From Flavobacterium palustre (GTDB lineage: Bacteria > Bacteroidota > Bacteroidia > Flavobacteriales > Flavobacteriaceae): 64,000 nucleotides of DNA. A model generated the notes under the pieces. That model was not told where the DNA came from and ran no database searches. It saw only the letters and a program-made list of their open reading frames with translations. A program made the translations under genes and the position numbers. Below, piece after piece: positions 1-64,000 of this stretch (position 1 is its first letter; every line of letters begins with the position of its first letter). Location of the stretch: positions 186,001 through 250,000 of the forward strand of contig NZ_BMGA01000001.1 of NCBI RefSeq assembly GCF_014639535.1, read 5' to 3'.

Positions 1-352
1 CAAGCTGAGTCAAATCTTCATTTAAAATAATGTCATCAATCGTATTATTTATATCCTTTTTCACCTCGATATTTTTTTCTACAGTTAGATAACCTAATCC
101 TCTTACTATAATAACATTTTGTCCAATTGGTAAATTATTCAAAATAAAATATCCGTTTTCATCAGTATATGCTCTTTTGTTGATTTTTTTAACTACAACA
201 ATTACAGTTTCAATTGGTTTTCCTGAAACATCTCTAACGATTCCTGAAACCGAACCTTTGTTAGTTTGTGAATATCCAACAGTAGCGAAAAAAAGCAGTA
301 AGAAACTTAGATAAGTATAATTTTTAAACTTATAAGTTGAAACAAAATCCAT
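1..352 (-). CDS. TonB-dependent receptor, N-terminal part (cut by window edge)
   Basis: The first 117 codons are visible; the gene continues past base 1. An ATG at 352 opens a signal peptide of about 28 residues with a hydrophobic core ending in a YSQ-type cleavage site. A carboxypeptidase-regulatory-like beta-sandwich follows (about residues 33-105, pattern GxVxGxVxDxxGxPI, then YTDENGYF and an LPxG turn). In Bacteroidota this module usually precedes the plug and barrel of TonB-dependent outer membrane receptors, so a nutrient or siderophore receptor is likely. Plug and barrel are out of view, and a different CarboxypepD_reg protein is possible. A good promoter lies 27 bases upstream. Confidence 0.7.
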   Translation of the reverse strand, partial: MDFVSTYKFKNYTYLSFLLLFFATVGYSQTNKGSVSGIVRDVSGKPIETVIVVVKKINKRAYTDENGYFILNNLPIGQNVIIVRGLGYLTVEKNIEVKKDINNTIDDIILNEDLTQL

Positions 353-378
353 TTTATTTATTTTTAGTTAATAAGGTG

Positions 379-409
379 CAAAACTATACAATAAAAAAAC
401 TGTTTCAAA
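379..409 (-). promoter_or_regulatory. Bacteroidota-type promoter for the receptor gene
   Basis: On the minus strand, TTTG (406-409) and TAGTTTTG (379-386) are separated by 19 bases, matching the -33/-7 pattern of the Bacteroidota housekeeping sigma factor. The predicted start site is 15-25 bases before the ATG at 352. Confidence 0.7.
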
Positions 410-452
410 ATTATTTTTATTTATTCTAAATTAATACATTATAAAAAAGCAT

Positions 453-480
453 AAAAAAACCCGTATAATATTTATACGAG
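453..480 (-). terminator. Intrinsic terminator after metF
   Basis: On the minus strand, CTCGTATAA and TTATACGGG form a 9-bp stem with a 3-base loop, followed by seven T. It lies 14 bases after the metF stop and closes the metH-metF group. Confidence 0.75.
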
Positions 481-494
481 TTCAAAATTTGATA

Positions 495-1448
495 TTAAAA
501 AACCTGACTTGCTATTTGATAAATATTGTCAGATTTACCCATCGAATAATAATGCAAACAAGGCACACCAAATTCCATTAACTCTTTAGATTGCTGAACT
601 GCAAATTCTACTCCAATCTGACGAACGGCTGCGTTGTCTTTTGCATTTTCAATAGCACTAATCAATTCTTCCGGCATATCCAGCCAAAAAACCTGAGGCA
701 ATAATTGCAAATGACGTTTCACTGCTACCGGTTTGATTCCCGGAATAATTGGCACTGTAATCCCAATAGCACGAGCCGCTTCAACAAATTTAAAATAACG
801 CTGATTATCAAAAAACATTTGGGTTACAATATAATCGGCACCGGCATCTACTTTTTCTTTCAGTCTTTTCAAATCGGCTTCAAGACTTGGCGCTTCAATA
901 TGCTTTTCAGGATAACCTGCAACACCCACACAAAAATCAGGTGCATTTTGAATAGGCAATTCACCATGCAAAAACTTCCCATTATTCATGGCTTTGATTT
1001 GTTTTACTAAATCAACCGCATAAGCATTTCCTCCCACTGTAGGCTCAAAATACTTCTCCCCTTTCATTGGGTCGCCTCGTAATGCCACTAAATTTTCTAT
1101 TCCTAAATAATGACAATCTACCAATAAATATTCTGTCTCCTCTCTTGTAAATCCGCCACACAAAACGTGCGGAATGGCATCTACACCATATTTATGTTGG
1201 ATAGAAGCACAAATTCCAACTGTTCCCGGACGCATTCGAGTGATACGACGATCAAAAAGTCCATCTTTTTCAATGTACACATATTCTTCTCTCGAAGTCG
1301 TTACATCAATAAAAGGAGGCTTAAACTCCATTAAAGGATCTATATTAGCATATAAATCTTTAATATTACTTCCTTTTTGAGGCGGTACAATTTCAAAGGA
1401 AAACAAAGGTTTACCTTTTGCTGCTTCTAAATGTTGTGTTACTTTCAT
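495..1448 (-). CDS. metF: 5,10-methylenetetrahydrofolate reductase
   Basis: This flavin enzyme reduces methylene-THF to 5-methyl-THF, the methyl donor for methionine synthase in the cytoplasm. The 317-residue protein has the family's usual single-domain TIM-barrel length. It begins with the conserved FSFEIVPP strand carrying the catalytic glutamate, contains an ALRGDP-type turn (LVALRGDPMKG), and has the VTQMFFDN motif typical of MTHFR. It lies 58 bases downstream of the large metH part on the same strand and ends in a terminator, so substrate supply and use are probably cotranscribed. The ATG at 1448 fits the family N-terminus. Confidence 0.96.
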   Translation of the reverse strand: MKVTQHLEAAKGKPLFSFEIVPPQKGSNIKDLYANIDPLMEFKPPFIDVTTSREEYVYIEKDGLFDRRITRMRPGTVGICASIQHKYGVDAIPHVLCGGFTREETEYLLVDCHYLGIENLVALRGDPMKGEKYFEPTVGGNAYAVDLVKQIKAMNNGKFLHGELPIQNAPDFCVGVAGYPEKHIEAPSLEADLKRLKEKVDAGADYIVTQMFFDNQRYFKFVEAARAIGITVPIIPGIKPVAVKRHLQLLPQVFWLDMPEELISAIENAKDNAAVRQIGVEFAVQQSKELMEFGVPCLHYYSMGKSDNIYQIASQVF

Positions 1449-1506
1449 TTCAAGTCTTAAAGTTTGAATGTCAAAAGTCAGCGCTTTGGACTATATGACT
1501 ATTTTT

Positions 1507-4191
1507 TTAATCTGCAATATTAGGACTTAACCATTTTACGGCTTTGTCAGTTGAAATACTTCTACGTTTGGCATAATCAACAACCTGATCTTCTTTTATT
1601 TTCCCCAGTCCGAAATACCTGCTTTCTGGATTTCCAAAATAATACCCCGAAACTGATGAAGCAGGCCACATTGCCATACTTTCTGTCAAAGTCACACCAA
1701 TCTTTTCTTCTACTTTTAATAGTTTCCAAATGGTTGGTTTTTCCAAGTGATCCGGACAGGCAGGATAACCAGGGGCAGGTCGGATTCCTTTATAATTTTC
1801 CTTAATTAATTCCTCATTAGACAATGATTCTTCGGCATCATAACCCCAAAACTCTTTACGAACTTTTTCATGTAGGTATTCTGCAAAGGCTTCAGCTAAA
1901 CGATCGGCCAAAGCTTTAACCATAATCGAATTGTAATCATCCAAATTATCGCGATAAGCATCCGCCCATTCGTCTACTCCAAAACCAGTTGTTACACAGA
2001 AAGCGCCCATGTAATCGGTTACTCCATTATCTTTTGGCGCAATAAAATCCGCCAAGGCAATATTTGGAGCGCCTTTGGTTTTTTGTGATTGTTGACGCAA
2101 GGTTAGGAATTTTTCTAATTCTCTTCCATTTTCATCATACAATTGGATATCATCATCATTCACTTGGTTTGCGGGGAATAATCCATAAACACCTTTGGCC
2201 TGTAATTTCTTTTCTTTCAAAATCACATCCAGCATTGCCTGAGCATCTTTAAACACTGACGTTGCCTGCTCTCCTACTACCTCATCCGTTAAGATCGCAG
2301 GATATTTTCCGTGCAATTCCCATGTTTGAAAAAATGGCGTCCAATCGATGTAAGGCACTAAAACATCCAAATCTATTTCAATAGTTTGTACCCCAATCTG
2401 CTTTGGTTTTACTGGTGAATATTGCTCCCAATCCAATTGTAATTTATTTTTACGGGCATCTTCAATTGACAGGAAATTTTTATCTCTCGAACGATTTAAG
2501 AACTGCTCTCTTAAATTATCATATTCTTCACGAATAGCAGTCGTATACGTTTCTTTATTATCATCTAATAAATTTCCGGCTACTGTTACTGCTCTCGAAG
2601 CATCGTTTACGTGAACTACGGTTGCTTTGTATTGCGGTGCGATTTTCACAGCGGTATGTGCGCGTGAAGTTGTAGCTCCTCCAATCATCACCGGTATTTT
2701 CATATTGCGTTTATCTAGTTCTTTGGCCAAAAACACCATTTCGTCCAGCGAAGGCGTAATCAGTCCGCTCAAACCAATAATATCTACTTCGTGTTCTAAG
2801 GCTGCAGCAATAATTTTTTCAGGTGGAACCATTACCCCAAGGTCAATGATTTCGTAATTATTACAGGCCAACACTACCGAAACAATATTTTTACCAATAT
2901 CATGAACATCCCCTTTTACGGTTGCCATTAATATTTTTCCATTTCCTTCCTTATCTCCTGCTTGTTTTGAAGCTTCAATAAATGGCAATAAATAAGCCAC
3001 CGCTTTTTTCATTACACGAGCCGATTTAACCACCTGTGGCAAAAACATTTTTCCGGAACCAAATAAGTCCCCTACTACGTTCATACCAGCCATTAAGTTG
3101 ATTTCGATAACTTCGATAGGTTTGGTTGCAGCTAAACGTGCTTCTTCTACATCTTCTTCAATAAAAGCATCAACTCCTTTTACCAAAGAGTGTGTAATTC
3201 TTTCCTGTACGGTTCCTGAACGCCATTCCTGTACTTCGGCTTCTGTGTTTTTAGAACCTGTTCCTTTTACACTTTCAGCAAAATCCAATAAACGTTCCGT
3301 AGCATCATCACGTCTGTCCAAAATTACATCTTCAACATGTTCCAATAAATCTTTCGGAATATCGTCATAAATAGTCAACATCTCCGGATTCACAATTCCC
3401 ATGGTCATACCAGCCTTGATAGCATGGTATAAGAAAACCGAGTGCATGGCTTCACGTACCACATCATTTCCACGGAAAGAGAAAGAAACATTACTCACAC
3501 CTCCACTGATATGTGCGTGTGGTAAATTTTCGCGAACCCATTTAGTTCCTCTGAAGAAATCCAAAGCATTCAAACGGTGTTCTTCCATCCCGGTTGCTAC
3601 CGGAAATATATTCAAATCGAAAATGATATCCTGTGGTGGGAAGTTTACTTTGTTTACCAAAATGTCATACGAACGTTGGCAAATTTCAACACGACGCTCG
3701 TAATTATCCGCCTGACCTACCTCGTCAAAAGCCATCACTATTACCGCAGCTCCGTAACGCTTAATCAATTGGGCGTGATTAATAAAAGCCTCTTCTCCTT
3801 CTTTTAACGAAATCGAGTTCACTACACATTTCCCTTGTACTACTTTCAATCCAGCCTCAATAATGTGCCATTTCGAACTGTCAATCATAATAGGTACACG
3901 GGCAATATCCGGTTCGGCAGCAATCAGGTTTAAAAATTTCACCATTGCATATTCACCATCAAGCATTCCCTCATCCATATTAATATCGATGATTTGTGCT
4001 CCACCTTCTACCTGCTGTCTGGCGATATCTAAGGCTTCATCGTATTTTTCTTCTTTAATTAATCGAAGAAATTTTCTGGAACCTGTTACATTGGTACGCT
4101 CACCTATGTTTACAAAAACACTCTCCGGCGTAATAATTAACGGTTCTAATCCCGATAAAACTAAATTTCTTCTTGCTTCTGCTTCTGCCAT
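1507..4191 (-). CDS. metH: Methionine synthase, pterin/B12/activation part (MetH C-terminal protein)
   Basis: This is the larger half of a cobalamin-dependent methionine synthase made as two proteins. The 894 residues contain a methyl-THF-binding TIM barrel (about 15-290, with [11 protein letters not shown] near 28-38), a B12-binding cap and Rossmann domain (about 330-560) with DVHDIG at 428-433 (H430 should be the cobalt ligand), and the AdoMet reactivation domain at the C-terminus with [10 protein letters not shown] at 804-813. It lacks the homocysteine domain, which is encoded 1.15 kb upstream at 5345-6346. The two proteins must act together to make methionine from homocysteine. Split MetH occurs elsewhere in Bacteroidota; what is odd here is the unrelated gene between the halves. 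Confidence 0.95.
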
Positions 4192-4199
4192 TTTTTTAT

Positions 4200-4470
4200 T
4201 TTTTTATGCCAACGGTATTCATTCCGTTTTCATTTATCATCTTATTTCATCAACGGATTTAATCCGTTGCTACAAAATGTATCGTTCCTACGGAACTTTA
4301 TTTTTTTACTCGTGCTAGTCATTGCGAGGAACGAAGCAATCTCACTATCTAAATCCTCATTTTTGTCATTCCGACGAAGGAGGAATCTCATCCTTTGCTC
4401 TCGTTATGTGATTCATTCGTCCCTCGGACTCGAGCGCGAGCGAACATGCGAAGCAATGACAAAACCTTTA
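4200..4470. repeat. Cluster of short palindromic intergenic repeats
   Basis: The 307-base gap between the large metH part and the HEPN-like gene has no credible ORF and is packed with short inverted repeats. Examples are AACGGATTTAATCCGTT at 4252-4268 and a second AACGG...CCGTT palindrome near 4209-4226. It also has a CATTGCGAGGAACGAAGCAATC-like unit (about 4320-4342), CATTCCGACGAAGGAGGAATC (about 4368-4388), and GCGAAGCAATGAC (about 4448-4460). The GAAGCAATGAC/GATTGCTTCG core recurs near 32129-32150. Similar units are, to my recollection, common between genes in Flavobacterium. This spacer probably grew by repeat insertion. Confidence 0.6.
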
Positions 4471-4498
4471 TATTTTTATTCTCTTTATGAACACGGAT

Positions 4499-5251
4499 TT
4501 AAAAACTTAATTCTTGTTTTTTCAAAGTATATTCTTTTTCAATTTCATTTAAAATCAAAAACAATTTTTCAAAGCACTCCTCATTGATTTCGTTAAACTC
4601 TTTTTTCTTTTTACGAAGATAAAATGATAATCGTTCTTTTCTAATTTGTTTAAAATTTTCAACATTATCAGTATTTTGTAATATAATCTTTGAATAAATT
4701 GGATCATAAAACATCTCAATCATATCTAATTCTTTGTCAAAATAAGAATACCGATGAACAATAATATTTCTTTTTTCATCTGAATATTTTTTTAAAACAT
4801 TATTTAACTCATAAAGAGAATTCATTAACTCACTATAACCATCAACCTCACTTATTTTTTTTAATACTTTATCTTTTTTAACTTTACTATCATCAAAACC
4901 AAAATTAAAAATGGCATTCACTAATTGAAGAATACGATCATAAAGAGAATCCAATCTAATGAAATAATTTTCAATATTGTAAGACAAATGATAACCTCTT
5001 CCAATTTCATTTTTATTGTCATCTCTAAAATTAGACAATAATTTTACAGCTCTTTCAAGTTGACAACAAAGTCCAAATAAATGAACAGAATAAAAAGACG
5101 TATAACGAATATAATGTTCTGAATCAGACATGTCATTTTCATTTTTATCAACTATATATTTATCAGACACTTTAACACCTTTTAAGAAAGGCTTTGTATC
5201 CTCAATCATTTGCTGATAAAAACTATGCATTATTAAAGCATCTGTATTCAT
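4499..5251 (-). CDS. HEPN-like protein of unknown role, inserted between metH halves
   Basis: This 250-residue protein has no signal peptide or membrane segment and is mostly predicted helix, rich in Lys, Asn, Glu and Tyr. Residues 161-166 read RNIIVH, an R-x4-H motif of the kind that forms the RNase active site in HEPN proteins; it follows a long helical region (about 85-160) with the acidic/aromatic spacing seen in HEPN folds. I suspect a relative of the Cthe_2314-type HEPN family, which cannot be confirmed here. It has no adjacent nucleotidyltransferase partner, so a classical HEPN-MNT toxin pair is not supported. Its high AT content, the flanking palindromic repeats and its own promoter (5305-5312) suggest it arrived separately from the met genes. 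Confidence 0.6.
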   Translation of the reverse strand: MNTDALIMHSFYQQMIEDTKPFLKGVKVSDKYIVDKNENDMSDSEHYIRYTSFYSVHLFGLCCQLERAVKLLSNFRDDNKNEIGRGYHLSYNIENYFIRLDSLYDRILQLVNAIFNFGFDDSKVKKDKVLKKISEVDGYSELMNSLYELNNVLKKYSDEKRNIIVHRYSYFDKELDMIEMFYDPIYSKIILQNTDNVENFKQIRKERLSFYLRKKKKEFNEINEECFEKLFLILNEIEKEYTLKKQELSF

Positions 5252-5304
5252 CTTTTCAAATTAAATTCCCACGCTGATGCGAGCATCTTACTCGTACCCA
5301 TTTT

Positions 5305-5312
5305 CAAACATA
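5305..5312 (-). promoter_or_regulatory. -7 element upstream of the HEPN-like gene
   Basis: TATGTTTG on the minus strand matches TAnnTTTG and lies 54 bases before the ATG at 5251. It abuts an ACCTTGTAGGT repeat arm, so the gene may have its own promoter supplied by repeat DNA. No clear -33 box is visible. Confidence 0.4.
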
Positions 5313-5340
5313 CCTACAAGGTTAAAAAAACCTTACAGGA
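5309..5340. repeat. Palindromic CCTACAAGG repeat after metH1
   Basis: Inverted arms TACCTACAAGGTT and AACCTTACAGG are separated by a short A-run just after the stop of the small metH part. On the minus strand it could end the transcript. Closely related palindromes lie upstream of the same gene at 6382-6438, so metH1 is bracketed by one repeat family. Confidence 0.6.
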
Positions 5341-5344
5341 AAAA

Positions 5345-6346
5345 TTACAAACTCGCTGTCGAAACTCTCGGCTTATAATCCTTAGCGATATCTGCAATTA
5401 ATCGGATATGATCTGGCGTTGTACCACAACAACCACCAATGATATTAATTAAATTATCATCCAGATAACTCTTAATTTGTGCCTGCATTTCCTGTGGTGT
5501 TTCATCATATTCTCCAAAAGCATTTGGCAATCCCGCATTAGGATGCGCCGACACATTAAAAGATGTATGCGAAGACAGGGTTTGCAAATAAGGTTTCAAC
5601 AAATCGGCACCTAAAGCACAATTAAAACCAACACTTAACAACGGAATATGTGACACCGAAATCAAAAATGCTTCCACCGTTTGCCCGGAAAGCGTTCTTC
5701 CGGAAGCATCGGTAATCGTTCCTGAAACCATGATTGGAATATCAATTCCACGCTCTTCTTTTACTTCTTCGATAGCAAAAAGAGCTGCTTTAGCATTTAG
5801 GGTATCGAAAATCGTTTCTACCAACAACAAATCACATCCGCCATCCATCAAAGCTTCTACCTGTTGCTTGTAAGCAATACGCAAATCATCAAAAGTTACC
5901 GCTCTGTATCCCGGGTCATTTACATCCGGAGACATCGAAGCTGTACGGTTTGTTGGCCCGATAGAACCGGCTACAAAACGAGGTTTTTCCGGATTTTTGG
6001 CTGTGAATTCATCGGCTACTTTGCGAGCAATTTTAGCCGACTCGTAGTTCAACTCGTAAACCAAGTCTTCCATGTGATAGTCAGCCATACCAATTGTGGT
6101 TCCTGAGAAGGTATTGGTTTCTACAATATCTGCTCCTGCTTCAAAATAAGCAGCATGAACTTCGGCAATGGCTTTCGGTTGGGTAAGCGACAATAAATCG
6201 TTGTTTCCTTTTAACGGATGTGGAAAATCCTTGAAGCGTTCGCCTCTAAAATCTTCTTCCGAAAAATTGTAGCGTTGCAACATGGTTCCCATTGCTCCGT
6301 CGAGAACGAGTATTCTTTTTTTGATTTCTTCCTGAATGCTTGGCAT
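5345..6346 (-). CDS. metH: Methionine synthase, homocysteine-binding part (MetH N-terminal protein)
   Basis: This 333-residue protein is the homocysteine S-methyltransferase barrel of cobalamin-dependent methionine synthase. It starts with the conserved [14 protein letters not shown] segment and carries the zinc ligands as GFNCALG (about residue 241) and the C-terminal GGCCGTTP pair (about 305-312). It binds and deprotonates homocysteine through zinc and takes a methyl group from the B12 domain encoded at 1507-4191. At 333 residues it is a stand-alone version of the first domain of a roughly 1,200-residue MetH. The 1.15-kb separation from its partner, filled by an unrelated gene, is unusual for an obligate pair. 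Confidence 0.94.
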
Positions 6347-6381
6347 AACTTATTTTTTATTTTCCTGCAAAGTCTGTTTTG

Positions 6382-6438
6382 ACCTTGTAGGTATCTAATT
6401 CTATACTAATACCTACAAGGTTTTTAAAACCTTGCAGG
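6382..6438. repeat. Palindromic CCTACAAGG repeats upstream of metH1
   Basis: Three related arms lie here: ACCTTGTAGGT (6382-6392), ACCTACAAGGT (6411-6421) and AACCTTGCAGG (6428-6438). The last two form a tight hairpin across TTTTTAAAA, and the first can pair with the second. The unit matches the repeat at 5309-5340 on the other side of metH1. Confidence 0.65.
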
Positions 6439-6467
6439 AGTAAATTTTCCAAAAACAATTGTGGCTC

Positions 6468-6549
6468 TATAGCCCCGATTCTAGTGGAAATCCTTGTGGC
6501 GGCAGGCATTTATGCCGACACAAGATTAAAGCGAAAAGCGGGAACTATA
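6468..6549. repeat. Nested-hairpin dispersed repeat
   Basis: This 82-base unit folds as nested stems: outer TATAG (6468-6472) with CTATA (6545-6549), CCCG with CGGG (6539-6542), CTTGTG (6493-6498) with CACAAG (6519-6524), and a core GGCATTTATGCC (6505-6516). The outer sequence (AGCCCCGAT...GCGAAAAGCGGGA) resembles a repeat I associate with Flavobacterium intergenic regions. With the palindromes at 6382-6438 and the terminator at 6614-6647 it fills most of the 326-base gap between metH1 and the reductase gene; no ORF or riboswitch is visible there. Confidence 0.6.
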
Positions 6550-6613
6550 TTCCCTAAAATGCCTTATGCTGTGCTCCTAATTATTTTCCAAATTTGGAAA
6601 TGCAAAGTAAAGC

Positions 6614-6647
6614 AATAGCCTTACCACTTGCAAGTGATAAGGCTATT
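6614..6647 (-). terminator. Hairpin terminator after the cys operon
   Basis: AATAGCCTTACCACTTG (6614-6630) and CAAGTGATAAGGCTATT (6631-6647) form a near-perfect 17-bp hairpin 26 bases after the stop of the ferredoxin-NADP reductase gene. The T-run behind it is short and interrupted, so efficiency is uncertain. Confidence 0.65.
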
Positions 6648-6672
6648 TATAATTGTAAACAACTAGGTGTTT

Positions 6673-7725
6673 TTAGTTTATCGCTTTTACAACCGCTTTT
6701 GGTGCTTCTTTACGAGTTCCGTCAAATCCATCAACTCCTGATACGGTTGTGTATTTCAATACATAACGTTTTCCAGGATTGATGATTTGGTAAGCTGCCT
6801 GACACATTAAAGTTGCTTCGTGGAAACCACAAAGGATTAACTTTAATTTCCCAGGATAAGTATTGATATCTCCGATAGCGAAGATTCCAGGAATATTGGT
6901 TTGGTAATCCAAAGCATTGTTTACTTTGATGGCATTTTTCTCGATTTCTAAGCCCCAGTTTCCGATAGGTCCTAATTTAGGAGTCAATCCGAAAAGTGGA
7001 ATGAAATAATCACAAGGAATGTTACGGTGTGCACCGTTTTCCTCTAAATCTACTGATTCAACATGCTCTGCACCGTTGATTCCAACAACCTCTGCAGGAG
7101 TAATCAAATGAATTTTACCTTTATCTTTCAATTCCTGTACTTTTTCTACTGAATCCAAAGCACCACGGAATTCGTTACGACGGTGAACTAAAGTCACTTC
7201 AGAAGCTACATCAGCTAAGAAGATACTCCAATCCAAAGCAGAATCTCCACCTCCGGCAATAACTACACGTTTGTTTCTAAATTCTTCAGGATTTTTGATA
7301 AAGTATTTTACTCCTTTATTTTCGTAAAACTCGATATCCTCGATTAAAGGTTTTCTAGGTTCGAAACTTCCTAATCCACCAGCAATAGCAATTACTTTAG
7401 CATGGAATTCAGTTCCTTCATTAGAAGTTACAATAAAACTTCCGTCCTCTTGTTTTACAATAGTTTCAGCACGCTCTCCAAGTGTAAAACCCGGTTCAAA
7501 CTGCTTAATTTGTTCCATTAAGTTATCCACTAAATCTCCAGCTAAAACTTCAGGAAATCCCGGAATATCATAGATAGGCTTTTTAGGATATAACTCCGCT
7601 AATTGTCCACCTGGTTGTGGCAATGCATCTAAGATGTGACATTTTAATTTTAACAATCCTGCTTCAAAAACGGCAAATAAACCAGTTGGACCGGCTCCTA
7701 TTATAAGGATATCTGTTTCTATCAT
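6673..7725 (-). CDS. Ferredoxin--NADP(+) reductase, thioredoxin-reductase type
   Basis: This 350-residue FAD/NADPH protein has an N-terminal GAGPTG dinucleotide fold (10-15), an NADPH-binding GGGDSALD segment (about 158-165) and a C-terminal FAD motif (GIFAIGDINTYP). The redox-active CxxC of thioredoxin reductase is absent, as in type 2 ferredoxin-NADP reductases. It is the last gene of the leftward cys cluster, 151 bases after the siroheme gene. The sulfite reductase here has no flavoprotein partner, so this enzyme probably reduces ferredoxin for sulfite reduction; that role is inferred from context. Confidence 0.88.
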   Translation of the reverse strand: MIETDILIIGAGPTGLFAVFEAGLLKLKCHILDALPQPGGQLAELYPKKPIYDIPGFPEVLAGDLVDNLMEQIKQFEPGFTLGERAETIVKQEDGSFIVTSNEGTEFHAKVIAIAGGLGSFEPRKPLIEDIEFYENKGVKYFIKNPEEFRNKRVVIAGGGDSALDWSIFLADVASEVTLVHRRNEFRGALDSVEKVQELKDKGKIHLITPAEVVGINGAEHVESVDLEENGAHRNIPCDYFIPLFGLTPKLGPIGNWGLEIEKNAIKVNNALDYQTNIPGIFAIGDINTYPGKLKLILCGFHEATLMCQAAYQIINPGKRYVLKYTTVSGVDGFDGTRKEAPKAVVKAIN

Positions 7726-7876
7726 TTTTATTATTAATTATTTTTCTCCCCAGTTCCTCTTATTAATGAGAGGAATACTAAACAGAAAGCTTGTGTTATA
7801 CTTATTTTATTTTCTTCAAAGAAACGAAAGCTCTATTTTGTTTTTAATGACAAATATCAGCTGTGCATTCTTTGTC

Positions 7877-8500
7877 TTATTCTTTATTTTTTAACGAAGC
7901 TGTGATTTCATTCATTTTTTGAACTTTTTCTTCAAAATCACCCTTCAATGTTTTGCGATAATCATTAAGGTTTTGTACCATTTGATTGATATCCTCAGGT
8001 ATTACTTCCTCAAAAAACTCTCTCAAGCGCTTAGCAGTTGTAGGTGATTTTCCATTGGTTGAAATCGCAATTTTCACGTTTCCTTTAGTCACGATTCCCC
8101 CCAAATAATAATCGCACAAATCAGGTGTATCGGCAATATTGCATATCAAATATCTTTTTCGGGACAATTCATACACGCGTTTATTTACCTTAAAATCATC
8201 TGTACAGGCGATTACCATATGGCGCTTTTTCAGCATTTTTTTCTTGAATTTTTTATTAGTTAATTTCACAGCAGGATGTTTTTCTGCCAGAGTAACTAAT
8301 TCATCAATAAAACGCGGCGCAACAACCTCAACCTTAGCATTAGGGCTCGATTTAAGCAAAAAAGACAGCTTTTCTAAACCTACATTTCCTCCACCTACAA
8401 TAAGCACGCTAAGGTTATGCAGTTTTAAAAATATTGGATACAATTCATTGCGTTCCTCGCTATTTGAATCGTTACCAGCGGCATCTTTTATATCACTCAT
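7877..8500 (-). CDS. Precorrin-2 dehydrogenase / sirohydrochlorin ferrochelatase domain
   Basis: This 207-residue protein corresponds to the N-terminal CysG (Met8-like) domain, which oxidises precorrin-2 to sirohydrochlorin and may insert iron to give siroheme. It has an NAD-binding VLIVGGGNVG segment (about 34-43) and the conserved IAISTNGKSP stretch (about 145-154). The uroporphyrinogen-III methyltransferase domain of full CysG is missing and no separate gene for it is in the window. It starts 12 bases after the sulfite reductase stop, so coupled expression fits its job of making that enzyme's cofactor. Confidence 0.9.
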   Translation of the reverse strand: MSDIKDAAGNDSNSEERNELYPIFLKLHNLSVLIVGGGNVGLEKLSFLLKSSPNAKVEVVAPRFIDELVTLAEKHPAVKLTNKKFKKKMLKKRHMVIACTDDFKVNKRVYELSRKRYLICNIADTPDLCDYYLGGIVTKGNVKIAISTNGKSPTTAKRLREFFEEVIPEDINQMVQNLNDYRKTLKGDFEEKVQKMNEITASLKNKE

Positions 8501-8512
8501 CTTTTCTTTTAT

Positions 8513-10603
8513 TTATGCTTGAGCCAAATCTTGCTCTCTGTAAGCTTCTAATTTATTGAAAAACTCAACTGCTTGCTCAATGTATTGTTTTGCGAAAGCT
8601 TCAGTAGGCTCGTTTTTATTGATTTGGTAAACCAATTCTCTGAAAGAAGTAGCCAATTCAATTTTATTCCCTGCAACAAAAACAGTATCGAATGAATCAA
8701 TAATTCCTGCGTGTGTATTTGTTTTTTCTTTTTCAGCAAGCAATAATGCTTTGGCACCATTTACAAAACCTGCATAAGCAAGGTAAATAGCATCTGACCA
8801 TTTTTGCTCTTCTAATAATTCCTGAGCTACAGTAATTTTATCTTTAGCTTCGAATAATAAAGTAGCAACCAAGTCAATTACCACACCAGCACATTCTCCA
8901 ACACCTACAGCTTTTACATAGTTATCGGCATTACCCCAATCCACGAAATCTTCTTCGGTAAGATTAGTAACATCAGCCAATGGTTTTAAGAATTCGTAGA
9001 AATATTTCTCTCCGTTAGCATCGTAATAATCTAAGAATTTAGCTCCGTTAGCATTTGCTTCAAAATCATTTAAGATTAAACGCAAAGCTTCAGGACCACG
9101 ACGGCTAGGAATTTTGATCACTTTATCAGCAAAACGACCGTTTCCGTTTCCTAAAATTCCACCACCTAATAATACCTGTAAAGCCGGAGCAACTAATTTA
9201 CCAGCGTTGATTGACATTCCCTGGAAACCAATTTCAGCCATGTTGTGTTGTCCACAAGCATTCATACAACCACTAATTTTGATTGCAATATCCTGGTTAT
9301 TTGCAAATTGTGGGTATTCTGCTTTTAACACTCTTTCTAATTCATCAGCAATACCTGTACTACTTGCAATACCTAAGTTACAAGTATCAGTACCCGGACA
9401 AGCTGTAATATCTCCAATAGTATTGTACCCCAAAGCAACCATGTCTAATTTGGCTAACTCCTGGTAGAAGAATGGTAAATTTTCTTCTTTAATATTACGG
9501 ATTACAATGTTTTGACGTAATGAAAAACGCAATTCATTAGCTCCGTAGTTTTTAATCAAATCAGCTAATAATCTTGCTTTGTCAATGTAAAAATCTCCTA
9601 AAAGTACTTTTACACCAATAGCTACATAACCCGCTTGTTTTTGAGCAATAACATTTGCTTTTTTCCAGGCTTCATAAGCCGCTACATCCTCAATAGTTAC
9701 TGTTGGTACTTCTAATAAAGGCTCAGCAATTGGACCTTCAAAAGCAGTAGTATCAATTTCATAACTATGGAAAGGCAATGCTTTTTTCTCTTCTTCTACC
9801 AAACGTAAAAATTCATCACGACCTAAATCTTTGATTAAGAATTTCAAACGTGCTTTCAGACGTTTTGCTCTTTCACCATAACGGTCAAAAATACGAATTA
9901 CACCTTCGGCAGTTGGGATAATTTGGTTTACCGGAATAAACTCAGAAAGCAATTCGGCGTGAGAAGGCTGAGAACCTAATCCACCACCTAACATCACTTT
10001 AAAACCTTTTTGTCCGTCTACAATTTTAGGAATGAATCCTAAATCGTGTAAATAACTCAAAGCAGAATCTTTTTCTGAAGAAGAAAATGAAATTTTGAAT
10101 TTACGCCCCATTTCCTGACAGATTGGGTTACGCAACAAATATTGAAATAAACCGTGTGCATAAGGAGTCACATCAAATGGCTCATCAACATCTACACCTG
10201 CTAATTCACTTCCTGTAATATTACGCACTGTGTTTCCACAAGCTTCTCTCAATGTAATATCATCTTTAGCCAAATCAGCCCAAAGTTCAGGAGTTCTGTC
10301 TAAACTCACATAGTGAATTTGGATATCCTGACGTGTAGTAATGTGTAAACGACCCGTAGAATATTTTTCTGAGACATCGGTAATTCTTCTTAATTGCTCA
10401 CTCGTTACTTTTCCGTAAGGCAATTTAATACGAATCATTTGTACGCCTTCCTGACGCTGACCGTAAATACCACGTGCTAAACGAAGACTACGAAAACGCT
10501 CGTCATCAATTTTTCCACCACGGAATAAATGTATCTTTTTTTCTAAATCGATAATCTCTTTTTGGACAATCGGATCCTCTATTTCTGTTCTAAAACTTTG
10601 CAT
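8513..10603 (-). CDS. Siroheme sulfite reductase with a C-terminal HEPN-like extension
   Basis: This enzyme reduces sulfite to sulfide with six electrons, probably from ferredoxin. The 696 residues contain two ferrodoxin-like/siroheme half repeats and the iron-sulfur/siroheme cysteines C402, C408, C446 and C450 (ACPGTDTC and SGCMNAC). The family usually ends around residue 560-570. Here about 110 residues follow, all helical, with AYAGFVNGAKALLL and TNTHAGIIDSF, which resemble the helical core of HEPN domains. The R-x4-H nuclease motif is not evident, so the extension may be structural. It sits between cysN (87-base gap) and the siroheme gene (12-base gap). A nitrite reductase reading is less likely given the cys context. 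Confidence 0.9.
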   Translation of the reverse strand: MQSFRTEIEDPIVQKEIIDLEKKIHLFRGGKIDDERFRSLRLARGIYGQRQEGVQMIRIKLPYGKVTSEQLRRITDVSEKYSTGRLHITTRQDIQIHYVSLDRTPELWADLAKDDITLREACGNTVRNITGSELAGVDVDEPFDVTPYAHGLFQYLLRNPICQEMGRKFKISFSSSEKDSALSYLHDLGFIPKIVDGQKGFKVMLGGGLGSQPSHAELLSEFIPVNQIIPTAEGVIRIFDRYGERAKRLKARLKFLIKDLGRDEFLRLVEEEKKALPFHSYEIDTTAFEGPIAEPLLEVPTVTIEDVAAYEAWKKANVIAQKQAGYVAIGVKVLLGDFYIDKARLLADLIKNYGANELRFSLRQNIVIRNIKEENLPFFYQELAKLDMVALGYNTIGDITACPGTDTCNLGIASSTGIADELERVLKAEYPQFANNQDIAIKISGCMNACGQHNMAEIGFQGMSINAGKLVAPALQVLLGGGILGNGNGRFADKVIKIPSRRGPEALRLILNDFEANANGAKFLDYYDANGEKYFYEFLKPLADVTNLTEEDFVDWGNADNYVKAVGVGECAGVVIDLVATLLFEAKDKITVAQELLEEQKWSDAIYLAYAGFVNGAKALLLAEKEKTNTHAGIIDSFDTVFVAGNKIELATSFRELVYQINKNEPTEAFAKQYIEQAVEFFNKLEAYREQDLAQA

Positions 10604-10690
10604 CTTTCTTTTTTCTTTTTGCTATTAGTCATTAACTAATGCGTGTAATGGTTATTCTCATTTATTTGTATGAGGCTAAAAAGCCAAAGA

Positions 10691-11935
10691 CTATCTAATA
10701 AACCCTACTCCTGCAGTTGTATTAGTATTAGGATCAATTAAGATGAATGCTCCATTTGACTTATTCTCTTCGTAAGTATCAAAATATAAAGCTTTGCTCA
10801 ATTTAATAGTTACTTCACCAATTTCGTTAATAGCTAACTGAGAAGCTGGTGTAGTTCCTGAATAATCCGTAGCAATTACATTATTGATGCTATCCACCTT
10901 AGCTAAAACTCTGTTAGTATTATGTTGAACCAAATATTTAGTTCCGGCAACTAATTTTTTGCTATCCATCCAACAAACTGTTGTTGTGATTTCTTTTTCA
11001 ATTTTTGGCAACTCGTTAGATTTCACAATCATATCTCCTCTGGTCACATTGATATCATTTTCTAATTCAATTGTGATTGAAGAACCGGCAACTGCTTCAT
11101 CATATTGTTTATCAAAGAAGTGAATTTTAGTCACCACAGATTCTGTTAAAGAAGGTAAAACCGTAACAGCATCTCCCACTTTAATATTATTTCCGTTCAA
11201 TTTTCCGGCGTATCCTCTAAAATCGTGGTATTCTTCGGTTTTAGGACGAATTACAGTTTGAACCGGGAAACGGGTTTTTCCATTATCATAAATATCTTTT
11301 GACTCTAAAGCTTCTAAATGCTGTAAGATTGTTTGTCCGGTGTACCAAGGCATTTTCCCTAATGATTCCACAACATTATCTCCAGTTAAAGCACTTAAAG
11401 GAATATAGCTTACATTTTGTTCTTTATAAGAACTCTTAGCATTCAATGCCTGGAAATCAGCTTTGATTTTATTGAAAACTTCTTCTGAATAATCCACTAA
11501 GTCCATTTTGTTGATTGCAACAATCACATCTTTTACTCTCAATAAGTTATTGATAAAAAAGTGACGATACGTTTGTTCAATTACCCCTTTACGAGCGTCA
11601 ATCAAAATGATAGAAACCTGAGAAGTTGAAGCACCTGTAACCATGTTACGTGTATATTCCACGTGTCCCGGAGTATCAGCAATGATATAACTTTTCTTAG
11701 CTGTAGAAAAATAAATATGCGCTACGTCAATTGTAATCCCTTGTTCTCTCTCTGCAACTAATCCGTCAGTAGCCAAAGAAAAATCTAAATAATCATATCC
11801 TTTTTGCTTACTGCTTTTTTCAATTGCCTCTAATTTATCTGTAGTCAATGATTGTGTATCATACAACAATCTTCCGATTAATGTACTTTTTCCGTCATCT
11901 ACACTTCCTGCTGTTGCTATTTTTAAAACTTCCAT
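10691..11935 (-). CDS. cysN: Sulfate adenylyltransferase, GTPase subunit
   Basis: CysN couples GTP hydrolysis to the formation of APS from sulfate and ATP by CysD. The 414-residue protein has the P-loop AGSVDDGKS (about 9-17), a DTPGH switch motif, NKMD for guanine recognition, and two beta-barrel domains as in elongation factors. It is shorter than E. coli CysN (about 475), mainly at the termini. No CysC kinase domain is fused to it, which agrees with the APS-type reductase upstream. It follows cysD by 102 bases. Confidence 0.95.
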   Translation of the reverse strand: MEVLKIATAGSVDDGKSTLIGRLLYDTQSLTTDKLEAIEKSSKQKGYDYLDFSLATDGLVAEREQGITIDVAHIYFSTAKKSYIIADTPGHVEYTRNMVTGASTSQVSIILIDARKGVIEQTYRHFFINNLLRVKDVIVAINKMDLVDYSEEVFNKIKADFQALNAKSSYKEQNVSYIPLSALTGDNVVESLGKMPWYTGQTILQHLEALESKDIYDNGKTRFPVQTVIRPKTEEYHDFRGYAGKLNGNNIKVGDAVTVLPSLTESVVTKIHFFDKQYDEAVAGSSITIELENDINVTRGDMIVKSNELPKIEKEITTTVCWMDSKKLVAGTKYLVQHNTNRVLAKVDSINNVIATDYSGTTPASQLAINEIGEVTIKLSKALYFDTYEENKSNGAFILIDPNTNTTAGVGFIR

Positions 11936-11951
11936 TCTAAATATTTTGTTT

Positions 11952-11990
11952 CAGATTTAAAGTTTCAGGTTCTTTCGAAACTTAAATCTG
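11952..11990 (-). repeat. Inverted repeat in the cysD-cysN spacer
   Basis: CAGATTTAAAGTTTC and GAAACTTAAATCTG face each other around a 10-base loop. It has no T-run suited to termination, so it may instead protect or process the mRNA between cysD and cysN. The adjoining bases (12005-12035) are a TTCTAACT-type direct repeat. Confidence 0.55.
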
Positions 11991-12037
11991 TATGTTTTTT
12001 TGATTCTTCTAACTTCTAACTCTTAACTTCTAACTTA

Positions 12038-12937
12038 TTAAAAGTATCCTTGTTGTTTTCTTTTCTCCATCGCTGCTTCCGAACGTTTATCGTCAATACG
12101 CGCTCCACGCTCAGAAATAGTAGATTGTCTAATTTCACCAACAACTTCAGCAATAGTACCTGCATAAGATTCAACAGCAGCAGTACAACTCATATCTCCA
12201 ACAGTTCTAAAACGAACTACTCTTTCTTCAATCTCCTCATCTTCATCCTGGTAAACAAATGGAGAGTGAGACCAAATCATTCCGTCTCTAACAAATACTT
12301 TACGAGTATGAGAGAAATAAATAGATGGAATTTCAATTTGCTCTTGTTCGATATAACTCCAAACATCTAATTCTGTCCAGTTTGAAATTGGGAACACACG
12401 AACATTTTGTCCTAATTCAATTTTTCCGTTCAATAAATCAAATAACTCAGGACGTTGATTTTTCTCATCCCATTGACCGAAATCGTCACGAACAGAGAAA
12501 ATACGTTCTTTAGCTCTTGCTTTTTCTTCGTCACGACGCGCTCCACCAATACAAGCATCAAATTTAAATTCGTCGATAGCATCCAAAAGAGAGGTTGTTT
12601 GCAAACTGTTTCTACTTGCATAACGACCTGTTTCTTCAACTACTTTTCCCTGATCGATAGCATCCTGTACATTACGAACGATTAACTCTAATCCTAATTC
12701 AGCAACTAATTTGTCTCTGAATTCGATAGTCTCAGGAAAGTTATGACCTGTATCTACGTGCAACAATGGGAAAGGAATTTTAGCAGGAAAGAACGCTTTT
12801 TGCGCTAATCTCACTAAAGTAATAGAATCTTTTCCTCCTGAAAAAAGCAACACAGGTTTCTCAAATTGAGAAACAACTTCTCTAAATATGTAAATCGCTT
12901 CGCTTTCTAAAGCATTTGTTTTTAAAACTGAACTCAT
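12038..12937 (-). CDS. cysD: Sulfate adenylyltransferase, catalytic subunit
   Basis: CysD makes APS from sulfate and ATP and works as a heterodimer with CysN. The 299-residue protein has the PP-loop LLFSGGKDS (about 31-39), the family's GGARRDEEKARAKER stretch and the C-terminal RSEAAMEKRKQQGYF tail. Length matches the family (about 300). It is the second gene of the leftward operon, 95 bases after cysH. Confidence 0.96.
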   Translation of the reverse strand: MSSVLKTNALESEAIYIFREVVSQFEKPVLLFSGGKDSITLVRLAQKAFFPAKIPFPLLHVDTGHNFPETIEFRDKLVAELGLELIVRNVQDAIDQGKVVEETGRYASRNSLQTTSLLDAIDEFKFDACIGGARRDEEKARAKERIFSVRDDFGQWDEKNQRPELFDLLNGKIELGQNVRVFPISNWTELDVWSYIEQEQIEIPSIYFSHTRKVFVRDGMIWSHSPFVYQDEDEEIEERVVRFRTVGDMSCTAAVESYAGTIAEVVGEIRQSTISERGARIDDKRSEAAMEKRKQQGYF

Positions 12938-13032
12938 TTTTTTAATTTAAATATTAAAATTGAAAGACTAAAAGATTGCTAATTGCCTGTCTTTTCATCT
13001 ACTCTCTTTATTCTCTTCTCTCTATTCTTTAA

Positions 13033-13734
13033 TTATTTCCCGTGCAAACCACATTCCTTATGGCTTTGTTCCCAATACCATCTTCCTGCTCTGATATCTT
13101 CACCTTCTACAATGGCTCTGGTACATGGTGCACAACCAATACTTACGAATCCTTTTTTGTGTAAACTATTTTGTGGCACATTATGATCGTCAATATATTT
13201 TTGTACTTCTTCCAATGTCCATTTCAACAACGGATTGAATTTTACGATTGCAAAATTAGCATCATATTCAAACAAATGCAAATCGCTTCTGTTTTCTGAT
13301 TGCTCCGCTCTTAAACCTGTAATCCAAATTTCATTCCCGACCAATGCTTTTTTCAAAGGTACCACCTTACGAATAAAACAACATTCTTTTCTGTTTTCAA
13401 CTGATTCAAAGAAACTATTAGGTCCTTTTTTCTCTAACAATTCCTCTACCGCTTTAGCTTCAGGAAAATACACTTTAATCGGTGTTTTGTATTTTTTTTG
13501 TGTTCTGTGAAAAACATCATAAGTTTCCTGAAACAAACGTCCTGTATCTAAAGTGAAAATTTTTATCGCAGCACCGCTTTTTTCAATTAAATCAGTTATT
13601 ACCTGATCCTCCTGACCAAAAGAAGTTGAAAAAACAACTTCACCTTTATATTCCTCAGCCAAAAAAGCAAAAGTTTCCTCAATGGAAAACCCTGCTGTTT
13701 TTTCTAATAACTCATTTACTACTGTTGCACTCAT
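13033..13734 (-). CDS. cysH: Adenylyl-sulfate (APS) reductase, thioredoxin-dependent
   Basis: This 233-residue enzyme reduces activated sulfate to sulfite. It has the PP-loop-like VVFSTSFGQEDQV (about 34-46) and the catalytic C-terminal ECGLHGK. Two cysteine pairs, CC in RKECCFIRK and CAPC in SIGCAPCTR, indicate a [4Fe-4S] cluster, which by established knowledge marks APS reductases rather than PAPS reductases. That agrees with the absence of an APS kinase gene in the operon. It is the first gene of the cys operon and has a strong promoter with an operator-like site just downstream of the predicted start site. Confidence 0.93.
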   Translation of the reverse strand: MSATVVNELLEKTAGFSIEETFAFLAEEYKGEVVFSTSFGQEDQVITDLIEKSGAAIKIFTLDTGRLFQETYDVFHRTQKKYKTPIKVYFPEAKAVEELLEKKGPNSFFESVENRKECCFIRKVVPLKKALVGNEIWITGLRAEQSENRSDLHLFEYDANFAIVKFNPLLKWTLEEVQKYIDDHNVPQNSLHKKGFVSIGCAPCTRAIVEGEDIRAGRWYWEQSHKECGLHGK

Positions 13735-13763
13735 TGTATTCTTTTTTATTTCAAATCTATTAC

Positions 13764-13779
13764 CCTATCGGTTTAGTAG
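13764..13779 (-). promoter_or_regulatory. Operator-like site downstream of the cys promoter
   Basis: Read on the minus strand this is CTACTAAACCGATAGG, an imperfect dyad (CTAY...RTAG). It matches the site at 14015-14030 at 12 of 16 positions, and flanking bases also match. It lies between the predicted start site (about 13783) and the cysH ATG, a position suited to repression. The nearby Rrf2 regulator is the obvious candidate to bind it; that link is inferred. Confidence 0.65.
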
Positions 13780-13788
13780 ATTACTGTG

Positions 13789-13818
13789 CAAAAATACTAC
13801 TTATTTCTAAATTTCAAA
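13789..13818 (-). promoter_or_regulatory. Promoter of the cys operon
   Basis: TTTG (13815-13818) and TATTTTTG (13789-13796) on the minus strand are spaced by 18 bases. The predicted start site is about 13783, giving a leader of about 50 bases before cysH. The 338-base gap 13735-14072 holds this promoter, the two operator sites and the divergent permease promoter, and nothing else that I recognise. Confidence 0.7.
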
Positions 13819-14014
13819 ACATATTTCAACTTTTTTATAATTATTAAGATATAAAACTACAGAATTAAAATACTAAAAATCAACAATTAACAAACAAAAC
13901 CTACTTTTAAAACTAAAATTATTTAATAACTAAAAAAGTCAGCATCCTACTTTTTTAAATCCAGACTTTCTAAATTCACTTTTCAAACAAACATTTATAA
14001 TAAAAAAATAAATT

Positions 14015-14030
14015 CTACTACATCTATAGG
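14015..14030 (+). promoter_or_regulatory. Operator-like site upstream of the TauE/SafE gene
   Basis: CTACTACATCTATAGG is the second copy of the site found before cysH. It occupies the position where the -33 box of the permease promoter would be, so a bound repressor would block polymerase. No other copy with both half-sites was found by eye in the window. Confidence 0.65.
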
Positions 14031-14048
14031 ATTATTATAAAACAATTG

Positions 14049-14056
14049 TACTTTTG
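14049..14056 (+). promoter_or_regulatory. -7 element of the TauE/SafE gene
   Basis: TACTTTTG matches TAnnTTTG. It sets the start site near 14062 and so rules out the upstream in-frame TTG at 14046 in favour of the ATG at 14073. Confidence 0.65.
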
Positions 14057-14072
14057 CAAAAAAATATTTTTT

Positions 14073-14855
14073 ATGGATTTTGAAATTGGACTTATTGTTG
14101 CAGGTTTATTTGTTGGTTTTATAGTAGGTATGACCGGTGTAGGCGGAGGCTCGCTAATGACACCTATTTTGTTGTATTTTGGTATTCCGCCTACAAAGGC
14201 TGTTGGTACTGATTTACTATATGCTGCATTTACAAAAACCGGAGGAATCCTTGTACATCATAAAAAAAGAAATGTAAACTGGGTTATAACCGGCTGGCTT
14301 TCCCTGGGAAGTATTCCGGCAGCCTTATTCACTTTATGGATTTTAAACAACATAAAAACAGATGTTACCGCAATTAATACTGTGATAAAATACAGTTTAG
14401 GATGGGCACTATTATTTACTTCGGTAGCCATTTTATTCAAAAAGAAATTGCTTGACTTTTCTCAAAAACATGCCGGAGACAAATTCCACAGTGAAAGCAA
14501 AACACAAAACCTTTTAACTGTAGCTATCGGAGTTTTATTAGGAGCTACAGTAACTCTTACTTCAATTGGTGCCGGAGCATTAGGTACGGTTACATTATTC
14601 TTTTTGTACCCACTGTTACCAACCCCAAGACTGGTAGGAACGGAAATTGCTCATGCAGTTCCATTAACACTTGTAGCAGGGTTAGGACATGCTTCTATGG
14701 GAAATCTGGATTTAGTTTTACTAGGACAATTACTAATGGGATCACTTCCGGGAATTTACGTAGGCAGTATGCTGAGCGGAAAAGTACCTGACTTATTCCT
14801 TAGAAATGCAATTGCAGTAATGCTATTTTTTGTAGGATACAATTTGATATTCTAA
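14073..14855 (+). CDS. TauE/SafE family permease, probable sulfur-compound transporter
   Basis: This 260-residue inner membrane protein has about eight hydrophobic segments and the family's repeated glycine-rich motif (VGMTGVGGGSLMTP near the start, TLTSIGAGALGT in the second half). Family members move sulfite, sulfonates or other small sulfur anions. Its position opposite the cys operon, with a shared operator-like site and a regulator gene next door, suggests sulfate or thiosulfate uptake (or sulfite export) tied to cysteine need. The direction of transport cannot be read from sequence. A TTG start at 14046 is excluded by the -7 box. Confidence 0.88.
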   Translation: MDFEIGLIVAGLFVGFIVGMTGVGGGSLMTPILLYFGIPPTKAVGTDLLYAAFTKTGGILVHHKKRNVNWVITGWLSLGSIPAALFTLWILNNIKTDVTAINTVIKYSLGWALLFTSVAILFKKKLLDFSQKHAGDKFHSESKTQNLLTVAIGVLLGATVTLTSIGAGALGTVTLFFLYPLLPTPRLVGTEIAHAVPLTLVAGLGHASMGNLDLVLLGQLLMGSLPGIYVGSMLSGKVPDLFLRNAIAVMLFFVGYNLIF

Positions 14856-14878
14856 ATATCACAAAACAGAAAAATAGT

Positions 14879-14918
14879 AAAAGCCCCTTTCATTGTTCTT
14901 ACAGCGAAAGGGGCTTTT
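14879..14918. terminator. Bidirectional terminator between permease and regulator genes
   Basis: AAAAGCCCCTTTC (14879-14891) pairs with GAAAGGGGCTTTT (14906-14918), giving a 13-bp stem with A/T runs on both sides. It can end both the permease and the convergent regulator transcripts. Confidence 0.85.
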
Positions 14919-14941
14919 AGATTTTATACGTTCTCAAAAAA

Positions 14942-15352
14942 TTAAAACGCTATATCAGCCAAAGAGTTATTTTCCAAAACCATTAAGGTATTATCCCTAA
15001 TCTCGGTCATTAAACGACGTGCTGCACAAGTCGCTTCATCTTCACAATCATCACATTTTTCATAAAAATTATGACTTGCACAAGGCAGTAAGGCAATAGG
15101 TCCTTCAAGAATGCGATAGACTTTTGCCATGCTGATTTCTTTAGGATCTTTAATCAAATAATAACCTCCGCCTTTTCCTTTTTTGGCTCCTAAAAAGCCC
15201 GAATTACGAAGTAGCAACAAAATACTCTCCAAAAACTTAATCGAAATATTTTCGCTCTTAGCAATATCTGCAATAGCAACAGGCGTTTGATCTTCCTGGC
15301 GCGCCAAATAAGTCAATGCTTTTATTCCGTATTTTGTCTTTTTAGAAATCAT
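14942..15352 (-). CDS. Rrf2-family transcriptional regulator, probable sulfur-assimilation regulator
   Basis: This 136-residue protein is an Rrf2/IscR/CymR-type winged-helix regulator. The N-terminal HTH covers about residues 8-65, with the family's wing motif KGKGGGYYL at 58-66. Cysteines at 91, 100, 103 and 109 lie where IscR-type proteins bind an iron-sulfur cluster, but the spacing is not that of E. coli IscR. Clustering with cysHDN-sir and TauE/SafE, both with a shared operator-like site, suggests a CymR-like role in repressing sulfate assimilation. No copy of the operator was seen before its own start. Confidence 0.85.
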   Translation of the reverse strand: MISKKTKYGIKALTYLARQEDQTPVAIADIAKSENISIKFLESILLLLRNSGFLGAKKGKGGGYYLIKDPKEISMAKVYRILEGPIALLPCASHNFYEKCDDCEDEATCAARRLMTEIRDNTLMVLENNSLADIAF

Positions 15353-15533
15353 TTAAATGTTTATTGTAAAACGATTTTCGATATTAATAATTCATGTTCA
15401 AAAAACAAATCTACAATCAAAAATTGTCAATCAAAAATATTCTCCAACAATATCAATCCCTCAAACCAAAATAATTAAGAAAAAAATCACATTATTTTCT
15501 TGTTCTTATTTTTAAACCAAAAATAATCTTACA

Positions 15534-15541
15534 TATATTTG
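15534..15541 (+). promoter_or_regulatory. -7 element of the outer membrane barrel gene
   Basis: TATATTTG lies 23 bases before the ATG at 15565 and matches TAnnTTTG. The -33 box is not clear. Confidence 0.6.
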
Positions 15542-15564
15542 TTTCAAAATTTAATCAAACCAAA

Positions 15565-16221
15565 ATGAAAAAACTATTTTTAGCAGCATCTCTTGCCTTT
15601 TTTGGCGTAATCTCGGCACAAACAGAAAAAGGCTCATTTTTTATCAGCGGAAAAACTAATTTAGGTTTCACCTCCAATACTATAAAATACAAAGCTCAAG
15701 GACAAACCTTTGATGGTTCAAAAACAAATACTTTTACTATCTCGCCTAATGCTGGTTATTTTATTGTTGATAATTTAGCACTTGGATTAGCGTTAGATTA
15801 CAAAACATCTACGACTAAAATAAAAGCCGGAACAGAAATTGAATCTCCTTACGATCCAACATTTACAAATGGAACTAAAGAAAAACAAACAACACTTTCT
15901 ATCATTCCGAATGTAACCTATTTCTTTTCCGAAGGAAAAACAAGACCTTATTTAAATACAGGAGTCGGATTTGCAAATACTAAAAACAAGAATAATTACA
16001 CAATGTATAATTCATCCGGAGACATTCTTTTTTCGAGCTCGGAAACCAAAAATGATGGTTTTGTTTGGACAGCTAATGGAGGTTTAATTTTCTTAATCAC
16101 GGAAAATATAGCACTTGATTTAGGTTTAGGCTATACTAACTATTCATTCAAAAATGATGGTGTAAAAATAAATTCCGGTGCTTTTGTTGCAAATGCTGGT
16201 ATCAGCGTATTTTTAAAATAA
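15565..16221 (+). CDS. Small outer membrane beta-barrel protein
   Basis: This 218-residue protein has an 18-19 residue signal peptide ending VISAQ, then alternating strands with regular aromatic and glycine residues and a C-terminal strand ending in a hydrophobic-Phe-Leu-Lys pattern. It looks like an 8-stranded OmpA/OmpX-type barrel (OMP_b-brl family). Substrate and role are unknown. It is monocistronic, with its own promoter and a terminator shared with the convergent met operon, so its neighbours say little about function. Confidence 0.75.
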   Translation: MKKLFLAASLAFFGVISAQTEKGSFFISGKTNLGFTSNTIKYKAQGQTFDGSKTNTFTISPNAGYFIVDNLALGLALDYKTSTTKIKAGTEIESPYDPTFTNGTKEKQTTLSIIPNVTYFFSEGKTRPYLNTGVGFANTKNKNNYTMYNSSGDILFSSSETKNDGFVWTANGGLIFLITENIALDLGLGYTNYSFKNDGVKINSGAFVANAGISVFLK

Positions 16222-16236
16222 AAATGAACCAAACAA

Positions 16237-16267
16237 AAAAGGGTTAGCAAAACAAGCTAACCCTTTT
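16237..16267. terminator. Bidirectional terminator between barrel gene and met operon
   Basis: AAAAGGGTTAGC and GCTAACCCTTTT form a 12-bp stem with a 7-base loop. It closes the rightward barrel gene and the leftward metX-thrA-metZ operon. Confidence 0.85.
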
Positions 16268-16287
16268 ATATTTATAAAGCCATCTTA

Positions 16288-17460
16288 CTAAGAAAGCGCC
16301 TGCTCTAAATCGGCAATTACGTCTTTTACAGTTTCTAAACCTACAGAAACACGTACCAAACCTTCGGTAATACCAACCGCTAATTTTTCTTCGATTGATA
16401 ACTTACTATGCGTTGTAGAAGCAGGATGCGTCACAATCGTTTTTGCATCTCCAATATTAGCCGAAAGTGAACATAATTTTATTTTATCCAAAAATGCTCT
16501 ACCGGCTTCAATACCTCCTTTAATTTCAAAAGCAATAATGTTTCCTCCTAAAAGCATTTGCTTTTTAGCCACTTCATATTTAGGATGTGATTTCAGGAAA
16601 GGATATTTCACGCTGTTTACATTGGGGTGACTTTCCAAAAACTCGGCTACTTTCAACGCATTTTCACAATGTCTATCTACACGAATAGCCAAAGTTTCCA
16701 TACTTTTAGACAACACCCAGGCATTGAATGGTGACATTGCCGGACCTGTATTTCTGGAGAAAAGATAAATCTGGCGAATCAAATCGGCTTGACCTACTGC
16801 AACTCCGCCTAAAACTCTTCCCTGACCATCCATCAACTTCGTTGCTGAATGTACCACAATGTGAGCACCATATTTTATAGGCTGCTGAATATAAGGCGTT
16901 GCAAAACAGTTATCCACAACCAAAATCAAATTGTGTTTTTTAGCAATCTCACCTAACAATTCCAAATCAATCACATCAACACCTGGATTTGTAGGTGTTT
17001 CAACATATAAAATTTTAGAATTCGGTTGAATAAAACTTTCAATTGTTTCCGGCTGATTAATATCAAAATAAGAAGTGGTAATATTCCATTTTGGAAAATA
17101 AGTCATAAACAACGCATGCGTAGAACCAAAAACACTTCCGGCAGAAACAATATGATCACCTGAACTTAACAAAGCCGCGAAAGTAGAATAGATCGCTGCC
17201 ATTCCGGTAGCAAAAGCATAACCTGCTTCAGCTCCTTCCATAGCACAAACCTTATCTACAAACTCGGTCGTGTTTGGATTAGAAAAACGACTATAGATAT
17301 TACGTACTTTTTCTTCCGTAAAAGAAGCTCTCATATCCTCAGCATCTTCAAAAACAAAACTTGAAGATAAAAACAAAGGAGTTGAGTGTTCCTGATATTG
17401 CGATCTGTCTATATGTGTACGTATTGCTTGGGTTTCAAAACCAAATTCTTGTTCGTCCAT
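16288..17460 (-). CDS. metZ: O-acyl-homoserine sulfhydrylase / cystathionine synthase-type PLP enzyme
   Basis: This 390-residue enzyme of the Cys/Met PLP family replaces the O-acyl group of activated homoserine with sulfide (giving homocysteine) or cysteine. The PLP lysine is K208 in HSATK and the ring aspartate D183 in VVDNCF. It is the last gene of the metX operon, and MetX makes its acyl-homoserine substrate. With sulfide made by the nearby cys operon, direct sulfhydrylation is the likely route; a cystathionine gamma-synthase activity cannot be excluded. The ORF extends 10 codons upstream to a TTG, but the ATG at 17460 fits the family N-terminus. Confidence 0.88.
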   Translation of the reverse strand: MDEQEFGFETQAIRTHIDRSQYQEHSTPLFLSSSFVFEDAEDMRASFTEEKVRNIYSRFSNPNTTEFVDKVCAMEGAEAGYAFATGMAAIYSTFAALLSSGDHIVSAGSVFGSTHALFMTYFPKWNITTSYFDINQPETIESFIQPNSKILYVETPTNPGVDVIDLELLGEIAKKHNLILVVDNCFATPYIQQPIKYGAHIVVHSATKLMDGQGRVLGGVAVGQADLIRQIYLFSRNTGPAMSPFNAWVLSKSMETLAIRVDRHCENALKVAEFLESHPNVNSVKYPFLKSHPKYEVAKKQMLLGGNIIAFEIKGGIEAGRAFLDKIKLCSLSANIGDAKTIVTHPASTTHSKLSIEEKLAVGITEGLVRVSVGLETVKDVIADLEQALS

Positions 17461-17576
17461 TTTTTTTTTATTTTTTAACACAAATTGCACAAATTAGCAC
17501 AAATTCATATTGTTTTAAATTTCACTGACTAAACTATATGAAAAACCAGTTTAATCTTTATTTTTTATATTCTTAA

Positions 17577-18008
17577 TTATTTCGCTAATTCTACTCCGTT
17601 CAAAATTACTTTGTAATGAATAGTCGCAGTAGGCTCTACCGTTTTAGAAACCGAGCAATATTTTTCAAAAGACAATTGCGCTGCTTTTGCCGCTTTGTCT
17701 TCTTTGATATTGCCTTCCAAAGAAAATACTACATAAATATTTTTGAAAGGTTTTGCTTCTCCTACCTGAACACGCTCTCCTTCTACCTCAGCTTTAAAAG
17801 AAGTAATTTCCTGACGTTGTTTTTTTAGAATCGAAATCATATCAATTCCGCTACATCCTGCAACCCCCATCAAAACTAATTCCATTGGGCTTGGCCCCAT
17901 ATCATTTCCTCCAAAATCAGGACGCGCATCTACATTTACTATATGTCCTCTTTCATTTTTCAATTGAAAGTGGAAGTTTTCGTTAACTCTGTCTAATGTT
18001 ATTTTCAT
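17577..18008 (-). CDS. OsmC-family protein
   Basis: This 143-residue protein has the OsmC/Ohr fold with its two conserved cysteines, C52 (AGCSG) and C118 (KYCSV). In the family these reduce organic hydroperoxides, but many OsmC-like proteins have unknown substrates. It lies inside the SAM-riboswitch operon, 117 bases before metZ and 31 bases after the DUF1330-like gene, so it should be made when methionine is short. A role with reactive sulfur species is a guess from context. Confidence 0.85.
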   Translation of the reverse strand: MKITLDRVNENFHFQLKNERGHIVNVDARPDFGGNDMGPSPMELVLMGVAGCSGIDMISILKKQRQEITSFKAEVEGERVQVGEAKPFKNIYVVFSLEGNIKEDKAAKAAQLSFEKYCSVSKTVEPTATIHYKVILNGVELAK

Positions 18009-18038
18009 TGTGCTGTTTTTATTTTTTACCTTTTATTA

Positions 18039-18341
18039 TCAAAGTTTAGTTCCTTTTATCGACAAAACCGATTTTATGGACTGTTCTTTCAAATGAAGAA
18101 ACTTTTTTCGCTCTTCATCCTTCTTAAAATTCTCAAAATCTTCTTCAGAAGCAAACTCCACCAAATGAATTTCATAAGGTTTCTCTATATTGCTCTCAAT
18201 ATAATTCTTTTCATCCGGACGCACCCGAAATAATAATTGTCCGTTGTATCTCAAAATCGTTGGAATAGCAATATTTTCAAACTGCTGAAAAACCTCTTCC
18301 TGTCCTTCGATTACATATATGAATTGCGTTATAAATACCAT
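18039..18341 (-). CDS. DUF1330-like small protein (dimeric alpha/beta barrel)
   Basis: This 100-residue protein reads like a ferredoxin-like dimeric alpha/beta-barrel of the DUF1330/antibiotic-monooxygenase kind: beta strand FITQFIYV, a helix, LLFRVRP, then YEIHLVEF and a DFENFKKDEE helix. It is 11 bases after thrA and so in the met operon. Function is unknown; the fold is often used for small oxygenases or ligand-binding proteins. Confidence 0.7.
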   Translation of the reverse strand: MVFITQFIYVIEGQEEVFQQFENIAIPTILRYNGQLLFRVRPDEKNYIESNIEKPYEIHLVEFASEEDFENFKKDEERKKFLHLKEQSIKSVLSIKGTKL

Positions 18342-18352
18342 TTGCTAAAATC

Positions 18353-20764
18353 TTATCCTTTATCGGACAATCTCAGGATATCTCCAAAAACACCTCTTGC
18401 CGTTACAGCAGAACCCGCTCCGGCTCCCTGAATTACAATAGGTCGGTCTCCGTAAGATTCCGTATAAATTTCAAAGAAAGAATCCGAACCTTTTAATCCG
18501 CCTAAAGCCGTATCTGAAGGAACCGAAACTAATTTCACTTCTAATATTCCTTTGTCATTCTGCAAATCACCTGATAATTCACCTATGTAACGCAGCACGT
18601 GATTTGGTTTTTGTTCCTCTTTTATCTTCGTATAAATTGGGTCGAACTCTTTTAATTTTGTCAGGAAATCAGCGGCACTTCCTTCTCGTAAATGCTCCGG
18701 AATTAAATTCTGAATAGCAATTTCTTCAAATTCATTTTGCAAGTCCAATTCTCTGGCCAAAATCAATAATTTTCTACCTACGTCATTTCCGCATAAATCC
18801 TCACGAGGATCCGGTTCGGTATAACCATTATCAATCGCTTCTTTCAAAATATCACTAAACGGAACGTCTTTAGCAGAGAAATTATTGAATAAATAACTCA
18901 ATGTTCCAGAGAAAACACCTTTAATCTTAGTAATATTTTCACCCGAAAGATGTAATAATTTTATTGTATCAATCAACGGTAATCCCGCTCCCACATTGGT
19001 TTCGTACAAATAATTCTTTTGATTTTCTACCAATACCTTTCTCAGTTCTTTATAGAAACCATAACTCAACGTATTGGCTACTTTATTCGAGGAAATCAAA
19101 TCAAATCCATTTTCAACCAATGGAATATAATTTTCTACAAATGCGGCACTGGCTGTGTTGTCCACCGCAATTAAATTCGCTAAATGATGCTCATTAGCAT
19201 AAGCGATAACATCTTTGATTGTATATGAAAATCCATTCGTCTGGATTTCGTTTATCCAGTTTGGTGTTACGCCATCTTTATTCAGTAATACATTTTTAGA
19301 ATTGGCAATAGCAAAAATATTAAGTTTAATATCCTTTCTTTTCTCTATAGCCTTAGCAGATTCTAAAATTTGATTAATCAAAGTTCCTCCCACTAATCCA
19401 TGACCAAAAATGGCAATATTGATTTTTTTAGAAACTCCAAAAATCTCTCCGTGAATTACGTTTAAAGCTTTATTAAGTTCGTGTTTCTTAACAACCAAAC
19501 TCACATTTTTACCCGTAACAGTATTATTGAATAAAATTGGAATAATTTTATTTCTAATTAAAGCGGTATAAGGCTTGTGAAACGTACTTAAATCCTGCCC
19601 GATAATTGAAATTACCGAAACATCATCGGTTACCGAAATTTTGTTGACATCCTTAGAATAAAAATCATTTTCGAATTCTTTTTCCAATTCTATCATTGCT
19701 TTAGTAGCCTGCGATTCGGCCACTACTAAACCAATCCCTCTTTCGGAAGATCCCTGAGAAATAATACTTACACTGATATTATTATCCCCCATTACTTTAA
19801 AAATACGGGCATCTACTCCTGTTTTTCCCAGTAATCCTCTACCTTCAAGATTTACTAAAGCCAGATTTTCTAAAACCGAAAGCGTTTTAATTCCACCGGA
19901 TTTTGAAGTCGATGTAATTAATGTCCCTTCATTTTCATGATTGAAAGTATTTAATATTCGCAAAGGAATATTTTTCTCTATCAATGGAATGATGGTTTTA
20001 GCATGTAAAATGGTAGCTCCAAAATTAGCCAACTCATTCGCTTCATTAAAAGTCAAATGGTCAATTTTTTTTGCATCGGCTACTAAATCCGGATTAGCGG
20101 TATAAATCCCATCAACGTGGGTGTAATTCTGAAGTTCTTTGGCATTCAAATAATTTGCCAATAAAGAAGCCGTATAATTACTTCCGTTACGTCCTAAAGT
20201 AGTGGTAACATTATTAATATTGGAACCTATAAAACCGGTAACGATATTTACAAAATTGGCATTTTCTTTAAAATACTGAATGACATTTTTCTTGGAAACC
20301 TGTTCTAATGGTTGTGCGTCACCAAATTTTGAATCGGTTTTTAGAAAAATTCTGGAATCGGCAAACTTGGCATTGATTCCTTTTTCAATCAAAATTGCAG
20401 TCAATAATTTAGCCGAAAGCAATTCCCCAACCGAAAGAATTTGGTCTTTGATTTTTGAACTATAATCTCCTATCAAGCTTACACCTTCGTATAATTTATC
20501 CAAAACAGCAAATTCTTCAGACAAGTCCACTTTAGCATAATCATCCTGCTGGTATTGTTTGAATTTTTCAAGCAAAACTTTATAATCGCCGTTTTTAGCA
20601 GCTACTCCCAAAATTTCTTCCAGTTCATCGGTTGCATTTCCACGCGCCGAAACCACAACAGCAATTTCCTCTCCTTGATTTACTTTATCAGCTATTATAG
20701 AAACAACTTTATTGATTCCTTCACCATTCGATAAAGATTTACCTCCAAATTTTAATATTTTCAT
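18353..20764 (-). CDS. thrA: Bifunctional aspartate kinase / homoserine dehydrogenase
   Basis: This 803-residue enzyme catalyses the first and third steps from aspartate to homoserine. The kinase domain opens with MKILKFGGKSL and covers about residues 1-285. A double ACT regulatory region follows (about 300-455). The dehydrogenase starts with the NAD(P) motif IFGHGLVGG (about 464) and has GAGLPLIDT and the catalytic region with DVGRKL. Length matches E. coli ThrA (820). It lies 23 bases after metX under the SAM riboswitch, so here homoserine supply is geared to methionine. Feedback by threonine through the ACT region is expected but not visible. Confidence 0.95.
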   Translation of the reverse strand: MKILKFGGKSLSNGEGINKVVSIIADKVNQGEEIAVVVSARGNATDELEEILGVAAKNGDYKVLLEKFKQYQQDDYAKVDLSEEFAVLDKLYEGVSLIGDYSSKIKDQILSVGELLSAKLLTAILIEKGINAKFADSRIFLKTDSKFGDAQPLEQVSKKNVIQYFKENANFVNIVTGFIGSNINNVTTTLGRNGSNYTASLLANYLNAKELQNYTHVDGIYTANPDLVADAKKIDHLTFNEANELANFGATILHAKTIIPLIEKNIPLRILNTFNHENEGTLITSTSKSGGIKTLSVLENLALVNLEGRGLLGKTGVDARIFKVMGDNNISVSIISQGSSERGIGLVVAESQATKAMIELEKEFENDFYSKDVNKISVTDDVSVISIIGQDLSTFHKPYTALIRNKIIPILFNNTVTGKNVSLVVKKHELNKALNVIHGEIFGVSKKINIAIFGHGLVGGTLINQILESAKAIEKRKDIKLNIFAIANSKNVLLNKDGVTPNWINEIQTNGFSYTIKDVIAYANEHHLANLIAVDNTASAAFVENYIPLVENGFDLISSNKVANTLSYGFYKELRKVLVENQKNYLYETNVGAGLPLIDTIKLLHLSGENITKIKGVFSGTLSYLFNNFSAKDVPFSDILKEAIDNGYTEPDPREDLCGNDVGRKLLILARELDLQNEFEEIAIQNLIPEHLREGSAADFLTKLKEFDPIYTKIKEEQKPNHVLRYIGELSGDLQNDKGILEVKLVSVPSDTALGGLKGSDSFFEIYTESYGDRPIVIQGAGAGSAVTARGVFGDILRLSDKG

Positions 20765-20787
20765 TTCAATTGTATTTTGTGTTGCTA

Positions 20788-21756
20788 CTAAAAAATAGGA
20801 GCAAGTAAGTTGTTTAATTGTTCAAACTCAATCAGGAAAGCATCGTGTCCGTGAATGGATTCTATTTCTTTATAAAAAACATTCACCTGATGTTTTTTTA
20901 ATTCCTGATAAGTGTCTTTATTTTCTTTTGCGGTAAAAAACAAATCTGAATTTATACCAATTATATGAATTGTTGCTTCAATTTTTGAAGCAAAAACTTC
21001 GAAAGAATCTCTGTTTCTGGTTACATCAATCGTTTTTAATAATTGATTCATCATTTTATAAGATGCCAATTGAAAACGTTTTTGCAATTTTTTCCCGTGA
21101 TGAAGCAGCCAACTTTCGATATTAAATATCGCTAATTCCTCATTAATAGTTCGATCAAATTTCATCTTAAAAGATTCCGGTGTTCTGTAACACAGCATTG
21201 CATGAATACGGGCATCTTCAATAGGATTTGACGAATTTTTCAAAATTTGTTCCTGTAAAAAACAATTGGCTATCAACCAATCGGTCGACTTCCAATCGGT
21301 AGCAATAGGAATTAAATGTAAAGCCAACTTAGGTTCTAAAGCAATCATCTCCCAGGCAATTCCACCTCCTACTGAGCCTCCGATAATAGCATACAATTGT
21401 TGAATTTTAAGATACTTTACTCCTTCAATAAAAAGCCTTGCAATATCTCTGGCAGTAAAATCCAAATAGTTTTCTACAATTGTGCCATCGTATCCATTTC
21501 CCGGAACATTAAAAGCCAGAATAGAATATTTATTAGTATCAATAGTTTTATTTTCTCCAATTAAGTCATTCCACCATCCTGACGGACCAATAACCTGAGA
21601 ATTTCCAGTCAATGCGTGATTAACCAAAACAACAGGCGCTGTATTCAATTCAGGACCAAAAATCTGGTAGCTTAAATTTAAAACAGGATATAATGCACCA
21701 CTCTCGGTAGTGAAATTTTGAATTATAATGTGATTGGGTTTATTTTCCAATTTCAA
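20788..21756 (-). CDS. metX: Homoserine O-acetyltransferase (alpha/beta hydrolase fold)
   Basis: This enzyme activates homoserine with an acyl group, usually acetyl, at the entry to methionine synthesis. The 322-residue protein has the oxyanion segment NHALTGNSQ, the nucleophile elbow GGSVGGG, an aspartate in INSDLFF and a histidine in IHGHDAF, making a Ser-Asp-His triad. It is shorter than most MetX proteins (350-380). As the first gene of the operon it lies directly behind the SAM-I riboswitch. Acetyl versus succinyl specificity cannot be decided by eye. Confidence 0.92.
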   Translation of the reverse strand: MKLENKPNHIIIQNFTTESGALYPVLNLSYQIFGPELNTAPVVLVNHALTGNSQVIGPSGWWNDLIGENKTIDTNKYSILAFNVPGNGYDGTIVENYLDFTARDIARLFIEGVKYLKIQQLYAIIGGSVGGGIAWEMIALEPKLALHLIPIATDWKSTDWLIANCFLQEQILKNSSNPIEDARIHAMLCYRTPESFKMKFDRTINEELAIFNIESWLLHHGKKLQKRFQLASYKMMNQLLKTIDVTRNRDSFEVFASKIEATIHIIGINSDLFFTAKENKDTYQELKKHQVNVFYKEIESIHGHDAFLIEFEQLNNLLAPIF

Positions 21757-21785
21757 ATCTTTAATATAGGATTGATTATGGAAAT

Positions 21786-21922
21786 ATTAAAAAGAAAGTT
21801 CAATAAACTAGAAGATTTACATTGTTATCTTTTCCGCCGTGGCGGATAGAATGTAGCACCTTCTTCGACAATCGAAGGGTTGCTAAGGCATCATCGGGTC
21901 TAATCCCTCGTCCTTTCTTTAT
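21786..21922 (-). ncRNA. SAM-I (S-box) riboswitch upstream of metX
   Basis: On the minus strand the S-box core is clear: GAGGGATTAGACCCGATGA, then CCTTAGCAACC, and GGTGCTACATTCTATCC after the P3 hairpin (CTTCGATTGTCGAAG). P1 is AAAGAAAG (near 21919-21912) with CTTTCTTT (21798-21791), and P4 is AAGAT/ATCTT. It senses S-adenosylmethionine and should switch off metX-thrA-18039-osmC-metZ when SAM is high. No terminator is seen between P1 and the metX ATG 30 bases on, so translational control is more likely. Confidence 0.92.
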
Positions 21923-21955
21923 AACATTTCAATATGCTTACGAACTTTAAAGTGG

Positions 21956-21987
21956 CAAAGTAACCACTATTTTTTCAAACAAACAAA
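21956..21987 (-). promoter_or_regulatory. Promoter of the metX operon
   Basis: TTTG (21984-21987) and TTACTTTG (21956-21963, seven of eight consensus positions) are spaced by 20 bases on the minus strand. The predicted start site is about 21949, just ahead of the SAM-I riboswitch. Confidence 0.6.
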
Positions 21988-22028
21988 TTTTGCTGATTAT
22001 AGATTAAAACCAGCGGTAACATAACAAA

Positions 22029-22077
22029 CAAACGCAAGTCATCACTGAACACAAAATCCAGAAATCACCTGCGTTTG
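22029..22077 (-). terminator. Long imperfect hairpin after the 68-codon ORF
   Basis: CAAACGCA (22029-22036) pairs with TGCGTTTG (22070-22077), and the pairing continues with few mismatches for about 19 bp, loop near 22049-22058. On the minus strand it is followed by TTTGTTATG, a weak T-rich tail. It may end the transcript of the 68-codon ORF before the metX promoter, or be a structured RNA in its own right. Confidence 0.5.
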
Positions 22078-22101
22078 AAACCTATATTTACAAAACTATA
22101 C

Positions 22102-22308
22102 TTAGATGAACAGTGTTTCATTTTCTTTAGAATACATCATAAACGTTAATGAATTGACTGCTTTCTTTTGATCTTTAAAATTTGGATCTAAATTAATACC
22201 AAATCTGGCATTTGTCAATTCTACTCTATTTTCTTTTTTCTCAATGTTAGTACTCCTTATGTTCCTTATAAGTTCTAACGCCCTTGTAATCATTCTTTTT
22301 GTGCTCAT
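22102..22308 (-). CDS. 68-residue hypothetical protein behind two attenuator-like leaders
   Basis: I do not recognise this protein. It has no signal peptide or membrane segment, is basic at the N-terminus and opens MSTKRMITRALELIRNIRS. Its first 20 codons are rich in Thr, Ile and Arg and include three AGG codons. No promoter is visible between the terminator at 22374-22405 and its ATG, so it probably depends on readthrough of both upstream terminators. It could be the regulated product, a third leader peptide ending at the hairpin 22029-22077, or a decayed gene. Whether it is translated is uncertain. Confidence 0.45.
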   Translation of the reverse strand: MSTKRMITRALELIRNIRSTNIEKKENRVELTNARFGINLDPNFKDQKKAVNSLTFMMYSKENETLFI

Positions 22309-22373
22309 GATGTTTGAATTTAATTAATTTAACTTTATTGTTTGTTATTATTTTGAATTTATTTTCTATAAAA

Positions 22374-22405
22374 AAACCCTTTTGGTTACTGTACCAAAAG
22401 GGTTT
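22374..22405 (-). terminator. Terminator of the second leader unit
   Basis: On the minus strand AAACCCTTTTGGT and ACCAAAAGGGTTT form a perfect 13-bp stem with a 6-base loop, followed by a run of seven T. It begins 29 bases after the leader stop codon at 22434. CCAAAAG at 22430-22424 can pair with the left arm (CTTTTGG, 22400-22394) and so act as an antiterminator. Confidence 0.85.
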
Positions 22406-22433
22406 ATCTACTTATAAACGATACTTTTGGAAA

Positions 22434-22511
22434 TCAACAGACCAGTAACTTTGCGCAAGACATAGAGACTGTAGTAAACTGCTTATTGTTCTTAATAGTA
22501 ATAGTAATCAT
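22434..22511 (-). CDS. Candidate Thr/Ile-rich leader peptide (25 codons)
   Basis: An ATG at 22511 opens a 25-residue peptide starting MITITIKNNK and ending SCAKLLVC, with stop TGA at 22434-22436. Five of its first six codons are Ile or Thr, like the E. coli thr operon leader. A terminator follows at 22374-22405, and an antiterminator-like segment starts three bases after the stop, where a ribosome at the stop codon would cover it. This is the classic layout of transcription attenuation. No promoter lies between this ORF and the terminator at 22559-22588, so it is probably reached by readthrough from the first leader. Translation is unproven. Confidence 0.6.
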   Translation of the reverse strand: MITITIKNNKQFTTVSMSCAKLLVC

Positions 22512-22558
22512 TGTAATTTTAATTGTAATTGAATTTTTAATTATTTGTGTTTTAACAA

Positions 22559-22588
22559 AAAAGCCTCCTGATTTCTCGGGAGGCTTTT
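22559..22588 (-). terminator. Terminator of the first leader unit
   Basis: On the minus strand AAAAGCCTCC and GGAGGCTTTT form a 10-bp GC-rich stem with loop CGAGAAATCA, followed by six T. The opposite strand also has a short T-run. CGGGAG within the upstream leader ORF (22639-22634) can pair with CTCCCG of its left side (22582-22577). Confidence 0.85.
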
Positions 22589-22620
22589 GCTATATTTTTA
22601 ATCTTATTTGAATAAAAAAA

Positions 22621-22689
22621 TTAAGCTATCGCACTCCCGTCGATTTCTTTCGCTTTAACCATTGATTTTTTACAAATAATAAAATTCAT
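22621..22689 (-). CDS. Candidate leader peptide (22 codons)
   Basis: An ATG at 22689, about 16 bases after a predicted start site, opens a 22-residue peptide starting MNFIICKKSM and ending DGSAIA, with stop TAA at 22621-22623. A strong terminator starts 33 bases later. Codons 17-19 contain CGGGAG, which can pair with the terminator's left side and would be covered by a ribosome at the stop codon. Lys (4), Ile (4), Met and Cys codons are present, so the amino acid sensed cannot be read off. Size, promoter spacing and the competing pairs support a leader rather than a chance ORF. Confidence 0.5.
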   Translation of the reverse strand: MNFIICKKSMVKAKEIDGSAIA

Positions 22690-22705
22690 TTCTTGTTTTT
22701 GTTTA

Positions 22706-22739
22706 GAGTCACAAATATACAAATTAATATTTATGACTC
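22706..22739 (-). promoter_or_regulatory. Promoter of the leader region inside a 34-bp palindrome
   Basis: TATATTTG (22712-22719, minus strand) matches the -7 consensus and points to a start near 22705, about 16 bases before the first leader ORF. It is embedded in an imperfect palindrome, GAGTCA...TGACTC (22706-22739), with AAATAT/ATATTT inside, a layout typical of a repressor site over a promoter. TGACTCA occurs again at 22811-22817. Confidence 0.55.
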
Positions 22740-22903
22740 ATTATTTTTTTTAAAAAAATTGAGTTAATCGCATTAATTAACAGTTCTTTATGCTTTTTAA
22801 CATCATTTTTTGACTCAGACCTAAAAAACAAATCAAAAAAAAAGCCTTTTCTCCAAGATAATTTAAAAAATTAACTCCATTCCGCTCTCCTGATTTGATG
22901 TTT

Positions 22904-22911
22904 CAAAGATA
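22904..22911 (-). promoter_or_regulatory. Second upstream -7 element on the minus strand
   Basis: TATCTTTG matches TAnnTTTG, with a TTG about 17 bases upstream. A transcript from here would enter the leader region from farther upstream. A very short ORF (ATG at 22880, MELIF) with a GGAG ahead of it lies just inside, but I find no terminator for it. The rest of 22740-23100 shows no gene. Confidence 0.35.
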
Positions 22912-23106
22912 TAACAGAAATCCAAATCCAATGTTAACTGTAGTTTAAATTAAAATCATTATAATGTTTTAAAAAACACCTAATACACACACAGACAATT
23001 TCATTTTTTTCTGAAGAATTTCAAACTTTCATAAACTAACCAAACACTTGTATTTTTTAATTAAAAAAATTAGCTCAGATTAATTTACATTTCGAAAATG
23101 GTTTCA

Positions 23107-23114
23107 TACCTTTG
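23107..23114 (+). promoter_or_regulatory. -7 element of metK
   Basis: TACCTTTG is a perfect TAnnTTTG match and puts the start near 23120, immediately before the SAM-II-like aptamer. The -33 box is not clear. Confidence 0.65.
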
Positions 23115-23127
23115 CACCTCAAAATAC

Positions 23128-23222
23128 AAGAGGAAAAATTTGAACTGATTGCAACCTCTTCATAATGAAACAAAATCATTATGAATACTGAAAAATTTCA
23201 GTAGAAAAAAATGCTAAAGCAG
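23128..23222 (+). ncRNA. SAM-II-like riboswitch upstream of metK
   Basis: AAGAGG (23128-23133) and CCTCTT (23155-23160) form P1 around a loop containing AATTTGAACTGATTGCAA. A 3' strand, AAAAATGCTAAAGCAG (ending 23222), can close a pseudoknot with it (CTG 23145-23147 with CAG 23220-23222; GCA 23151-23153 with TGC 23212-23214). The ATTTGA...TTGCA loop and ATGCTAAA strand match my memory of the SAM-II consensus. Two extra hairpins (23161-23183 and 23186-23203) are inserted in the joining region. The position before SAM synthetase supports SAM sensing. Confidence 0.72.
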
Positions 23223-23288
23223 AAACCCTCCTTTAGTCTTTTTTTTGCAATTCATTTTCCTCGCCTAATTTTAAACAAATTATATATT

Positions 23289-24539
23289 ATGGCCTATTTA
23301 TTTACGTCAGAATCTGTGAGCGAAGGACATCCGGATAAAATTGCAGATCAAATTTCAGATGCATTAATTGATAATTTTCTGGCATTTGATGCTGACTCAA
23401 AAGTAGCTTGCGAGACTTTAGTAACTACCGGTCAGGTTATTTTGGCAGGAGAAGTAAAATCCAATACGTATTTAGACGTTCAGCAAATTGCTCGTGATGT
23501 AATCAAAAAAATCGGATACACGAAAAGCGAATACATGTTTGAAGCTAATTCATGCGGTGTTCTTTCAGCTATTCATGAACAATCAGCTGATATTAATCAA
23601 GGAGTTGACAGAAAAAGTCCTGAAGAACAAGGTGCCGGTGACCAGGGAATGATGTTTGGTTATGCTACTAATGAAACCGAAAACTACATGCCGTTGGCAC
23701 TTGATTTATCACACAAACTTTTAAAAGAATTAGCAGCTTTAAGACGTGAAAATAACGAAATCACTTATTTACGTCCGGATGCAAAATCTCAGGTTACCCT
23801 TGAATACAGCGATGACAACATACCTACACGTATTGATACCATTGTAATCTCGACTCAACATGACGATTTTGACGAAGAAGCCGCAATGCTTGCTAAAATC
23901 AAAAAAGATATTGTTGAAATTTTGATTCCAAGAATTATCGCTAAAAATCCGGAACACGCCCATTTATTCAACGATAAAATTAACTACCACATCAATCCTA
24001 CAGGAAAATTCGTTATTGGAGGCCCTCACGGAGATACCGGTCTAACAGGAAGAAAAATTATCGTAGATACTTATGGCGGAAAAGGAGCTCATGGTGGTGG
24101 TGCTTTCTCAGGAAAAGATCCAAGTAAAGTAGACAGAAGTGCTGCTTATGCAACACGTCATATTGCTAAAAACTTAGTAGCCGCAGGAGTTGCTGACGAA
24201 ATTTTAGTTCAGGTTTCTTACGCTATTGGAGTTGCCGAACCAATGGGTATTTTTGTAAATACTTATGGCAAAGCAAAAGTAAATCTAACCGATGGTGAAA
24301 TTGCTAAAAAAGTAGAAGCTATTTTTGATATGCGTCCTTATTTTATCGAGCAACGTTTAAAATTAAGAAACCCTATCTATAGTGAAACTGCCGCTTACGG
24401 ACACATGGGACGTACACCGGAAGTGGTTACAAAAACTTTCTCAGCTCCGGGAGGCGATGAAAAAACAGTAACTGTAGAATTGTTTACATGGGAAAAACTG
24501 GACTATGTTGAGCAGATTAAAACAGCATTCGGATTATAA
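23289..24539 (+). CDS. metK: S-adenosylmethionine synthetase
   Basis: MetK makes S-adenosylmethionine from methionine and ATP. The 416-residue protein has the three family signatures: GHPDKIADQ near the N-terminus, [12 protein letters not shown], and the glycine-rich loop GGGAFSGKD. The ATG at 23289 ([17 protein letters not shown]) fits the family; the frame stays open 26 codons upstream to an ATG at 23211, which lies inside the riboswitch's 3' strand. It is monocistronic with a terminator 20 bases after the stop, and is divergent from the metX operon. Confidence 0.97.
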
Positions 24540-24558
24540 TCCCTTAATTACAAAAAAC

Positions 24559-24588
24559 AAAAGCCATTCGGATTCGAATGGCTTTTTT
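24559..24588 (+). terminator. Intrinsic terminator after metK
   Basis: AAAAGCCATTCG and CGAATGGCTTTT form a 12-bp stem with loop GATT, followed by T6. The A-run on the other side could also serve the convergent gene at 24626-24961. Confidence 0.88.
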
Positions 24589-24625
24589 AATGTCTTTAAA
24601 TTGCAACAACAATAAGGAAACAGTT

Positions 24626-24961
24626 CTAGTCTTGAAAAATAAATTGACACACTAACACCAAATTAGCAAATAGCAATCCCATTCCCGAAACGAAAATGAT
24701 TCTATTTGCAATCTTTCGAGAAAACATCTCGAAACACCCTTTAATACCAAATACCACAAAGGTAGTAAAGGAAATGAAAATGAAAATTTCCAAAAATAAA
24801 TTGAATCCTAAGAACGTATTTTGCGCTTCTTTTAAAGTACCGTTTTTAAACAAAACAGCACCGTCAAAACAAATCACAAGAACAAATGATATTGCCAACG
24901 CAAAAAACAACCATCTGAGTTGAACCATTAATTCCTTATTATCCATCACAAGTAAATTCAT
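24626..24961 (-). CDS. Small membrane protein of unknown function
   Basis: This 111-residue protein has three hydrophobic segments (about 15-35, 50-72, 87-108) and a short charged loop (KNGTLKEAQ) between the first two. No catalytic motif or family is recognised. An in-frame ATG six codons in (24946) is an equally good start. It lies alone between metK and ubiE on the opposite strand; its convergence with metK and the shared terminator suggest a separate transcript. Confidence 0.6.
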   Translation of the reverse strand: MNLLVMDNKELMVQLRWLFFALAISFVLVICFDGAVLFKNGTLKEAQNTFLGFNLFLEIFIFISFTTFVVFGIKGCFEMFSRKIANRIIFVSGMGLLFANLVLVCQFIFQD

Positions 24962-25092
24962 TTGGTAAAATTGAGAATAATAATCTTACATCACAATACC
25001 CACTTTCCGTGATTTTTTCAATTATAAATTCTCAAAATAAAAGCAATTACAATTGAAAATTAATTTCAGTTTCAACTTAAAATCCATTATAG

Positions 25093-25100
25093 TATATTTG
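25093..25100 (+). promoter_or_regulatory. -7 element of ubiE-porT
   Basis: TATATTTG matches the consensus, with TTTC 19 bases upstream (25070-25073) as a near-match to TTTG. It lies 14 bases before the ubiE ATG, giving a very short leader. Confidence 0.65.
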
Positions 25101-25114
25101 TCAAAATTTAAAAA

Positions 25115-25846
25115 ATGTCAAAAAACATCACCCCTTATAAAGACTCGGAATTAGGCAAAAAAGAACAGGTAGCTAAAATGTTTGATACTATTTCCGGAAA
25201 CTACGACAATCTGAACCGTGTTATTTCTTTTGGCATTGACGTAAAATGGAGAAAAAAAGTTTTAAAAATAGTTGCCGACACAAATCCTGAAACCATATTA
25301 GATATAGCAACAGGAACTGGCGATTTAGCTATTTTAATGGCAAATACCAATGCCAGACAAATTACAGGCTTAGACATCTCAGCAGGAATGCTGGAAGTAG
25401 GAGTAAAAAAAATTGCTCAAAAAAACCTATCCAACACTATCGAAATGATTTTGGGAGATTCAGAAAACATTCCTTTTCCTGACCATCACTTTGATGCTAT
25501 CACAGTAGCTTTTGGTGTTCGAAATTTTGAGAATCTTGAAAAAGGATTAGCCGAAATATTGCGTGTATTAAAACCCGGAGGAACTTTTGTCATTCTGGAA
25601 ACATCGGTTCCTGAAAAAACACCATACAAACAAGGTTATCATTTTTACAGCAACAACATTCTTCCTATTATAGGTAAATTATTCTCAAAAGACAATGTTG
25701 CTTATGGTTATTTATCCGAATCGGCTGCCGCTTTTCCTTATGGCGAAGCATTGAACAATATTTTAAGAAAAATTGGGTTTATAGATGTAAAAGCAATGCC
25801 GCAAACTTTTGGAGTTGCTACCATTTATGTTGCATCCAAACAATAA
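25115..25846 (+). CDS. ubiE: Demethylmenaquinone methyltransferase
   Basis: This 243-residue class I methyltransferase carries out the last step of menaquinone synthesis. It has SAM motif I as [10 protein letters not shown] (about 64-73), the UbiE signature FGVRNFEN, and a VLKPGG post-motif. In an aerobic flavobacterium, menaquinone is the expected quinone. It is followed 12 bases later by porT; a ubiE-porT pair is, to my knowledge, a common arrangement in this family. Confidence 0.93.
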
Positions 25847-25858
25847 GTTAAATTGAAA

Positions 25859-26563
25859 ATGAAAAAAATTGCCGTCTTTATTTTACTCCTTACACTGTGT
25901 TTGAACGGATATTCACAGTCTAAAGGTATGTTTAGCAAAGACCCCATTATTCATTTGGAAAATTTTCAAAAACAGCGTTTGTATTTTGGATACTATTTAG
26001 GTTTTAACTCCTTCGATTTTAAAATAGATTATAAAACAGTCGGACCGGACATTCAGGTAGAAAAATCTACCGGATTCAATGTGGGCGTTGTTGCCGATTT
26101 AAAACTTCAGGAATACATCAACCTTCGTTTTGAACCCGGCTTGTACTATACTAAAAGAACACTTCATTATCCTAATTTCACAACAGAACTTGATGCTCTC
26201 AGAGAAGTAAACAGTACTTACATCCATTTTCCTTTGTTATTAAAATTTTCCGCATTGCGTACCGGAAACATTCGTCCATACCTTGTGGGCGGATTATCAA
26301 CCACACTTAATTTATCAGGAAATTCGAAATCTATTGACGATAATGAACAACAAAAATTCAGAGTAAAACCATGGAGTACCAATTATGAATTGGGATTCGG
26401 TATTGACTTTTTCTCTGAATACTTTATCTTTTCTCCCTCCATCCGAGGTTGTTTCAGCCTTAAAGACGAGCTCATCAGAGACAATAACCCTAATAGCCCC
26501 TGGACCGGAAATATTGAATCACTTAAAAGCAGAGCCATCTTTATTAACTTTACTTTCCATTAA
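25859..26563 (+). CDS. porT: PorT/SprT, type IX secretion and gliding protein
   Basis: This 234-residue protein has a signal peptide of about 20 residues (ending GYSQ) followed by alternating beta strands of a small outer membrane barrel. The FGYYLGFNSFDFKIDY opening and the RFEPGLYY and RPYLVGGLS strands match the PorT family. PorT (SprT in Flavobacterium johnsoniae) is needed for type IX secretion and gliding. The ORF can extend two codons to a TTG, but the ATG at 25859 is preferred. Confidence 0.85.
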   Translation: MKKIAVFILLLTLCLNGYSQSKGMFSKDPIIHLENFQKQRLYFGYYLGFNSFDFKIDYKTVGPDIQVEKSTGFNVGVVADLKLQEYINLRFEPGLYYTKRTLHYPNFTTELDALREVNSTYIHFPLLLKFSALRTGNIRPYLVGGLSTTLNLSGNSKSIDDNEQQKFRVKPWSTNYELGFGIDFFSEYFIFSPSIRGCFSLKDELIRDNNPNSPWTGNIESLKSRAIFINFTFH

Positions 26564-26568
26564 TATTA

Positions 26569-27300
26569 TCAGGCTAAATTTCGTTTAAATTCGCTTAAAA
26601 TAATTGCAGTAGCAGTGGCTACATTTAAACTTTCTGTTTTTTGCAAATCACCAAAACGGGGAATCGAAAGTCGGTTTTTGATTGTTTTTTCAATTTCTTC
26701 TGAAATACCGTTCGCTTCATTTCCCATAATAATTATGCCTTCCTGAGGTAAAGCTGTTTTATAGATGTTTTCGCCATCCATAAAAGTCCCAAAAACCGGC
26801 AACTGAGTTTCAGAAATATATTCGGATAAATCAACATAACTAACATTTACCCGGGTTATGGATCCCATAGTTGCCTGAACTACTTTAGGATTATAAATAT
26901 CCACTGTTTCTTTAGTACAAACTACTTGTTGAATTCCAAACCAATCACACAAACGCAAAATAGTCCCCATATTTCCCGGATCTCTTACATCATCCAATGC
27001 GATAATTAAACCTGAATTATTAATTTCTTTTTGAACAGGAATTTTAAAAACAGCCAAACAGCTATTAGGAGTTGCTAATGCACTTATTTTCTTTAAATCA
27101 TTTTCATGGATTAATGACTTTTTAGCAGCCGGAACTTCTTCAAAATCAAACTGTGTAGTATATAAATGTTCTAATTCAAAATTAGATTGTAAAAGCTCCT
27201 GAATTACTTTTACACCTTCAGCAAAAAATAATTGATTATTAATTCGATACTTTTTTTGCTGTAAACTAGTTATAAGTTTTATTTGGTTTTTACTAACCAT
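26569..27300 (-). CDS. TrmH/SpoU-family RNA 2'-O-ribose methyltransferase
   Basis: This 243-residue SPOUT enzyme has the three family motifs: DDVRDPGNMGTILR (motif 1), IIMGNEANGIS (motif 2) and IPRFGDLQKTESLNVATATAI-type motif 3 near the C-terminus. An N-terminal substrate-binding domain covers about residues 1-95. It methylates the 2'-O of a ribose in rRNA or tRNA; the site is unknown. The frame extends 43 codons upstream, but that would overlap the divergent gene, and the ATG at 27300 fits the family. Confidence 0.88.
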   Translation of the reverse strand: MVSKNQIKLITSLQQKKYRINNQLFFAEGVKVIQELLQSNFELEHLYTTQFDFEEVPAAKKSLIHENDLKKISALATPNSCLAVFKIPVQKEINNSGLIIALDDVRDPGNMGTILRLCDWFGIQQVVCTKETVDIYNPKVVQATMGSITRVNVSYVDLSEYISETQLPVFGTFMDGENIYKTALPQEGIIIMGNEANGISEEIEKTIKNRLSIPRFGDLQKTESLNVATATAIILSEFKRNLA

Positions 27301-27309
27301 AAAAATATG

Positions 27310-27317
27310 TACTTTTG
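27310..27317 (+). promoter_or_regulatory. -7 element of tamL
   Basis: TACTTTTG matches the consensus and lies 20 bases before the TTG start at 27338. It sits in the 37-base gap between divergent genes. Confidence 0.6.
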
Positions 27318-27337
27318 AATTAAATATTTTAGACCTC

Positions 27338-29887
27338 TTGAAAAAAATTTCGACAAAAATATCACTATTTATTCTAATAGGAATAATTATATCTGCCTGT
27401 AACGCCGAAAAAAGAGTTCCTGACGGCAAACAACTACTTGCAAGTAATCAAATTTTTGTAAATGGTAAAAAAACCAACGACGAAGACATCTCAAACCAAT
27501 TGTATCAAAAACCGAACAGTAAGTTACTCGGTTACCGTTTGCGATTGCATCTATACAATTTAGCCAATCTCAATCCGGACTCCACCTATCAGGCAAAATT
27601 CACTAATAATCCCGGTAAATACGAACGAAAATCCAAATGGCTTTCGGCAAAACAGGTGGATCGACTGGGACAATCTTTCTGGTACCATGGTATTCATGAT
27701 TTTTTAAAGAAAACCGGAGAAGCTCCTGTAATTATTGATTCGACTAAAACGCAAAAATCACTTTCCCGCCTTCAATATTATTTTTTCAATAATGGCTTTT
27801 TTAATGTCGAAGCTAATTTTGAGCACGACACGCTGAGTTTAAAAAGAGGAAAGATCAAATACAATATTACCTCTAACAAAGCTTATATTTTAGACTCGAT
27901 AAAAACCAATATCAGTTCGCCTGCCTTAGACTCTTTGTACAATAACAGCAAGCAAAACGCACTAATTAAATCGGGAAATCAATACAAAACAATCGATTTT
28001 TCAGATGAAAAAAATCGTATTGCAAGCTATTTCAGAAATCACGGTGCTTATTATTTTCAGCCCACAGCGGTTGTTTTTGACATTGATACCATTGGCAAAA
28101 AAAACAAAGCCGATGTAACTGTAAACATCAGCGATTATAGCTATCAGGATAAAGATTCAACAAAAACTGAATCTTTTAAATTATACAAAATAAGCAGCGT
28201 TGACATCTACACCGATTATTTACCTAACACCAGCAAACAAAATATTACCGACAGTATTTCGCACCAAAACTTTAATATTTACAGCCGCGGTAAATTAAGA
28301 TACAAACCGCACGCCATAACCGACGCTATTTTTATCACTAAAGGAACTTCTTTTGCCGATTATAAAACAGTTTTAACCTCCAGATACCTTAACAATCTTA
28401 AAGTTTTCAACGCTCCGAGCATACAATATGAAGTAGATAAAAAAGATACTCTTCAGAATTCGCTTATCGCAAAAATTTATCTGACGCCCAGAAAAAAGTA
28501 CAGTTTCCAGGCTTCATTTGACCTTACCCACTCCAATATTCAGGACATCGGAATTTCATTTAGTCCTTCATTAAGTATTCGAAATATCTTTAATGGCGCC
28601 GAAACTTTAGAAATTTCAACCCGTGCTAATATTGGTTCTTCAAGAGATTTAGCCAATCCGAATAACCAGTTTTTTAACGTGTCTGAGTACGGAGTCGATT
28701 TTAAACTGAATTTTCCCAGAATATTTTTGCCTTTTCCTACCGAAAAAATCATCCCAAAAAGCATGATACCATCCACACTAATCGGTATTGGTTATGCTAC
28801 ACAAAGAAACATCGGACTGGACAAAGAAAATTTCACCGGAACTTTTTCATACAATTGGAATCCCAAAAGGAACAACACCGCACGTTTTGACCTTTTTAAC
28901 ATTCAGTATGTTAGAAACTTAAATTCTCAAAACTATTTTAATGTTTACGGCTCCTCTTATGATGCGTTAAATACAATAGGAAAAACATACAACACCAACA
29001 CTGACTATGTTGACGACAAGAACAACCTGATTATCGAATCAGGAACTAATGGATTTATCAACGATGTTTTAACTGGAGTAACCAATTTACCAACAAATGA
29101 CTTTAATGAAGTAAAAAGCATCGAAGAAAGAAGAGTCCGACTAACGGAAAACGATTTTATTCTTGCAACCAACTTTAGTTTCAGCAAAACAACAAAAACT
29201 GATTTAGCCGACAATAATTTTTATCTTTTTAAAACTAAAATCGAATCAGCAGGTTCTTTATTATCTCTAATTGGAAATGCAACAAACATAAACAGAAATC
29301 AAAACGGAAATCGTGAATTATTTAATCTGGAATATTCGGAATACATTAAAACCGAATTGGATTACATCAAACACTGGGATTTAAAGCACGAAAAAGTACT
29401 GGCTGTACGCAGCTTTTTTGGAATCGCCATCCCTTTTGGAAATTCTGACTATATCCCTTTTTCCCGAAGTTATTTCTCAGGAGGGTCAAATGACAATCGC
29501 GCCTGGCAACCCTACAGCCTGGGTCCGGGAAGCAGCGGCGCCACTAATGATTTTAATGAAGCCAACATGAAAATTGCCGTAAGTGGCGAATTTAGATTTA
29601 AAATTCTAGGCGATTTAAAAGGCGCATTATTTGCCGATGCAGGAAACATTTGGAATGTTTTTGACAACGTAACCGATGAAAAATCAACTTTTAAGAATTT
29701 TTCCAGCTTAAAAGACATCGCCTTGGGTTCTGGATTTGGTCTTAGATACGATTTAAACTTCTTTGTAGTTCGCTTTGATTTTGGTTTTAAAACCTATAAT
29801 CCTGCCGAAGAATCGGGTAAAAAATGGTTTAGAGATTACAACTTTGGACACTCGGTTTTAAATTTTGGAATAAATTATCCGTTCTAA
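27338..29887 (+). CDS. tamL: TamL-like Omp85 lipoprotein, outer membrane assembly factor
   Basis: This 849-residue protein starts at a TTG; no ATG precedes the signal peptide, and a -7 box lies 20 bases upstream. The signal ends in a lipobox (IIISAC, Cys 21), so the mature N-terminus is lipidated. POTRA-like repeats cover roughly residues 30-430. An Omp85 barrel follows, with the conserved RAF-like loop as NRAWQPYSLGPGS and a C-terminal strand ending in a terminal Phe (NFGINYPF). Lipidated TamA relatives are known from Bacteroidota as TamL, which work with TamB in envelope assembly. No tamB is in the window, so the assignment rests on the protein itself. Confidence 0.82.
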   Translation: MKKISTKISLFILIGIIISACNAEKRVPDGKQLLASNQIFVNGKKTNDEDISNQLYQKPNSKLLGYRLRLHLYNLANLNPDSTYQAKFTNNPGKYERKSKWLSAKQVDRLGQSFWYHGIHDFLKKTGEAPVIIDSTKTQKSLSRLQYYFFNNGFFNVEANFEHDTLSLKRGKIKYNITSNKAYILDSIKTNISSPALDSLYNNSKQNALIKSGNQYKTIDFSDEKNRIASYFRNHGAYYFQPTAVVFDIDTIGKKNKADVTVNISDYSYQDKDSTKTESFKLYKISSVDIYTDYLPNTSKQNITDSISHQNFNIYSRGKLRYKPHAITDAIFITKGTSFADYKTVLTSRYLNNLKVFNAPSIQYEVDKKDTLQNSLIAKIYLTPRKKYSFQASFDLTHSNIQDIGISFSPSLSIRNIFNGAETLEISTRANIGSSRDLANPNNQFFNVSEYGVDFKLNFPRIFLPFPTEKIIPKSMIPSTLIGIGYATQRNIGLDKENFTGTFSYNWNPKRNNTARFDLFNIQYVRNLNSQNYFNVYGSSYDALNTIGKTYNTNTDYVDDKNNLIIESGTNGFINDVLTGVTNLPTNDFNEVKSIEERRVRLTENDFILATNFSFSKTTKTDLADNNFYLFKTKIESAGSLLSLIGNATNINRNQNGNRELFNLEYSEYIKTELDYIKHWDLKHEKVLAVRSFFGIAIPFGNSDYIPFSRSYFSGGSNDNRAWQPYSLGPGSSGATNDFNEANMKIAVSGEFRFKILGDLKGALFADAGNIWNVFDNVTDEKSTFKNFSSLKDIALGSGFGLRYDLNFFVVRFDFGFKTYNPAEESGKKWFRDYNFGHSVLNFGINYPF

Positions 29888-29901
29888 TCCTAATAAATTC
29901 T

Positions 29902-29909
29902 TATTTTTG
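29902..29909 (+). promoter_or_regulatory. -7 element of the aldolase gene
   Basis: TATTTTTG matches TAnnTTTG and lies 50 bases before the fbaA ATG. Confidence 0.6.
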
Positions 29910-29958
29910 CGGTCTTAATCTAAAAACAAAAAATCTAACTACTAAAAACAAAAACAAA

Positions 29959-31026
29959 ATGGGACACAACATTAAGCCTGGTGTAGCAACTGGTGATCAA
30001 GTACAGGAAATTTTTAATTATGCCAAAGAAAAAGGATTTGCACTTCCTGCTGTAAACGTTACAGGATCAAACACAATTAATGGTGTACTTGAAACAGCTG
30101 CAAAACTAAACGCACCGGTTATTATCCAATTCTCAAACGGAGGAGCACAATTTAATGCAGGAAAAGGACTTTCTAATGCGGGAGAAAAAGCAGCTATCGC
30201 CGGAGCAATTGCCGGAGCAAAAAGTATCCACACTTTAGCAGAAGCTTACGGAGCAACTGTAATTTTACATACAGACCACTGCGCAAAAAAATTATTGCCT
30301 TGGATTGATGGTTTATTAGACGCTTCTGAAGAGCATTTTGCTGCAACCGGAAAATCATTATTCAGCTCTCACATGATTGACTTATCAGAAGAGCCATTAG
30401 AAGAAAACATCGAAATTTGCAAAACTTACTTAGAAAGAATGAGCAAAATCGGAATGACATTAGAAATCGAACTTGGAATCACAGGTGGTGAAGAAGATGG
30501 TGTTGACAACTCTGATGTTGACAGTTCAAAATTATACACACAACCGGAAGAAGTAGCTTATGCTTACGAAGAATTATCTAAAGTAAGTCCAAAATTCACT
30601 ATCGCTGCTGCTTTTGGAAATGTTCACGGAGTTTACAAACCAGGAAACGTAAAATTAACTCCAAAAATCTTAAAAAATTCTCAGGATTTCGTACAGGCAA
30701 AATTCAACACAGGAAACAACCCGGTTGATTTTGTATTCCACGGTGGATCAGGTTCTACTCTTGAAGAAATCAGAGAAGGAATTAGCTACGGAGTTATCAA
30801 AATGAACATTGATACTGACTTACAATTTGCTTTCACAGAAGGAATTCGTGATTTCATGGTAAACAATATTGATTACTTAAAAACTCAAATTGGTAACCCA
30901 ACAGGTGCTGATGCTCCTAACAAAAAATATTACGATCCAAGAAAATGGTTGCGTGAAGGAGAAGTTACTTTCAACGCAAGACTGGAACAAGCTTTTGCTG
31001 ACTTGAACAACGTAAATACACTTTAA
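29959..31026 (+). CDS. fbaA: Class II fructose-bisphosphate aldolase
   Basis: This zinc enzyme splits fructose-1,6-bisphosphate in glycolysis and forms it in gluconeogenesis. The 355-residue protein has the class IIA features: the zinc-ligand segment ILHTDHCAKK, GNVHGVYKPGN, the phosphate loop FVFHGGSGS, and KMNIDTD. Length matches E. coli FbaA (359). Codon use is visibly more biased than in its neighbours (for example GAAAAC and GGAGCA repeats), as expected for an abundant protein. It has its own promoter and is separated from accD by a hairpin. Confidence 0.96.
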   Translation: MGHNIKPGVATGDQVQEIFNYAKEKGFALPAVNVTGSNTINGVLETAAKLNAPVIIQFSNGGAQFNAGKGLSNAGEKAAIAGAIAGAKSIHTLAEAYGATVILHTDHCAKKLLPWIDGLLDASEEHFAATGKSLFSSHMIDLSEEPLEENIEICKTYLERMSKIGMTLEIELGITGGEEDGVDNSDVDSSKLYTQPEEVAYAYEELSKVSPKFTIAAAFGNVHGVYKPGNVKLTPKILKNSQDFVQAKFNTGNNPVDFVFHGGSGSTLEEIREGISYGVIKMNIDTDLQFAFTEGIRDFMVNNIDYLKTQIGNPTGADAPNKKYYDPRKWLREGEVTFNARLEQAFADLNNVNTL

Positions 31027-31028
31027 TG

Positions 31029-31085
31029 TTTATAGTTTATGGTTTGTAGTTTAGCAAACCACAAACCATAAACCAAAAACTATAA
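31029..31085. repeat. Long inverted repeat between fbaA and accD
   Basis: TTATAGTTTATGGTTTGTAGTTT faces AAACCACAAACCATAAACC...AACTATAA almost perfectly, a stem of more than 20 bp with a tiny loop. There is no T-run, so it is more likely an mRNA-stabilising hairpin or a dispersed palindrome than a terminator. Confidence 0.65.
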
Positions 31086-31096
31086 ATAACAAAAAA

Positions 31097-31951
31097 ATGG
31101 CTTGGTTTAAAAGACACGAAAAAGGAATCACGACTCCTACCGAACAGAAAATGGACGTTCCAAAAGGACTTTGGTACAAATCTCCTACCGGAAAAATTAT
31201 TGATGCCGAAGAACTGGAACGTAACTTATTTGTAAGCCCTGAAGATGGTTTTCACGTAAGAATAAGTAGTGCTACTTATTTCGAAATCTTATTCGACAAC
31301 AACGAGTTTACTGAATTAGACCCAAACATTACTTCTAAAGATCCTTTGAACTTTGTGGACACAAAGAAATACTCAGAGCGTTTAAAAGATGTTATGGAAA
31401 AAACCAAACTGAAAGATGCTGTTCGCACAGCAGTTGGTAAATCTAAAGGTAAAGATTTGGTAGTTTGCGCTATGGATTTTGCCTTTATTGGAGGTTCTAT
31501 GGGAGCAGTTGTAGGAGAAAAAATCGCCCGAGGAATTGATTATGCCATCAAACACAAATTACCATTTGTAATGATTTCAAAATCAGGAGGAGCCAGAATG
31601 ATGGAAGCTGCATACTCATTAATGCAATTAGCTAAAACATCAGTAAAACTAGCCCAACTTTCGGAAGCTAAATTACCTTATATCTCTTTGTGTACTGACC
31701 CAACTACCGGAGGAACAACTGCTTCTTACGCCATGTTAGGAGACATCAACATTGCTGAGCCGGGTGCCTTAATTGGATTTGCAGGACCACGTGTTGTAAA
31801 AGACACTACAGGTAAAGATTTACCGGAAGGTTTCCAAACAGCTGAATTCCTTTTAGAGCACGGTTTCTTAGACTTTATCACAGCCAGAAAAGAATTAAAA
31901 GACAAGATTAACTTGTACTTAGATTTGATTCAGAATAATGAAATTAGATAA
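31097..31951 (+). CDS. accD: Acetyl-CoA carboxylase carboxyltransferase, beta subunit (zinc-ribbon cysteines lost)
   Basis: AccD transfers the carboxyl group from carboxybiotin to acetyl-CoA in fatty acid synthesis, together with AccA. The 284-residue protein has the crotonase-like core with [20 protein letters not shown] and [16 protein letters not shown]. The N-terminus aligns with the zinc-ribbon of E. coli AccD (GLWYKS...[12 protein letters not shown]), but all four zinc-binding cysteines are replaced (Ser, Gly or acidic residues). The core is intact, so the enzyme is probably active without that zinc site. accA is not in the window. Confidence 0.95.
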
Positions 31952-31954
31952 ATC

Positions 31955-31982
31955 AAAATCCCGAGCAATCGGGATTTTTTTT
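31955..31982 (+). terminator. Intrinsic terminator after accD
   Basis: AAAATCCCGA and TCGGGATTTT form a 10-bp stem with loop GCAA, followed by T8 in total. It begins 3 bases after the accD stop. Confidence 0.9.
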
Positions 31983-32054
31983 GCTTTAAATCTTCATAGA
32001 AGCGTTTTTCTTTTTTTAGAAACAGAACGATTATCATTTTTCAATGAACACCTC

Positions 32055-32155
32055 CCCCAGCAGGCGCAAGCATCTTGCTTGTGCACACAAAGAATTTCAA
32101 AACTAAGCGGAATTTCTTTCGTGTGATTGCTTCGTGCCTCGCAATGACTCTGCAA
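32055..32155. repeat. Short palindromic repeats between accD and the ABC permease gene
   Basis: The spacer holds GCGCAAGCATCTTGCTTGTGC (about 32064-32084), a self-complementary hairpin, and GATTGCTTCGTGCCTCGCAATGAC (about 32127-32150). The second is a relative of the units at 4320-4460. No ORF is supported here. Confidence 0.55.
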
Positions 32156-32162
32156 TCTAAAA

Positions 32163-33413
32163 CTACATCCCCGTTCTAATTGCCTCTACAGGATCTAATC
32201 GAGAAGCTGAAATAGCCGGTAAAATTCCCGAAATCAAACCTATAATTCCTGCCAAGCCAGCTCCCAGAAGGATATTATCCAGCCCGAGTACAAACTCAAA
32301 GTCCAGCGCTTTGCTCAATCCAACAGCTATTCCCCAAACCATCAGCAAACCTATCAATCCGCCAATAACCGACAAAATAATCGCTTCGAATAAAAACTGG
32401 AAGAGAATAAATCGGTTTTTAGCTCCTAATGATTTTTGAATTCCTATTAAGTGGGTGCGTTCTTTTACCGAAACAAACATGATATTCGCAATTCCGAAAC
32501 CGCCTACTAACAGCGAAAATCCGCTAATTACCCAGCCGCCCAGTTTCATACTTCCGATAATTCCATCAATAAAATCAGTAAATCCGGAAAAAACATTAAT
32601 AAAAAAATTATCAATTTCTCCGGCTTTAACACCTCGGTAAGCGCGTAATTTTTGGGATATTTCTGCCTTGTACTCCTCCATATCTACCCCATCAACCGGT
32701 TTAAAAATAATAACATTGGTGAGTGAAGTATTATTATCACCAAATTTTTGTCGGATAAAATTAACCGGAATAAACACTGCCGAATCATTACTGTCTCCAA
32801 AAATTCCTGCTCCTTTTTTCTTTAAAACCCCAATTACCGTAAAACGTTGTCCATACAACCGAACGTCTTTCCCAATAGGATCTGAATCTTCAAATAAAGT
32901 AGTTGCAATTTCATTCCCTATAACAATAACTCTGGCAGCCGAATTCGCTTCTGATTCATTATAAAAACGACCTTTTTCAAATTCAAGTCCCTGAATATCT
33001 ATAAATTCATGAGAAACCGGAACAATATTTACATCGCTCACTATTTTGGAATCATATTTTATGGTTTCTGTTTTGGTAAAAATCTGATAACCCAATTCGG
33101 CTGTATTTGTCATTGCACCTTTCAAATAAATATATTCATCGTATTTAACATTAGGGAACTGTTCTCTTTTCCAATTTGGAATATCCGTAGGTCCAAAAGA
33201 AAATTTCATTAAATAAATCGTATTCTTATCCAAACCACTTAAATCTTGTGTGATTTTTCTATCCAGAGAATCTACTGCTGCCAAAACGGCTATAATTGAA
33301 AAGATTCCAATAGTTACTCCAAGCAAAGAAAGAAGCGTTCTTAACTTATTATTTCGCAGTGCATTTAGAGCAAAAGCAAAACTTTCTTTCAACAATCGAA
33401 GATATAACAACAT
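32163..33413 (-). CDS. MacB-type ABC transporter permease
   Basis: This 416-residue protein has the MacB/FtsX architecture: one membrane segment near the N-terminus (about 25-48, after RNNKLRTLLSLLGVTIG), a large periplasmic domain (about 60-270) and three C-terminal membrane segments (about 290-400), ending in the typical SRLDPVEAIRTGM. Such permeases pair with an ATPase to move lipoproteins, peptides or drugs, or to transmit force across the envelope. No ATPase gene is adjacent, so its partner is encoded elsewhere. The substrate is unknown. Confidence 0.85.
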   Translation of the reverse strand: MLLYLRLLKESFAFALNALRNNKLRTLLSLLGVTIGIFSIIAVLAAVDSLDRKITQDLSGLDKNTIYLMKFSFGPTDIPNWKREQFPNVKYDEYIYLKGAMTNTAELGYQIFTKTETIKYDSKIVSDVNIVPVSHEFIDIQGLEFEKGRFYNESEANSAARVIVIGNEIATTLFEDSDPIGKDVRLYGQRFTVIGVLKKKGAGIFGDSNDSAVFIPVNFIRQKFGDNNTSLTNVIIFKPVDGVDMEEYKAEISQKLRAYRGVKAGEIDNFFINVFSGFTDFIDGIIGSMKLGGWVISGFSLLVGGFGIANIMFVSVKERTHLIGIQKSLGAKNRFILFQFLFEAIILSVIGGLIGLLMVWGIAVGLSKALDFEFVLGLDNILLGAGLAGIIGLISGILPAISASRLDPVEAIRTGM

Positions 33414-33578
33414 AAAATCTATTTTTAATAAGGTAAAATTCTGTAAATAATATTCAAAATCCTAATATAAATTTCTTTTAACACAATAAAATCCAGCTAT
33501 TTCGCCATCATCTTAAAAAAGCGTAATTAAATACAAATTATCTCATTTTAAGATAGCTTAATTTTCACATTAAAAAAC

Positions 33579-33586
33579 TATTTTTG
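33579..33586 (+). promoter_or_regulatory. -7 element of purH
   Basis: TATTTTTG lies 22 bases before the purH ATG and matches the consensus. No purine riboswitch or operator is evident in the 195-base gap 33414-33608. Confidence 0.6.
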
Positions 33587-33608
33587 CATTTTATAATTAA
33601 AACTATTC

Positions 33609-35135
33609 ATGAGCACTTCAAAAACAATTCAATCTGCATTAATTTCGGTTTTCTCGAAAGAAGGTCTTGAGCCTATTGTTAAATTATTACACAGTCAAAA
33701 TGTGACTCTTTATTCAACAGGAGGAACTGAGGAATTTATCAAAAATTTAGGCATACCTGTTGTTGCTGTTGAAGACATTACTGCGTTTCCTGAAATTTTA
33801 GGCGGAAGAGTAAAAACATTACACCCAAAAATTTTCGGAGGAATCCTTAACCGTCAGGATAACGAAAGTGATGTTCTACAAATGCAGGAATTCAACATTC
33901 CGCAGATTGACTTAGTTATAGTTGACTTATATCCATTTGAAAAAACAGTAGCTTCAGGAGCAAGTGAACAAGATATTATTGAAAAAATCGATATTGGAGG
34001 AATTTCATTAATTCGCGCTGCTGCTAAAAATTTCAAAGACACTGTAATTGTACCTTCTATGAACGAATACGCTTTGTTCCTGGACATGATTACAAAACAA
34101 AACGGAGCTACCACTCTTGAAGACAGAAAATTATTAGCTACCAAAGCATTCCACGTATCTTCACACTACGACGGAGCTATTTTTAGCTATTTCAATACTG
34201 ATGAAACAATTTACAAAGCAAGTATCGACAATGGTCAGGTATTGCGTTACGGAGAAAATCCACACCAAAAAGGATTCTTCTTTGGCGATTTTGACGCTAT
34301 GTTCCAAAAATTACACGGAAAAGAATTATCATACAATAACTTATTAGATGTAGATGCAGCGGTTAATTTAATTAACGAATTCAAAACTGACGGACCTACA
34401 TTTGCTATCTTAAAACATAACAATGCTTGCGGATTAGCCTCAAGAAAAACTATTAGCGAAGCTTATTTAGCGGCATTAGCTTGCGATCCAACTTCGGCTT
34501 TTGGAGGAGTTCTAATTTCGAATACTAAAATTGATGTTGAAACAGCATCAGAAATCAATAAATTATTCTGCGAAGTAGTTATTGCTCCTGCTTATGATGC
34601 TGAAGCTGTAAGCATTTTACAGGAAAAGAAAAACCGAATTATATTAGTCCAAAATGATGTAGAATTACCGCAAAAACAAGTGCGTACTTGTCTTAACGGA
34701 TTGTTAATTCAGGACAGAAATAACATTACAGACAATAAAAAAGATTTAACTACCGTTACCATTACAAGTCCAACGGAGCAGGAAATTGAAGATTTAATTT
34801 TTGCTTCTAAAATTTGTAAAAACACCAAATCAAACACGATTGTTTTTGCTAAAAACGGAACTTTAATCTCATCCGGAACAGGACAAACTTCAAGAGTTGA
34901 TGCTTTGCAACAAGCTGTTGAAAAAGCAAAACACTTTGGATTTGACCTAACAGGTGCTTCTATGGCAAGTGATGCTTTCTTCCCTTTCCCTGATTGTGTT
35001 GCCCTGGCAAAAGAAGCAGGAATTACTGCTGTAATCCAACCGGGCGGATCTATTAAAGACCAATTAAGCATTGATTATTGCAACGAAAATAATTTGGCAA
35101 TGGTATTTACAGGGACACGTCATTTCAAACATTAA
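33609..35135 (+). CDS. purH: Bifunctional AICAR formyltransferase / IMP cyclohydrolase
   Basis: PurH performs the last two steps of IMP synthesis. The 508-residue protein has the cyclohydrolase MGS domain first (about 1-190, with LYSTGGTEEFI and GGRVKTLHPKIFGGIL) and then the formyltransferase domain with RYGENPHQKG, LKHNNACG and DPTSAFGG. Length fits the family (about 510-530). It stands alone with its own promoter, 54 bases upstream of mreB. Confidence 0.96.
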   Translation: MSTSKTIQSALISVFSKEGLEPIVKLLHSQNVTLYSTGGTEEFIKNLGIPVVAVEDITAFPEILGGRVKTLHPKIFGGILNRQDNESDVLQMQEFNIPQIDLVIVDLYPFEKTVASGASEQDIIEKIDIGGISLIRAAAKNFKDTVIVPSMNEYALFLDMITKQNGATTLEDRKLLATKAFHVSSHYDGAIFSYFNTDETIYKASIDNGQVLRYGENPHQKGFFFGDFDAMFQKLHGKELSYNNLLDVDAAVNLINEFKTDGPTFAILKHNNACGLASRKTISEAYLAALACDPTSAFGGVLISNTKIDVETASEINKLFCEVVIAPAYDAEAVSILQEKKNRIILVQNDVELPQKQVRTCLNGLLIQDRNNITDNKKDLTTVTITSPTEQEIEDLIFASKICKNTKSNTIVFAKNGTLISSGTGQTSRVDALQQAVEKAKHFGFDLTGASMASDAFFPFPDCVALAKEAGITAVIQPGGSIKDQLSIDYCNENNLAMVFTGTRHFKH

Positions 35136-35141
35136 TTTGTA

Positions 35142-35149
35142 TAACTTTG
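35142..35149 (+). promoter_or_regulatory. -7 element of the mre operon
   Basis: TAACTTTG matches TAnnTTTG. It follows the purH stop by 7 bases and lies 40 bases before the mreB ATG, with no terminator between. Confidence 0.6.
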
Positions 35150-35189
35150 TACGCTCCTAATTTTTAACTTATAAACCCTTAAAAAACTT

Positions 35190-36218
35190 ATGGGATTTTT
35201 TGATTTCATGACCGAGGATATTGCGATAGACCTTGGTACCGCAAACACACTAATCATTCACAATGACAAGGTAGTTATTGACAGTCCGTCAATTGTTGCC
35301 CGTGACAGAATTTCTGGCAAAATCATTGCCGTTGGTAAAGAAGCCAACCTGATGCAAGGTAAAACACATGAAAACATTAAAACGATAAGGCCTTTAAAGG
35401 ATGGTGTAATCGCTGATTTTGATGCTTCTGAAAAAATGATCAGTATGTTTATCAAAAGCATACCTGCATTGAAAAAAAGAATGTTTACTCCCGCTTTAAG
35501 AATGGTGGTTTGTATTCCTTCAGGAATTACTGAAGTAGAAATGAGAGCTGTAAAAGAATCTTGTGAACGTGTAAACGGAAAAGAAGTTTACTTAATTCAC
35601 GAGCCAATGGCAGCAGCAATCGGTATCGGAATTGATATCATGCAACCAAAAGGAAACATGATTGTAGATATTGGAGGTGGTACTACTGAAATTGCGGTAA
35701 TTGCTTTAGGCGGGATTGTATGTGACAAATCGGTAAAAATTGCCGGTGACGTTTTCACGAATGATATCGTATATTATATGCGTACCCAACACAATTTATT
35801 TGTAGGAGAAAGTACAGCTGAAAAAATAAAAATTCAAATTGGTGCTTCTATTGAAGATTTAGAAACTCCTCCTGAAGACATGTCGGTTCAGGGTAGAGAT
35901 TTGCTAACAGGAAAACCAAAACAAGTAGATGTATCTTATAGAGAAATTGCAAAAGCTTTAGATAAATCAATTCAACGAATTGAAGATGCAGTAATGGAAA
36001 CGCTGTCTCAAACTCCTCCTGAATTAGCTGCCGACATCTACAACACAGGAATTTACTTGGCCGGTGGAGGTTCTATGCTTAGAGGATTAGACAAACGAAT
36101 TTCTCAAAAAACGGATTTACCGGTTTACATTGCCGAAGACCCATTAAGAGCCGTAGTAAGAGGAACAGGAATGGCCTTGAAAAACATTGGAAAATTCAAA
36201 AGTATTTTAATAAAATAA
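35190..36218 (+). CDS. mreB: Rod-shape actin homologue
   Basis: MreB is the bacterial actin that guides lateral cell-wall synthesis at the inner membrane. The 342-residue protein has the actin-fold nucleotide motifs IDLGTANT (phosphate 1), DIGGGTTEIAV (phosphate 2) and LAGGGSMLRG (adenosine), and an N-terminal MGFFDFMTE that could act as a membrane-binding amphipathic stretch. It heads the rod-shape cluster mreBCD-mrdA-rodA. Confidence 0.97.
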   Translation: MGFFDFMTEDIAIDLGTANTLIIHNDKVVIDSPSIVARDRISGKIIAVGKEANLMQGKTHENIKTIRPLKDGVIADFDASEKMISMFIKSIPALKKRMFTPALRMVVCIPSGITEVEMRAVKESCERVNGKEVYLIHEPMAAAIGIGIDIMQPKGNMIVDIGGGTTEIAVIALGGIVCDKSVKIAGDVFTNDIVYYMRTQHNLFVGESTAEKIKIQIGASIEDLETPPEDMSVQGRDLLTGKPKQVDVSYREIAKALDKSIQRIEDAVMETLSQTPPELAADIYNTGIYLAGGGSMLRGLDKRISQKTDLPVYIAEDPLRAVVRGTGMALKNIGKFKSILIK

Positions 36219-36225
36219 AACATCC

Positions 36226-36257
36226 AAAGTGCTGTAATTCAATAATTATAGCACTTT
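36226..36257 (+). repeat. Hairpin between mreB and mreC
   Basis: AAAGTGCT (36226-36233) pairs with AGCACTTT (36250-36257), with further TAATT/ATTA pairing inside. There is no T-run after it. In actin-gene operons such a hairpin could reduce readthrough or protect the abundant mreB message. Confidence 0.5.
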
Positions 36258-36310
36258 AGATATTAGAATACAATATTCGCATATCCTGAAATTAATAATC
36301 AAACTAGAGA

Positions 36311-37138
36311 ATGCAGCAAATATTTAATTTTATATTCAAAAACAGTACCCGAATACTGTTTTTGCTGTTATTAAGCATTTCGTTTTTACTTACGATACAG
36401 TCTCATTCTTACCATAAAAGCAGAATTATTAGTTCGGCTAATTTTTTCACAGGAGGTGTTTATGAAGAAATCAACAACATTACCGAATACTTAAATCTGA
36501 AAACAGAAAATGAAGCTCTGGCACTTGAAAACGCCAGACTTAAAAGCATTCTTTTCAACACTAAAGACACTACAACTATAAAAAAACCTGAAAACCTTAA
36601 AGGTGTTGGGCCAAATGACATTATAGTTTCGAAAGTAATTCACAACACCTATAACTCTCACGAAAACTTCCTGACATTAAATTCTGGTGCAAACGACGGT
36701 ATCAAAGCCGATATGGGTGTTATTAACAGCTTAGGAATTGTGGGTATCATTGACAGAACATCACCAAGATATGCTACTGTCGTGAGTATTTTAAATACGA
36801 AATCGCAGATTAATGCTAAAATCAAAAAATCCAATCATTTTGGGTCATTAACCTGGAATGGGAAAAATACTGGGTTTGTTCAGTTAGTCGATGTTCCGCG
36901 ATTGGCTTCTGTCAGAAAAGGAGATACTATTGTAACCGGAGGACAATCGGTTATTTTCCCGGAGAACATTAACATTGGAACTATACACAAATATTACTAC
37001 GAAGAGAACACTAACTATTATGTTATAGATGTAAAATTATTTAATGACATGACTAATTTAGGTCACGTTTATATCATCAAAAGCAGAGACAAAGAGGAAG
37101 TTACTAATTTAGAAAAAGGAAACAAAAAAGATGAATAG
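36311..37138 (+). CDS. mreC: Rod shape-determining protein MreC
   Basis: MreC is a membrane-anchored periplasmic scaffold that activates PBP2-RodA. The 275-residue protein has one N-terminal membrane segment (about 12-29), a short coiled coil (about 50-75, KTENEALALENARLKS) and the double beta-barrel core with VINSLGIVGII and GDTIVTGGQSVIFPENI. It overlaps mreD by 8 bases. Confidence 0.93.
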   Translation: MQQIFNFIFKNSTRILFLLLLSISFLLTIQSHSYHKSRIISSANFFTGGVYEEINNITEYLNLKTENEALALENARLKSILFNTKDTTTIKKPENLKGVGPNDIIVSKVIHNTYNSHENFLTLNSGANDGIKADMGVINSLGIVGIIDRTSPRYATVVSILNTKSQINAKIKKSNHFGSLTWNGKNTGFVQLVDVPRLASVRKGDTIVTGGQSVIFPENINIGTIHKYYYEENTNYYVIDVKLFNDMTNLGHVYIIKSRDKEEVTNLEKGNKKDE

Positions 37139-37637
37139 CACTTTGTTACTCAATATTTTAAGGTTTATTTCATTATTAGCCCTTCAAATTGTCGTATTCA
37201 ACAATATGACGTTTTTAGGTTTTATAATGCCCTTACCCTACATCCTTTTCATTATCTTATATCCGGTTAACTCCAACAGATCCGCTTTAATTATAAGCAG
37301 CTTTGCACTTGGAATTATTATGGATTTATTTTCAAATTCAGGTGGAATTCACACAACAGCCTGTTTAATTCTGGCTTATTACCGACCTTATCTCTTTAAA
37401 TTTGCATTTGGAGTTAGTTACGAATACCAAACTATTAAATTAAATGAATCATTAACTCCTGAACGGTTTTCATTTATATTTTTAGCTGTGGTGCTGCACC
37501 ATTTAACACTGTTTATTCTCGAAGCCTTTCAGGTTAGTTTTATTTTAGACATTTTAATTCGATCCTTACTCAGTACCGTATTTACAATTATTAGTTGCAT
37601 TATTATAATATATCTTATTAAGTCAAACAAACGATGA
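37131..37637 (+). CDS. mreD: Rod shape-determining membrane protein MreD
   Basis: This 168-residue protein is almost wholly hydrophobic, with about five membrane segments, and has the MreD-like ALGIIMDLFSNSGGIHT motif in the middle. It overlaps mreC by 8 bases and mrdA by 4 (ATGA), so translation is probably coupled. MreD's exact role in the elongation complex is not settled. The assignment rests on operon position plus this motif. Confidence 0.88.
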   Translation: MNSTLLLNILRFISLLALQIVVFNNMTFLGFIMPLPYILFIILYPVNSNRSALIISSFALGIIMDLFSNSGGIHTTACLILAYYRPYLFKFAFGVSYEYQTIKLNESLTPERFSFIFLAVVLHHLTLFILEAFQVSFILDILIRSLLSTVFTIISCIIIIYLIKSNKR

Positions 37638-39571
37638 GAAAACTTCTGCTGCCTTCTATCATTATCGTCGCAGCATCTTTGCTACTAATTCGGATTTTCT
37701 ATTTGCAGGTAATCAATGATACTTTCAAATTGAAATCAGAAAACAATGCTATTAAAATACAATACGAATATCCTGAACGAGGATATATTTACGACCGAAA
37801 CGGTAAACTTTTAGTAGCTAATCAGGCTTCTTATGACATCATGGTTATTCCAAGGGAAATAAAAAATTTAGATACCCTGGAATTTTGCCAACTATTAGAT
37901 ATTACCAAAGAAGAATTCATTAAAAAAATAGAAAAGGCTACTGTCTATAGTCCCAGACTGCCATCAGTTTTTTTACCACAATTAAATAAAAGCGAATATG
38001 CCGCCTTTCAGGAAAAAATTAGAAAATTCCAAGGTTTTTATGTGCAAAAACGTTCCCTTCGTGATTATGAAGTTGACTTTGGTGCTAATGTTTTTGGTTC
38101 AATTACCCAAGTAAACGAACAAATTATAAAAGAAAATCCCTACTACAAAAGTGGCGATTTAATCGGAAAACAAGGGGTTGAACAATACTACGAAGAAATT
38201 TTACGAGGGGTTAAAGGGGTTAAATATTTCCAGAAAGACAAATACAACCGTCTGATAGGTTCCTATAAAAACGGAAAATACGATACCATTGCCGTACAGG
38301 GAGAAGACATTAATCTTACCATTGATGCCGAAATCCAACGTTATGGCGAACAACTGATGGTTAATAAAAGAGGAGGAATTGTTGCTATTGAGCCTAAAAC
38401 AGGAGAAATTCTGGCTTTAATTACTGCTCCTTCCTACGATCCTTCGATTTTAGTTGGACGTCAACGTTCTAAAAACTACACTTTACTTTACAATGATTCA
38501 ATCGCAAAACCATTATACGACAGAGGTTTGCTTGCCGAATACCCTCCGGGTTCTCCATTTAAAATTTTAACAGGACTCGTTGCTTTACAAGAAGGCGTCA
38601 TCGACGAACAATTTACGGTATTTTGCCGACATGGATTTAGTTATGCCAGAGGACGTTTCATGAGATGTCACTGTCATGGAGGCGCGCTGCAACTGCATAG
38701 GGGAATCTACGAATCCTGTAATGCTTATTTTGGAACAGCTTACATGAAAACCATTAACAAATATGTAAAACCTTCTTACGCAGTAGATGTTTGGAGCAAC
38801 CACGTGAAGAGTTTTGGTTTGGGGCAGTTTATGGGATACGATTTACCAACAGGAAGAAGAGGTAATATTCCAAGCTCTAAAACCTACAAACGTATTTATC
38901 CAAACGGAGGCTGGAGAAGCACCGCTATCGTTTCTAATGCCATTGGACAGGGTGAAGTGTTAATGACTCCGATTCAATTGGCTAACATGATGGCAACCGT
39001 TGCCAATCAGGGTTATTATTATACGCCTCACATCATTAAGAAAATTAAAGGTGAAAATATTGATCCTAAATTCAAGGTTAAACATACAACTACAATAAAC
39101 AAAGAATATTTTACTCCTATAATCAATGGGTTATTTGATGTTTATAATCTGGGAACAGCCAGAGGACTAAGAGTTGACGGAATTGATATTTGCGGAAAAA
39201 CAGGAACAGCAGAAAACTTTGCAAAAATAGACGGCAAAAGAGTCAAACTCGAAGACCACTCTATATTTGTGGCTTTTGCACCAAAAGACAATCCGAAAAT
39301 TGCTATTGCCGTTATGGTTGAAAACGGAGGATATGGAGCTACCATTGCCGGACCTATTGCAAGTTTGATGATTGAAAAATATTTGAGAAAAAAAATCACC
39401 CGAACGGATTTAGAAAAAAGAATTCTGGAAAGAAGTTTGAGAGACCGCTATGCAATTTTAGGAGGAATGAAAGAAGCCAATGCCATTGAAAGCACTCCTA
39501 AAGATACTATCCAAAAATACAAGGAGACAAAAACAAATACAGCAACCGATACCACAAAAAAAAGTAACTAA
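37634..39571 (+). CDS. mrdA: Penicillin-binding protein 2, elongation transpeptidase
   Basis: PBP2 cross-links peptidoglycan in the lateral wall with RodA as glycosyltransferase. The 645-residue protein has one membrane segment (about 7-27), a dimerisation region (YPERGYIYDRNG, about 46-57) and the transpeptidase with S307-P-F-K310, SCN at 361-363 and KTG at 522-524. A Cys/His cluster (C331, C345, H346, C347, H348) lies between the first two motifs, near where E. coli PBP2 binds zinc. A charged low-complexity tail of about 40 residues ends the protein. Confidence 0.95.
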   Translation: MRKLLLPSIIIVAASLLLIRIFYLQVINDTFKLKSENNAIKIQYEYPERGYIYDRNGKLLVANQASYDIMVIPREIKNLDTLEFCQLLDITKEEFIKKIEKATVYSPRLPSVFLPQLNKSEYAAFQEKIRKFQGFYVQKRSLRDYEVDFGANVFGSITQVNEQIIKENPYYKSGDLIGKQGVEQYYEEILRGVKGVKYFQKDKYNRLIGSYKNGKYDTIAVQGEDINLTIDAEIQRYGEQLMVNKRGGIVAIEPKTGEILALITAPSYDPSILVGRQRSKNYTLLYNDSIAKPLYDRGLLAEYPPGSPFKILTGLVALQEGVIDEQFTVFCRHGFSYARGRFMRCHCHGGALQLHRGIYESCNAYFGTAYMKTINKYVKPSYAVDVWSNHVKSFGLGQFMGYDLPTGRRGNIPSSKTYKRIYPNGGWRSTAIVSNAIGQGEVLMTPIQLANMMATVANQGYYYTPHIIKKIKGENIDPKFKVKHTTTINKEYFTPIINGLFDVYNLGTARGLRVDGIDICGKTGTAENFAKIDGKRVKLEDHSIFVAFAPKDNPKIAIAVMVENGGYGATIAGPIASLMIEKYLRKKITRTDLEKRILERSLRDRYAILGGMKEANAIESTPKDTIQKYKETKTNTATDTTKKSN

Positions 39572-39586
39572 GCCATTCATTTACTG

Positions 39587-40819
39587 ATGAAAAATCAAAG
39601 TGTTAAAAAAAATATTGACTGGATATGCGTTATTATTTATAGCGTATTGGTAATTTTAGGATGGTTAAATATCTATTCTTCATCGCTGTCTTCGCTGGAG
39701 GACACCTATCAAAAACAATTAATTTTTATTTTTTTAACTATTCCTTTAATCTTTACCATACTTGCTGTTGACGCTAAATTTTACGAGAAATATTCGAGTG
39801 TTATTTATATCATAGGATTATTGTCGCTTGCGGGTTTATTTGTTTTCGGTAAGACGATTAAAGGACAAACCAACTGGTATTCATTTGGTTCCTTTGGTTT
39901 ACAGCCTTCCGAATTTGTAAAAACAGCAACCGCACTGGCAATTGCTAAATATTTAAGTGACAGCCAAATCAATTTAAAAGACACAAACAGGCAAATTCAG
40001 GTTCTGTCTATCTTAGCTTTACCTATATTTCTAATCGTTCCACACGACCCCGGAAGTGCTTTAATTTACACCATTTTTCTAATTGTTTTGTATCGCGAAG
40101 GCTTACCTGCCTGGTACATTTGGACTGGTTTTGTAGCTGTTGTTTTATTTATTTTTACTTTAATTTTTGAACCCCAATATGTAATATTAATGGCTTTAAT
40201 AGCCATACTAATTGTTTATTGGAGATCCAGACTGGCAGACAGAAACATTGTAGCAAGCAGCATTGTATTTGTTCTCATTGCCGCTTTTGTATTGTCTGTA
40301 AACTATGTTTTCGAAAATGTTTTTAAACAGCACCACAGAGACCGTTTCAATATCTTACTGGGTAAAACCGTCGATTTAAAAGGAATTGGTTATAATACCA
40401 ATCAATCAGAAATAGCTATTGGATCAGGAGGTTTATTTGGAAAAGGCTTTCTCGAAGGAACACAAACCAAAGGTGGTTTTGTACCCGAACAACACACCGA
40501 TTATATTTTTACAACTGTAGGTGAAGAATGGGGTTTTGTAGGTTCGCTGGCAGTAATTGCGTTATTTGTAATCTTACTTCTAAGATTAATATATCTTGCC
40601 GAAAGACAAAAAACCAAATTCAGCAGGGTCTATGGTTACTGTTGCGCCGGAATTTTATTCATCCATTTCTTTGTAAACATTGCTATGGTTATTGGTATTT
40701 TCCCAACTATCGGGGTGCCGCTGCCTTTCTTTTCCTATGGAGGCTCCGGATTATGGGGATTTACTATTTTGCTTTTTATATTCCTCAAAATGGATGCTAA
40801 TAAAGTGAATGAGTGGTAG
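39587..40819 (+). CDS. rodA: Peptidoglycan glycosyltransferase RodA
   Basis: RodA is the SEDS-family glycan polymerase of the elongation complex. The 410-residue protein has about ten membrane segments, the SEDS signatures GLQPSEFVK and HDPGSALI, and a catalytic-loop EQHTDYIFTTVGEEWGF segment with its aspartate; the C-terminus has PTIGVPLPFFSYGGSG. It follows mrdA by 15 bases, completing the operon. Confidence 0.95.
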   Translation: MKNQSVKKNIDWICVIIYSVLVILGWLNIYSSSLSSLEDTYQKQLIFIFLTIPLIFTILAVDAKFYEKYSSVIYIIGLLSLAGLFVFGKTIKGQTNWYSFGSFGLQPSEFVKTATALAIAKYLSDSQINLKDTNRQIQVLSILALPIFLIVPHDPGSALIYTIFLIVLYREGLPAWYIWTGFVAVVLFIFTLIFEPQYVILMALIAILIVYWRSRLADRNIVASSIVFVLIAAFVLSVNYVFENVFKQHHRDRFNILLGKTVDLKGIGYNTNQSEIAIGSGGLFGKGFLEGTQTKGGFVPEQHTDYIFTTVGEEWGFVGSLAVIALFVILLLRLIYLAERQKTKFSRVYGYCCAGILFIHFFVNIAMVIGIFPTIGVPLPFFSYGGSGLWGFTILLFIFLKMDANKVNEW

Positions 40820-40830
40820 CGTGCAAACGT

Positions 40831-41613
40831 TTATTTTGCAAGCCATAAATTCAAATCGACATTCTTTTCTAAGTTGTTCTCTAATTGATCTTCCAGCTTA
40901 GGAAAGAAATCAATTCCTGTAATAGTTTCTATTTTATCTACAGCAACCACATATTTATAAATAGATTCACTGCTATTTTCATTGGGAATTAAAAAAGCAA
41001 TCATTTTATATTTCCCTTTTGAATTGCTCAACAAAATCTTATAGAAATATTTAGGAACAAGCACCTTTTCTTTTCCTATTGTTTTTAAATTTCCTTTCAA
41101 AACTCCTCCGGTAACAACAAAAAGCCCATCATTCTTAACCGCCCAAAATCGTACTTTTTGCTCTAATCGATTCCAAATTCCTGAATTGAAACCATGATTC
41201 TGAGGACTAATATTGGATGTAAAAAAAGTATCATTATAGGCATTGATATCAAATTCCATATCAGCTGCGGGACACAAATGCCCTTTATCAAAACCTGATT
41301 TCCGGTAATTTCTCCAATCGGCAGATTGTGTTTTCACTTTGGGATCTTCAATAAAAAAGGGGCGTTTAAAATCGCTTCTTTTTACGTAATCTTTCTTCAA
41401 TTGATAAGCTACCCACTCAGCCTGCTCTGCTTTTTCATTATAGGATAACGTATAATAGCGGTGTTTTATAATTTGAGAATTTGTTGATGCGGGCAAATAG
41501 AATTCCAAATCTGTACTAATTTGATTGGCACTAAAATGTTGTTGTCCATTTACCACACCAACTAAAAGAATCAATCCAAAGACAAAACTGTTCAACAAAA
41601 AACGATGTTTCAT
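40831..41613 (-). CDS. Secreted DNA/RNA non-specific endonuclease
   Basis: This 260-residue protein has an N-terminal signal peptide (about 23 residues, ending VNGQQ) and the NUC1-type beta-beta-alpha-metal nuclease fold. The catalytic motif is DKGHLCPAADM (His general base, in place of the usual DRGH), and the metal-binding asparagine is in NISPQNHGFNSGIW. It degrades DNA and RNA outside the cytoplasm, probably for phosphate or nitrogen scavenging. No immunity gene is adjacent, so a toxin role is not supported. Confidence 0.88.
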   Translation of the reverse strand: MKHRFLLNSFVFGLILLVGVVNGQQHFSANQISTDLEFYLPASTNSQIIKHRYYTLSYNEKAEQAEWVAYQLKKDYVKRSDFKRPFFIEDPKVKTQSADWRNYRKSGFDKGHLCPAADMEFDINAYNDTFFTSNISPQNHGFNSGIWNRLEQKVRFWAVKNDGLFVVTGGVLKGNLKTIGKEKVLVPKYFYKILLSNSKGKYKMIAFLIPNENSSESIYKYVVAVDKIETITGIDFFPKLEDQLENNLEKNVDLNLWLAK

Positions 41614-41633
41614 GATTTTTACTTTAAATAAAA

Positions 41634-41669
41634 AACGCTCTGAAAATTAAATCCAATTTCCAGAGCGTT
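41634..41669 (-). terminator. Terminator after the S41 protease gene
   Basis: AACGCTCTGAAAATT pairs with AATTTCCAGAGCGTT (one mismatch region), followed by TTTTTT on the minus strand. It starts 20 bases after the protease stop. Confidence 0.8.
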
Positions 41670-41688
41670 ACTATATTAGTACTTATTT

Positions 41689-43935
41689 CTAATTTGTTTT
41701 AGCTAGCTTTTCTTTTTTTAATTTATTAGCCGAAATCGTATTGCTTTTCAAATTCACTTTGGTTTGTAAATCATCCAAAATATTTAAAGCTTCTTCTACA
41801 TAAATATCCTTTGCCAAACTTTCATGCCAACGATCTCTTTTTTCCTTTAAAATATTGTCTTTCCCCATTTGTTCCATTTCATAAGGCAAAGAAGTAAATT
41901 TTAAATTGTTTTTATAATCAGAAATAGGCTTGAATTTCTTCGCTTTTTCCTCAATAGCCGTTTGTGCCTTTCTGAATTTATCAATGTTCAGACTGTACTC
42001 ATTTTCTTCACTACGGGTATCAATCCATTTTGCATTTTCCTCAATTAACTTGAATTGTGGGTTAGCTGCAATACGCTCTTTACTGTGCAAAATTGCTTTT
42101 GCAAAATTACTGTTGTTATTCCAAACATTATAATCAGCGGCATCTATCTTATCCCATGGCATTGCATTTTCAACATCACGTTCTCCCATTTTTAAATAAG
42201 AATAACGATCCGGCATTACAATATCACTGCTTACCCCTTCCAGCTGTGTAGAACCACCATTAATTCTGTAAAATTTTTGAGTAGTTGTTTTCAATGCTCC
42301 TAAATCGCCTAACTCATTACTGCGTACAAACTGGTTCAAATCAATCACATTTTGAACCGTACCTTTTCCGTAAGTTTGTTTACTTCCAATGATAACTCCA
42401 CGTTTGTAATCCTGAATTGCTGCTGCCAAAATCTCAGAAGCTGAAGCTGAAAAACTATTGACCATAATTACTAATGGTCCGTCCCACTCAATCTTTTTAT
42501 CTTTATCATACAAAACTTCTTTCTTTCTGCCAGCCGATTTGATTTGAACAATCGGTCCTTGCTCTATAAATAATCCGGCTATATCCACAACAGTAGATAA
42601 TGAACCTCCTCCATCATCACGCACATCCAAAACAATTCCGTCCACTTTGGCTTGTTTCAATCGTTCTACTTCCAGAGCAATGTCTTTTCCGGCATCTCTA
42701 CCGTCTTTATTTTCAAAATTGATATAGAATTTAGGTAAATAAATCACTCCGTATTTCAATCCGTTTTTGTTAACGATACTTGATTTAGCGTAGGTTTCTT
42801 CAATTTCAACAATATCTCTGATAATCGAAATGACCTTAATCGTTCCGTCCACTTTTTTGATAGTCAAACGAACTTCGGTACCTTTTGGTCCTTTAATCTT
42901 CTTCACAACATCATCCAGACGCATTCCTACTACATCTACCGGCTGACCTTCACCCTGTGCTACTTTCATCACAATATCACCGGCTTCCAGTTGTTTTCCT
43001 CTCCATGCCGGTCCGCCCGAAATCAACTCAGAAATTTCAGTATATTCATTTTTCTTTTGCAAACGAGCTCCAATACCTTCTAATGTTCCGCTGATGCTTA
43101 CATCAAAACGTTCTTTTTCTTCAGGTGCAAAATAATTAGTATGAGGGTCAAAACGAGCAGTAATCGAATTGATATATACCGAAAACCAATCGTTACGATC
43201 CAAATCTTTCATAAATCCAAAATACTCATCCAAAGATTTAGAAGTACTTTCTCTGGTTTCTTTTTCTAACTCTTCAAAAGATTTTGGTTTGCTGTCTGCT
43301 GCCGTAGTCTCTTTTTGAGTTGTAACCGGATTATCTTCAACTTCTTCCAATGGATTCAATGGAACTGCAGTTACATCCTTAGTAACTTTCCCTTTATTTT
43401 CCTGCATTTTTAAACGATCCGTCAATGAAGAAAGTGTAGTTAACTTTAACTGTTTTCTCCAGCGTTCTTTTAATTCGGCATCCGTTTTAGCATAAGGTGC
43501 TTTCTCATAATCGGTATTGAAAGTCTCGTCTATGTTATAGTCGAAAGGATTCTTTAAAATATCTTTATAAAAACCCTGGCTTTCCTTCATTCTTTGCATC
43601 AAACGCTCATAAGTTAATGTAAAAAAAGTCAAATCTTTATTCATCAACTCATCGTCAAGTTGTAATTCGTATTTTGAAAATTCATCAATATCCGACTGCA
43701 AAAAGAAACGTTTCGATGGATCTAATGCCTGAATATAATCTTTGTAAACACCTTTAGAAAAAGTATCATCTATTGCCGATGGACTATAATGTCCTTTCTC
43801 AATCACAAAAGTTAATAATTCTAAAAGTAGCTTATCTTTATCAGGATTGGTTTCAGAAGCCGAATTTATTTTAAAAGCAAACAAGGTTACCGATAAAAAT
43901 GCAACGACAAGAAGTATTTTATAATTTCTCTTCAT
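41689..43935 (-). CDS. prc: C-terminal processing protease (S41, Tsp/Prc type)
   Basis: This roughly 748-residue periplasmic protease removes or degrades proteins from their C-termini. It has an N-terminal signal/anchor, a long N-terminal helical domain, a PDZ domain (about 240-330, with GIGARLQ) and the S41 catalytic core with NSFSASASE (serine) and GSKQTYGKGT (lysine). A C-terminal helical region follows, as in E. coli Prc. The ATG at 43935 puts MKRNYK directly before the hydrophobic stretch; the ATG at 43956 adds seven residues and is also possible. Confidence 0.92.
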   Translation of the reverse strand: MKRNYKILLVVAFLSVTLFAFKINSASETNPDKDKLLLELLTFVIEKGHYSPSAIDDTFSKGVYKDYIQALDPSKRFFLQSDIDEFSKYELQLDDELMNKDLTFFTLTYERLMQRMKESQGFYKDILKNPFDYNIDETFNTDYEKAPYAKTDAELKERWRKQLKLTTLSSLTDRLKMQENKGKVTKDVTAVPLNPLEEVEDNPVTTQKETTAADSKPKSFEELEKETRESTSKSLDEYFGFMKDLDRNDWFSVYINSITARFDPHTNYFAPEEKERFDVSISGTLEGIGARLQKKNEYTEISELISGGPAWRGKQLEAGDIVMKVAQGEGQPVDVVGMRLDDVVKKIKGPKGTEVRLTIKKVDGTIKVISIIRDIVEIEETYAKSSIVNKNGLKYGVIYLPKFYINFENKDGRDAGKDIALEVERLKQAKVDGIVLDVRDDGGGSLSTVVDIAGLFIEQGPIVQIKSAGRKKEVLYDKDKKIEWDGPLVIMVNSFSASASEILAAAIQDYKRGVIIGSKQTYGKGTVQNVIDLNQFVRSNELGDLGALKTTTQKFYRINGGSTQLEGVSSDIVMPDRYSYLKMGERDVENAMPWDKIDAADYNVWNNNSNFAKAILHSKERIAANPQFKLIEENAKWIDTRSEENEYSLNIDKFRKAQTAIEEKAKKFKPISDYKNNLKFTSLPYEMEQMGKDNILKEKRDRWHESLAKDIYVEEALNILDDLQTKVNLKSNTISANKLKKEKLAKTN

Positions 43936-44151
43936 AAGACTAATAATAGTATTCATCTAATTTTTTAAACTAAGTTACAGGAAAAACCAAGCCAACAATG
44001 ATAAGGCTTCCATAATTTTTTGTTAAAGATATAAAATTGTTTTTTTCTTAATAGCAATAATCATGCAACTAAATAAAATTTGTTTACTTTGTTCAAAAAA
44101 GTAGTACTTTATGCTTTTTTAAAGTCCAAAAAATCAAATAATCTACTCCCC

Positions 44152-44931
44152 ATGAATACTAATAAACCCCTGATACTAATTACTAACGACGATGGTGTTT
44201 CGGCTCCCGGAATCAAAACACTAATTGAAGTGATGTCGGAAATTGGAGAAATTGTAGTGGTAGCTCCGGACAAACCGCAAAGCGGAATGGGACACGCCAT
44301 TACCACCAACGAAACTTTATATCTCAATACCATTTCGACCGAAAACGATGCCATTACTATTTACAGCTGCTCAGGAACTCCGGCCGATTGTGTCAAAATT
44401 GCCACTAACGAAGTCCTGAAAAGAAAACCTGATTTATGTGTTTCGGGTATTAATCACGGCTCCAATTCTTCTATAAACGTAATCTATTCAGGAACGATGA
44501 GTGCTGCCATTGAAGCCGGAATCGAAGGAATTCCTGCCATTGGTTTTTCACTTTTAGATTTTGACTGGAATGCTAATTTTGAAGAAATCAAGCCTTTTAT
44601 TCGAAAAATAACACTGGAAACATTGCAAAACAAACTGCCACAAGATGTGGTTTTGAATGTTAATTTTCCGAAATTAAAACGAGAAGCAATCAAAGGAATC
44701 AAGATTTGCCGTCAGGCGAAAGCACTTTGGATGGAAAAATTCCACAAACGCAAGACACCACAAGGACGTGATTATTACTGGTTATCGGGCGAATTTGTAA
44801 ATCAGGATCAGGGCGAAGACACCGACGAATGGGCGTTGAAAAACGGTTATATTTCCATTGTTCCTGTGCAATTTGATTTAACTGCTTACCACGCAACAAA
44901 ACAACTCAACACCTGGAACTGGAACGAATAA
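44152..44931 (+). CDS. surE: 5'/3'-nucleotidase SurE
   Basis: SurE is a metal-dependent nucleoside monophosphatase. The 259-residue protein has the N-terminal ITNDDGV metal motif, GTPADCV, and NHGSNSS in the active site. The frame is open 24 codons farther upstream, but a -7-like TTACTTTG at 44084-44091 lies inside that extension, and MNTNKPLILITNDDG is the family start. It is followed by lpxB after a 72-base gap. Confidence 0.94.
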   Translation: MNTNKPLILITNDDGVSAPGIKTLIEVMSEIGEIVVVAPDKPQSGMGHAITTNETLYLNTISTENDAITIYSCSGTPADCVKIATNEVLKRKPDLCVSGINHGSNSSINVIYSGTMSAAIEAGIEGIPAIGFSLLDFDWNANFEEIKPFIRKITLETLQNKLPQDVVLNVNFPKLKREAIKGIKICRQAKALWMEKFHKRKTPQGRDYYWLSGEFVNQDQGEDTDEWALKNGYISIVPVQFDLTAYHATKQLNTWNWNE

Positions 44932-45003
44932 ATTAAAAGCTTTATTTGATTCCTGAAAATGGAATAGCTAATTTTGATTTCGATTTTTAATTAAACAGCA
45001 ACA

Positions 45004-46119
45004 ATGAAATACTACATTATAGCAGGAGAAGCATCGGGCGACTTACACGGTTCGAATTTAATGAAAGCACTCCTGAAAGAAGATGAAAAAGCTGAAATCC
45101 GCTTTTGGGGCGGCGATTTAATGCAGGCTGTTGGCGGAACTTTAGTGAAACACTATCGCGATTTGGCTTTTATGGGTTTTGTGGAAGTGTTGTTTAATTT
45201 AAAAACCATTTTAAATAATATCAAAATCTGCAAAGATGATATTTCACAATTCCAGCCTGATGTAATTATTTTTATTGATTACCCGGGTTTCAATATGCGC
45301 ATTGCCCAATGGGCTAAAGAAAAAGGAATTAAAACCCATTATTATATTTCGCCACAAATTTGGGCCTGGAAAGAAAGCCGAATCAAGGCCATCAAAAGAG
45401 ATGTGGATAAAATGTATGTGATTTTGCCTTTCGAAAAAGACTTTTACGAAAAGAAACATCATTATCCCGTGGAATTTGTGGGACATCCGTTGATTGATGC
45501 TATTCAAAATCAAAAACCAATCGATGCAGCGACTTTTAGAGCTGAAAACAATTTAGACGAAAAGCCTGTTATTGCCTTACTTCCCGGCAGCAGAAAACAG
45601 GAAATTACTAAAATGCTTTCGGTAATGCTAAGCGTAGTTGATGATTTCCCGGATTATCAATTTGTAATTGCCGGAGCTCCGAGTCAGGAATTTGCTTTTT
45701 ACGAGAGTTTTATCACCAACAAAAACATCAAATTCATTTCTAATAAAACCTATGATTTATTAAAAATTGCTCATGCGGCCTTAGTAACTTCAGGAACAGC
45801 AACTTTAGAAACGGCACTTTTTAAAGTTCCGGAAGTAGTTTGCTACAAAGGAAGTTCTATTTCGTACCAAATTGCAAAACGCATTATTACCTTAAAATAC
45901 ATTTCATTAGTCAACCTGATTATGGACAAAGAAGTGGTAACCGAATTAATTCAGGACGATTGCAATACTAAAAACATCAAAAAAGAGTTAACTAAAATAC
46001 TGGATACTGAATATCGTGAAAATCTATTGGCTCAATACGACGCTTTAGAACAAAAATTAGGAGGAACAGGTGCCAGCGAAAAAACAGCTCAATTAATTAT
46101 TGCCGATTTGAATGCTTAA
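45004..46119 (+). CDS. lpxB: Lipid-A-disaccharide synthase
   Basis: LpxB joins UDP-diacylglucosamine and lipid X to form the lipid A disaccharide at the inner membrane. The 371-residue GT19 protein has the opening IIAGEASGDLHG, a FIDYPGFN segment, ALLPGSRKQEI and the C-terminal SGTATLE nucleotide-binding region. It overlaps the next gene by 8 bases. It confirms a Gram-negative envelope with lipid A. Confidence 0.95.
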   Translation: MKYYIIAGEASGDLHGSNLMKALLKEDEKAEIRFWGGDLMQAVGGTLVKHYRDLAFMGFVEVLFNLKTILNNIKICKDDISQFQPDVIIFIDYPGFNMRIAQWAKEKGIKTHYYISPQIWAWKESRIKAIKRDVDKMYVILPFEKDFYEKKHHYPVEFVGHPLIDAIQNQKPIDAATFRAENNLDEKPVIALLPGSRKQEITKMLSVMLSVVDDFPDYQFVIAGAPSQEFAFYESFITNKNIKFISNKTYDLLKIAHAALVTSGTATLETALFKVPEVVCYKGSSISYQIAKRIITLKYISLVNLIMDKEVVTELIQDDCNTKNIKKELTKILDTEYRENLLAQYDALEQKLGGTGASEKTAQLIIADLNA

Positions 46120-46603
46120 ACAACTTTTAAAACCCTTATTGATTATCATCCTGCTTCCGATTGCATTCACTTCCTGTAAATCAACATCTGGGGCAACCGC
46201 TACATCATCAACTCGTCTTGCTGAGAAAATAATTAATTCTGCTACCGAAAACATTGGTGTGCCATACAAAGCAGCCGGAACAACCAAAGCCGGTTTTGAT
46301 TGTTCGGGATTAGTTTTCATGACTTTTAATCAATTTGACATTAAATTACCCAGAAGTTCAGCCGAACAGGCCAAAATAGGAATCGATTTAGGAAAAAACA
46401 TTTCGAAAGCACAAAAAGGCGATTTAATCTTTTTTAAAACCAATAATCGAAGTAAAATCAACCACGTAGGTATTGTTGTTGAAGCCAAAGACGACGAACT
46501 TCAATTCATACACGCTTCGACTTCCAGAGGCGTTATAATATCTTCAACTAAAGAAGCTTACTACGAAAGAGCTTTTAGTCAGCTTAACAGAATTTTGCCT
46601 TAA
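46112..46603 (+). CDS. NlpC/P60 lipoprotein peptidase
   Basis: This 163-residue protein is a predicted lipoprotein (signal ending FTSC, Cys 22) with an NlpC/P60 cysteine peptidase domain. The catalytic Cys is in FDCSGLV (about residue 69), the His in INHVGIV (about 127) and the third residue in FIHAST. Family members cleave D-gamma-glutamyl-diaminopimelate bonds in peptidoglycan stems. The 8-base overlap with lpxB suggests coupled expression. Confidence 0.9.
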   Translation: MLKQLLKPLLIIILLPIAFTSCKSTSGATATSSTRLAEKIINSATENIGVPYKAAGTTKAGFDCSGLVFMTFNQFDIKLPRSSAEQAKIGIDLGKNISKAQKGDLIFFKTNNRSKINHVGIVVEAKDDELQFIHASTSRGVIISSTKEAYYERAFSQLNRILP

Positions 46604-46642
46604 AAAAAATATTTTATTGCCGAAAAATCGTACTTTAGAATT

Positions 46643-48667
46643 ATGAAAGTACTCGAATTTCCTTTGGCAAAAATTACATTGGCTTTCCTGCTGGGAATCC
46701 TGATTGCTTTCTATTGTTCACTCAATCCAAAATGGGTTTTCGGACTTCTTTTGGTATTCCTAATTCTTTTAAACATTTTGTTTTTTGGAACAAAAACCAA
46801 CCAAAACACAAAAACGTATTGCTCGATTCTCACCTACTTTATTTCCCTTTTAATCGGGATGAGCAGTTTAATGATTCAAACCGATTCTTTCCAAAAAAAC
46901 AATTACAGCAATCACAAAACTGTTTTTGAAAAAGAACACAGCATTACACTAATTCTCAGAGAAAAATTAAAAAACAGTCTTTATAACGAACGTTACATAG
47001 CCTTAGTTCAATCGATCGACAACAAAAATTACAGCGGAAGAATATTGTTAAACATTCCAAAAGCCCAATTGAATCCATTTCAAATTGGCACAATACTCAA
47101 CATCAAAGGACAGTTACAACGTAATAAAAAGCCCGACAATCCCAATCAATTTGATTACGGCAATTATCTCAACAGCAAACAAATTTATGCGCAGTTATAT
47201 ACCCGTCGGGCAACTATTAAAATCAGTACTGAAATAAAAAAAGACATTTGGTTTTATGTTGCCAAACTCAATTCCCGAATTACCCACAATTTAGAACAAT
47301 CGCATTTTGACAAAACCACTTTAGCCGTTGCATCCGCTCTGATTTTAGGCCAACGACAGGACATTGACCCCGATATTATTCAGGATTATCAATATGCCGG
47401 AGCAGTACATATTTTATCGGTTTCGGGTTTACATGTGGGGTTTATTTTTCTGCTTATAAAATTCCTGTTAAGCCCTATTCCTAATACCCGAAAAGGCTCT
47501 TTTATAAAATTAACAGCAACACTAACCAACTTATTCCTTTTTGCCCTAATTGCAGGTTTATCACCATCCATAGTCCGCTCAGTTGTAATGTTTTCCTTTG
47601 TTGCTATTGGATTACACCTTCGAAGAAGCGTCAATATTTACCACACTTTATTAGTTTCGATTCTGCTGATATTGCTTTTTCAGGCGTATTTTTTATTCGA
47701 TGTAGGCTTTCAACTCAGTTATCTGGCGGTGTTTTTCATCGTTTGGTTTCAACCCATTTTAGCTTCTTATTGGGAACCGAAAAATAAAATTGCAAAATAC
47801 GGCTGGGATATCATTACCGTTTCATTTGCAGCACAAATAGGCACTTTGCCATTAAGTTTGTATTATTTCCATCAATTCCCGGGATTGTTTTTCATCACTA
47901 ATCTGGCTGTGATTCCGCTGGTTAGTATAATTATGTTTGTAGGCGTTGTTGTGATGTCATTTGCTGCAATAGGATTTACCGAATTTTGGCTAACAAAACC
48001 CTTAGAATGGAGTATTCTTTTACTAAACAAAATCATCAATACCATTGCTTCTTTCGAGCAATTTATCATCAAAGAGATACCGTTTAATTTTCTATTACTC
48101 ACAGCTTCTTATCTTTTAATTTTATCAATAATCATTTGGCTAAAAAAACCGCACTTTAATAAACTCCTAATTGTTTTATGCGCTATACTCACATTACAAT
48201 CGGTATTTTTATGGAACAAATGGCAGATTCAACATCAGGAAGAATGGATTGTTTTTCATCAAAAAAAGAAAACACTCATTGTGCAACGAAACGGAAATGA
48301 AGCAATTATTTACTCAAATGATAATGCTGTTGCAAAAAACAAAACACTCAATTCCTATTTGCTTGGCAATTTCGCTCAGCTGAAAAAGCAGGAATTACTC
48401 AATCACACGGCTTATTTTAAGGGGAATAAAATCCTTATTTTGGATAGTGTTGGTATTTTTCCAAAAAACATCAAAGCGGACATTGTATTATTAACAAAAA
48501 GTCCAAAAATCAATCTGGAACGCATGTTATTATCTTTAAAACCAAAATTAGTTATTGCCGATGGCTCTAATTACAAAAGCGTTTTAAAACTCTGGAAAGC
48601 GAGTTGTAACAAACAAAAAATCCCTTTTCACGCTACTGCCGAAAAGGGATTCTTCCAATTAAACTAA
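46643..48667 (+). CDS. comEC: ComEC/Rec2-family membrane protein
   Basis: This 674-residue protein has the ComEC layout: N-terminal membrane segments and a DUF4131-type domain (about 1-190), then the competence domain with its multiple membrane segments (about 220-500) and the LSVSGLHVGF motif. The C-terminal soluble part (about 520-674) is short and lacks the HxHxDH metal motif of the metallo-beta-lactamase domain in longer ComEC. In competent bacteria ComEC carries single-stranded DNA across the inner membrane; competence in this organism is unproven. Confidence 0.85.
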   Translation: MKVLEFPLAKITLAFLLGILIAFYCSLNPKWVFGLLLVFLILLNILFFGTKTNQNTKTYCSILTYFISLLIGMSSLMIQTDSFQKNNYSNHKTVFEKEHSITLILREKLKNSLYNERYIALVQSIDNKNYSGRILLNIPKAQLNPFQIGTILNIKGQLQRNKKPDNPNQFDYGNYLNSKQIYAQLYTRRATIKISTEIKKDIWFYVAKLNSRITHNLEQSHFDKTTLAVASALILGQRQDIDPDIIQDYQYAGAVHILSVSGLHVGFIFLLIKFLLSPIPNTRKGSFIKLTATLTNLFLFALIAGLSPSIVRSVVMFSFVAIGLHLRRSVNIYHTLLVSILLILLFQAYFLFDVGFQLSYLAVFFIVWFQPILASYWEPKNKIAKYGWDIITVSFAAQIGTLPLSLYYFHQFPGLFFITNLAVIPLVSIIMFVGVVVMSFAAIGFTEFWLTKPLEWSILLLNKIINTIASFEQFIIKEIPFNFLLLTASYLLILSIIIWLKKPHFNKLLIVLCAILTLQSVFLWNKWQIQHQEEWIVFHQKKKTLIVQRNGNEAIIYSNDNAVAKNKTLNSYLLGNFAQLKKQELLNHTAYFKGNKILILDSVGIFPKNIKADIVLLTKSPKINLERMLLSLKPKLVIADGSNYKSVLKLWKASCNKQKIPFHATAEKGFFQLN

Positions 48668-48676
48668 GTTGTATTT

Positions 48677-49138
48677 TTATTTCTGATTTAAAATTCCGTT
48701 AGCCACTTCCAACCAGGCCACCGGACCACCAGCTACATAACCTGTTTTTCCTAAACCGCCAAAACTTGGTTTTCCATCTTTAAACTGAGGCGTTGCAAAC
48801 CAAACGGTTGGATATCCCTGTACTCCAAAAGCATTTTGTAATCCGTAGTTTTGTTGTTGAAGCTCCTGAGTTTGCGGTACACTTCTGGGATAATCTAATT
48901 CTACTAATATTACTTTCTCTTTTGCCCATTTAGAAAATTCAGGAGTTTTTAAAACTTCTTTTTGCAAACGAATACACCAGCCGCACCAGTCGCTTCCGGT
49001 AAAAAACAACAACAAAGGTTTCTTTTCTTTAATTCCAATTGCCATTGCTTCTTTAACATCTGTATGCCATTTTAGTTCCTGAGCCTGAGTTGCAACAAGA
49101 CCTATAAAGAAAACGGCTATAATATATATTTTTTTCAT
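48677..49138 (-). CDS. Periplasmic thioredoxin-family protein
   Basis: This 153-residue protein has a signal peptide (about 19 residues, ending ATQAQ) and a thioredoxin fold with WCGWC as the active-site CxxC (about 51-55) and a cis-proline YPTVWFA segment. It resembles the Thioredoxin_7/DUF255-type group. A periplasmic redox role is likely; the partner is unknown. TAAATTTG at 49158-49165 on the minus strand is a possible -7 element. Confidence 0.85.
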   Translation of the reverse strand: MKKIYIIAVFFIGLVATQAQELKWHTDVKEAMAIGIKEKKPLLLFFTGSDWCGWCIRLQKEVLKTPEFSKWAKEKVILVELDYPRSVPQTQELQQQNYGLQNAFGVQGYPTVWFATPQFKDGKPSFGGLGKTGYVAGGPVAWLEVANGILNQK

Positions 49139-49192
49139 AATTGAGATTTATTTTGAACAAATTTACACAAAAATAACACCAGTAAATGTACT

Positions 49193-50734
49193 CTAGCTGA
49201 CACCGTGCATTATTTTTTTCATCAAAGGAGAAAGCAATACCATAATAACACCTAATCCTACTGGGATAACTGTAAATATTAAGAAAAAAGTAGACAAACT
49301 GTATTGCTCAGTAATCGTTTCAATTAATCCTCCCATAGAACCCGCCAGTTTATTCCCCATTCCTAAAAACAGATAATAGACTCCAAACATAATCCCAATC
49401 CAACTTGCCGGCACCAGCTTACTGATATAAGACAAACTAACTGGCGAAATACACAATTCGCCCAAAGTATGAAACAAATAAGCCGCAATAAGCCAGACCA
49501 TACTCACCCTTACAACTGAATCAGCAGTAATTCCCATACTTCCGTAGGCTAAAAATCCAAAACCTAATCCTAACAAAGACAGTCCAAGTCCAAATTTCAT
49601 TGGTCCTGAAATATTGTATTTACTCTCCCACCATTTTGAAAAAAACGGAGCAAAGCAAATAATAAACAACGAATTCAAAATACCGAACCAGGAAGCAGGA
49701 ACCTCAGTCTCTGTTGTTGAAAAATCTCTGTTTATTTTCCAGATTACAATTCCCCAAATTATAATGAAACTCAACGATAAAACACCATTTCCTAAAGCAT
49801 ACTCTTTTACAGTTTTTGAAAATAATTTTAACAAAACATAACTAATTACCATCAACGGAATAATGGTCAATAAAGCATCGGTGATTTTAAAAATCCAAGC
49901 TGTATTACCAAACAATTCCCGTTGTGTAAATTTTTCAGCAAAAATAGTCATCGAACCTCCCGCCTGCTCAAATGCAGCCCAAAAGAAAACAGAAAAAACA
50001 GAAAAAATAAACACTGCAATTATTCGGTCTCTAATAATATTTGGAGCAACGTTTTCTTGCGCTTCCTTTTCTTTAATTGCTAATTTAGTTTCCGATGTAG
50101 GCGGCAATCCTATATTTCCAAAAATATTCTGAGTGAAATAAAATTGTAACATTCCAAAAAACATAAATATTCCTGCCAATCCAAATCCTAAACTCCAAGA
50201 GACTTTTTCACCAATATAACCACAAAGCATAATTCCTAAAAAAGCTCCTGCATTCACTCCCATATAAAATAAAGAATAAGCTCCGTCTTTTTTTTCCGGA
50301 TGTTTTTCATAAGCATTTGAAATAATCGAAGTCATATTTGGCTTAAACAAACCATTTCCTATCATCAAACAAATAATACCAATGTATAGAAATGTTGGTG
50401 TTTCAACCGCCATAGCAGCATGCCCTAAGGTCATTACAAAAGCACCAATTACTACCGCCCAGCGATAACCTATGTATCGATCTGCGATAAATCCTCCAAT
50501 AATTGGCGTAAAATAAACCACCATAGTATAGGTTCCGTACAATGCCATCGCATCTTCCACTTTCCATGCCCAACCGCCATTAGCAATTGAAGTTGTCAAA
50601 AATAAAACCAATAAGGCTCTCATTCCATAATAGGAAAAACGCTCCCACATTTCGGTAAAAAACAACACAAATAAACCCGCAGGATGTCCTAAAACAGAAC
50701 TTTTAAAAAAATCATTTGGCGTATCTTGATTCAT
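49193..50734 (-). CDS. Proton-dependent oligopeptide transporter (POT family)
   Basis: This 513-residue MFS protein takes up di- and tripeptides with protons. It has about 12-14 membrane segments and the POT signatures ERFSYYGMRALLVLF near the N-terminus (ExxERFxYY) and FYMGVNAGAFLG, plus GxxADRYIGYR. It lies upstream of the thioredoxin gene (54 bases) and downstream of the DPP-IV gene across the repeat element at 50813-50953. With that peptidase it would form a peptide-use pair. Confidence 0.93.
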   Translation of the reverse strand: MNQDTPNDFFKSSVLGHPAGLFVLFFTEMWERFSYYGMRALLVLFLTTSIANGGWAWKVEDAMALYGTYTMVVYFTPIIGGFIADRYIGYRWAVVIGAFVMTLGHAAMAVETPTFLYIGIICLMIGNGLFKPNMTSIISNAYEKHPEKKDGAYSLFYMGVNAGAFLGIMLCGYIGEKVSWSLGFGLAGIFMFFGMLQFYFTQNIFGNIGLPPTSETKLAIKEKEAQENVAPNIIRDRIIAVFIFSVFSVFFWAAFEQAGGSMTIFAEKFTQRELFGNTAWIFKITDALLTIIPLMVISYVLLKLFSKTVKEYALGNGVLSLSFIIIWGIVIWKINRDFSTTETEVPASWFGILNSLFIICFAPFFSKWWESKYNISGPMKFGLGLSLLGLGFGFLAYGSMGITADSVVRVSMVWLIAAYLFHTLGELCISPVSLSYISKLVPASWIGIMFGVYYLFLGMGNKLAGSMGGLIETITEQYSLSTFFLIFTVIPVGLGVIMVLLSPLMKKIMHGVS

Positions 50735-50785
50735 AAATAAGGTGTTAGCAGGTTGGTATTTTCAGGTTCCAAAAAAAAATTATTC

Positions 50786-50793
50786 CAAATATA
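50786..50793 (-). promoter_or_regulatory. -7 element of the POT transporter gene
   Basis: TATATTTG on the minus strand lies 51 bases before the ATG at 50734 and 20 bases inside from the repeat element's edge, so the transporter seems to have its own promoter. Confidence 0.55.
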
Positions 50794-50812
50794 GTTCTAA
50801 AATTCTAACTTG

Positions 50813-50953
50813 TTAGAATCTGTTTAAAATTCATCAAAATTAATTTCCCGTCCCTAAAGGGTGTAATTTTGATGAATCTTTAAGAAATTTTCCACCCTTT
50901 AGGGAGGGGAAAAGAAAATTTCTTTTTTTAAAGAAATCTAAACAGACTCTTAA
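50813..50953. repeat. MITE-like nested inverted-repeat element
   Basis: About 141 bases are bounded by imperfect terminal inverted repeats, TTAGAATCTGTTTA (50813-50826) and TAAACAGACTCTTAA (50939-50953). Inside are ATTCATCAAAATTA facing TAATTTTGATGAAT (about 50829-50877), CCCTAAAGGG with CCCTTTAGGGAGG, and GAAATTTTCC facing GGAAAAGAAAATTTC. It encodes nothing and looks like a small non-autonomous element or REP-type palindrome. It lies 7 bases after the DPP-IV stop. Confidence 0.65.
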
Positions 50954-50959
50954 TTTGAT

Positions 50960-53128
50960 TTACAGATTTTCATTTATAAAATGCGTCAGCTTATTGAACA
51001 ACTGAATTCGGGTCATTCCACCGTAAATTCCGTGATTGCAATCGGGATAAATTTGAGAATCAAATTGTTTATTCGCCTGAATTAAGGCATTCATCATTTC
51101 CATCGAATTTTGAACATGCACATTGTCATCGGCACTGCCGTGAATCAACAGATATTTTCCTTTTAAGCGATTAGCAAAATTAATAGGCGAATTATCATCA
51201 TATCCACTCGCATTTTCCTGTGGTGTGTGCATGTATCTTTCGGTATAAACCGAATCATAAAAACGCCAATTCGTCACCGGAGCTACTGCAATGGCCATTT
51301 TAAAAATATCGTCTCCTTTCAAAATACAATTGGAAGCCATAAATCCGCCGTAAGACCAGCCAAAAATCCCAATTCTGCTTTTATCCACATAAGGGTAATT
51401 CCCTATCACTTTAGCAGCATCAATCTGATCTTCCACTTCGTATTTCCCTAATTGTAATTGGGTTACTTTCTTGAAAGCCGCCCCTTTAAAACCGGTCCCT
51501 CTGCCATCCACACAAACAATGATGTAATCTTGCTGCGAAAGCATCAAACACCAGTAATCATCAAGAGAATTCCATTGATTAGCCACCTGTTGCGAACCAG
51601 GACCCGAATATTGCGTCATAAAAACAGGATATTTCTTAGAAGCATCAAAATCTTTTGGTTTGATAATCCAGGCATTCAGTTCATTTCCTTTTTCGGTTTT
51701 TAAAACAAAAAACTCCTTAGCTGGTAAATTGTACTCTTTTAGTCGGCTGGTTAGCGAAGCATTATTTTGTATTATTTTTAATTCTTTGCCTGATTTAGCT
51801 TCGTTCAAAGTATAAGTAGTAGCCTGAGTTGCACTTGAAAAAGTACGAATATAATATTCAAAATTGGGACTAAAAGCTGCTTCATTTGTTCCCAATTCAT
51901 TTGACAAAGCCACCTTATTATTTCCCTTCAATCCTATTTTATAAACACCTCGATTGACAGAACCATTTTCGGTTGATTGATAAAAAACAGTATTGTTTTT
52001 TTCATCCAATCCGTAAAAAGCAGTCACTTCCCAGTTTCCTTTAGTCACCTGATTTTTTAACGCTCCTGTTTTATCGTAATAATAAATATGATTGAATCCA
52101 TCTTTTTCGCTTGTCCAAATAAAACTATTGTCTTTTAGAAAAGTGAGATTATTAGTTACACTAACATAAGCCTTATCTTTTTCATTCAAAACCACTTTTT
52201 TAGCCGCTGAATTTCCGTCAATAAACAACAAGTCTAAATTATCCTGATGACGGTTCAAAACCTGAGCCGACAAAACATTGGCATCATTAGTCCATTGTAT
52301 TCTGGCAATATAAAAATCCGAATAATTGCTCAAATTCACCGTTTTGGAATTTTTCGAAGTCACATCAAAAATATGTAACGAAACCTCCGAATTCTTCTCC
52401 CCTGCTTTTGGATACTTAAAAGTTTGATTAGCAGGATACAATTGTTGGCTAAAAATATTCATTGAAAATTCAGGCACCTGTGATTCATCAAATCGGATGT
52501 ACGCAATCTTTTTACTATCCTTTGACCAATCAAAAGCCCTTACAAATTCAAATTCTTCTTCGTAAACCCAGTCGCAAATTCCGTTAATTATGGCATTCTT
52601 CTTTCCGTCAGTCGTAATCTGTGTAGTTGTTTTCGAAGCTATATCGTAAACATATAAATTATTTTCTCTGGCAAAAGCAATCTTCGTTCCATCAGGAGAA
52701 AAAACAGGTTCCTGAATTTGGAAGTTGAACAATTCAGCCAATTCTTTTTTCGAAATATCATATAAATAATAATTGGCTGTTGAGGAACGACGGTAAATTG
52801 GCGAAGTATTACAGGCCAACAACAGCATTTTTTCATTCGAATCAAAAGTATAGCTATCAATAGCCGGCATTCCTTTATGATCTTTAGTATCAATAATCGT
52901 GGCTGTTTTTTGTAAAGTCGCAAAATCATACAAGTCAATCTGCGTGGATAGATCCGACCCATTGTAATTCAAAACCGTGTATTGATTAGACTTTTTTAAC
53001 GAATGTAATTCATCCATATCCTGAGTCCGGAACATGCCGCGATAAATTGATTCAACGGTTATTTTTTGTTGTCCAAAAACAGTAAAAGTGAACAAAAATA
53101 AAACGAAGGGCAGTAACTTATAGTTCAT
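50960..53128 (-). CDS. Dipeptidyl-peptidase IV family serine protease (S9)
   Basis: This 722-residue protein has a signal peptide (about 19 residues, ending VFGQQ), an N-terminal beta-propeller with a CDWVYEEEFEF-type glutamate motif that binds the substrate amino terminus, and a C-terminal alpha/beta hydrolase. The catalytic serine is in GWSYGGF, the aspartate in GSADDNVH, and the histidine in DCNHGIYGG. DPP-IV enzymes release X-Pro dipeptides from peptides in the periplasm. The POT transporter next to it could import the products. Confidence 0.92.
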   Translation of the reverse strand: MNYKLLPFVLFLFTFTVFGQQKITVESIYRGMFRTQDMDELHSLKKSNQYTVLNYNGSDLSTQIDLYDFATLQKTATIIDTKDHKGMPAIDSYTFDSNEKMLLLACNTSPIYRRSSTANYYLYDISKKELAELFNFQIQEPVFSPDGTKIAFARENNLYVYDIASKTTTQITTDGKKNAIINGICDWVYEEEFEFVRAFDWSKDSKKIAYIRFDESQVPEFSMNIFSQQLYPANQTFKYPKAGEKNSEVSLHIFDVTSKNSKTVNLSNYSDFYIARIQWTNDANVLSAQVLNRHQDNLDLLFIDGNSAAKKVVLNEKDKAYVSVTNNLTFLKDNSFIWTSEKDGFNHIYYYDKTGALKNQVTKGNWEVTAFYGLDEKNNTVFYQSTENGSVNRGVYKIGLKGNNKVALSNELGTNEAAFSPNFEYYIRTFSSATQATTYTLNEAKSGKELKIIQNNASLTSRLKEYNLPAKEFFVLKTEKGNELNAWIIKPKDFDASKKYPVFMTQYSGPGSQQVANQWNSLDDYWCLMLSQQDYIIVCVDGRGTGFKGAAFKKVTQLQLGKYEVEDQIDAAKVIGNYPYVDKSRIGIFGWSYGGFMASNCILKGDDIFKMAIAVAPVTNWRFYDSVYTERYMHTPQENASGYDDNSPINFANRLKGKYLLIHGSADDNVHVQNSMEMMNALIQANKQFDSQIYPDCNHGIYGGMTRIQLFNKLTHFINENL

Positions 53129-53272
53129 AATTTGAGGTATAAATAAAATGTATTCAATTTTAATAAAAAAATCACAATTATCTCACATTAAATTCATTTA
53201 AATGCAATTCGTAAAATAACAATATATGTTATTATTGACACTAAATTAATGGCAAATAAAAAGGCTAAAACG

Positions 53273-53280
53273 TATCTTTG
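53273..53280 (+). promoter_or_regulatory. -7 element of the HMG-CoA reductase gene
   Basis: TATCTTTG matches the consensus and sits inside the 20-codon N-terminal extension of the open frame. It implies a start near 53287 and fixes the true start codon as the ATG at 53309. Confidence 0.6.
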
Positions 53281-53308
53281 CGCCACATTACACTATAATC
53301 CATTGAAA

Positions 53309-54625
53309 ATGAACAAAGCCGTAGCAGGATTCTCTAAATTATCAAAAGAAGAAAAAATAAACTGGATAGCTTCAGCCTATTTTTCCAATCCGGAAAATGC
53401 CATCCAATTATTAAAAAAATACTGGAACAGCGACGAAAAACTCCAAAAATTACACGATGAATTTATAGAAAACACCATCAGTAATTTCTATATCCCACTG
53501 GGTGTTGCTCCTAACTTCCTTATCAACGGAAAATACCATACGATTCCAATGGCTATCGAAGAAAGTTCGGTTGTGGCTGCAGCTTCTAAATCGGCTAAAT
53601 TTTGGGCAAGTCGTGGCGGATTTAAAACCACAGTTATAAATACCGAAAAAATCGGTCAGGTTCATTTTTTGTATAAAGGAGATGTTTCTAAACTGGATTT
53701 GTTTTTTACACAAACCAAAGCCAAATTCTTTTCAGAAACAGAACATCTGACCAAAAACATGCAACAACGTGGCGGCGGAATCCTGGACATTACACTCGAA
53801 GACAAAACCACTCTATTGGCTAATTATTTCCAACTCCATGCTACTTTTGAAACCAAAGACAGCATGGGAGCTAATTTTATCAACTCCTGTTTGGAACAAT
53901 TTGCTAACATCTTAAAATCGGAAGCGCAGGCTTATGAAATTTTTACCGAGGAAGAAAAAAACATCGAAGTGGTGATGAGTATTCTTTCGAACTATGTTCC
54001 CAATTGTATTGTTCGCGCAGAAGTTTCCTGTCCTGTAGAAGAATTAGCCGAAAAACACATTGAAAATCCGCAACTTTTTGCAGAACGTTTTGTTCAGGCT
54101 GTAAAAATTGCCGAAGTAGAACCTTTTCGAGCTGTAACGCATAACAAAGGAATCATGAACGGGATTGATGCTGTCATTCTGGCTACAGGTAATGATTTCA
54201 GAGCCGTTGAAGCGGGAGTTCATGCTTATGCAGCCAAAGCGGGGCATTACAGCAGTTTGTCTCATGCTAAAATAGAAAATGGTATTTTCAGTTTTTGGCT
54301 CGAAGTTCCGTTAGCCTTAGGAACTGTGGGCGGATTAACGAGTTTGCATCCTTTGGTAAAACTTTCATTAGAAATGCTGGAAAATCCATCTGCTAAAGAA
54401 TTAATGGAAATTGTAGCCGTTGCCGGACTGGCACAAAACTTTGCCGCTTTACGTTCACTGACTACAACCGGAATTCAGGACGGACACATGAAAATGCACC
54501 TAAACAATATTTTGAATCAATTTGAAGCCACCGCTGAAGAACGTACTTTGGTACAAAAACACTTCAAAAATCATGTGGTATCACATAGCGGAGTCGTGAA
54601 TTTTATTGAAAGCATTAGAAAATAA
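53309..54625 (+). CDS. mvaA: Hydroxymethylglutaryl-CoA reductase
   Basis: This enzyme reduces HMG-CoA to mevalonate, the committed step of the mevalonate isoprenoid pathway used by many flavobacteria. The 438-residue protein has the class II features: an ESSVVAAAS substrate-binding segment, NGIDAVILATGND with the catalytic aspartate, and GTVGGLTSLHP. The open frame begins 20 codons earlier, but the -7 box at 53273 makes that start unlikely. It is followed by a GHMP kinase gene of probable mevalonate metabolism 30 bases on. Class II enzymes can run in either direction; the context argues for synthesis. Confidence 0.9.
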   Translation: MNKAVAGFSKLSKEEKINWIASAYFSNPENAIQLLKKYWNSDEKLQKLHDEFIENTISNFYIPLGVAPNFLINGKYHTIPMAIEESSVVAAASKSAKFWASRGGFKTTVINTEKIGQVHFLYKGDVSKLDLFFTQTKAKFFSETEHLTKNMQQRGGGILDITLEDKTTLLANYFQLHATFETKDSMGANFINSCLEQFANILKSEAQAYEIFTEEEKNIEVVMSILSNYVPNCIVRAEVSCPVEELAEKHIENPQLFAERFVQAVKIAEVEPFRAVTHNKGIMNGIDAVILATGNDFRAVEAGVHAYAAKAGHYSSLSHAKIENGIFSFWLEVPLALGTVGGLTSLHPLVKLSLEMLENPSAKELMEIVAVAGLAQNFAALRSLTTTGIQDGHMKMHLNNILNQFEATAEERTLVQKHFKNHVVSHSGVVNFIESIRK

Positions 54626-54655
54626 CAAAACAGCGATTTTAATTCAATTCGAAAA

Positions 54656-55588
54656 ATGGATACAAAAAAAACATTTTACAGCAACGGAAAATTATTAATT
54701 ACCGCTGAATATTTGGTACTAGACGGAGCCAAAGCATTAGCATTACCAACTAAATTTGGGCAAAATTTAATTATTGAAGAAGGCGACTATCAGGAAATAA
54801 AATGGACCAGTTATGATGCCGATGGCAGTATTTGGTTTGAAGAGGAAATCCTTTTTTCAGAAATAAAAGAACCTAAAAACACCGAAATTGAATCTATAAA
54901 AAATACTTTAATACAGATCTTACATGAAGCCTATCTTCTAGATCATGTCTTTTTAAATCAGGAAAAAGGATATAAAATAAGTACCGAACTGACTTTCCCG
55001 AAAAAATGGGGATTAGGCACTTCTTCCACGCTTATCAACAATATGGCGCAATGGCTCAAAATTGATGCCTTTGAATTATTAAACAATAGTTTTGGAGGCA
55101 GCGGTTATGACATCGCCTGCGCACAAAATGACAGCCCGATTACATACCAATTAAAACACGGTAAACCAAAGGTAGAAACAGTACACTTTCAACCTAATTA
55201 TGCTGATAAAATTTATTTTGTTTATCTAAATAAAAAGCAAAACAGCAAAACGGCTATAGCCAAATACCAAAACAACAAGTCCGGTGATATTGAAAAAGAT
55301 ATTGCCAAAATAGACAAACTAACCCACGAAATTATTCATGCTAAAAATGATACTGCACTAGCACATGCCATTGCGAAACATGAAGCCACAATGAGTCATA
55401 TTTTAGAAACTGTAACCGTAAAAGAAAAACTGTTTTCTGATTTTATGGGCGAAATAAAAAGCCTCGGGGCCTGGGGTGGGGATTTCATCATGGTCGTTTC
55501 TGAAGTAAGCCCTGTTACTTATTTTAAATCTAAAGGTTTTGATACTATCCTGCCGTACAAGGATATGATATTAGAATCAAGCAAATAA
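54656..55588 (+). CDS. GYDIA-family GHMP kinase
   Basis: This 310-residue GHMP-superfamily protein has the phosphate-binding WGLGTSSTL segment (about 116-124) and FGGSGYDIACA (about 144-154), the motif that names the GYDIA family. It lies directly downstream of HMG-CoA reductase, so a kinase in the mevalonate pathway (mevalonate or phosphomevalonate kinase) is the likely role. The precise substrate cannot be told from sequence. A hairpin at 55693-55729 may end the operon. Confidence 0.85.
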   Translation: MDTKKTFYSNGKLLITAEYLVLDGAKALALPTKFGQNLIIEEGDYQEIKWTSYDADGSIWFEEEILFSEIKEPKNTEIESIKNTLIQILHEAYLLDHVFLNQEKGYKISTELTFPKKWGLGTSSTLINNMAQWLKIDAFELLNNSFGGSGYDIACAQNDSPITYQLKHGKPKVETVHFQPNYADKIYFVYLNKKQNSKTAIAKYQNNKSGDIEKDIAKIDKLTHEIIHAKNDTALAHAIAKHEATMSHILETVTVKEKLFSDFMGEIKSLGAWGGDFIMVVSEVSPVTYFKSKGFDTILPYKDMILESSK

Positions 55589-55692
55589 TTTACAATAGTT
55601 TATATTTAGAAACTCGATGTTAATTTAAATAAAGATTTACCTTCGTCTGTTCGAGTGTTTTATTTAAAAATGTAACAACTTTTTTAATAAAA

Positions 55693-55729
55693 TGTATCGA
55701 GAACTATTAACAAAAAACTTCTCGATACA
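55693..55729 (+). terminator. Hairpin after the GHMP kinase gene
   Basis: TGTATCGAGAA (55693-55703) pairs perfectly with TTCTCGATACA (55719-55729), followed by ATTTTAAA. The T-run is weak. It lies in the 268-base convergent gap 55589-55856. Confidence 0.55.
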
Positions 55730-55784
55730 ATTTTAAACAGTAAAGCTGTCGCATTACTTTTTAAAATCACTCGAAGTGACGGAT

Positions 55785-55820
55785 AAAAAAAACCGATACA
55801 AATTGTATCGGTTTTTTTTT
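55785..55820. terminator. Bidirectional terminator between GHMP kinase and ppiD-like genes
   Basis: AAAACCGATACAA and TTGTATCGGTTTT form a 13-bp stem with a 1-base centre, so a hairpin needs a few pairs to open, with T10 on one side and A6 on the other. It serves the convergent transcripts. Confidence 0.85.
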
Positions 55821-55856
55821 TATGTGAAATTAAAATTAATCTAACTAATAAAAAAA

Positions 55857-57956
55857 CTAGTAATTAAATAATTTTCTGTTGTCTTTAATATCCGCAATAT
55901 CTTTAAGAGCTGGTAAAACTCTGTTAACATCTCCTGCTGATTGTGCTTTTACTTTTGCTACATAAGGAGCAACATCTTTTACTGCCGGAGCTTTAACAAT
56001 ACTTGTAGTTTTAACTACATAAACACCTGTATTTCCTTCAATCGGAGCTGAGATTTTGTTAGCAGCCAAAGCAAATGCGTTTCCTACTACTCTTGGTTCC
56101 TGACCAACTCCTCCGTTCAATACCGGATTATCCAAAGTAACATTAACAGCCTGCTCTACTTTGCTTCCTGTAGCCTTAGCAATAGCTTCCAATGAACTTC
56201 CACTCATTTTAGCTTTCAATAATTCGGCTTTTTTAGCATTCTTTAATTTCGTTTCAATGAATGGTCTAACCTGATCAATTGGAGCAAAACCGGAATCATC
56301 AATATTTTTAACTGTTGCAATTACGTTACCAATATTGGCTACTTCAAAACGTTTTACTGAACCCACTTTAGTACCATCTTCAAATGCCCATCTAATGATA
56401 TTTCTTTGATTTCCTAAAGCACCAAAAGCCTCATCCATTGCTTTTACTGAAACCGCAGGAACTACAGCAAGTTTCATTTCTTTTGCCAATTTATTAAAAT
56501 CTTTATCAGCTGCCTCCATTTCGAATTTAGTTGCCTTAGCAAAAATTTCATCTGAAGTCGATTCTGAAGCTTCCAGTTTTTGAGCTACAGTAGCCAAACG
56601 AATTCCGTCCTGCTTATCAGTAACTTTAATAATGTGGAATCCAAAATTAGTTTCTACTAAACCAATTTTTCCAATGGCACTATTGAATACAAAATCATTA
56701 AAAGGCTTTACCATTTGGTTTGGACCAAAATATCCTAAATCACCACCTTGTTGTGCAGATGAATCATCAGAATATTGGAAAGCCAACATCATAAAACTAT
56801 CCGGATTAGCATTTACCTGAGCTAATACTTCTTCTGCTTTTATTTTTGCTTCTTCTTTAGTTCTCTTTTCTCTTTGATTAGGAACCTGAGCTCCTTCATA
56901 GCTAATTAAAATATGGCTTGCCTTAGCATTTACGCCTAATTTTTTTCCTAAAGATTTTGAAATACAATAGTAATCTCCAAAAACATAAGGACCGTAAACT
57001 TCACCCGGAGCCAAATTAAATAATCTGTCAGCATCTACAGCAGGCAAATCTTTTTTGGCAACATAAGTTGAATCATAAGGAATGTCTGAATTTGAATTTA
57101 CAAATTCAACAACGTTAGCAGCTGTTTTAAATCCGGCTAAAGTATCATTTTTAGCTGTTGCCTGATTGTAAACCACACTTCCTGACAACAAAGCATTTAC
57201 TCTGGTTTTAACTTCTGCTACATCAGCTGCAGATGGTTTATCTTCGATTAAAACATATTCTACCGAACGAGATTCTTCAGCTTTGTATCTTTTTTCATTT
57301 TTCTTCATGTACTCTAAAATCTCAGCATCAGTTACTTTTACTTCACTGTCCTTGATTGAAGAAAACAATGCTCCAACATAAGAGAAGTTAGCCTTATCAG
57401 CTTCCATTTTATATTTCAATTTACCTTCAGCCTTAGTTGTATAAGAAGCTGCCTGAATTAAGCTGCTGTAAATTTGGTATTTTGCATTTAGTTCAGCATC
57501 TTTTTCTCTTTGTTTCAAAAATTCGGCCTGTGCTGGATTTGCTTTAAAATACTCTTTGAATTTAGCCAAATCAAACATGCCTGCAGCATTCAAAAACATT
57601 GGATTTTGACCTATATTTTGGTCAGCTTTTAAGATTTCAATGATGTGTTTTTCACCTACTCTTAATCCTAATTTATCAAATTCAGAACTTAATAAAGCAA
57701 CAGAAACCTCTTGTTCCCAAACTCTGTTAGCTGCAGCTGTAGCAGTGATTCCCTGACCACTTTTTTCAACCTCACTTACTTTAAGTCTAAAATCTTCAAA
57801 TGAAATATCCTTTCCATTGATGCTTCCTACATCTTTTGAAGTACTGCTAAATGTACCACTCTGAAACAAATCACCTATTAGAAATGCAAATAAAGCCAGT
57901 GCAATTACTGCAATCATTAAAGCGGATCGTTGTCTAATTTTTGATAAAACTGCCAT
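55857..57956 (-). CDS. PpiD/SurA-like peptidyl-prolyl isomerase
   Basis: This 699-residue protein is a membrane-anchored periplasmic chaperone. It starts MAVLSKIRQRSALM, then a membrane segment (about 12-31), a SurA-N-like helical region (about 40-200) and a parvulin domain (about 345-450, with AKASHILISYEG and GGDLGYFGPNQMVKPF). Another parvulin-like part follows. It should help outer membrane and secreted proteins fold. The frame extends 14 codons to 57998, but a near-consensus -7 box (TATTTTCG, 57988-57995) overlaps that stretch, favouring 57956. Confidence 0.9.
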   Translation of the reverse strand: MAVLSKIRQRSALMIAVIALALFAFLIGDLFQSGTFSSTSKDVGSINGKDISFEDFRLKVSEVEKSGQGITATAAANRVWEQEVSVALLSSEFDKLGLRVGEKHIIEILKADQNIGQNPMFLNAAGMFDLAKFKEYFKANPAQAEFLKQREKDAELNAKYQIYSSLIQAASYTTKAEGKLKYKMEADKANFSYVGALFSSIKDSEVKVTDAEILEYMKKNEKRYKAEESRSVEYVLIEDKPSAADVAEVKTRVNALLSGSVVYNQATAKNDTLAGFKTAANVVEFVNSNSDIPYDSTYVAKKDLPAVDADRLFNLAPGEVYGPYVFGDYYCISKSLGKKLGVNAKASHILISYEGAQVPNQREKRTKEEAKIKAEEVLAQVNANPDSFMMLAFQYSDDSSAQQGGDLGYFGPNQMVKPFNDFVFNSAIGKIGLVETNFGFHIIKVTDKQDGIRLATVAQKLEASESTSDEIFAKATKFEMEAADKDFNKLAKEMKLAVVPAVSVKAMDEAFGALGNQRNIIRWAFEDGTKVGSVKRFEVANIGNVIATVKNIDDSGFAPIDQVRPFIETKLKNAKKAELLKAKMSGSSLEAIAKATGSKVEQAVNVTLDNPVLNGGVGQEPRVVGNAFALAANKISAPIEGNTGVYVVKTTSIVKAPAVKDVAPYVAKVKAQSAGDVNRVLPALKDIADIKDNRKLFNY

Positions 57957-58063
57957 TTTTATTGTTGTTAATTTTATATTCAGTTTGCGAAAATACAATT
58001 ATCTCGCTAATAACAATACAAGTAACGTTTTATTTTAAAAGATTTTTCACTTTTCTAAAAAAA

Positions 58064-59323
58064 TTACTCTTTTACCGTCATTTTTACTAATTCAATTTTT
58101 TTATTTGTTGCTTCTTCAATCACAAAATGATAGTTCCCAATGGTGATTACATCGCCTTTTTGAGGAATTTCTTTTGTAAAATCGACAATAAATCCACCTA
58201 AAGTTCCGTAAGAATCACTTTCCGGAATCTGAAATTTATAGGTTTGATTCAAATACTCCACATCAAAACGCGTGGAAAAAAGATAACTCCCTTCTTCGAG
58301 TTCTTTTTCAATTAATTCTTCGTCCAAATCGTGTTCATCTTCGATTTCTCCAAAAAGTTCCTCGACAATATCTTCCACAGTAATAATACCCGAGGTCCCA
58401 CCATATTCGTCTAAAACTACCGCAACACTTTTTCGCTTTTTAGTCAGCAAATCCATGACATCTTTAATATAAATGGTTTCAGGAACATATTCGACAGCAA
58501 TAACTACTGATTTGATGTGTTTGGGTTTCTTAAACAAATCAAACGAATGCACATAACCTACAATTTCGTCCAATGAATTCTCATAAACTACAATTTTAGA
58601 ATAACCTGTTTCCACAAATAACTCTTTGAGTTCAGCCACCGAATCATACAAATCCACCGCTACAATCTCGGTTCTTGGTGTCATGATGTCGCGGGCTTTC
58701 ACTCCTGAAAATTCCAGTGCATTTTGAAAAATCTGAATTTCCGAATCTACCTCCTCATCATCTTCCACCGTACTCATTTGCTCGGTGATATAATTCCCTA
58801 ATTCTACTTTCGAAAAATACAACTGAACCTGATCGCCTTCGGTTCGGAAGAATTTCTTCAAAATAAAATCGGAAACCCAAATTAAAAACGTCGAAATAAA
58901 ATAGAACAACAAATAGAAACCATAGGCCGGAACAGCAAAAAACTTGATCAAATTATTGGAATAAATCTGAAAAAAAACCTTGGGTAAAAACTCTGCTGTT
59001 ATCAGAACAATCATAGTAGAGATGATTGTCTGGATAAACAAACTCAAAAAATCTGAAAAATGGTAACTGAAAGAAGTTACCCATTCCATAATGAGATCTC
59101 CCATAAAAAAACCATAAACCACTAATGCTATATTGTTCCCAATAAGCATTGCAGCTATAAACTTAGATGGTTTTTCGGTAAGCTTAGTGAGTATGCCGGA
59201 GATAAAACCTTCTTGTTTTTTCTCCAGTTCGAGATAAATTTTATTGGAAGAGATGAACGCAATTTCCATCCCTGAAAAGAATGCAGATAGTATTAGACAT
59301 AAAATTATAATACTAATTTCCAT
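58064..59323 (-). CDS. CNNM/CBS-domain membrane protein (CorC/HlyC family)
   Basis: This 419-residue protein has three to four membrane segments in a CNNM (DUF21) domain (about 1-180), a CBS pair (about 200-325, with ARDIMTPRTEIVAVD and DEYGGTSGIITVEDIVEE) and a C-terminal CorC/HlyC domain (about 340-415). Relatives export magnesium or other divalent cations; some were named haemolysins without good evidence. GldE of gliding bacteria has the same architecture, but its usual neighbours (gldD, mutY, ssb) are absent here. It starts 3 bases after the small membrane gene. Confidence 0.9.
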   Translation of the reverse strand: MEISIIILCLILSAFFSGMEIAFISSNKIYLELEKKQEGFISGILTKLTEKPSKFIAAMLIGNNIALVVYGFFMGDLIMEWVTSFSYHFSDFLSLFIQTIISTMIVLITAEFLPKVFFQIYSNNLIKFFAVPAYGFYLLFYFISTFLIWVSDFILKKFFRTEGDQVQLYFSKVELGNYITEQMSTVEDDEEVDSEIQIFQNALEFSGVKARDIMTPRTEIVAVDLYDSVAELKELFVETGYSKIVVYENSLDEIVGYVHSFDLFKKPKHIKSVVIAVEYVPETIYIKDVMDLLTKKRKSVAVVLDEYGGTSGIITVEDIVEELFGEIEDEHDLDEELIEKELEEGSYLFSTRFDVEYLNQTYKFQIPESDSYGTLGGFIVDFTKEIPQKGDVITIGNYHFVIEEATNKKIELVKMTVKE

Positions 59324-59326
59324 AAA

Positions 59327-59521
59327 TTACGATTTACCGTTACGGTCCTGCATTTTTTTAGCAAATCTCCTTCTGAAGAAAAACATAAAAATCCCTAAGC
59401 CTGCCATTAAAAGACTCAACACAGGTGTTGCATTCTCGACATTCCATTTTTCAACAGCATCATAAATAAAAAAAGCTGCCAAAATAAGATAAACATAAGG
59501 AGTATATTTTAAAAAACTCAT
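59327..59521 (-). CDS. Small two-helix membrane protein
   Basis: This 64-residue protein has two hydrophobic segments (about 8-24 and 33-50) and a basic C-terminal tail (RRRFAKKMQDRNGKS). The gap to the CNNM gene is 3 bases and to the LptC-like gene 17 bases, so it is part of the operon and likely real despite its size. No family is recognised. Confidence 0.65.
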   Translation of the reverse strand: MSFLKYTPYVYLILAAFFIYDAVEKWNVENATPVLSLLMAGLGIFMFFFRRRFAKKMQDRNGKS

Positions 59522-59538
59522 AGTATAAAAATTAATGA

Positions 59539-60093
59539 TTATTCGGCGGTTTGCACTTCACCGGTTATTCTTTGCGAATTAATTACTTTAAAATCTTTGC
59601 TAAAATCAATTCCCTGACCATTTGAAGCTCCTTTTAAATCAGTAAATTTAAACTTTTTCTCGGTAAAAAACCATTCGTTTTTTTGATCGTAATACAATTG
59701 TTCGGTCTCTAACATTTGTCCGTCCTGAGAAACAATTTTTACTTTTCCCTGCAAATCAACAATATTAGTTTGTTTATAAGAAACCGCATAATTAGATGTT
59801 ACTCTGGTTTTTTTAGCTTTCTTATCATACAAAGTAACATCAACTCCTTTAGGGAATTCGGTAAAGGGGAAATCAACGGTAGCATAATCGAGCATTTTTG
59901 GACTAAGCAAAACCACTTTTATCAAGCCTGAATCAGTATATTTTAGATGCACTTTATCGGCATCTCCTGTTGGAGTAAACTCAGTGAAATTAATTTGCTG
60001 TACTTTTTTAAAATTACTTTCACACCCAAAAAACAGAGTCACAGCTAAGGCCGTGACTACCGTGAACATTTTATTTTTTTTTACTACAAACAT
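59539..60093 (-). CDS. lptC: LptC-like lipoprotein (LPS export)
   Basis: This 184-residue protein has a lipobox (LFFGC) after a short KK-led hydrophobic segment. The mature part is rich in beta strands with the LptC/LptA-type pattern (ATVDFPFTEFP, VTSNYAVSYKQTNIVDLQGKV, LETEQLYYDQ), the beta-jellyroll that passes LPS from the LptBFG transporter to LptA. In Bacteroidota LptC can be lipidated rather than membrane-anchored. An ATG at 60150, overlapping the upstream gene by 8 bases, is an alternative start giving 203 residues; the 60093 start gives a better signal sequence. Confidence 0.78.
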   Translation of the reverse strand: MFVVKKNKMFTVVTALAVTLFFGCESNFKKVQQINFTEFTPTGDADKVHLKYTDSGLIKVVLLSPKMLDYATVDFPFTEFPKGVDVTLYDKKAKKTRVTSNYAVSYKQTNIVDLQGKVKIVSQDGQMLETEQLYYDQKNEWFFTEKKFKFTDLKGASNGQGIDFSKDFKVINSQRITGEVQTAE

Positions 60094-60142
60094 AGTTTTA
60101 AACAGAATAAGGTAAGTACGAAAACATTTTTTCAAAACCTTA

Positions 60143-61393
60143 TTAATCAAACTTTCTCTTCACAAACCATCTGTCATTAAACGAAAGCCCAACACTAAGT
60201 TTTACATAATTTTCCTGAATTAAACCAGCAGAAGTCGTTCCACGTTTTCCAAATTCGAAACCAAGATTGATATTAGAAAAACTTCCTGTAATAGGTAATC
60301 CAAATCCTAAACTAACACCTTTATCTTTTATGGACTGAGAATTAACAACCAAACCGGTTTCTTCATATTTCAAACCTGCTCTGTAAACTATTCGCTTAGC
60401 ATAACTGGAAAACGAACTATAATTAGGAATAAAATAACCTCCCAAACTATATTTCATTGCTTTCTCATAAGACACATTACTAAGAGAATTATAGGTATTT
60501 GCTAAATCACCTTGGCTAGCTGAAATAATTTGCGCTCCAACCAACCATTTTTTAGATTCTCCAATACCTAAACCAAATCTTAATTCACTTGGCAAAGTCA
60601 AATCTTCTGATTCTTTTTCCTCATCCAATGCTTCTACCGAAGTCACATCAAAATCAGAATTAAGACTAACAACATCTCTGTTTCGGGTATTATCAGAAGC
60701 CAGTGTGCTTTCTAATTTATAACTCAAACTTCCATACAAACTCAGTTTTTTAGTCAATTTTGCCTGATATAAAGCCCCGAAATTGAAGTTTACACCTGAT
60801 AAATCAGCTCTGTTCAATTCTCGACTTCCTAAAACAACTCCGTTGATATATTGCAAATTAGTAGTTTCGATACGACCAAAATTATATTCCACATTAGCAC
60901 CTAAACTTAAATTAGGAAACAATTTATAAGACGCAGCAAAAAAAGCTTTATTTACTCCTCCCGTACCAAAATCACGAGTATTTGACCCTCCTGCTTCATC
61001 TGAAGTGTTCGTTATTTTATAACCAACCGAAGAATATGGAATCAAACCAAACCCTACTCCTAATTTTCCCATAGGCAATCCAACTGCCAAATAGTCAAAG
61101 GTGGTTCTTTTAGCCTGTTCAGAAGCACTGCTGTTTTTTAATGTTGTTTGATTGTAAGTTCCTCCCACAGTAAAAGTGGTCAACTTAAGATTAGAAAAAC
61201 TCGCCGGATTATCTAAATTAATATGAATACTGTCCTGCTCTACCTGCACACCAGCCATCGAACGACTTTCGATAGTTCCTTTAAATCGCACATCTCCAAT
61301 TCCGTAAAAAGAATAAGGCGAAGCAGTTCCCTCCTGAGCAAAAGAAGCTAAAGACAAAAGCAAGCAAAAGCTTGTTATAATTTTTCTAATCAT
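60143..61393 (-). CDS. Outer membrane barrel protein of unknown function
   Basis: This 416-residue protein has a signal peptide (about 19 residues, ending ASFAQ) and then many alternating strands with Tyr/Phe-Gly turns, consistent with a 12- to 14-stranded barrel. The opening (SPYSFYGIGD...SRSMAGVQ...NPASFSN) resembles FadL/OmpP1-type proteins of Bacteroidota. It overlaps coaX by 8 bases, so translation is probably coupled. Cargo is unknown; being next to the LptC-like gene does not by itself imply LPS transport. Confidence 0.75.
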   Translation of the reverse strand: MIRKIITSFCLLLSLASFAQEGTASPYSFYGIGDVRFKGTIESRSMAGVQVEQDSIHINLDNPASFSNLKLTTFTVGGTYNQTTLKNSSASEQAKRTTFDYLAVGLPMGKLGVGFGLIPYSSVGYKITNTSDEAGGSNTRDFGTGGVNKAFFAASYKLFPNLSLGANVEYNFGRIETTNLQYINGVVLGSRELNRADLSGVNFNFGALYQAKLTKKLSLYGSLSYKLESTLASDNTRNRDVVSLNSDFDVTSVEALDEEKESEDLTLPSELRFGLGIGESKKWLVGAQIISASQGDLANTYNSLSNVSYEKAMKYSLGGYFIPNYSSFSSYAKRIVYRAGLKYEETGLVVNSQSIKDKGVSLGFGLPITGSFSNINLGFEFGKRGTTSAGLIQENYVKLSVGLSFNDRWFVKRKFD

Positions 61394-62120
61394 TTTTGAT
61401 TTTATATTGAAATGTTTGGTTCAAACTCTCTAAAAGGAAATTTGAATTGGCAAATATGGTATTTTTTAATCGTTTAGCCAAAAAATCTGCATCACCACCC
61501 GTTAAAATTATGATAATATTTTTACAAGCAGCCTTATATTCATCTATAAAACCGTCAATTTCATAGACCAATCCGTTGACCACTCCGGAATGAATCGCCT
61601 GAGTTGTTGATTTCCCCACATAAGATTCGGGACTTTCCAGAGTCAGCAATGGCAATTTTGCTGTAAAGTTATGCATGGATTCATACCGCAATCGCATTCC
61701 CGGAGAAATTGCACCACCCTGATACACATTGTTTTCATCGACAAAATCATAGGTAACACAGGTTCCGGCATCAATTATCAATCGGTTTTGATTAGGATAT
61801 AACAAAGTAGCTCCGGCAGCCAGCACCATGCGGTCGATTCCTAAGGTTTTGGGCGTTTCGTAATTATTAATAAACGGAAAAACATCCTGATGCGATACAA
61901 AATGAACCTTAAGCTTTTTTTCGAATGCTAAAAAAGTGTTTTTTTCAACATCTCCAACCGAAGAAACTACCAAACAAACTATTGCTCCAAATTTTTCTAA
62001 AATATTTTTTATGTTTTTTTCAAGAGCTGTTTTATCAAAAACAAAACGCTGTAAAATGGTATCACCCTCAAAAACAGCCGCTTTAATTCGGGTATTCCCC
62101 ACATCAACAGTTACTATCAT
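61386..62120 (-). CDS. coaX: Type III pantothenate kinase
   Basis: CoaX phosphorylates pantothenate, the first step of coenzyme A synthesis. The 244-residue ASKHA-fold protein has VDVGNTRIK at the N-terminus (phosphate loop), GIDRMV in the middle and IDAGTCVTYD (second phosphate loop), with GGAISPG. Length fits the family (about 250). It heads the leftward operon and overlaps the next gene by 8 bases. TACCTTCG at 62140-62147 on the minus strand is a near-consensus -7 box. Confidence 0.94.
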   Translation of the reverse strand: MIVTVDVGNTRIKAAVFEGDTILQRFVFDKTALEKNIKNILEKFGAIVCLVVSSVGDVEKNTFLAFEKKLKVHFVSHQDVFPFINNYETPKTLGIDRMVLAAGATLLYPNQNRLIIDAGTCVTYDFVDENNVYQGGAISPGMRLRYESMHNFTAKLPLLTLESPESYVGKSTTQAIHSGVVNGLVYEIDGFIDEYKAACKNIIIILTGGDADFLAKRLKNTIFANSNFLLESLNQTFQYKIKND

Positions 62121-62172
62121 ATTTTACATTTTGATAGCACGAAGGTACAAATAGATTTTTTCATAAAAATGT

Positions 62173-62203
62173 TTTGGATATATTAAAAATGGTTCTATAT
62201 TTG
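62173..62203 (+). promoter_or_regulatory. Promoter of the tRNA-Phe gene
   Basis: TTTG (62173-62176) and TATATTTG (62196-62203) are spaced by 19 bases, an ideal Bacteroidota promoter. The start would be about 10 bases before the mature tRNA. Confidence 0.8.
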
Positions 62204-62219
62204 CACCCGCAACAAGCAA

Positions 62220-62292
62220 GGTACCTTAGCTCAGATGGTAGAGCAATGGACTGAAAATCCATGTGTCCCTGGTTCGATCCCTGGAGGTACCA
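62220..62292 (+). tRNA. tRNA-Phe (anticodon GAA)
   Basis: The 73 bases fold as a cloverleaf: acceptor stem GGTACCT with AGGTACC, a D-arm with AGCTCAGATGGTAGAGC, anticodon stem ATGGA/TCCAT around CTGAAAA (anticodon GAA), and a T-loop TTCGATC. The discriminator is A62292, and CCA is not encoded (CAC follows). The T-stem has a T-T mismatch in its middle as drawn. A terminator follows directly. Confidence 0.93.
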
Positions 62293-62293
62293 C

Positions 62294-62324
62294 AAAACCC
62301 GAATTCTTAGAGTTCGGGTTTTTT
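62294..62324 (+). terminator. Terminator of tRNA-Phe
   Basis: AAAACCCGAA and TTCGGGTTTT form a 10-bp stem with a 9-base loop, followed by T6. An identical copy lies at 62676-62706. Confidence 0.85.
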
Positions 62325-62344
62325 GTTTTTAATCTATTTTTAAT

Positions 62345-62632
62345 ATGCATTACTTGTATATTCTTTTCTCAGAATCATCTCAAAAATTCTATATTGGAGA
62401 AACCAATAATATGGAAGAACGTCTTTTGAAACATCAAAACCATTATTATTCAAATTCTTTTACCAAAATTGCTAATGACTGGAAAATTGTTTTAACTTTT
62501 AATTGCAAAGATAAAGACGAAGCAATATATCTTGAGAACTTCATCAAAAGAATGAAAAGCAAAATCTTTAATGAGAAAATAATAGCCAATCCATCTATTC
62601 TGAAAGATATTCTTTCTAAAAGAAAATTATAA
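62345..62632 (+). CDS. Small GIY-YIG endonuclease at the tRNA 3' end
   Basis: This 95-residue protein is a minimal GIY-YIG domain: YLYILFS (GIY strand), FYIGETNNMEERLLKH (YIG strand with the catalytic arginine after it), and a glutamate in YLENFIKR. The family cuts DNA; small stand-alone forms are known in many genomes but their job is mostly unclear. It lies 53 bases after tRNA-Phe and is followed within 2 bases of its stop by a second copy of the tRNA's 3' end and terminator, so it appears to have entered here with a target duplication. Confidence 0.85.
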   Translation: MHYLYILFSESSQKFYIGETNNMEERLLKHQNHYYSNSFTKIANDWKIVLTFNCKDKDEAIYLENFIKRMKSKIFNEKIIANPSILKDILSKRKL

Positions 62633-62634
62633 CA

Positions 62635-62713
62635 TGTCCCTGGTTCCCCCGAAGCTTCGGGGCTGGAGGTACCACAAAACCCGAATTCTTAGAGTTCGGG
62701 TTTTTTGTTTTTA
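62635..62713 (+). repeat. Partial duplication of the tRNA-Phe 3' end and terminator
   Basis: Bases 62663-62713 are identical to 62281-62331 (51 bases: last part of the T-arm, acceptor 3' strand and whole terminator). Upstream, TCCCTGGTT also matches. Between the two matches the second copy has a 16-base palindrome, CCCCGAAGCTTCGGGG (62647-62662), in place of CGATCC, which destroys the T-loop. This copy cannot make a tRNA; the unit 62332-62713 is 382 bases. Confidence 0.85.
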
Positions 62714-62823
62714 TAGGTTTTGAAAAAGTTATGGAACGCTGATGAATCAGGAATCAGTAGCAAAAGCTGGGGATGAGTAAAACAATCATTAAGATTTAGA
62801 AAATTGTAATTTCAAGAAAATTT

Positions 62824-63954
62824 TCAAATTAAAGTCAACAAATAACCCAATAAAGAACCGCCGAGAACAACAAATGCACTGTTTATTTTTTTGTAACCAA
62901 ATGCAATTACAATACTCAAAGCGGCTATAAAAATGGTTTTCCAGTCGGTAATAGTTTCTTTGCCCATAGCAATACAAACAGCAACAATAATAGCAACCGA
63001 AGCCACATTTACCGCATCTAAAAAAACGGAAAACATTTTTGAGTTTCGCATTTTCTTAACCAAAGGATTCAACAAGGCTACAAAAACAAAAGAAGGCAGA
63101 AAAATTCCGATAGTGGAAACAATAGCTCCTGAGAATCCATTAATTTGATAACCAATAAACGTTACTGAAGAAAAAACGGGTCCGGGTGTAAACTGTCCCA
63201 CCGCAATAGCATCAATCAGTTGTTGTCTTGATAAAAGTCCTGTTGCGACTAATTCGGTATCCAAAAAAGCAAACAAAACATAACCACTGCCATAAAGAAT
63301 AGCACCAATCTTTAGAAATATAAAAAACAGATTCGAGTTGGTTGCCGAAAAAAATGCGGCATTGCTTATTTGCAAAAAAGTTAAAGGAAAAACACTATTC
63401 CTATTTTCCAATTTCCTGTTACGGATGTAAGACAGGAACAAAGCCAGAAAACCGGCTCCAAACATCAGGTAAATTTCATTATAATTCAGCAAGGAACAGC
63501 TTAAAACGATAAGCCCAATAATTAGCAGTTCGAATGATTTCAATGATTTTTTGGCTAATGGAAAAACAGCCGCAAGAATAATGGCAATAATGGCTGGTTT
63601 GATTCCATAAACAAAAGGCTGTACTTCCGGAATTTGCCCGTATTGTTTGTAAAGCCATGCAAAAATTCCTGTTATAAAAACCGCCGGCAGAATAAAGCAA
63701 AGTCCTGCAATAAGCAAACCTTTCCAACCTCCTTTTTCATGCCCAATATGAATAGCCATTTCAGTACTGTTAGGCCCCGGAATTAAATTGGTCGCGCCTA
63801 TCAAATCCAGAAAATGTTGTTCGGTGAGCCATTTTCTTTTCACAACAACTTCTTCCCGCATCATCGCAATATGAGCCGCAGGACCACCAAAACCAATTAT
63901 ACCCAGTTTTAAAAAAAGTTTTGCCAGCTCTTTTAAATTCGTCTTAGCTTCCAT
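62824..63954 (-). CDS. chrA: Chromate/anion transporter, ChrA family
   Basis: This 376-residue membrane protein has about ten to twelve segments in two homologous CHR halves. The first half carries GFGGPAAHIAMM and LIGATNLIPGPNSTEMAIHIG, the second GQFTPGPVFSSVTFIGYQ. Long-chain ChrA proteins expel chromate and are thought to use proton motive force; some homologues have other anion substrates, possibly sulfate. No chromate regulator or reductase is nearby, so chromate resistance is a family-level guess. The last 46 bases of the window show nothing recognisable. Confidence 0.88.
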   Translation of the reverse strand: MEAKTNLKELAKLFLKLGIIGFGGPAAHIAMMREEVVVKRKWLTEQHFLDLIGATNLIPGPNSTEMAIHIGHEKGGWKGLLIAGLCFILPAVFITGIFAWLYKQYGQIPEVQPFVYGIKPAIIAIILAAVFPLAKKSLKSFELLIIGLIVLSCSLLNYNEIYLMFGAGFLALFLSYIRNRKLENRNSVFPLTFLQISNAAFFSATNSNLFFIFLKIGAILYGSGYVLFAFLDTELVATGLLSRQQLIDAIAVGQFTPGPVFSSVTFIGYQINGFSGAIVSTIGIFLPSFVFVALLNPLVKKMRNSKMFSVFLDAVNVASVAIIVAVCIAMGKETITDWKTIFIAALSIVIAFGYKKINSAFVVLGGSLLGYLLTLI

Positions 63955-64000
63955 TATTCATCAATCCTTTGTCAAAATATTGTTTTTAATTGGTGATTAT

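Follow-up and report, generated by a model that had tools for sequence, protein, structure and literature searches.

Attenuation of transcription by a ribosome that translates a short leader peptide is classically represented by the trp, his, leu, and thr leaders of amino-acid operons. The Flavobacterium locus described here resembles these systems in combining a short ORF with control codons, an antiterminator that overlaps the region of the stop codon, and an intrinsic terminator, but it differs from them in its predicted control codon, which specifies cysteine, in the presence of two serial switches, and in the small protein that is encoded first downstream. In mycobacteria, polycysteine short ORFs have been described as cysteine-responsive attenuators (Canestrari et al., 2020, cited in PMC13236596 and PMC9094748). 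As far as the excerpts of the citing papers go, the mycobacterial system is similar in that ORFs with cysteine codons serve as attenuators, but it belongs to another phylum, and the Flavobacterium case displays a clear terminator and antiterminator. Two short ORFs within one leader RNA are found in the mgtCBR operon of Salmonella, where both affect coding-region transcription. They respond to ATP and proline, and the excerpted text calls this a singular example of tandem attenuators for different signals (PMC3641672). Compared with those excerpts, the present locus likewise has two short ORFs in one leader, on a single transcript that is predicted from the sequence, but here both signals could be sulfur amino acids, and mgtCBR is not the target. 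Within the same genus, transcriptome data of F. psychrophilum gave "strong clues" for leader-peptide attenuation before amino-acid operons, although cysteine leaders, tandem leaders, and the small protein are not named in the excerpts of that study (PMC9723704). Leader-like short ORFs are also mentioned for Bacteroides in a passage of another paper (PMC7366714). Both tandem attenuators and cysteine leaders have precedents, but their combination ahead of this small-protein family was not found in print: among the matches listed, no title or abstract dealt with cysteine leaders or with the small-protein family in Flavobacterium.

The DNA that was analyzed, referred to below as the window, is a stretch of 64,000 nucleotides of Flavobacterium palustre. 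Domain matches identify it as a sulfur and methionine cluster. By our reading of the domains, its members include two PAPS-reductase-domain proteins, a CysN-like GTPase, a sulfite reductase, a siroheme-synthesis protein, a homocysteine methyltransferase, a metZ-like sulfhydrylase, a TauE exporter, and an Rrf2 regulator. The latter (14942-15352), which is encoded near sulfate-assimilation genes, is CymR-like according to an NCBIfam match below its cut-off. A Flavo-1 RNA (Rfam RF01705; 6467-6549) is located beside sulfur genes. The cluster also contains metK, preceded by a SAM-II riboswitch (23124-23227; 45.3 bits vs. a threshold of 44), and, divergently oriented on the minus strand, a SAM-I riboswitch (21822-21927; Rfam RF00162, 77.3 bits) ahead of metX (20788-21756), which is homoserine O-acetyltransferase-like by domain matches with NCBIfam scores under their cut-offs, and of thrA (18353-20764), which encodes a bifunctional aspartokinase/homoserine dehydrogenase according to domain matches. 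Thus, two classes of SAM riboswitches are found within ~1.4 kb. Between metK and the SAM-I-metX-thrA segment lies the unit of interest, consisting of two leader ORFs, L1 and L2, and a gene for a conserved small protein, SP. We propose, with a probability of roughly 70%, that one RNA runs through two leader-peptide switches in series, the second of which senses cysteine, and then reaches SP.

All features of this unit are located on the minus strand. The −7 promoter element TATATTTG (22712-22719) is the sole match to TAnnTTTG, the Bacteroidetes −7 consensus, within 620 nt upstream of SP. It is followed by L1, a 22-codon ORF that is kept in relatives (22621-22689; MNFIICKKSMVKAKEIDGSAIA*), and by terminator 1 (22559-22588), which has a z score of −5.6 with none of 200 shuffles folding as well; the same stem was also listed on the plus strand. 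Next come L2, of 25 codons (22434-22511; MITITIKNNKQFTTVSMSCAKLLVC*), terminator 2 (22374-22405; z −5.5, 0/200 shuffles), and the ORF for SP of 68 amino acids (22102-22308). The original prediction had placed the promoter, both leader ORFs, both terminators, and the antiterminator strands at these same coordinates, which hold on re-checking; what it had missed are the cysteine codons of L2 and the conservation of the 68-codon ORF as a gene. A scan of the 64 kb, covering both strands, yielded 12 candidates for a short ORF with a terminator behind it. Of all pairs on one strand, L1 and L2, with a spacing of 110 nt, are the closest, and L2 alone among the 12 contains two Cys. The next-closest pair (62189 and 62552, plus strand) is separated by ~300 nt, and its first ORF overlaps a tRNA gene.

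Relatives were collected by a search of named genomes with SP, in which the best 80 of 144 relatives, titled Flavobacterium or close kin, were kept; since these loci were found by means of SP, tallies on the 80 named loci are conditional on it. Both leader units are present in 51 of the 81 loci (window included), and no TAnnTTTG is found between them in the window. This conservation and the single promoter element support the earlier idea that two leader-peptide attenuators would be arranged in series behind one promoter. The −7 element had also been noted to lie within a 34-bp palindrome (22706-22739), and this palindrome was confirmed: its arms match at 12 of 13 positions, which was equaled by 2 of 300 shuffles. 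It was found in only one of 15 relatives tested, i.e., F. undicola, with one position altered on both arms, and a conserved operator was rejected, as the palindrome was not found in the other 14.

The strongest mechanistic evidence in this case is the covariation in the predicted antiterminator of L1. Its 5′ strand, CGGGAG (22634-22639), from which the pairing runs 3′ toward the stop codon, and its 3′ strand, CTCCCG (22577-22582), which is shared with the 5′ arm of terminator 1, were assigned by folding and covariation; the terminator's CTCCC is the pairing partner of GGGAG within ORF 1. The folded segment (22575-22645) had a z score of −4.7, with 0 of 200 shuffles as good, and 26 of 35 segments from the alignment had z < −2. 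In a swap test on these 35 sequences, the native duplexes scored −12.94 vs. −11.16 kcal/mol for swapped ones, and 0 of 3000 permutations were as good, whereas two controls showed no native advantage (2989/3000 with the 12 sequences that were long enough, and 2937/3000 with 35 sequences). The alignment comprised 35 of 39 prepared sequences; L089 and L096 on the SP side and L089 and L090 on the metY side were left out. By eye, matched changes are seen as CGGGAG/CTCCCG, CAGGAG/CTCCTG, and GCAGAG/CTCTGC, and in a second helix, TTGCT/AGCAA becomes TTGTA/TACAA in relatives.

For L2, alignment and folding assign CCAAAAG (22424-22430), situated 3′ of the stop codon, and CTTTTGG (22394-22400), the latter shared with the 5′ arm of terminator 2, as the antiterminator strands. 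The segment in the window has a z score of −1.87, with 11 of 200 shuffles folding equally well (z −1.32 on a slightly longer stretch); among 66 distinct segments, 34 have z < −2, which that of the window does not reach, and the mean is −1.95. Native and swapped duplexes scored alike (−7.52 and −7.56), i.e., there is no covariation, and the test is silent here because CCAAAAG/CTTTTGG is nearly invariant; a control segment was slightly better native than swapped (−3.36 vs. −3.07, 35/3000). An inner helix of L2 reads GTTTAT/ATAAAC in the clade of the window and AAGTT/AACTT in many other relatives, as judged by eye and from folds. In the leaders that precede metY, discussed below, CCAAAAG is located inside the ORF, where it encodes ...CCCQK*; hence, the letters of the RNA persist although they are read in another context. 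Indels in two alignments, A2 and A3, are mostly whole codons within the leader ORFs, with the exceptions of L092 in A2 and, in A3, of L092, L095, L101, L102, and L123, which differ by 1 nt close to where ORF 1 ends.

As judged from its peptides, L2 is a cysteine leader across the family. It is present in 79 of the 81 loci; a script had scored all 81, which was corrected since in L102 and L123 the sole element is of the L1 type. Peptide statistics cover 77 of the 81 loci, as the regular expression missed L095, L101, L102, and L123. Cys is found in all 68 distinct L2 peptides, picked by a script that, among several ORFs ending in range, preferred one with Cys near its end. Counted from the end, Cys occupies position −1 in 65 of them, −5 in 42, −3 in 24, and −7 in 14; its place shifts, but its presence stays. 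Peptides of relatives end, for example, in ...NVARICVCVC*, ...TVALICAYVC*, or ...MICANAIMCIRVC*, and that of the window in ...SCAKLLVC*. Twenty representative peptides contain 39 Cys, where a non-coding Markov model would give 17.3 (P 3e-6) and the neighboring proteins 2.1, the latter background consisting of sulfur-pathway enzymes with a low Cys content (0.40%, vs. 0.70% in the long ORFs of the window). The window's L2 has two Cys codons only, one of which is the last codon. Given the footprint of a ribosome, a stall at this last codon would partly cover the antiterminator.

L2 had originally been likened to E. coli thrL as a Thr/Ile-rich leader, and the peptide in the window does open with MITITI, with an aspartokinase gene downstream. 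This opening is confined to the close kin of the window, whereas terminal Cys codons are general, and neither amino acid is enriched over the 20 representatives (22 Thr vs. 32.7 expected; 46 Ile vs. 47.1), which makes a Thr/Ile leader highly improbable. The thr operon leader of Rfam (RF00506) was also rejected as the identity of L2, with a score of 16.7 bits against a gathering threshold of 55; no Rfam family exceeded its threshold over L1 or L2. A positive control exists within the genus: locus L027 contains an Ile-rich leader, MKNIVIIPSISIAIAIIARAGECCN*, with the same kind of terminator, ahead of ORFs that we read as ilvE- and ilvD-like, and a similar one is present in L035.

SP is, by the signature of its sequence evolution, a real gene under selection, with dN/dS values of 0.09-0.61 relative to five relatives and a C-terminal tail, MYSKENETLFI, that hardly varies as far as the stop codon while showing synonymous changes. 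Its closest relatives among the best 80 of 144 are those of F. sufflavum (88%) and F. undicola (81%). SP had no Pfam match at E 0.1 and no NCBIfam match at E 0.01, and matches in the PDB, the best with E 0.008, look like chance and were dismissed. AlphaFold proposes two helices with a mean pLDDT of 61 and a pTM of 0.26, a model too poor for a fold search. Outside the genus, no convincing SP was found in two samples of 247 and 197 genomes, own-genus genomes apart; each sample held two genus genomes (G000 and G075), both with strong matches. Three weak matches among the 247 and five among the 197 (E 0.004-0.044) were not accepted, most having stops or being misplaced.

The linkage between L2 and SP was assessed in 199 genomes of the genus by a tally of L2 model matches without conditioning on SP. 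L2 was found at ≥56 bits in 77 of the 102 genomes with any model match, SP at E ≤ 3.2e-4 in 78 of the 92 with any match, and both together in 73 (hypergeometric P 7e-43, relatedness ignored); L2 occurred without SP in four genomes and SP without strong L2 in five. In all 73 genomes, the two are on the same contig and strand, and in 59 they are within 200 nt. In the other 14, they are ~300-1600 nt apart, with metY in between in both cases inspected (G045 and G104). Matches to the L2 model beyond the genus (93 of 199 family genomes at E ≤ 0.01) were not counted as spread because their listed scores do not exceed 45.6 bits and because weak matches in the own genome look like terminators; besides the one at metY, five such matches were inspected, all ordinary-looking terminators. 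Likewise, DNA search matches (130/199) were not tallied because many are terminator pieces only. The 25-aa L2 peptide, which is too short a query, matched in 5 of 40 genomes, convincingly in the own genome and G005 alone, and a plasmid search gave no match.

Of the 80 named loci, 68 have a metY gene that could be placed upstream of SP. Cys and Met are abundant in its leaders, e.g., MKTIANNMMICCEMMQMCIPIRCCQK*, an enrichment that is biased for Cys because ORFs lacking Cys were kept off the list. A small ORF (54-65 codons), found 44-143 nt ahead of metY in 56 of the 68 loci, encodes a protein with an SP-like tail, e.g., SLLFQMYDLEDEDLFI. The members of this metY-side family (L094, L100, L105, L107, and others) are positioned between the Cys/Met leader and metY; four of them gave no Pfam match above threshold. 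In the genome of the window, metY is located on another contig and has its own Cys/Met leader, MKIVTKKMNMCCMMPMCSTHSYCLKRKK*, and no second small protein is present there.

The homologues at metY bear on the possibility that SP is an arrest peptide, whose invariant C-terminus would stall the ribosome and control what follows. The near-invariance of the tail up to the stop codon would fit, but the tails of the metY-side homologues vary before the stop (LFI, LYV, FFLQ, LLFKSN, and EADQ), and the hairpin 3′ of SP starts ~25 nt past the stop codon, beyond the usual reach of a ribosome. We consider such a role very unlikely.

Our best guess for the signal of L1 is also cysteine, or sulfur amino acids. 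L1 is present in 53 of the 81 loci (50 by script, and L102, L121, and L123 by eye) and absent in 28. In L094, L103, L122, and their kin, 250-400 nt upstream of SP, L1 has apparently decayed, its start codon and terminator being unrecognizable, and L2 and SP remain. The original description of L1 as a leader rich in Lys and Ile was not borne out: in 12 representatives at SP, Lys is high relative to proteins (32 vs. 17.0), but the non-coding model of AT-rich DNA also gives ~32 (13.2% of 240 codons), and Ile is not enriched (P 0.16). Met is mildly enriched (11 vs. 4.3 by the non-coding model, P 0.005), and L1-type leaders ahead of metY carry Cys and Met, with the bias of listing mentioned above. 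Cys is found in 45 of the 53 L1 peptides, including one in that of the window, but it is lacking in eight, and at SP it does not significantly exceed the non-coding model (10 vs. 7.7, P 0.25). It is therefore quite possible, if not our preferred view, that L1 gates in response to general translation or to some other signal, with L2 alone being specific for an amino acid and with two signals as in mgtCBR; K and S, which are mildly high relative to proteins, and a small hairpin within the ORF, seen by eye ahead of the antiterminator in many relatives, would be compatible with this. The Met enrichment and the metY leaders argue for sulfur amino acids.

The most likely regulated gene, as predicted from the arrangement, is SP rather than metX-thrA, which the original prediction regarded as the operon to which the leaders lead. 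The reasons are the L2-SP linkage, the promoter-like element and SAM-I riboswitch that metX-thrA have of their own, and the hairpin between the units; SP, moreover, is the next conserved gene. This hairpin (22029-22077; z −6.7 for the fold of 22020-22085) is the probable end of the unit, and a similar inverted repeat is seen by eye in many of 17 relatives, though not in L091 or L154. The promoter-like stretch TTTGTTTGTTTG...TTACTTTG (21956-21987, minus strand) precedes SAM-I, and in an alignment of 18 species its element is kept as TTAATTTG or TTACTTTG in 17 and as TTTCTTTG in one, whereas the stretch just upstream is not kept. The reservation already voiced, that this hairpin and a separate metX promoter speak against transcripts that extend to metX, agrees with these data. 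Control of the whole stretch including metX-thrA, with one transcript gated by two attenuators and a SAM-I riboswitch, would agree with the position of metX, which is found 3′ of SP on the same strand in all 80 named loci (341-456 nt past SP in the 78 measured; the filter missed metX of L093 and L123, where it is present). It would also agree with the lack of a canonical U-tract in the hairpin, which may allow some read-through. Nevertheless, the strong hairpin and the conserved promoter-like element make control of the whole stretch unlikely.

With SP as the probable target, the following course of events can be predicted. Transcription would start near 22705, and the polymerase would meet two ribosome-controlled terminators one after the other. 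If charged tRNA is plentiful, the ribosome would proceed to the stop codon of the leader and cover the antiterminator strand, and the terminator would form. If charged tRNA is short, the ribosome would stall upstream, leaving the antiterminator to pair with the 5′ arm of the terminator, and transcription would continue. In L2, a stall at Cys19 would leave CCAAAAG free, whereas a ribosome at the stop codon would hide it; L1 is built alike. Both decisions would have to be passed, as they are in series, and SP would be made after escape from both terminators, i.e., in shortage of cysteine or, more broadly, sulfur amino acids.

More tentatively, a genus-wide family of small proteins, with a tail like SLLFxMYxxExExLFI, may be switched on under starvation for cysteine or sulfur amino acids via one or two attenuators and affect sulfur or methionine metabolism in trans. 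One member would be encoded before SAM-I-metX-thrA and a homologous second one before metY, and the serial switches might function as an AND gate and thereby make the response sharper.

For Bacteroidota, transcriptomes have given hints of leader-peptide attenuation, which is not worked out in the excerpted passages. The present case offers predicted control codons, covariation, and a candidate regulated gene, all of which are open to testing in a tractable genus. Cysteine would be added to the amino acids that are sensed, and two serial attenuators would stand beside SAM-I and SAM-II riboswitches. For the small-protein family, the case predicts under which condition the genes would be expressed, a point that is often the most difficult to guess for genes of this type.
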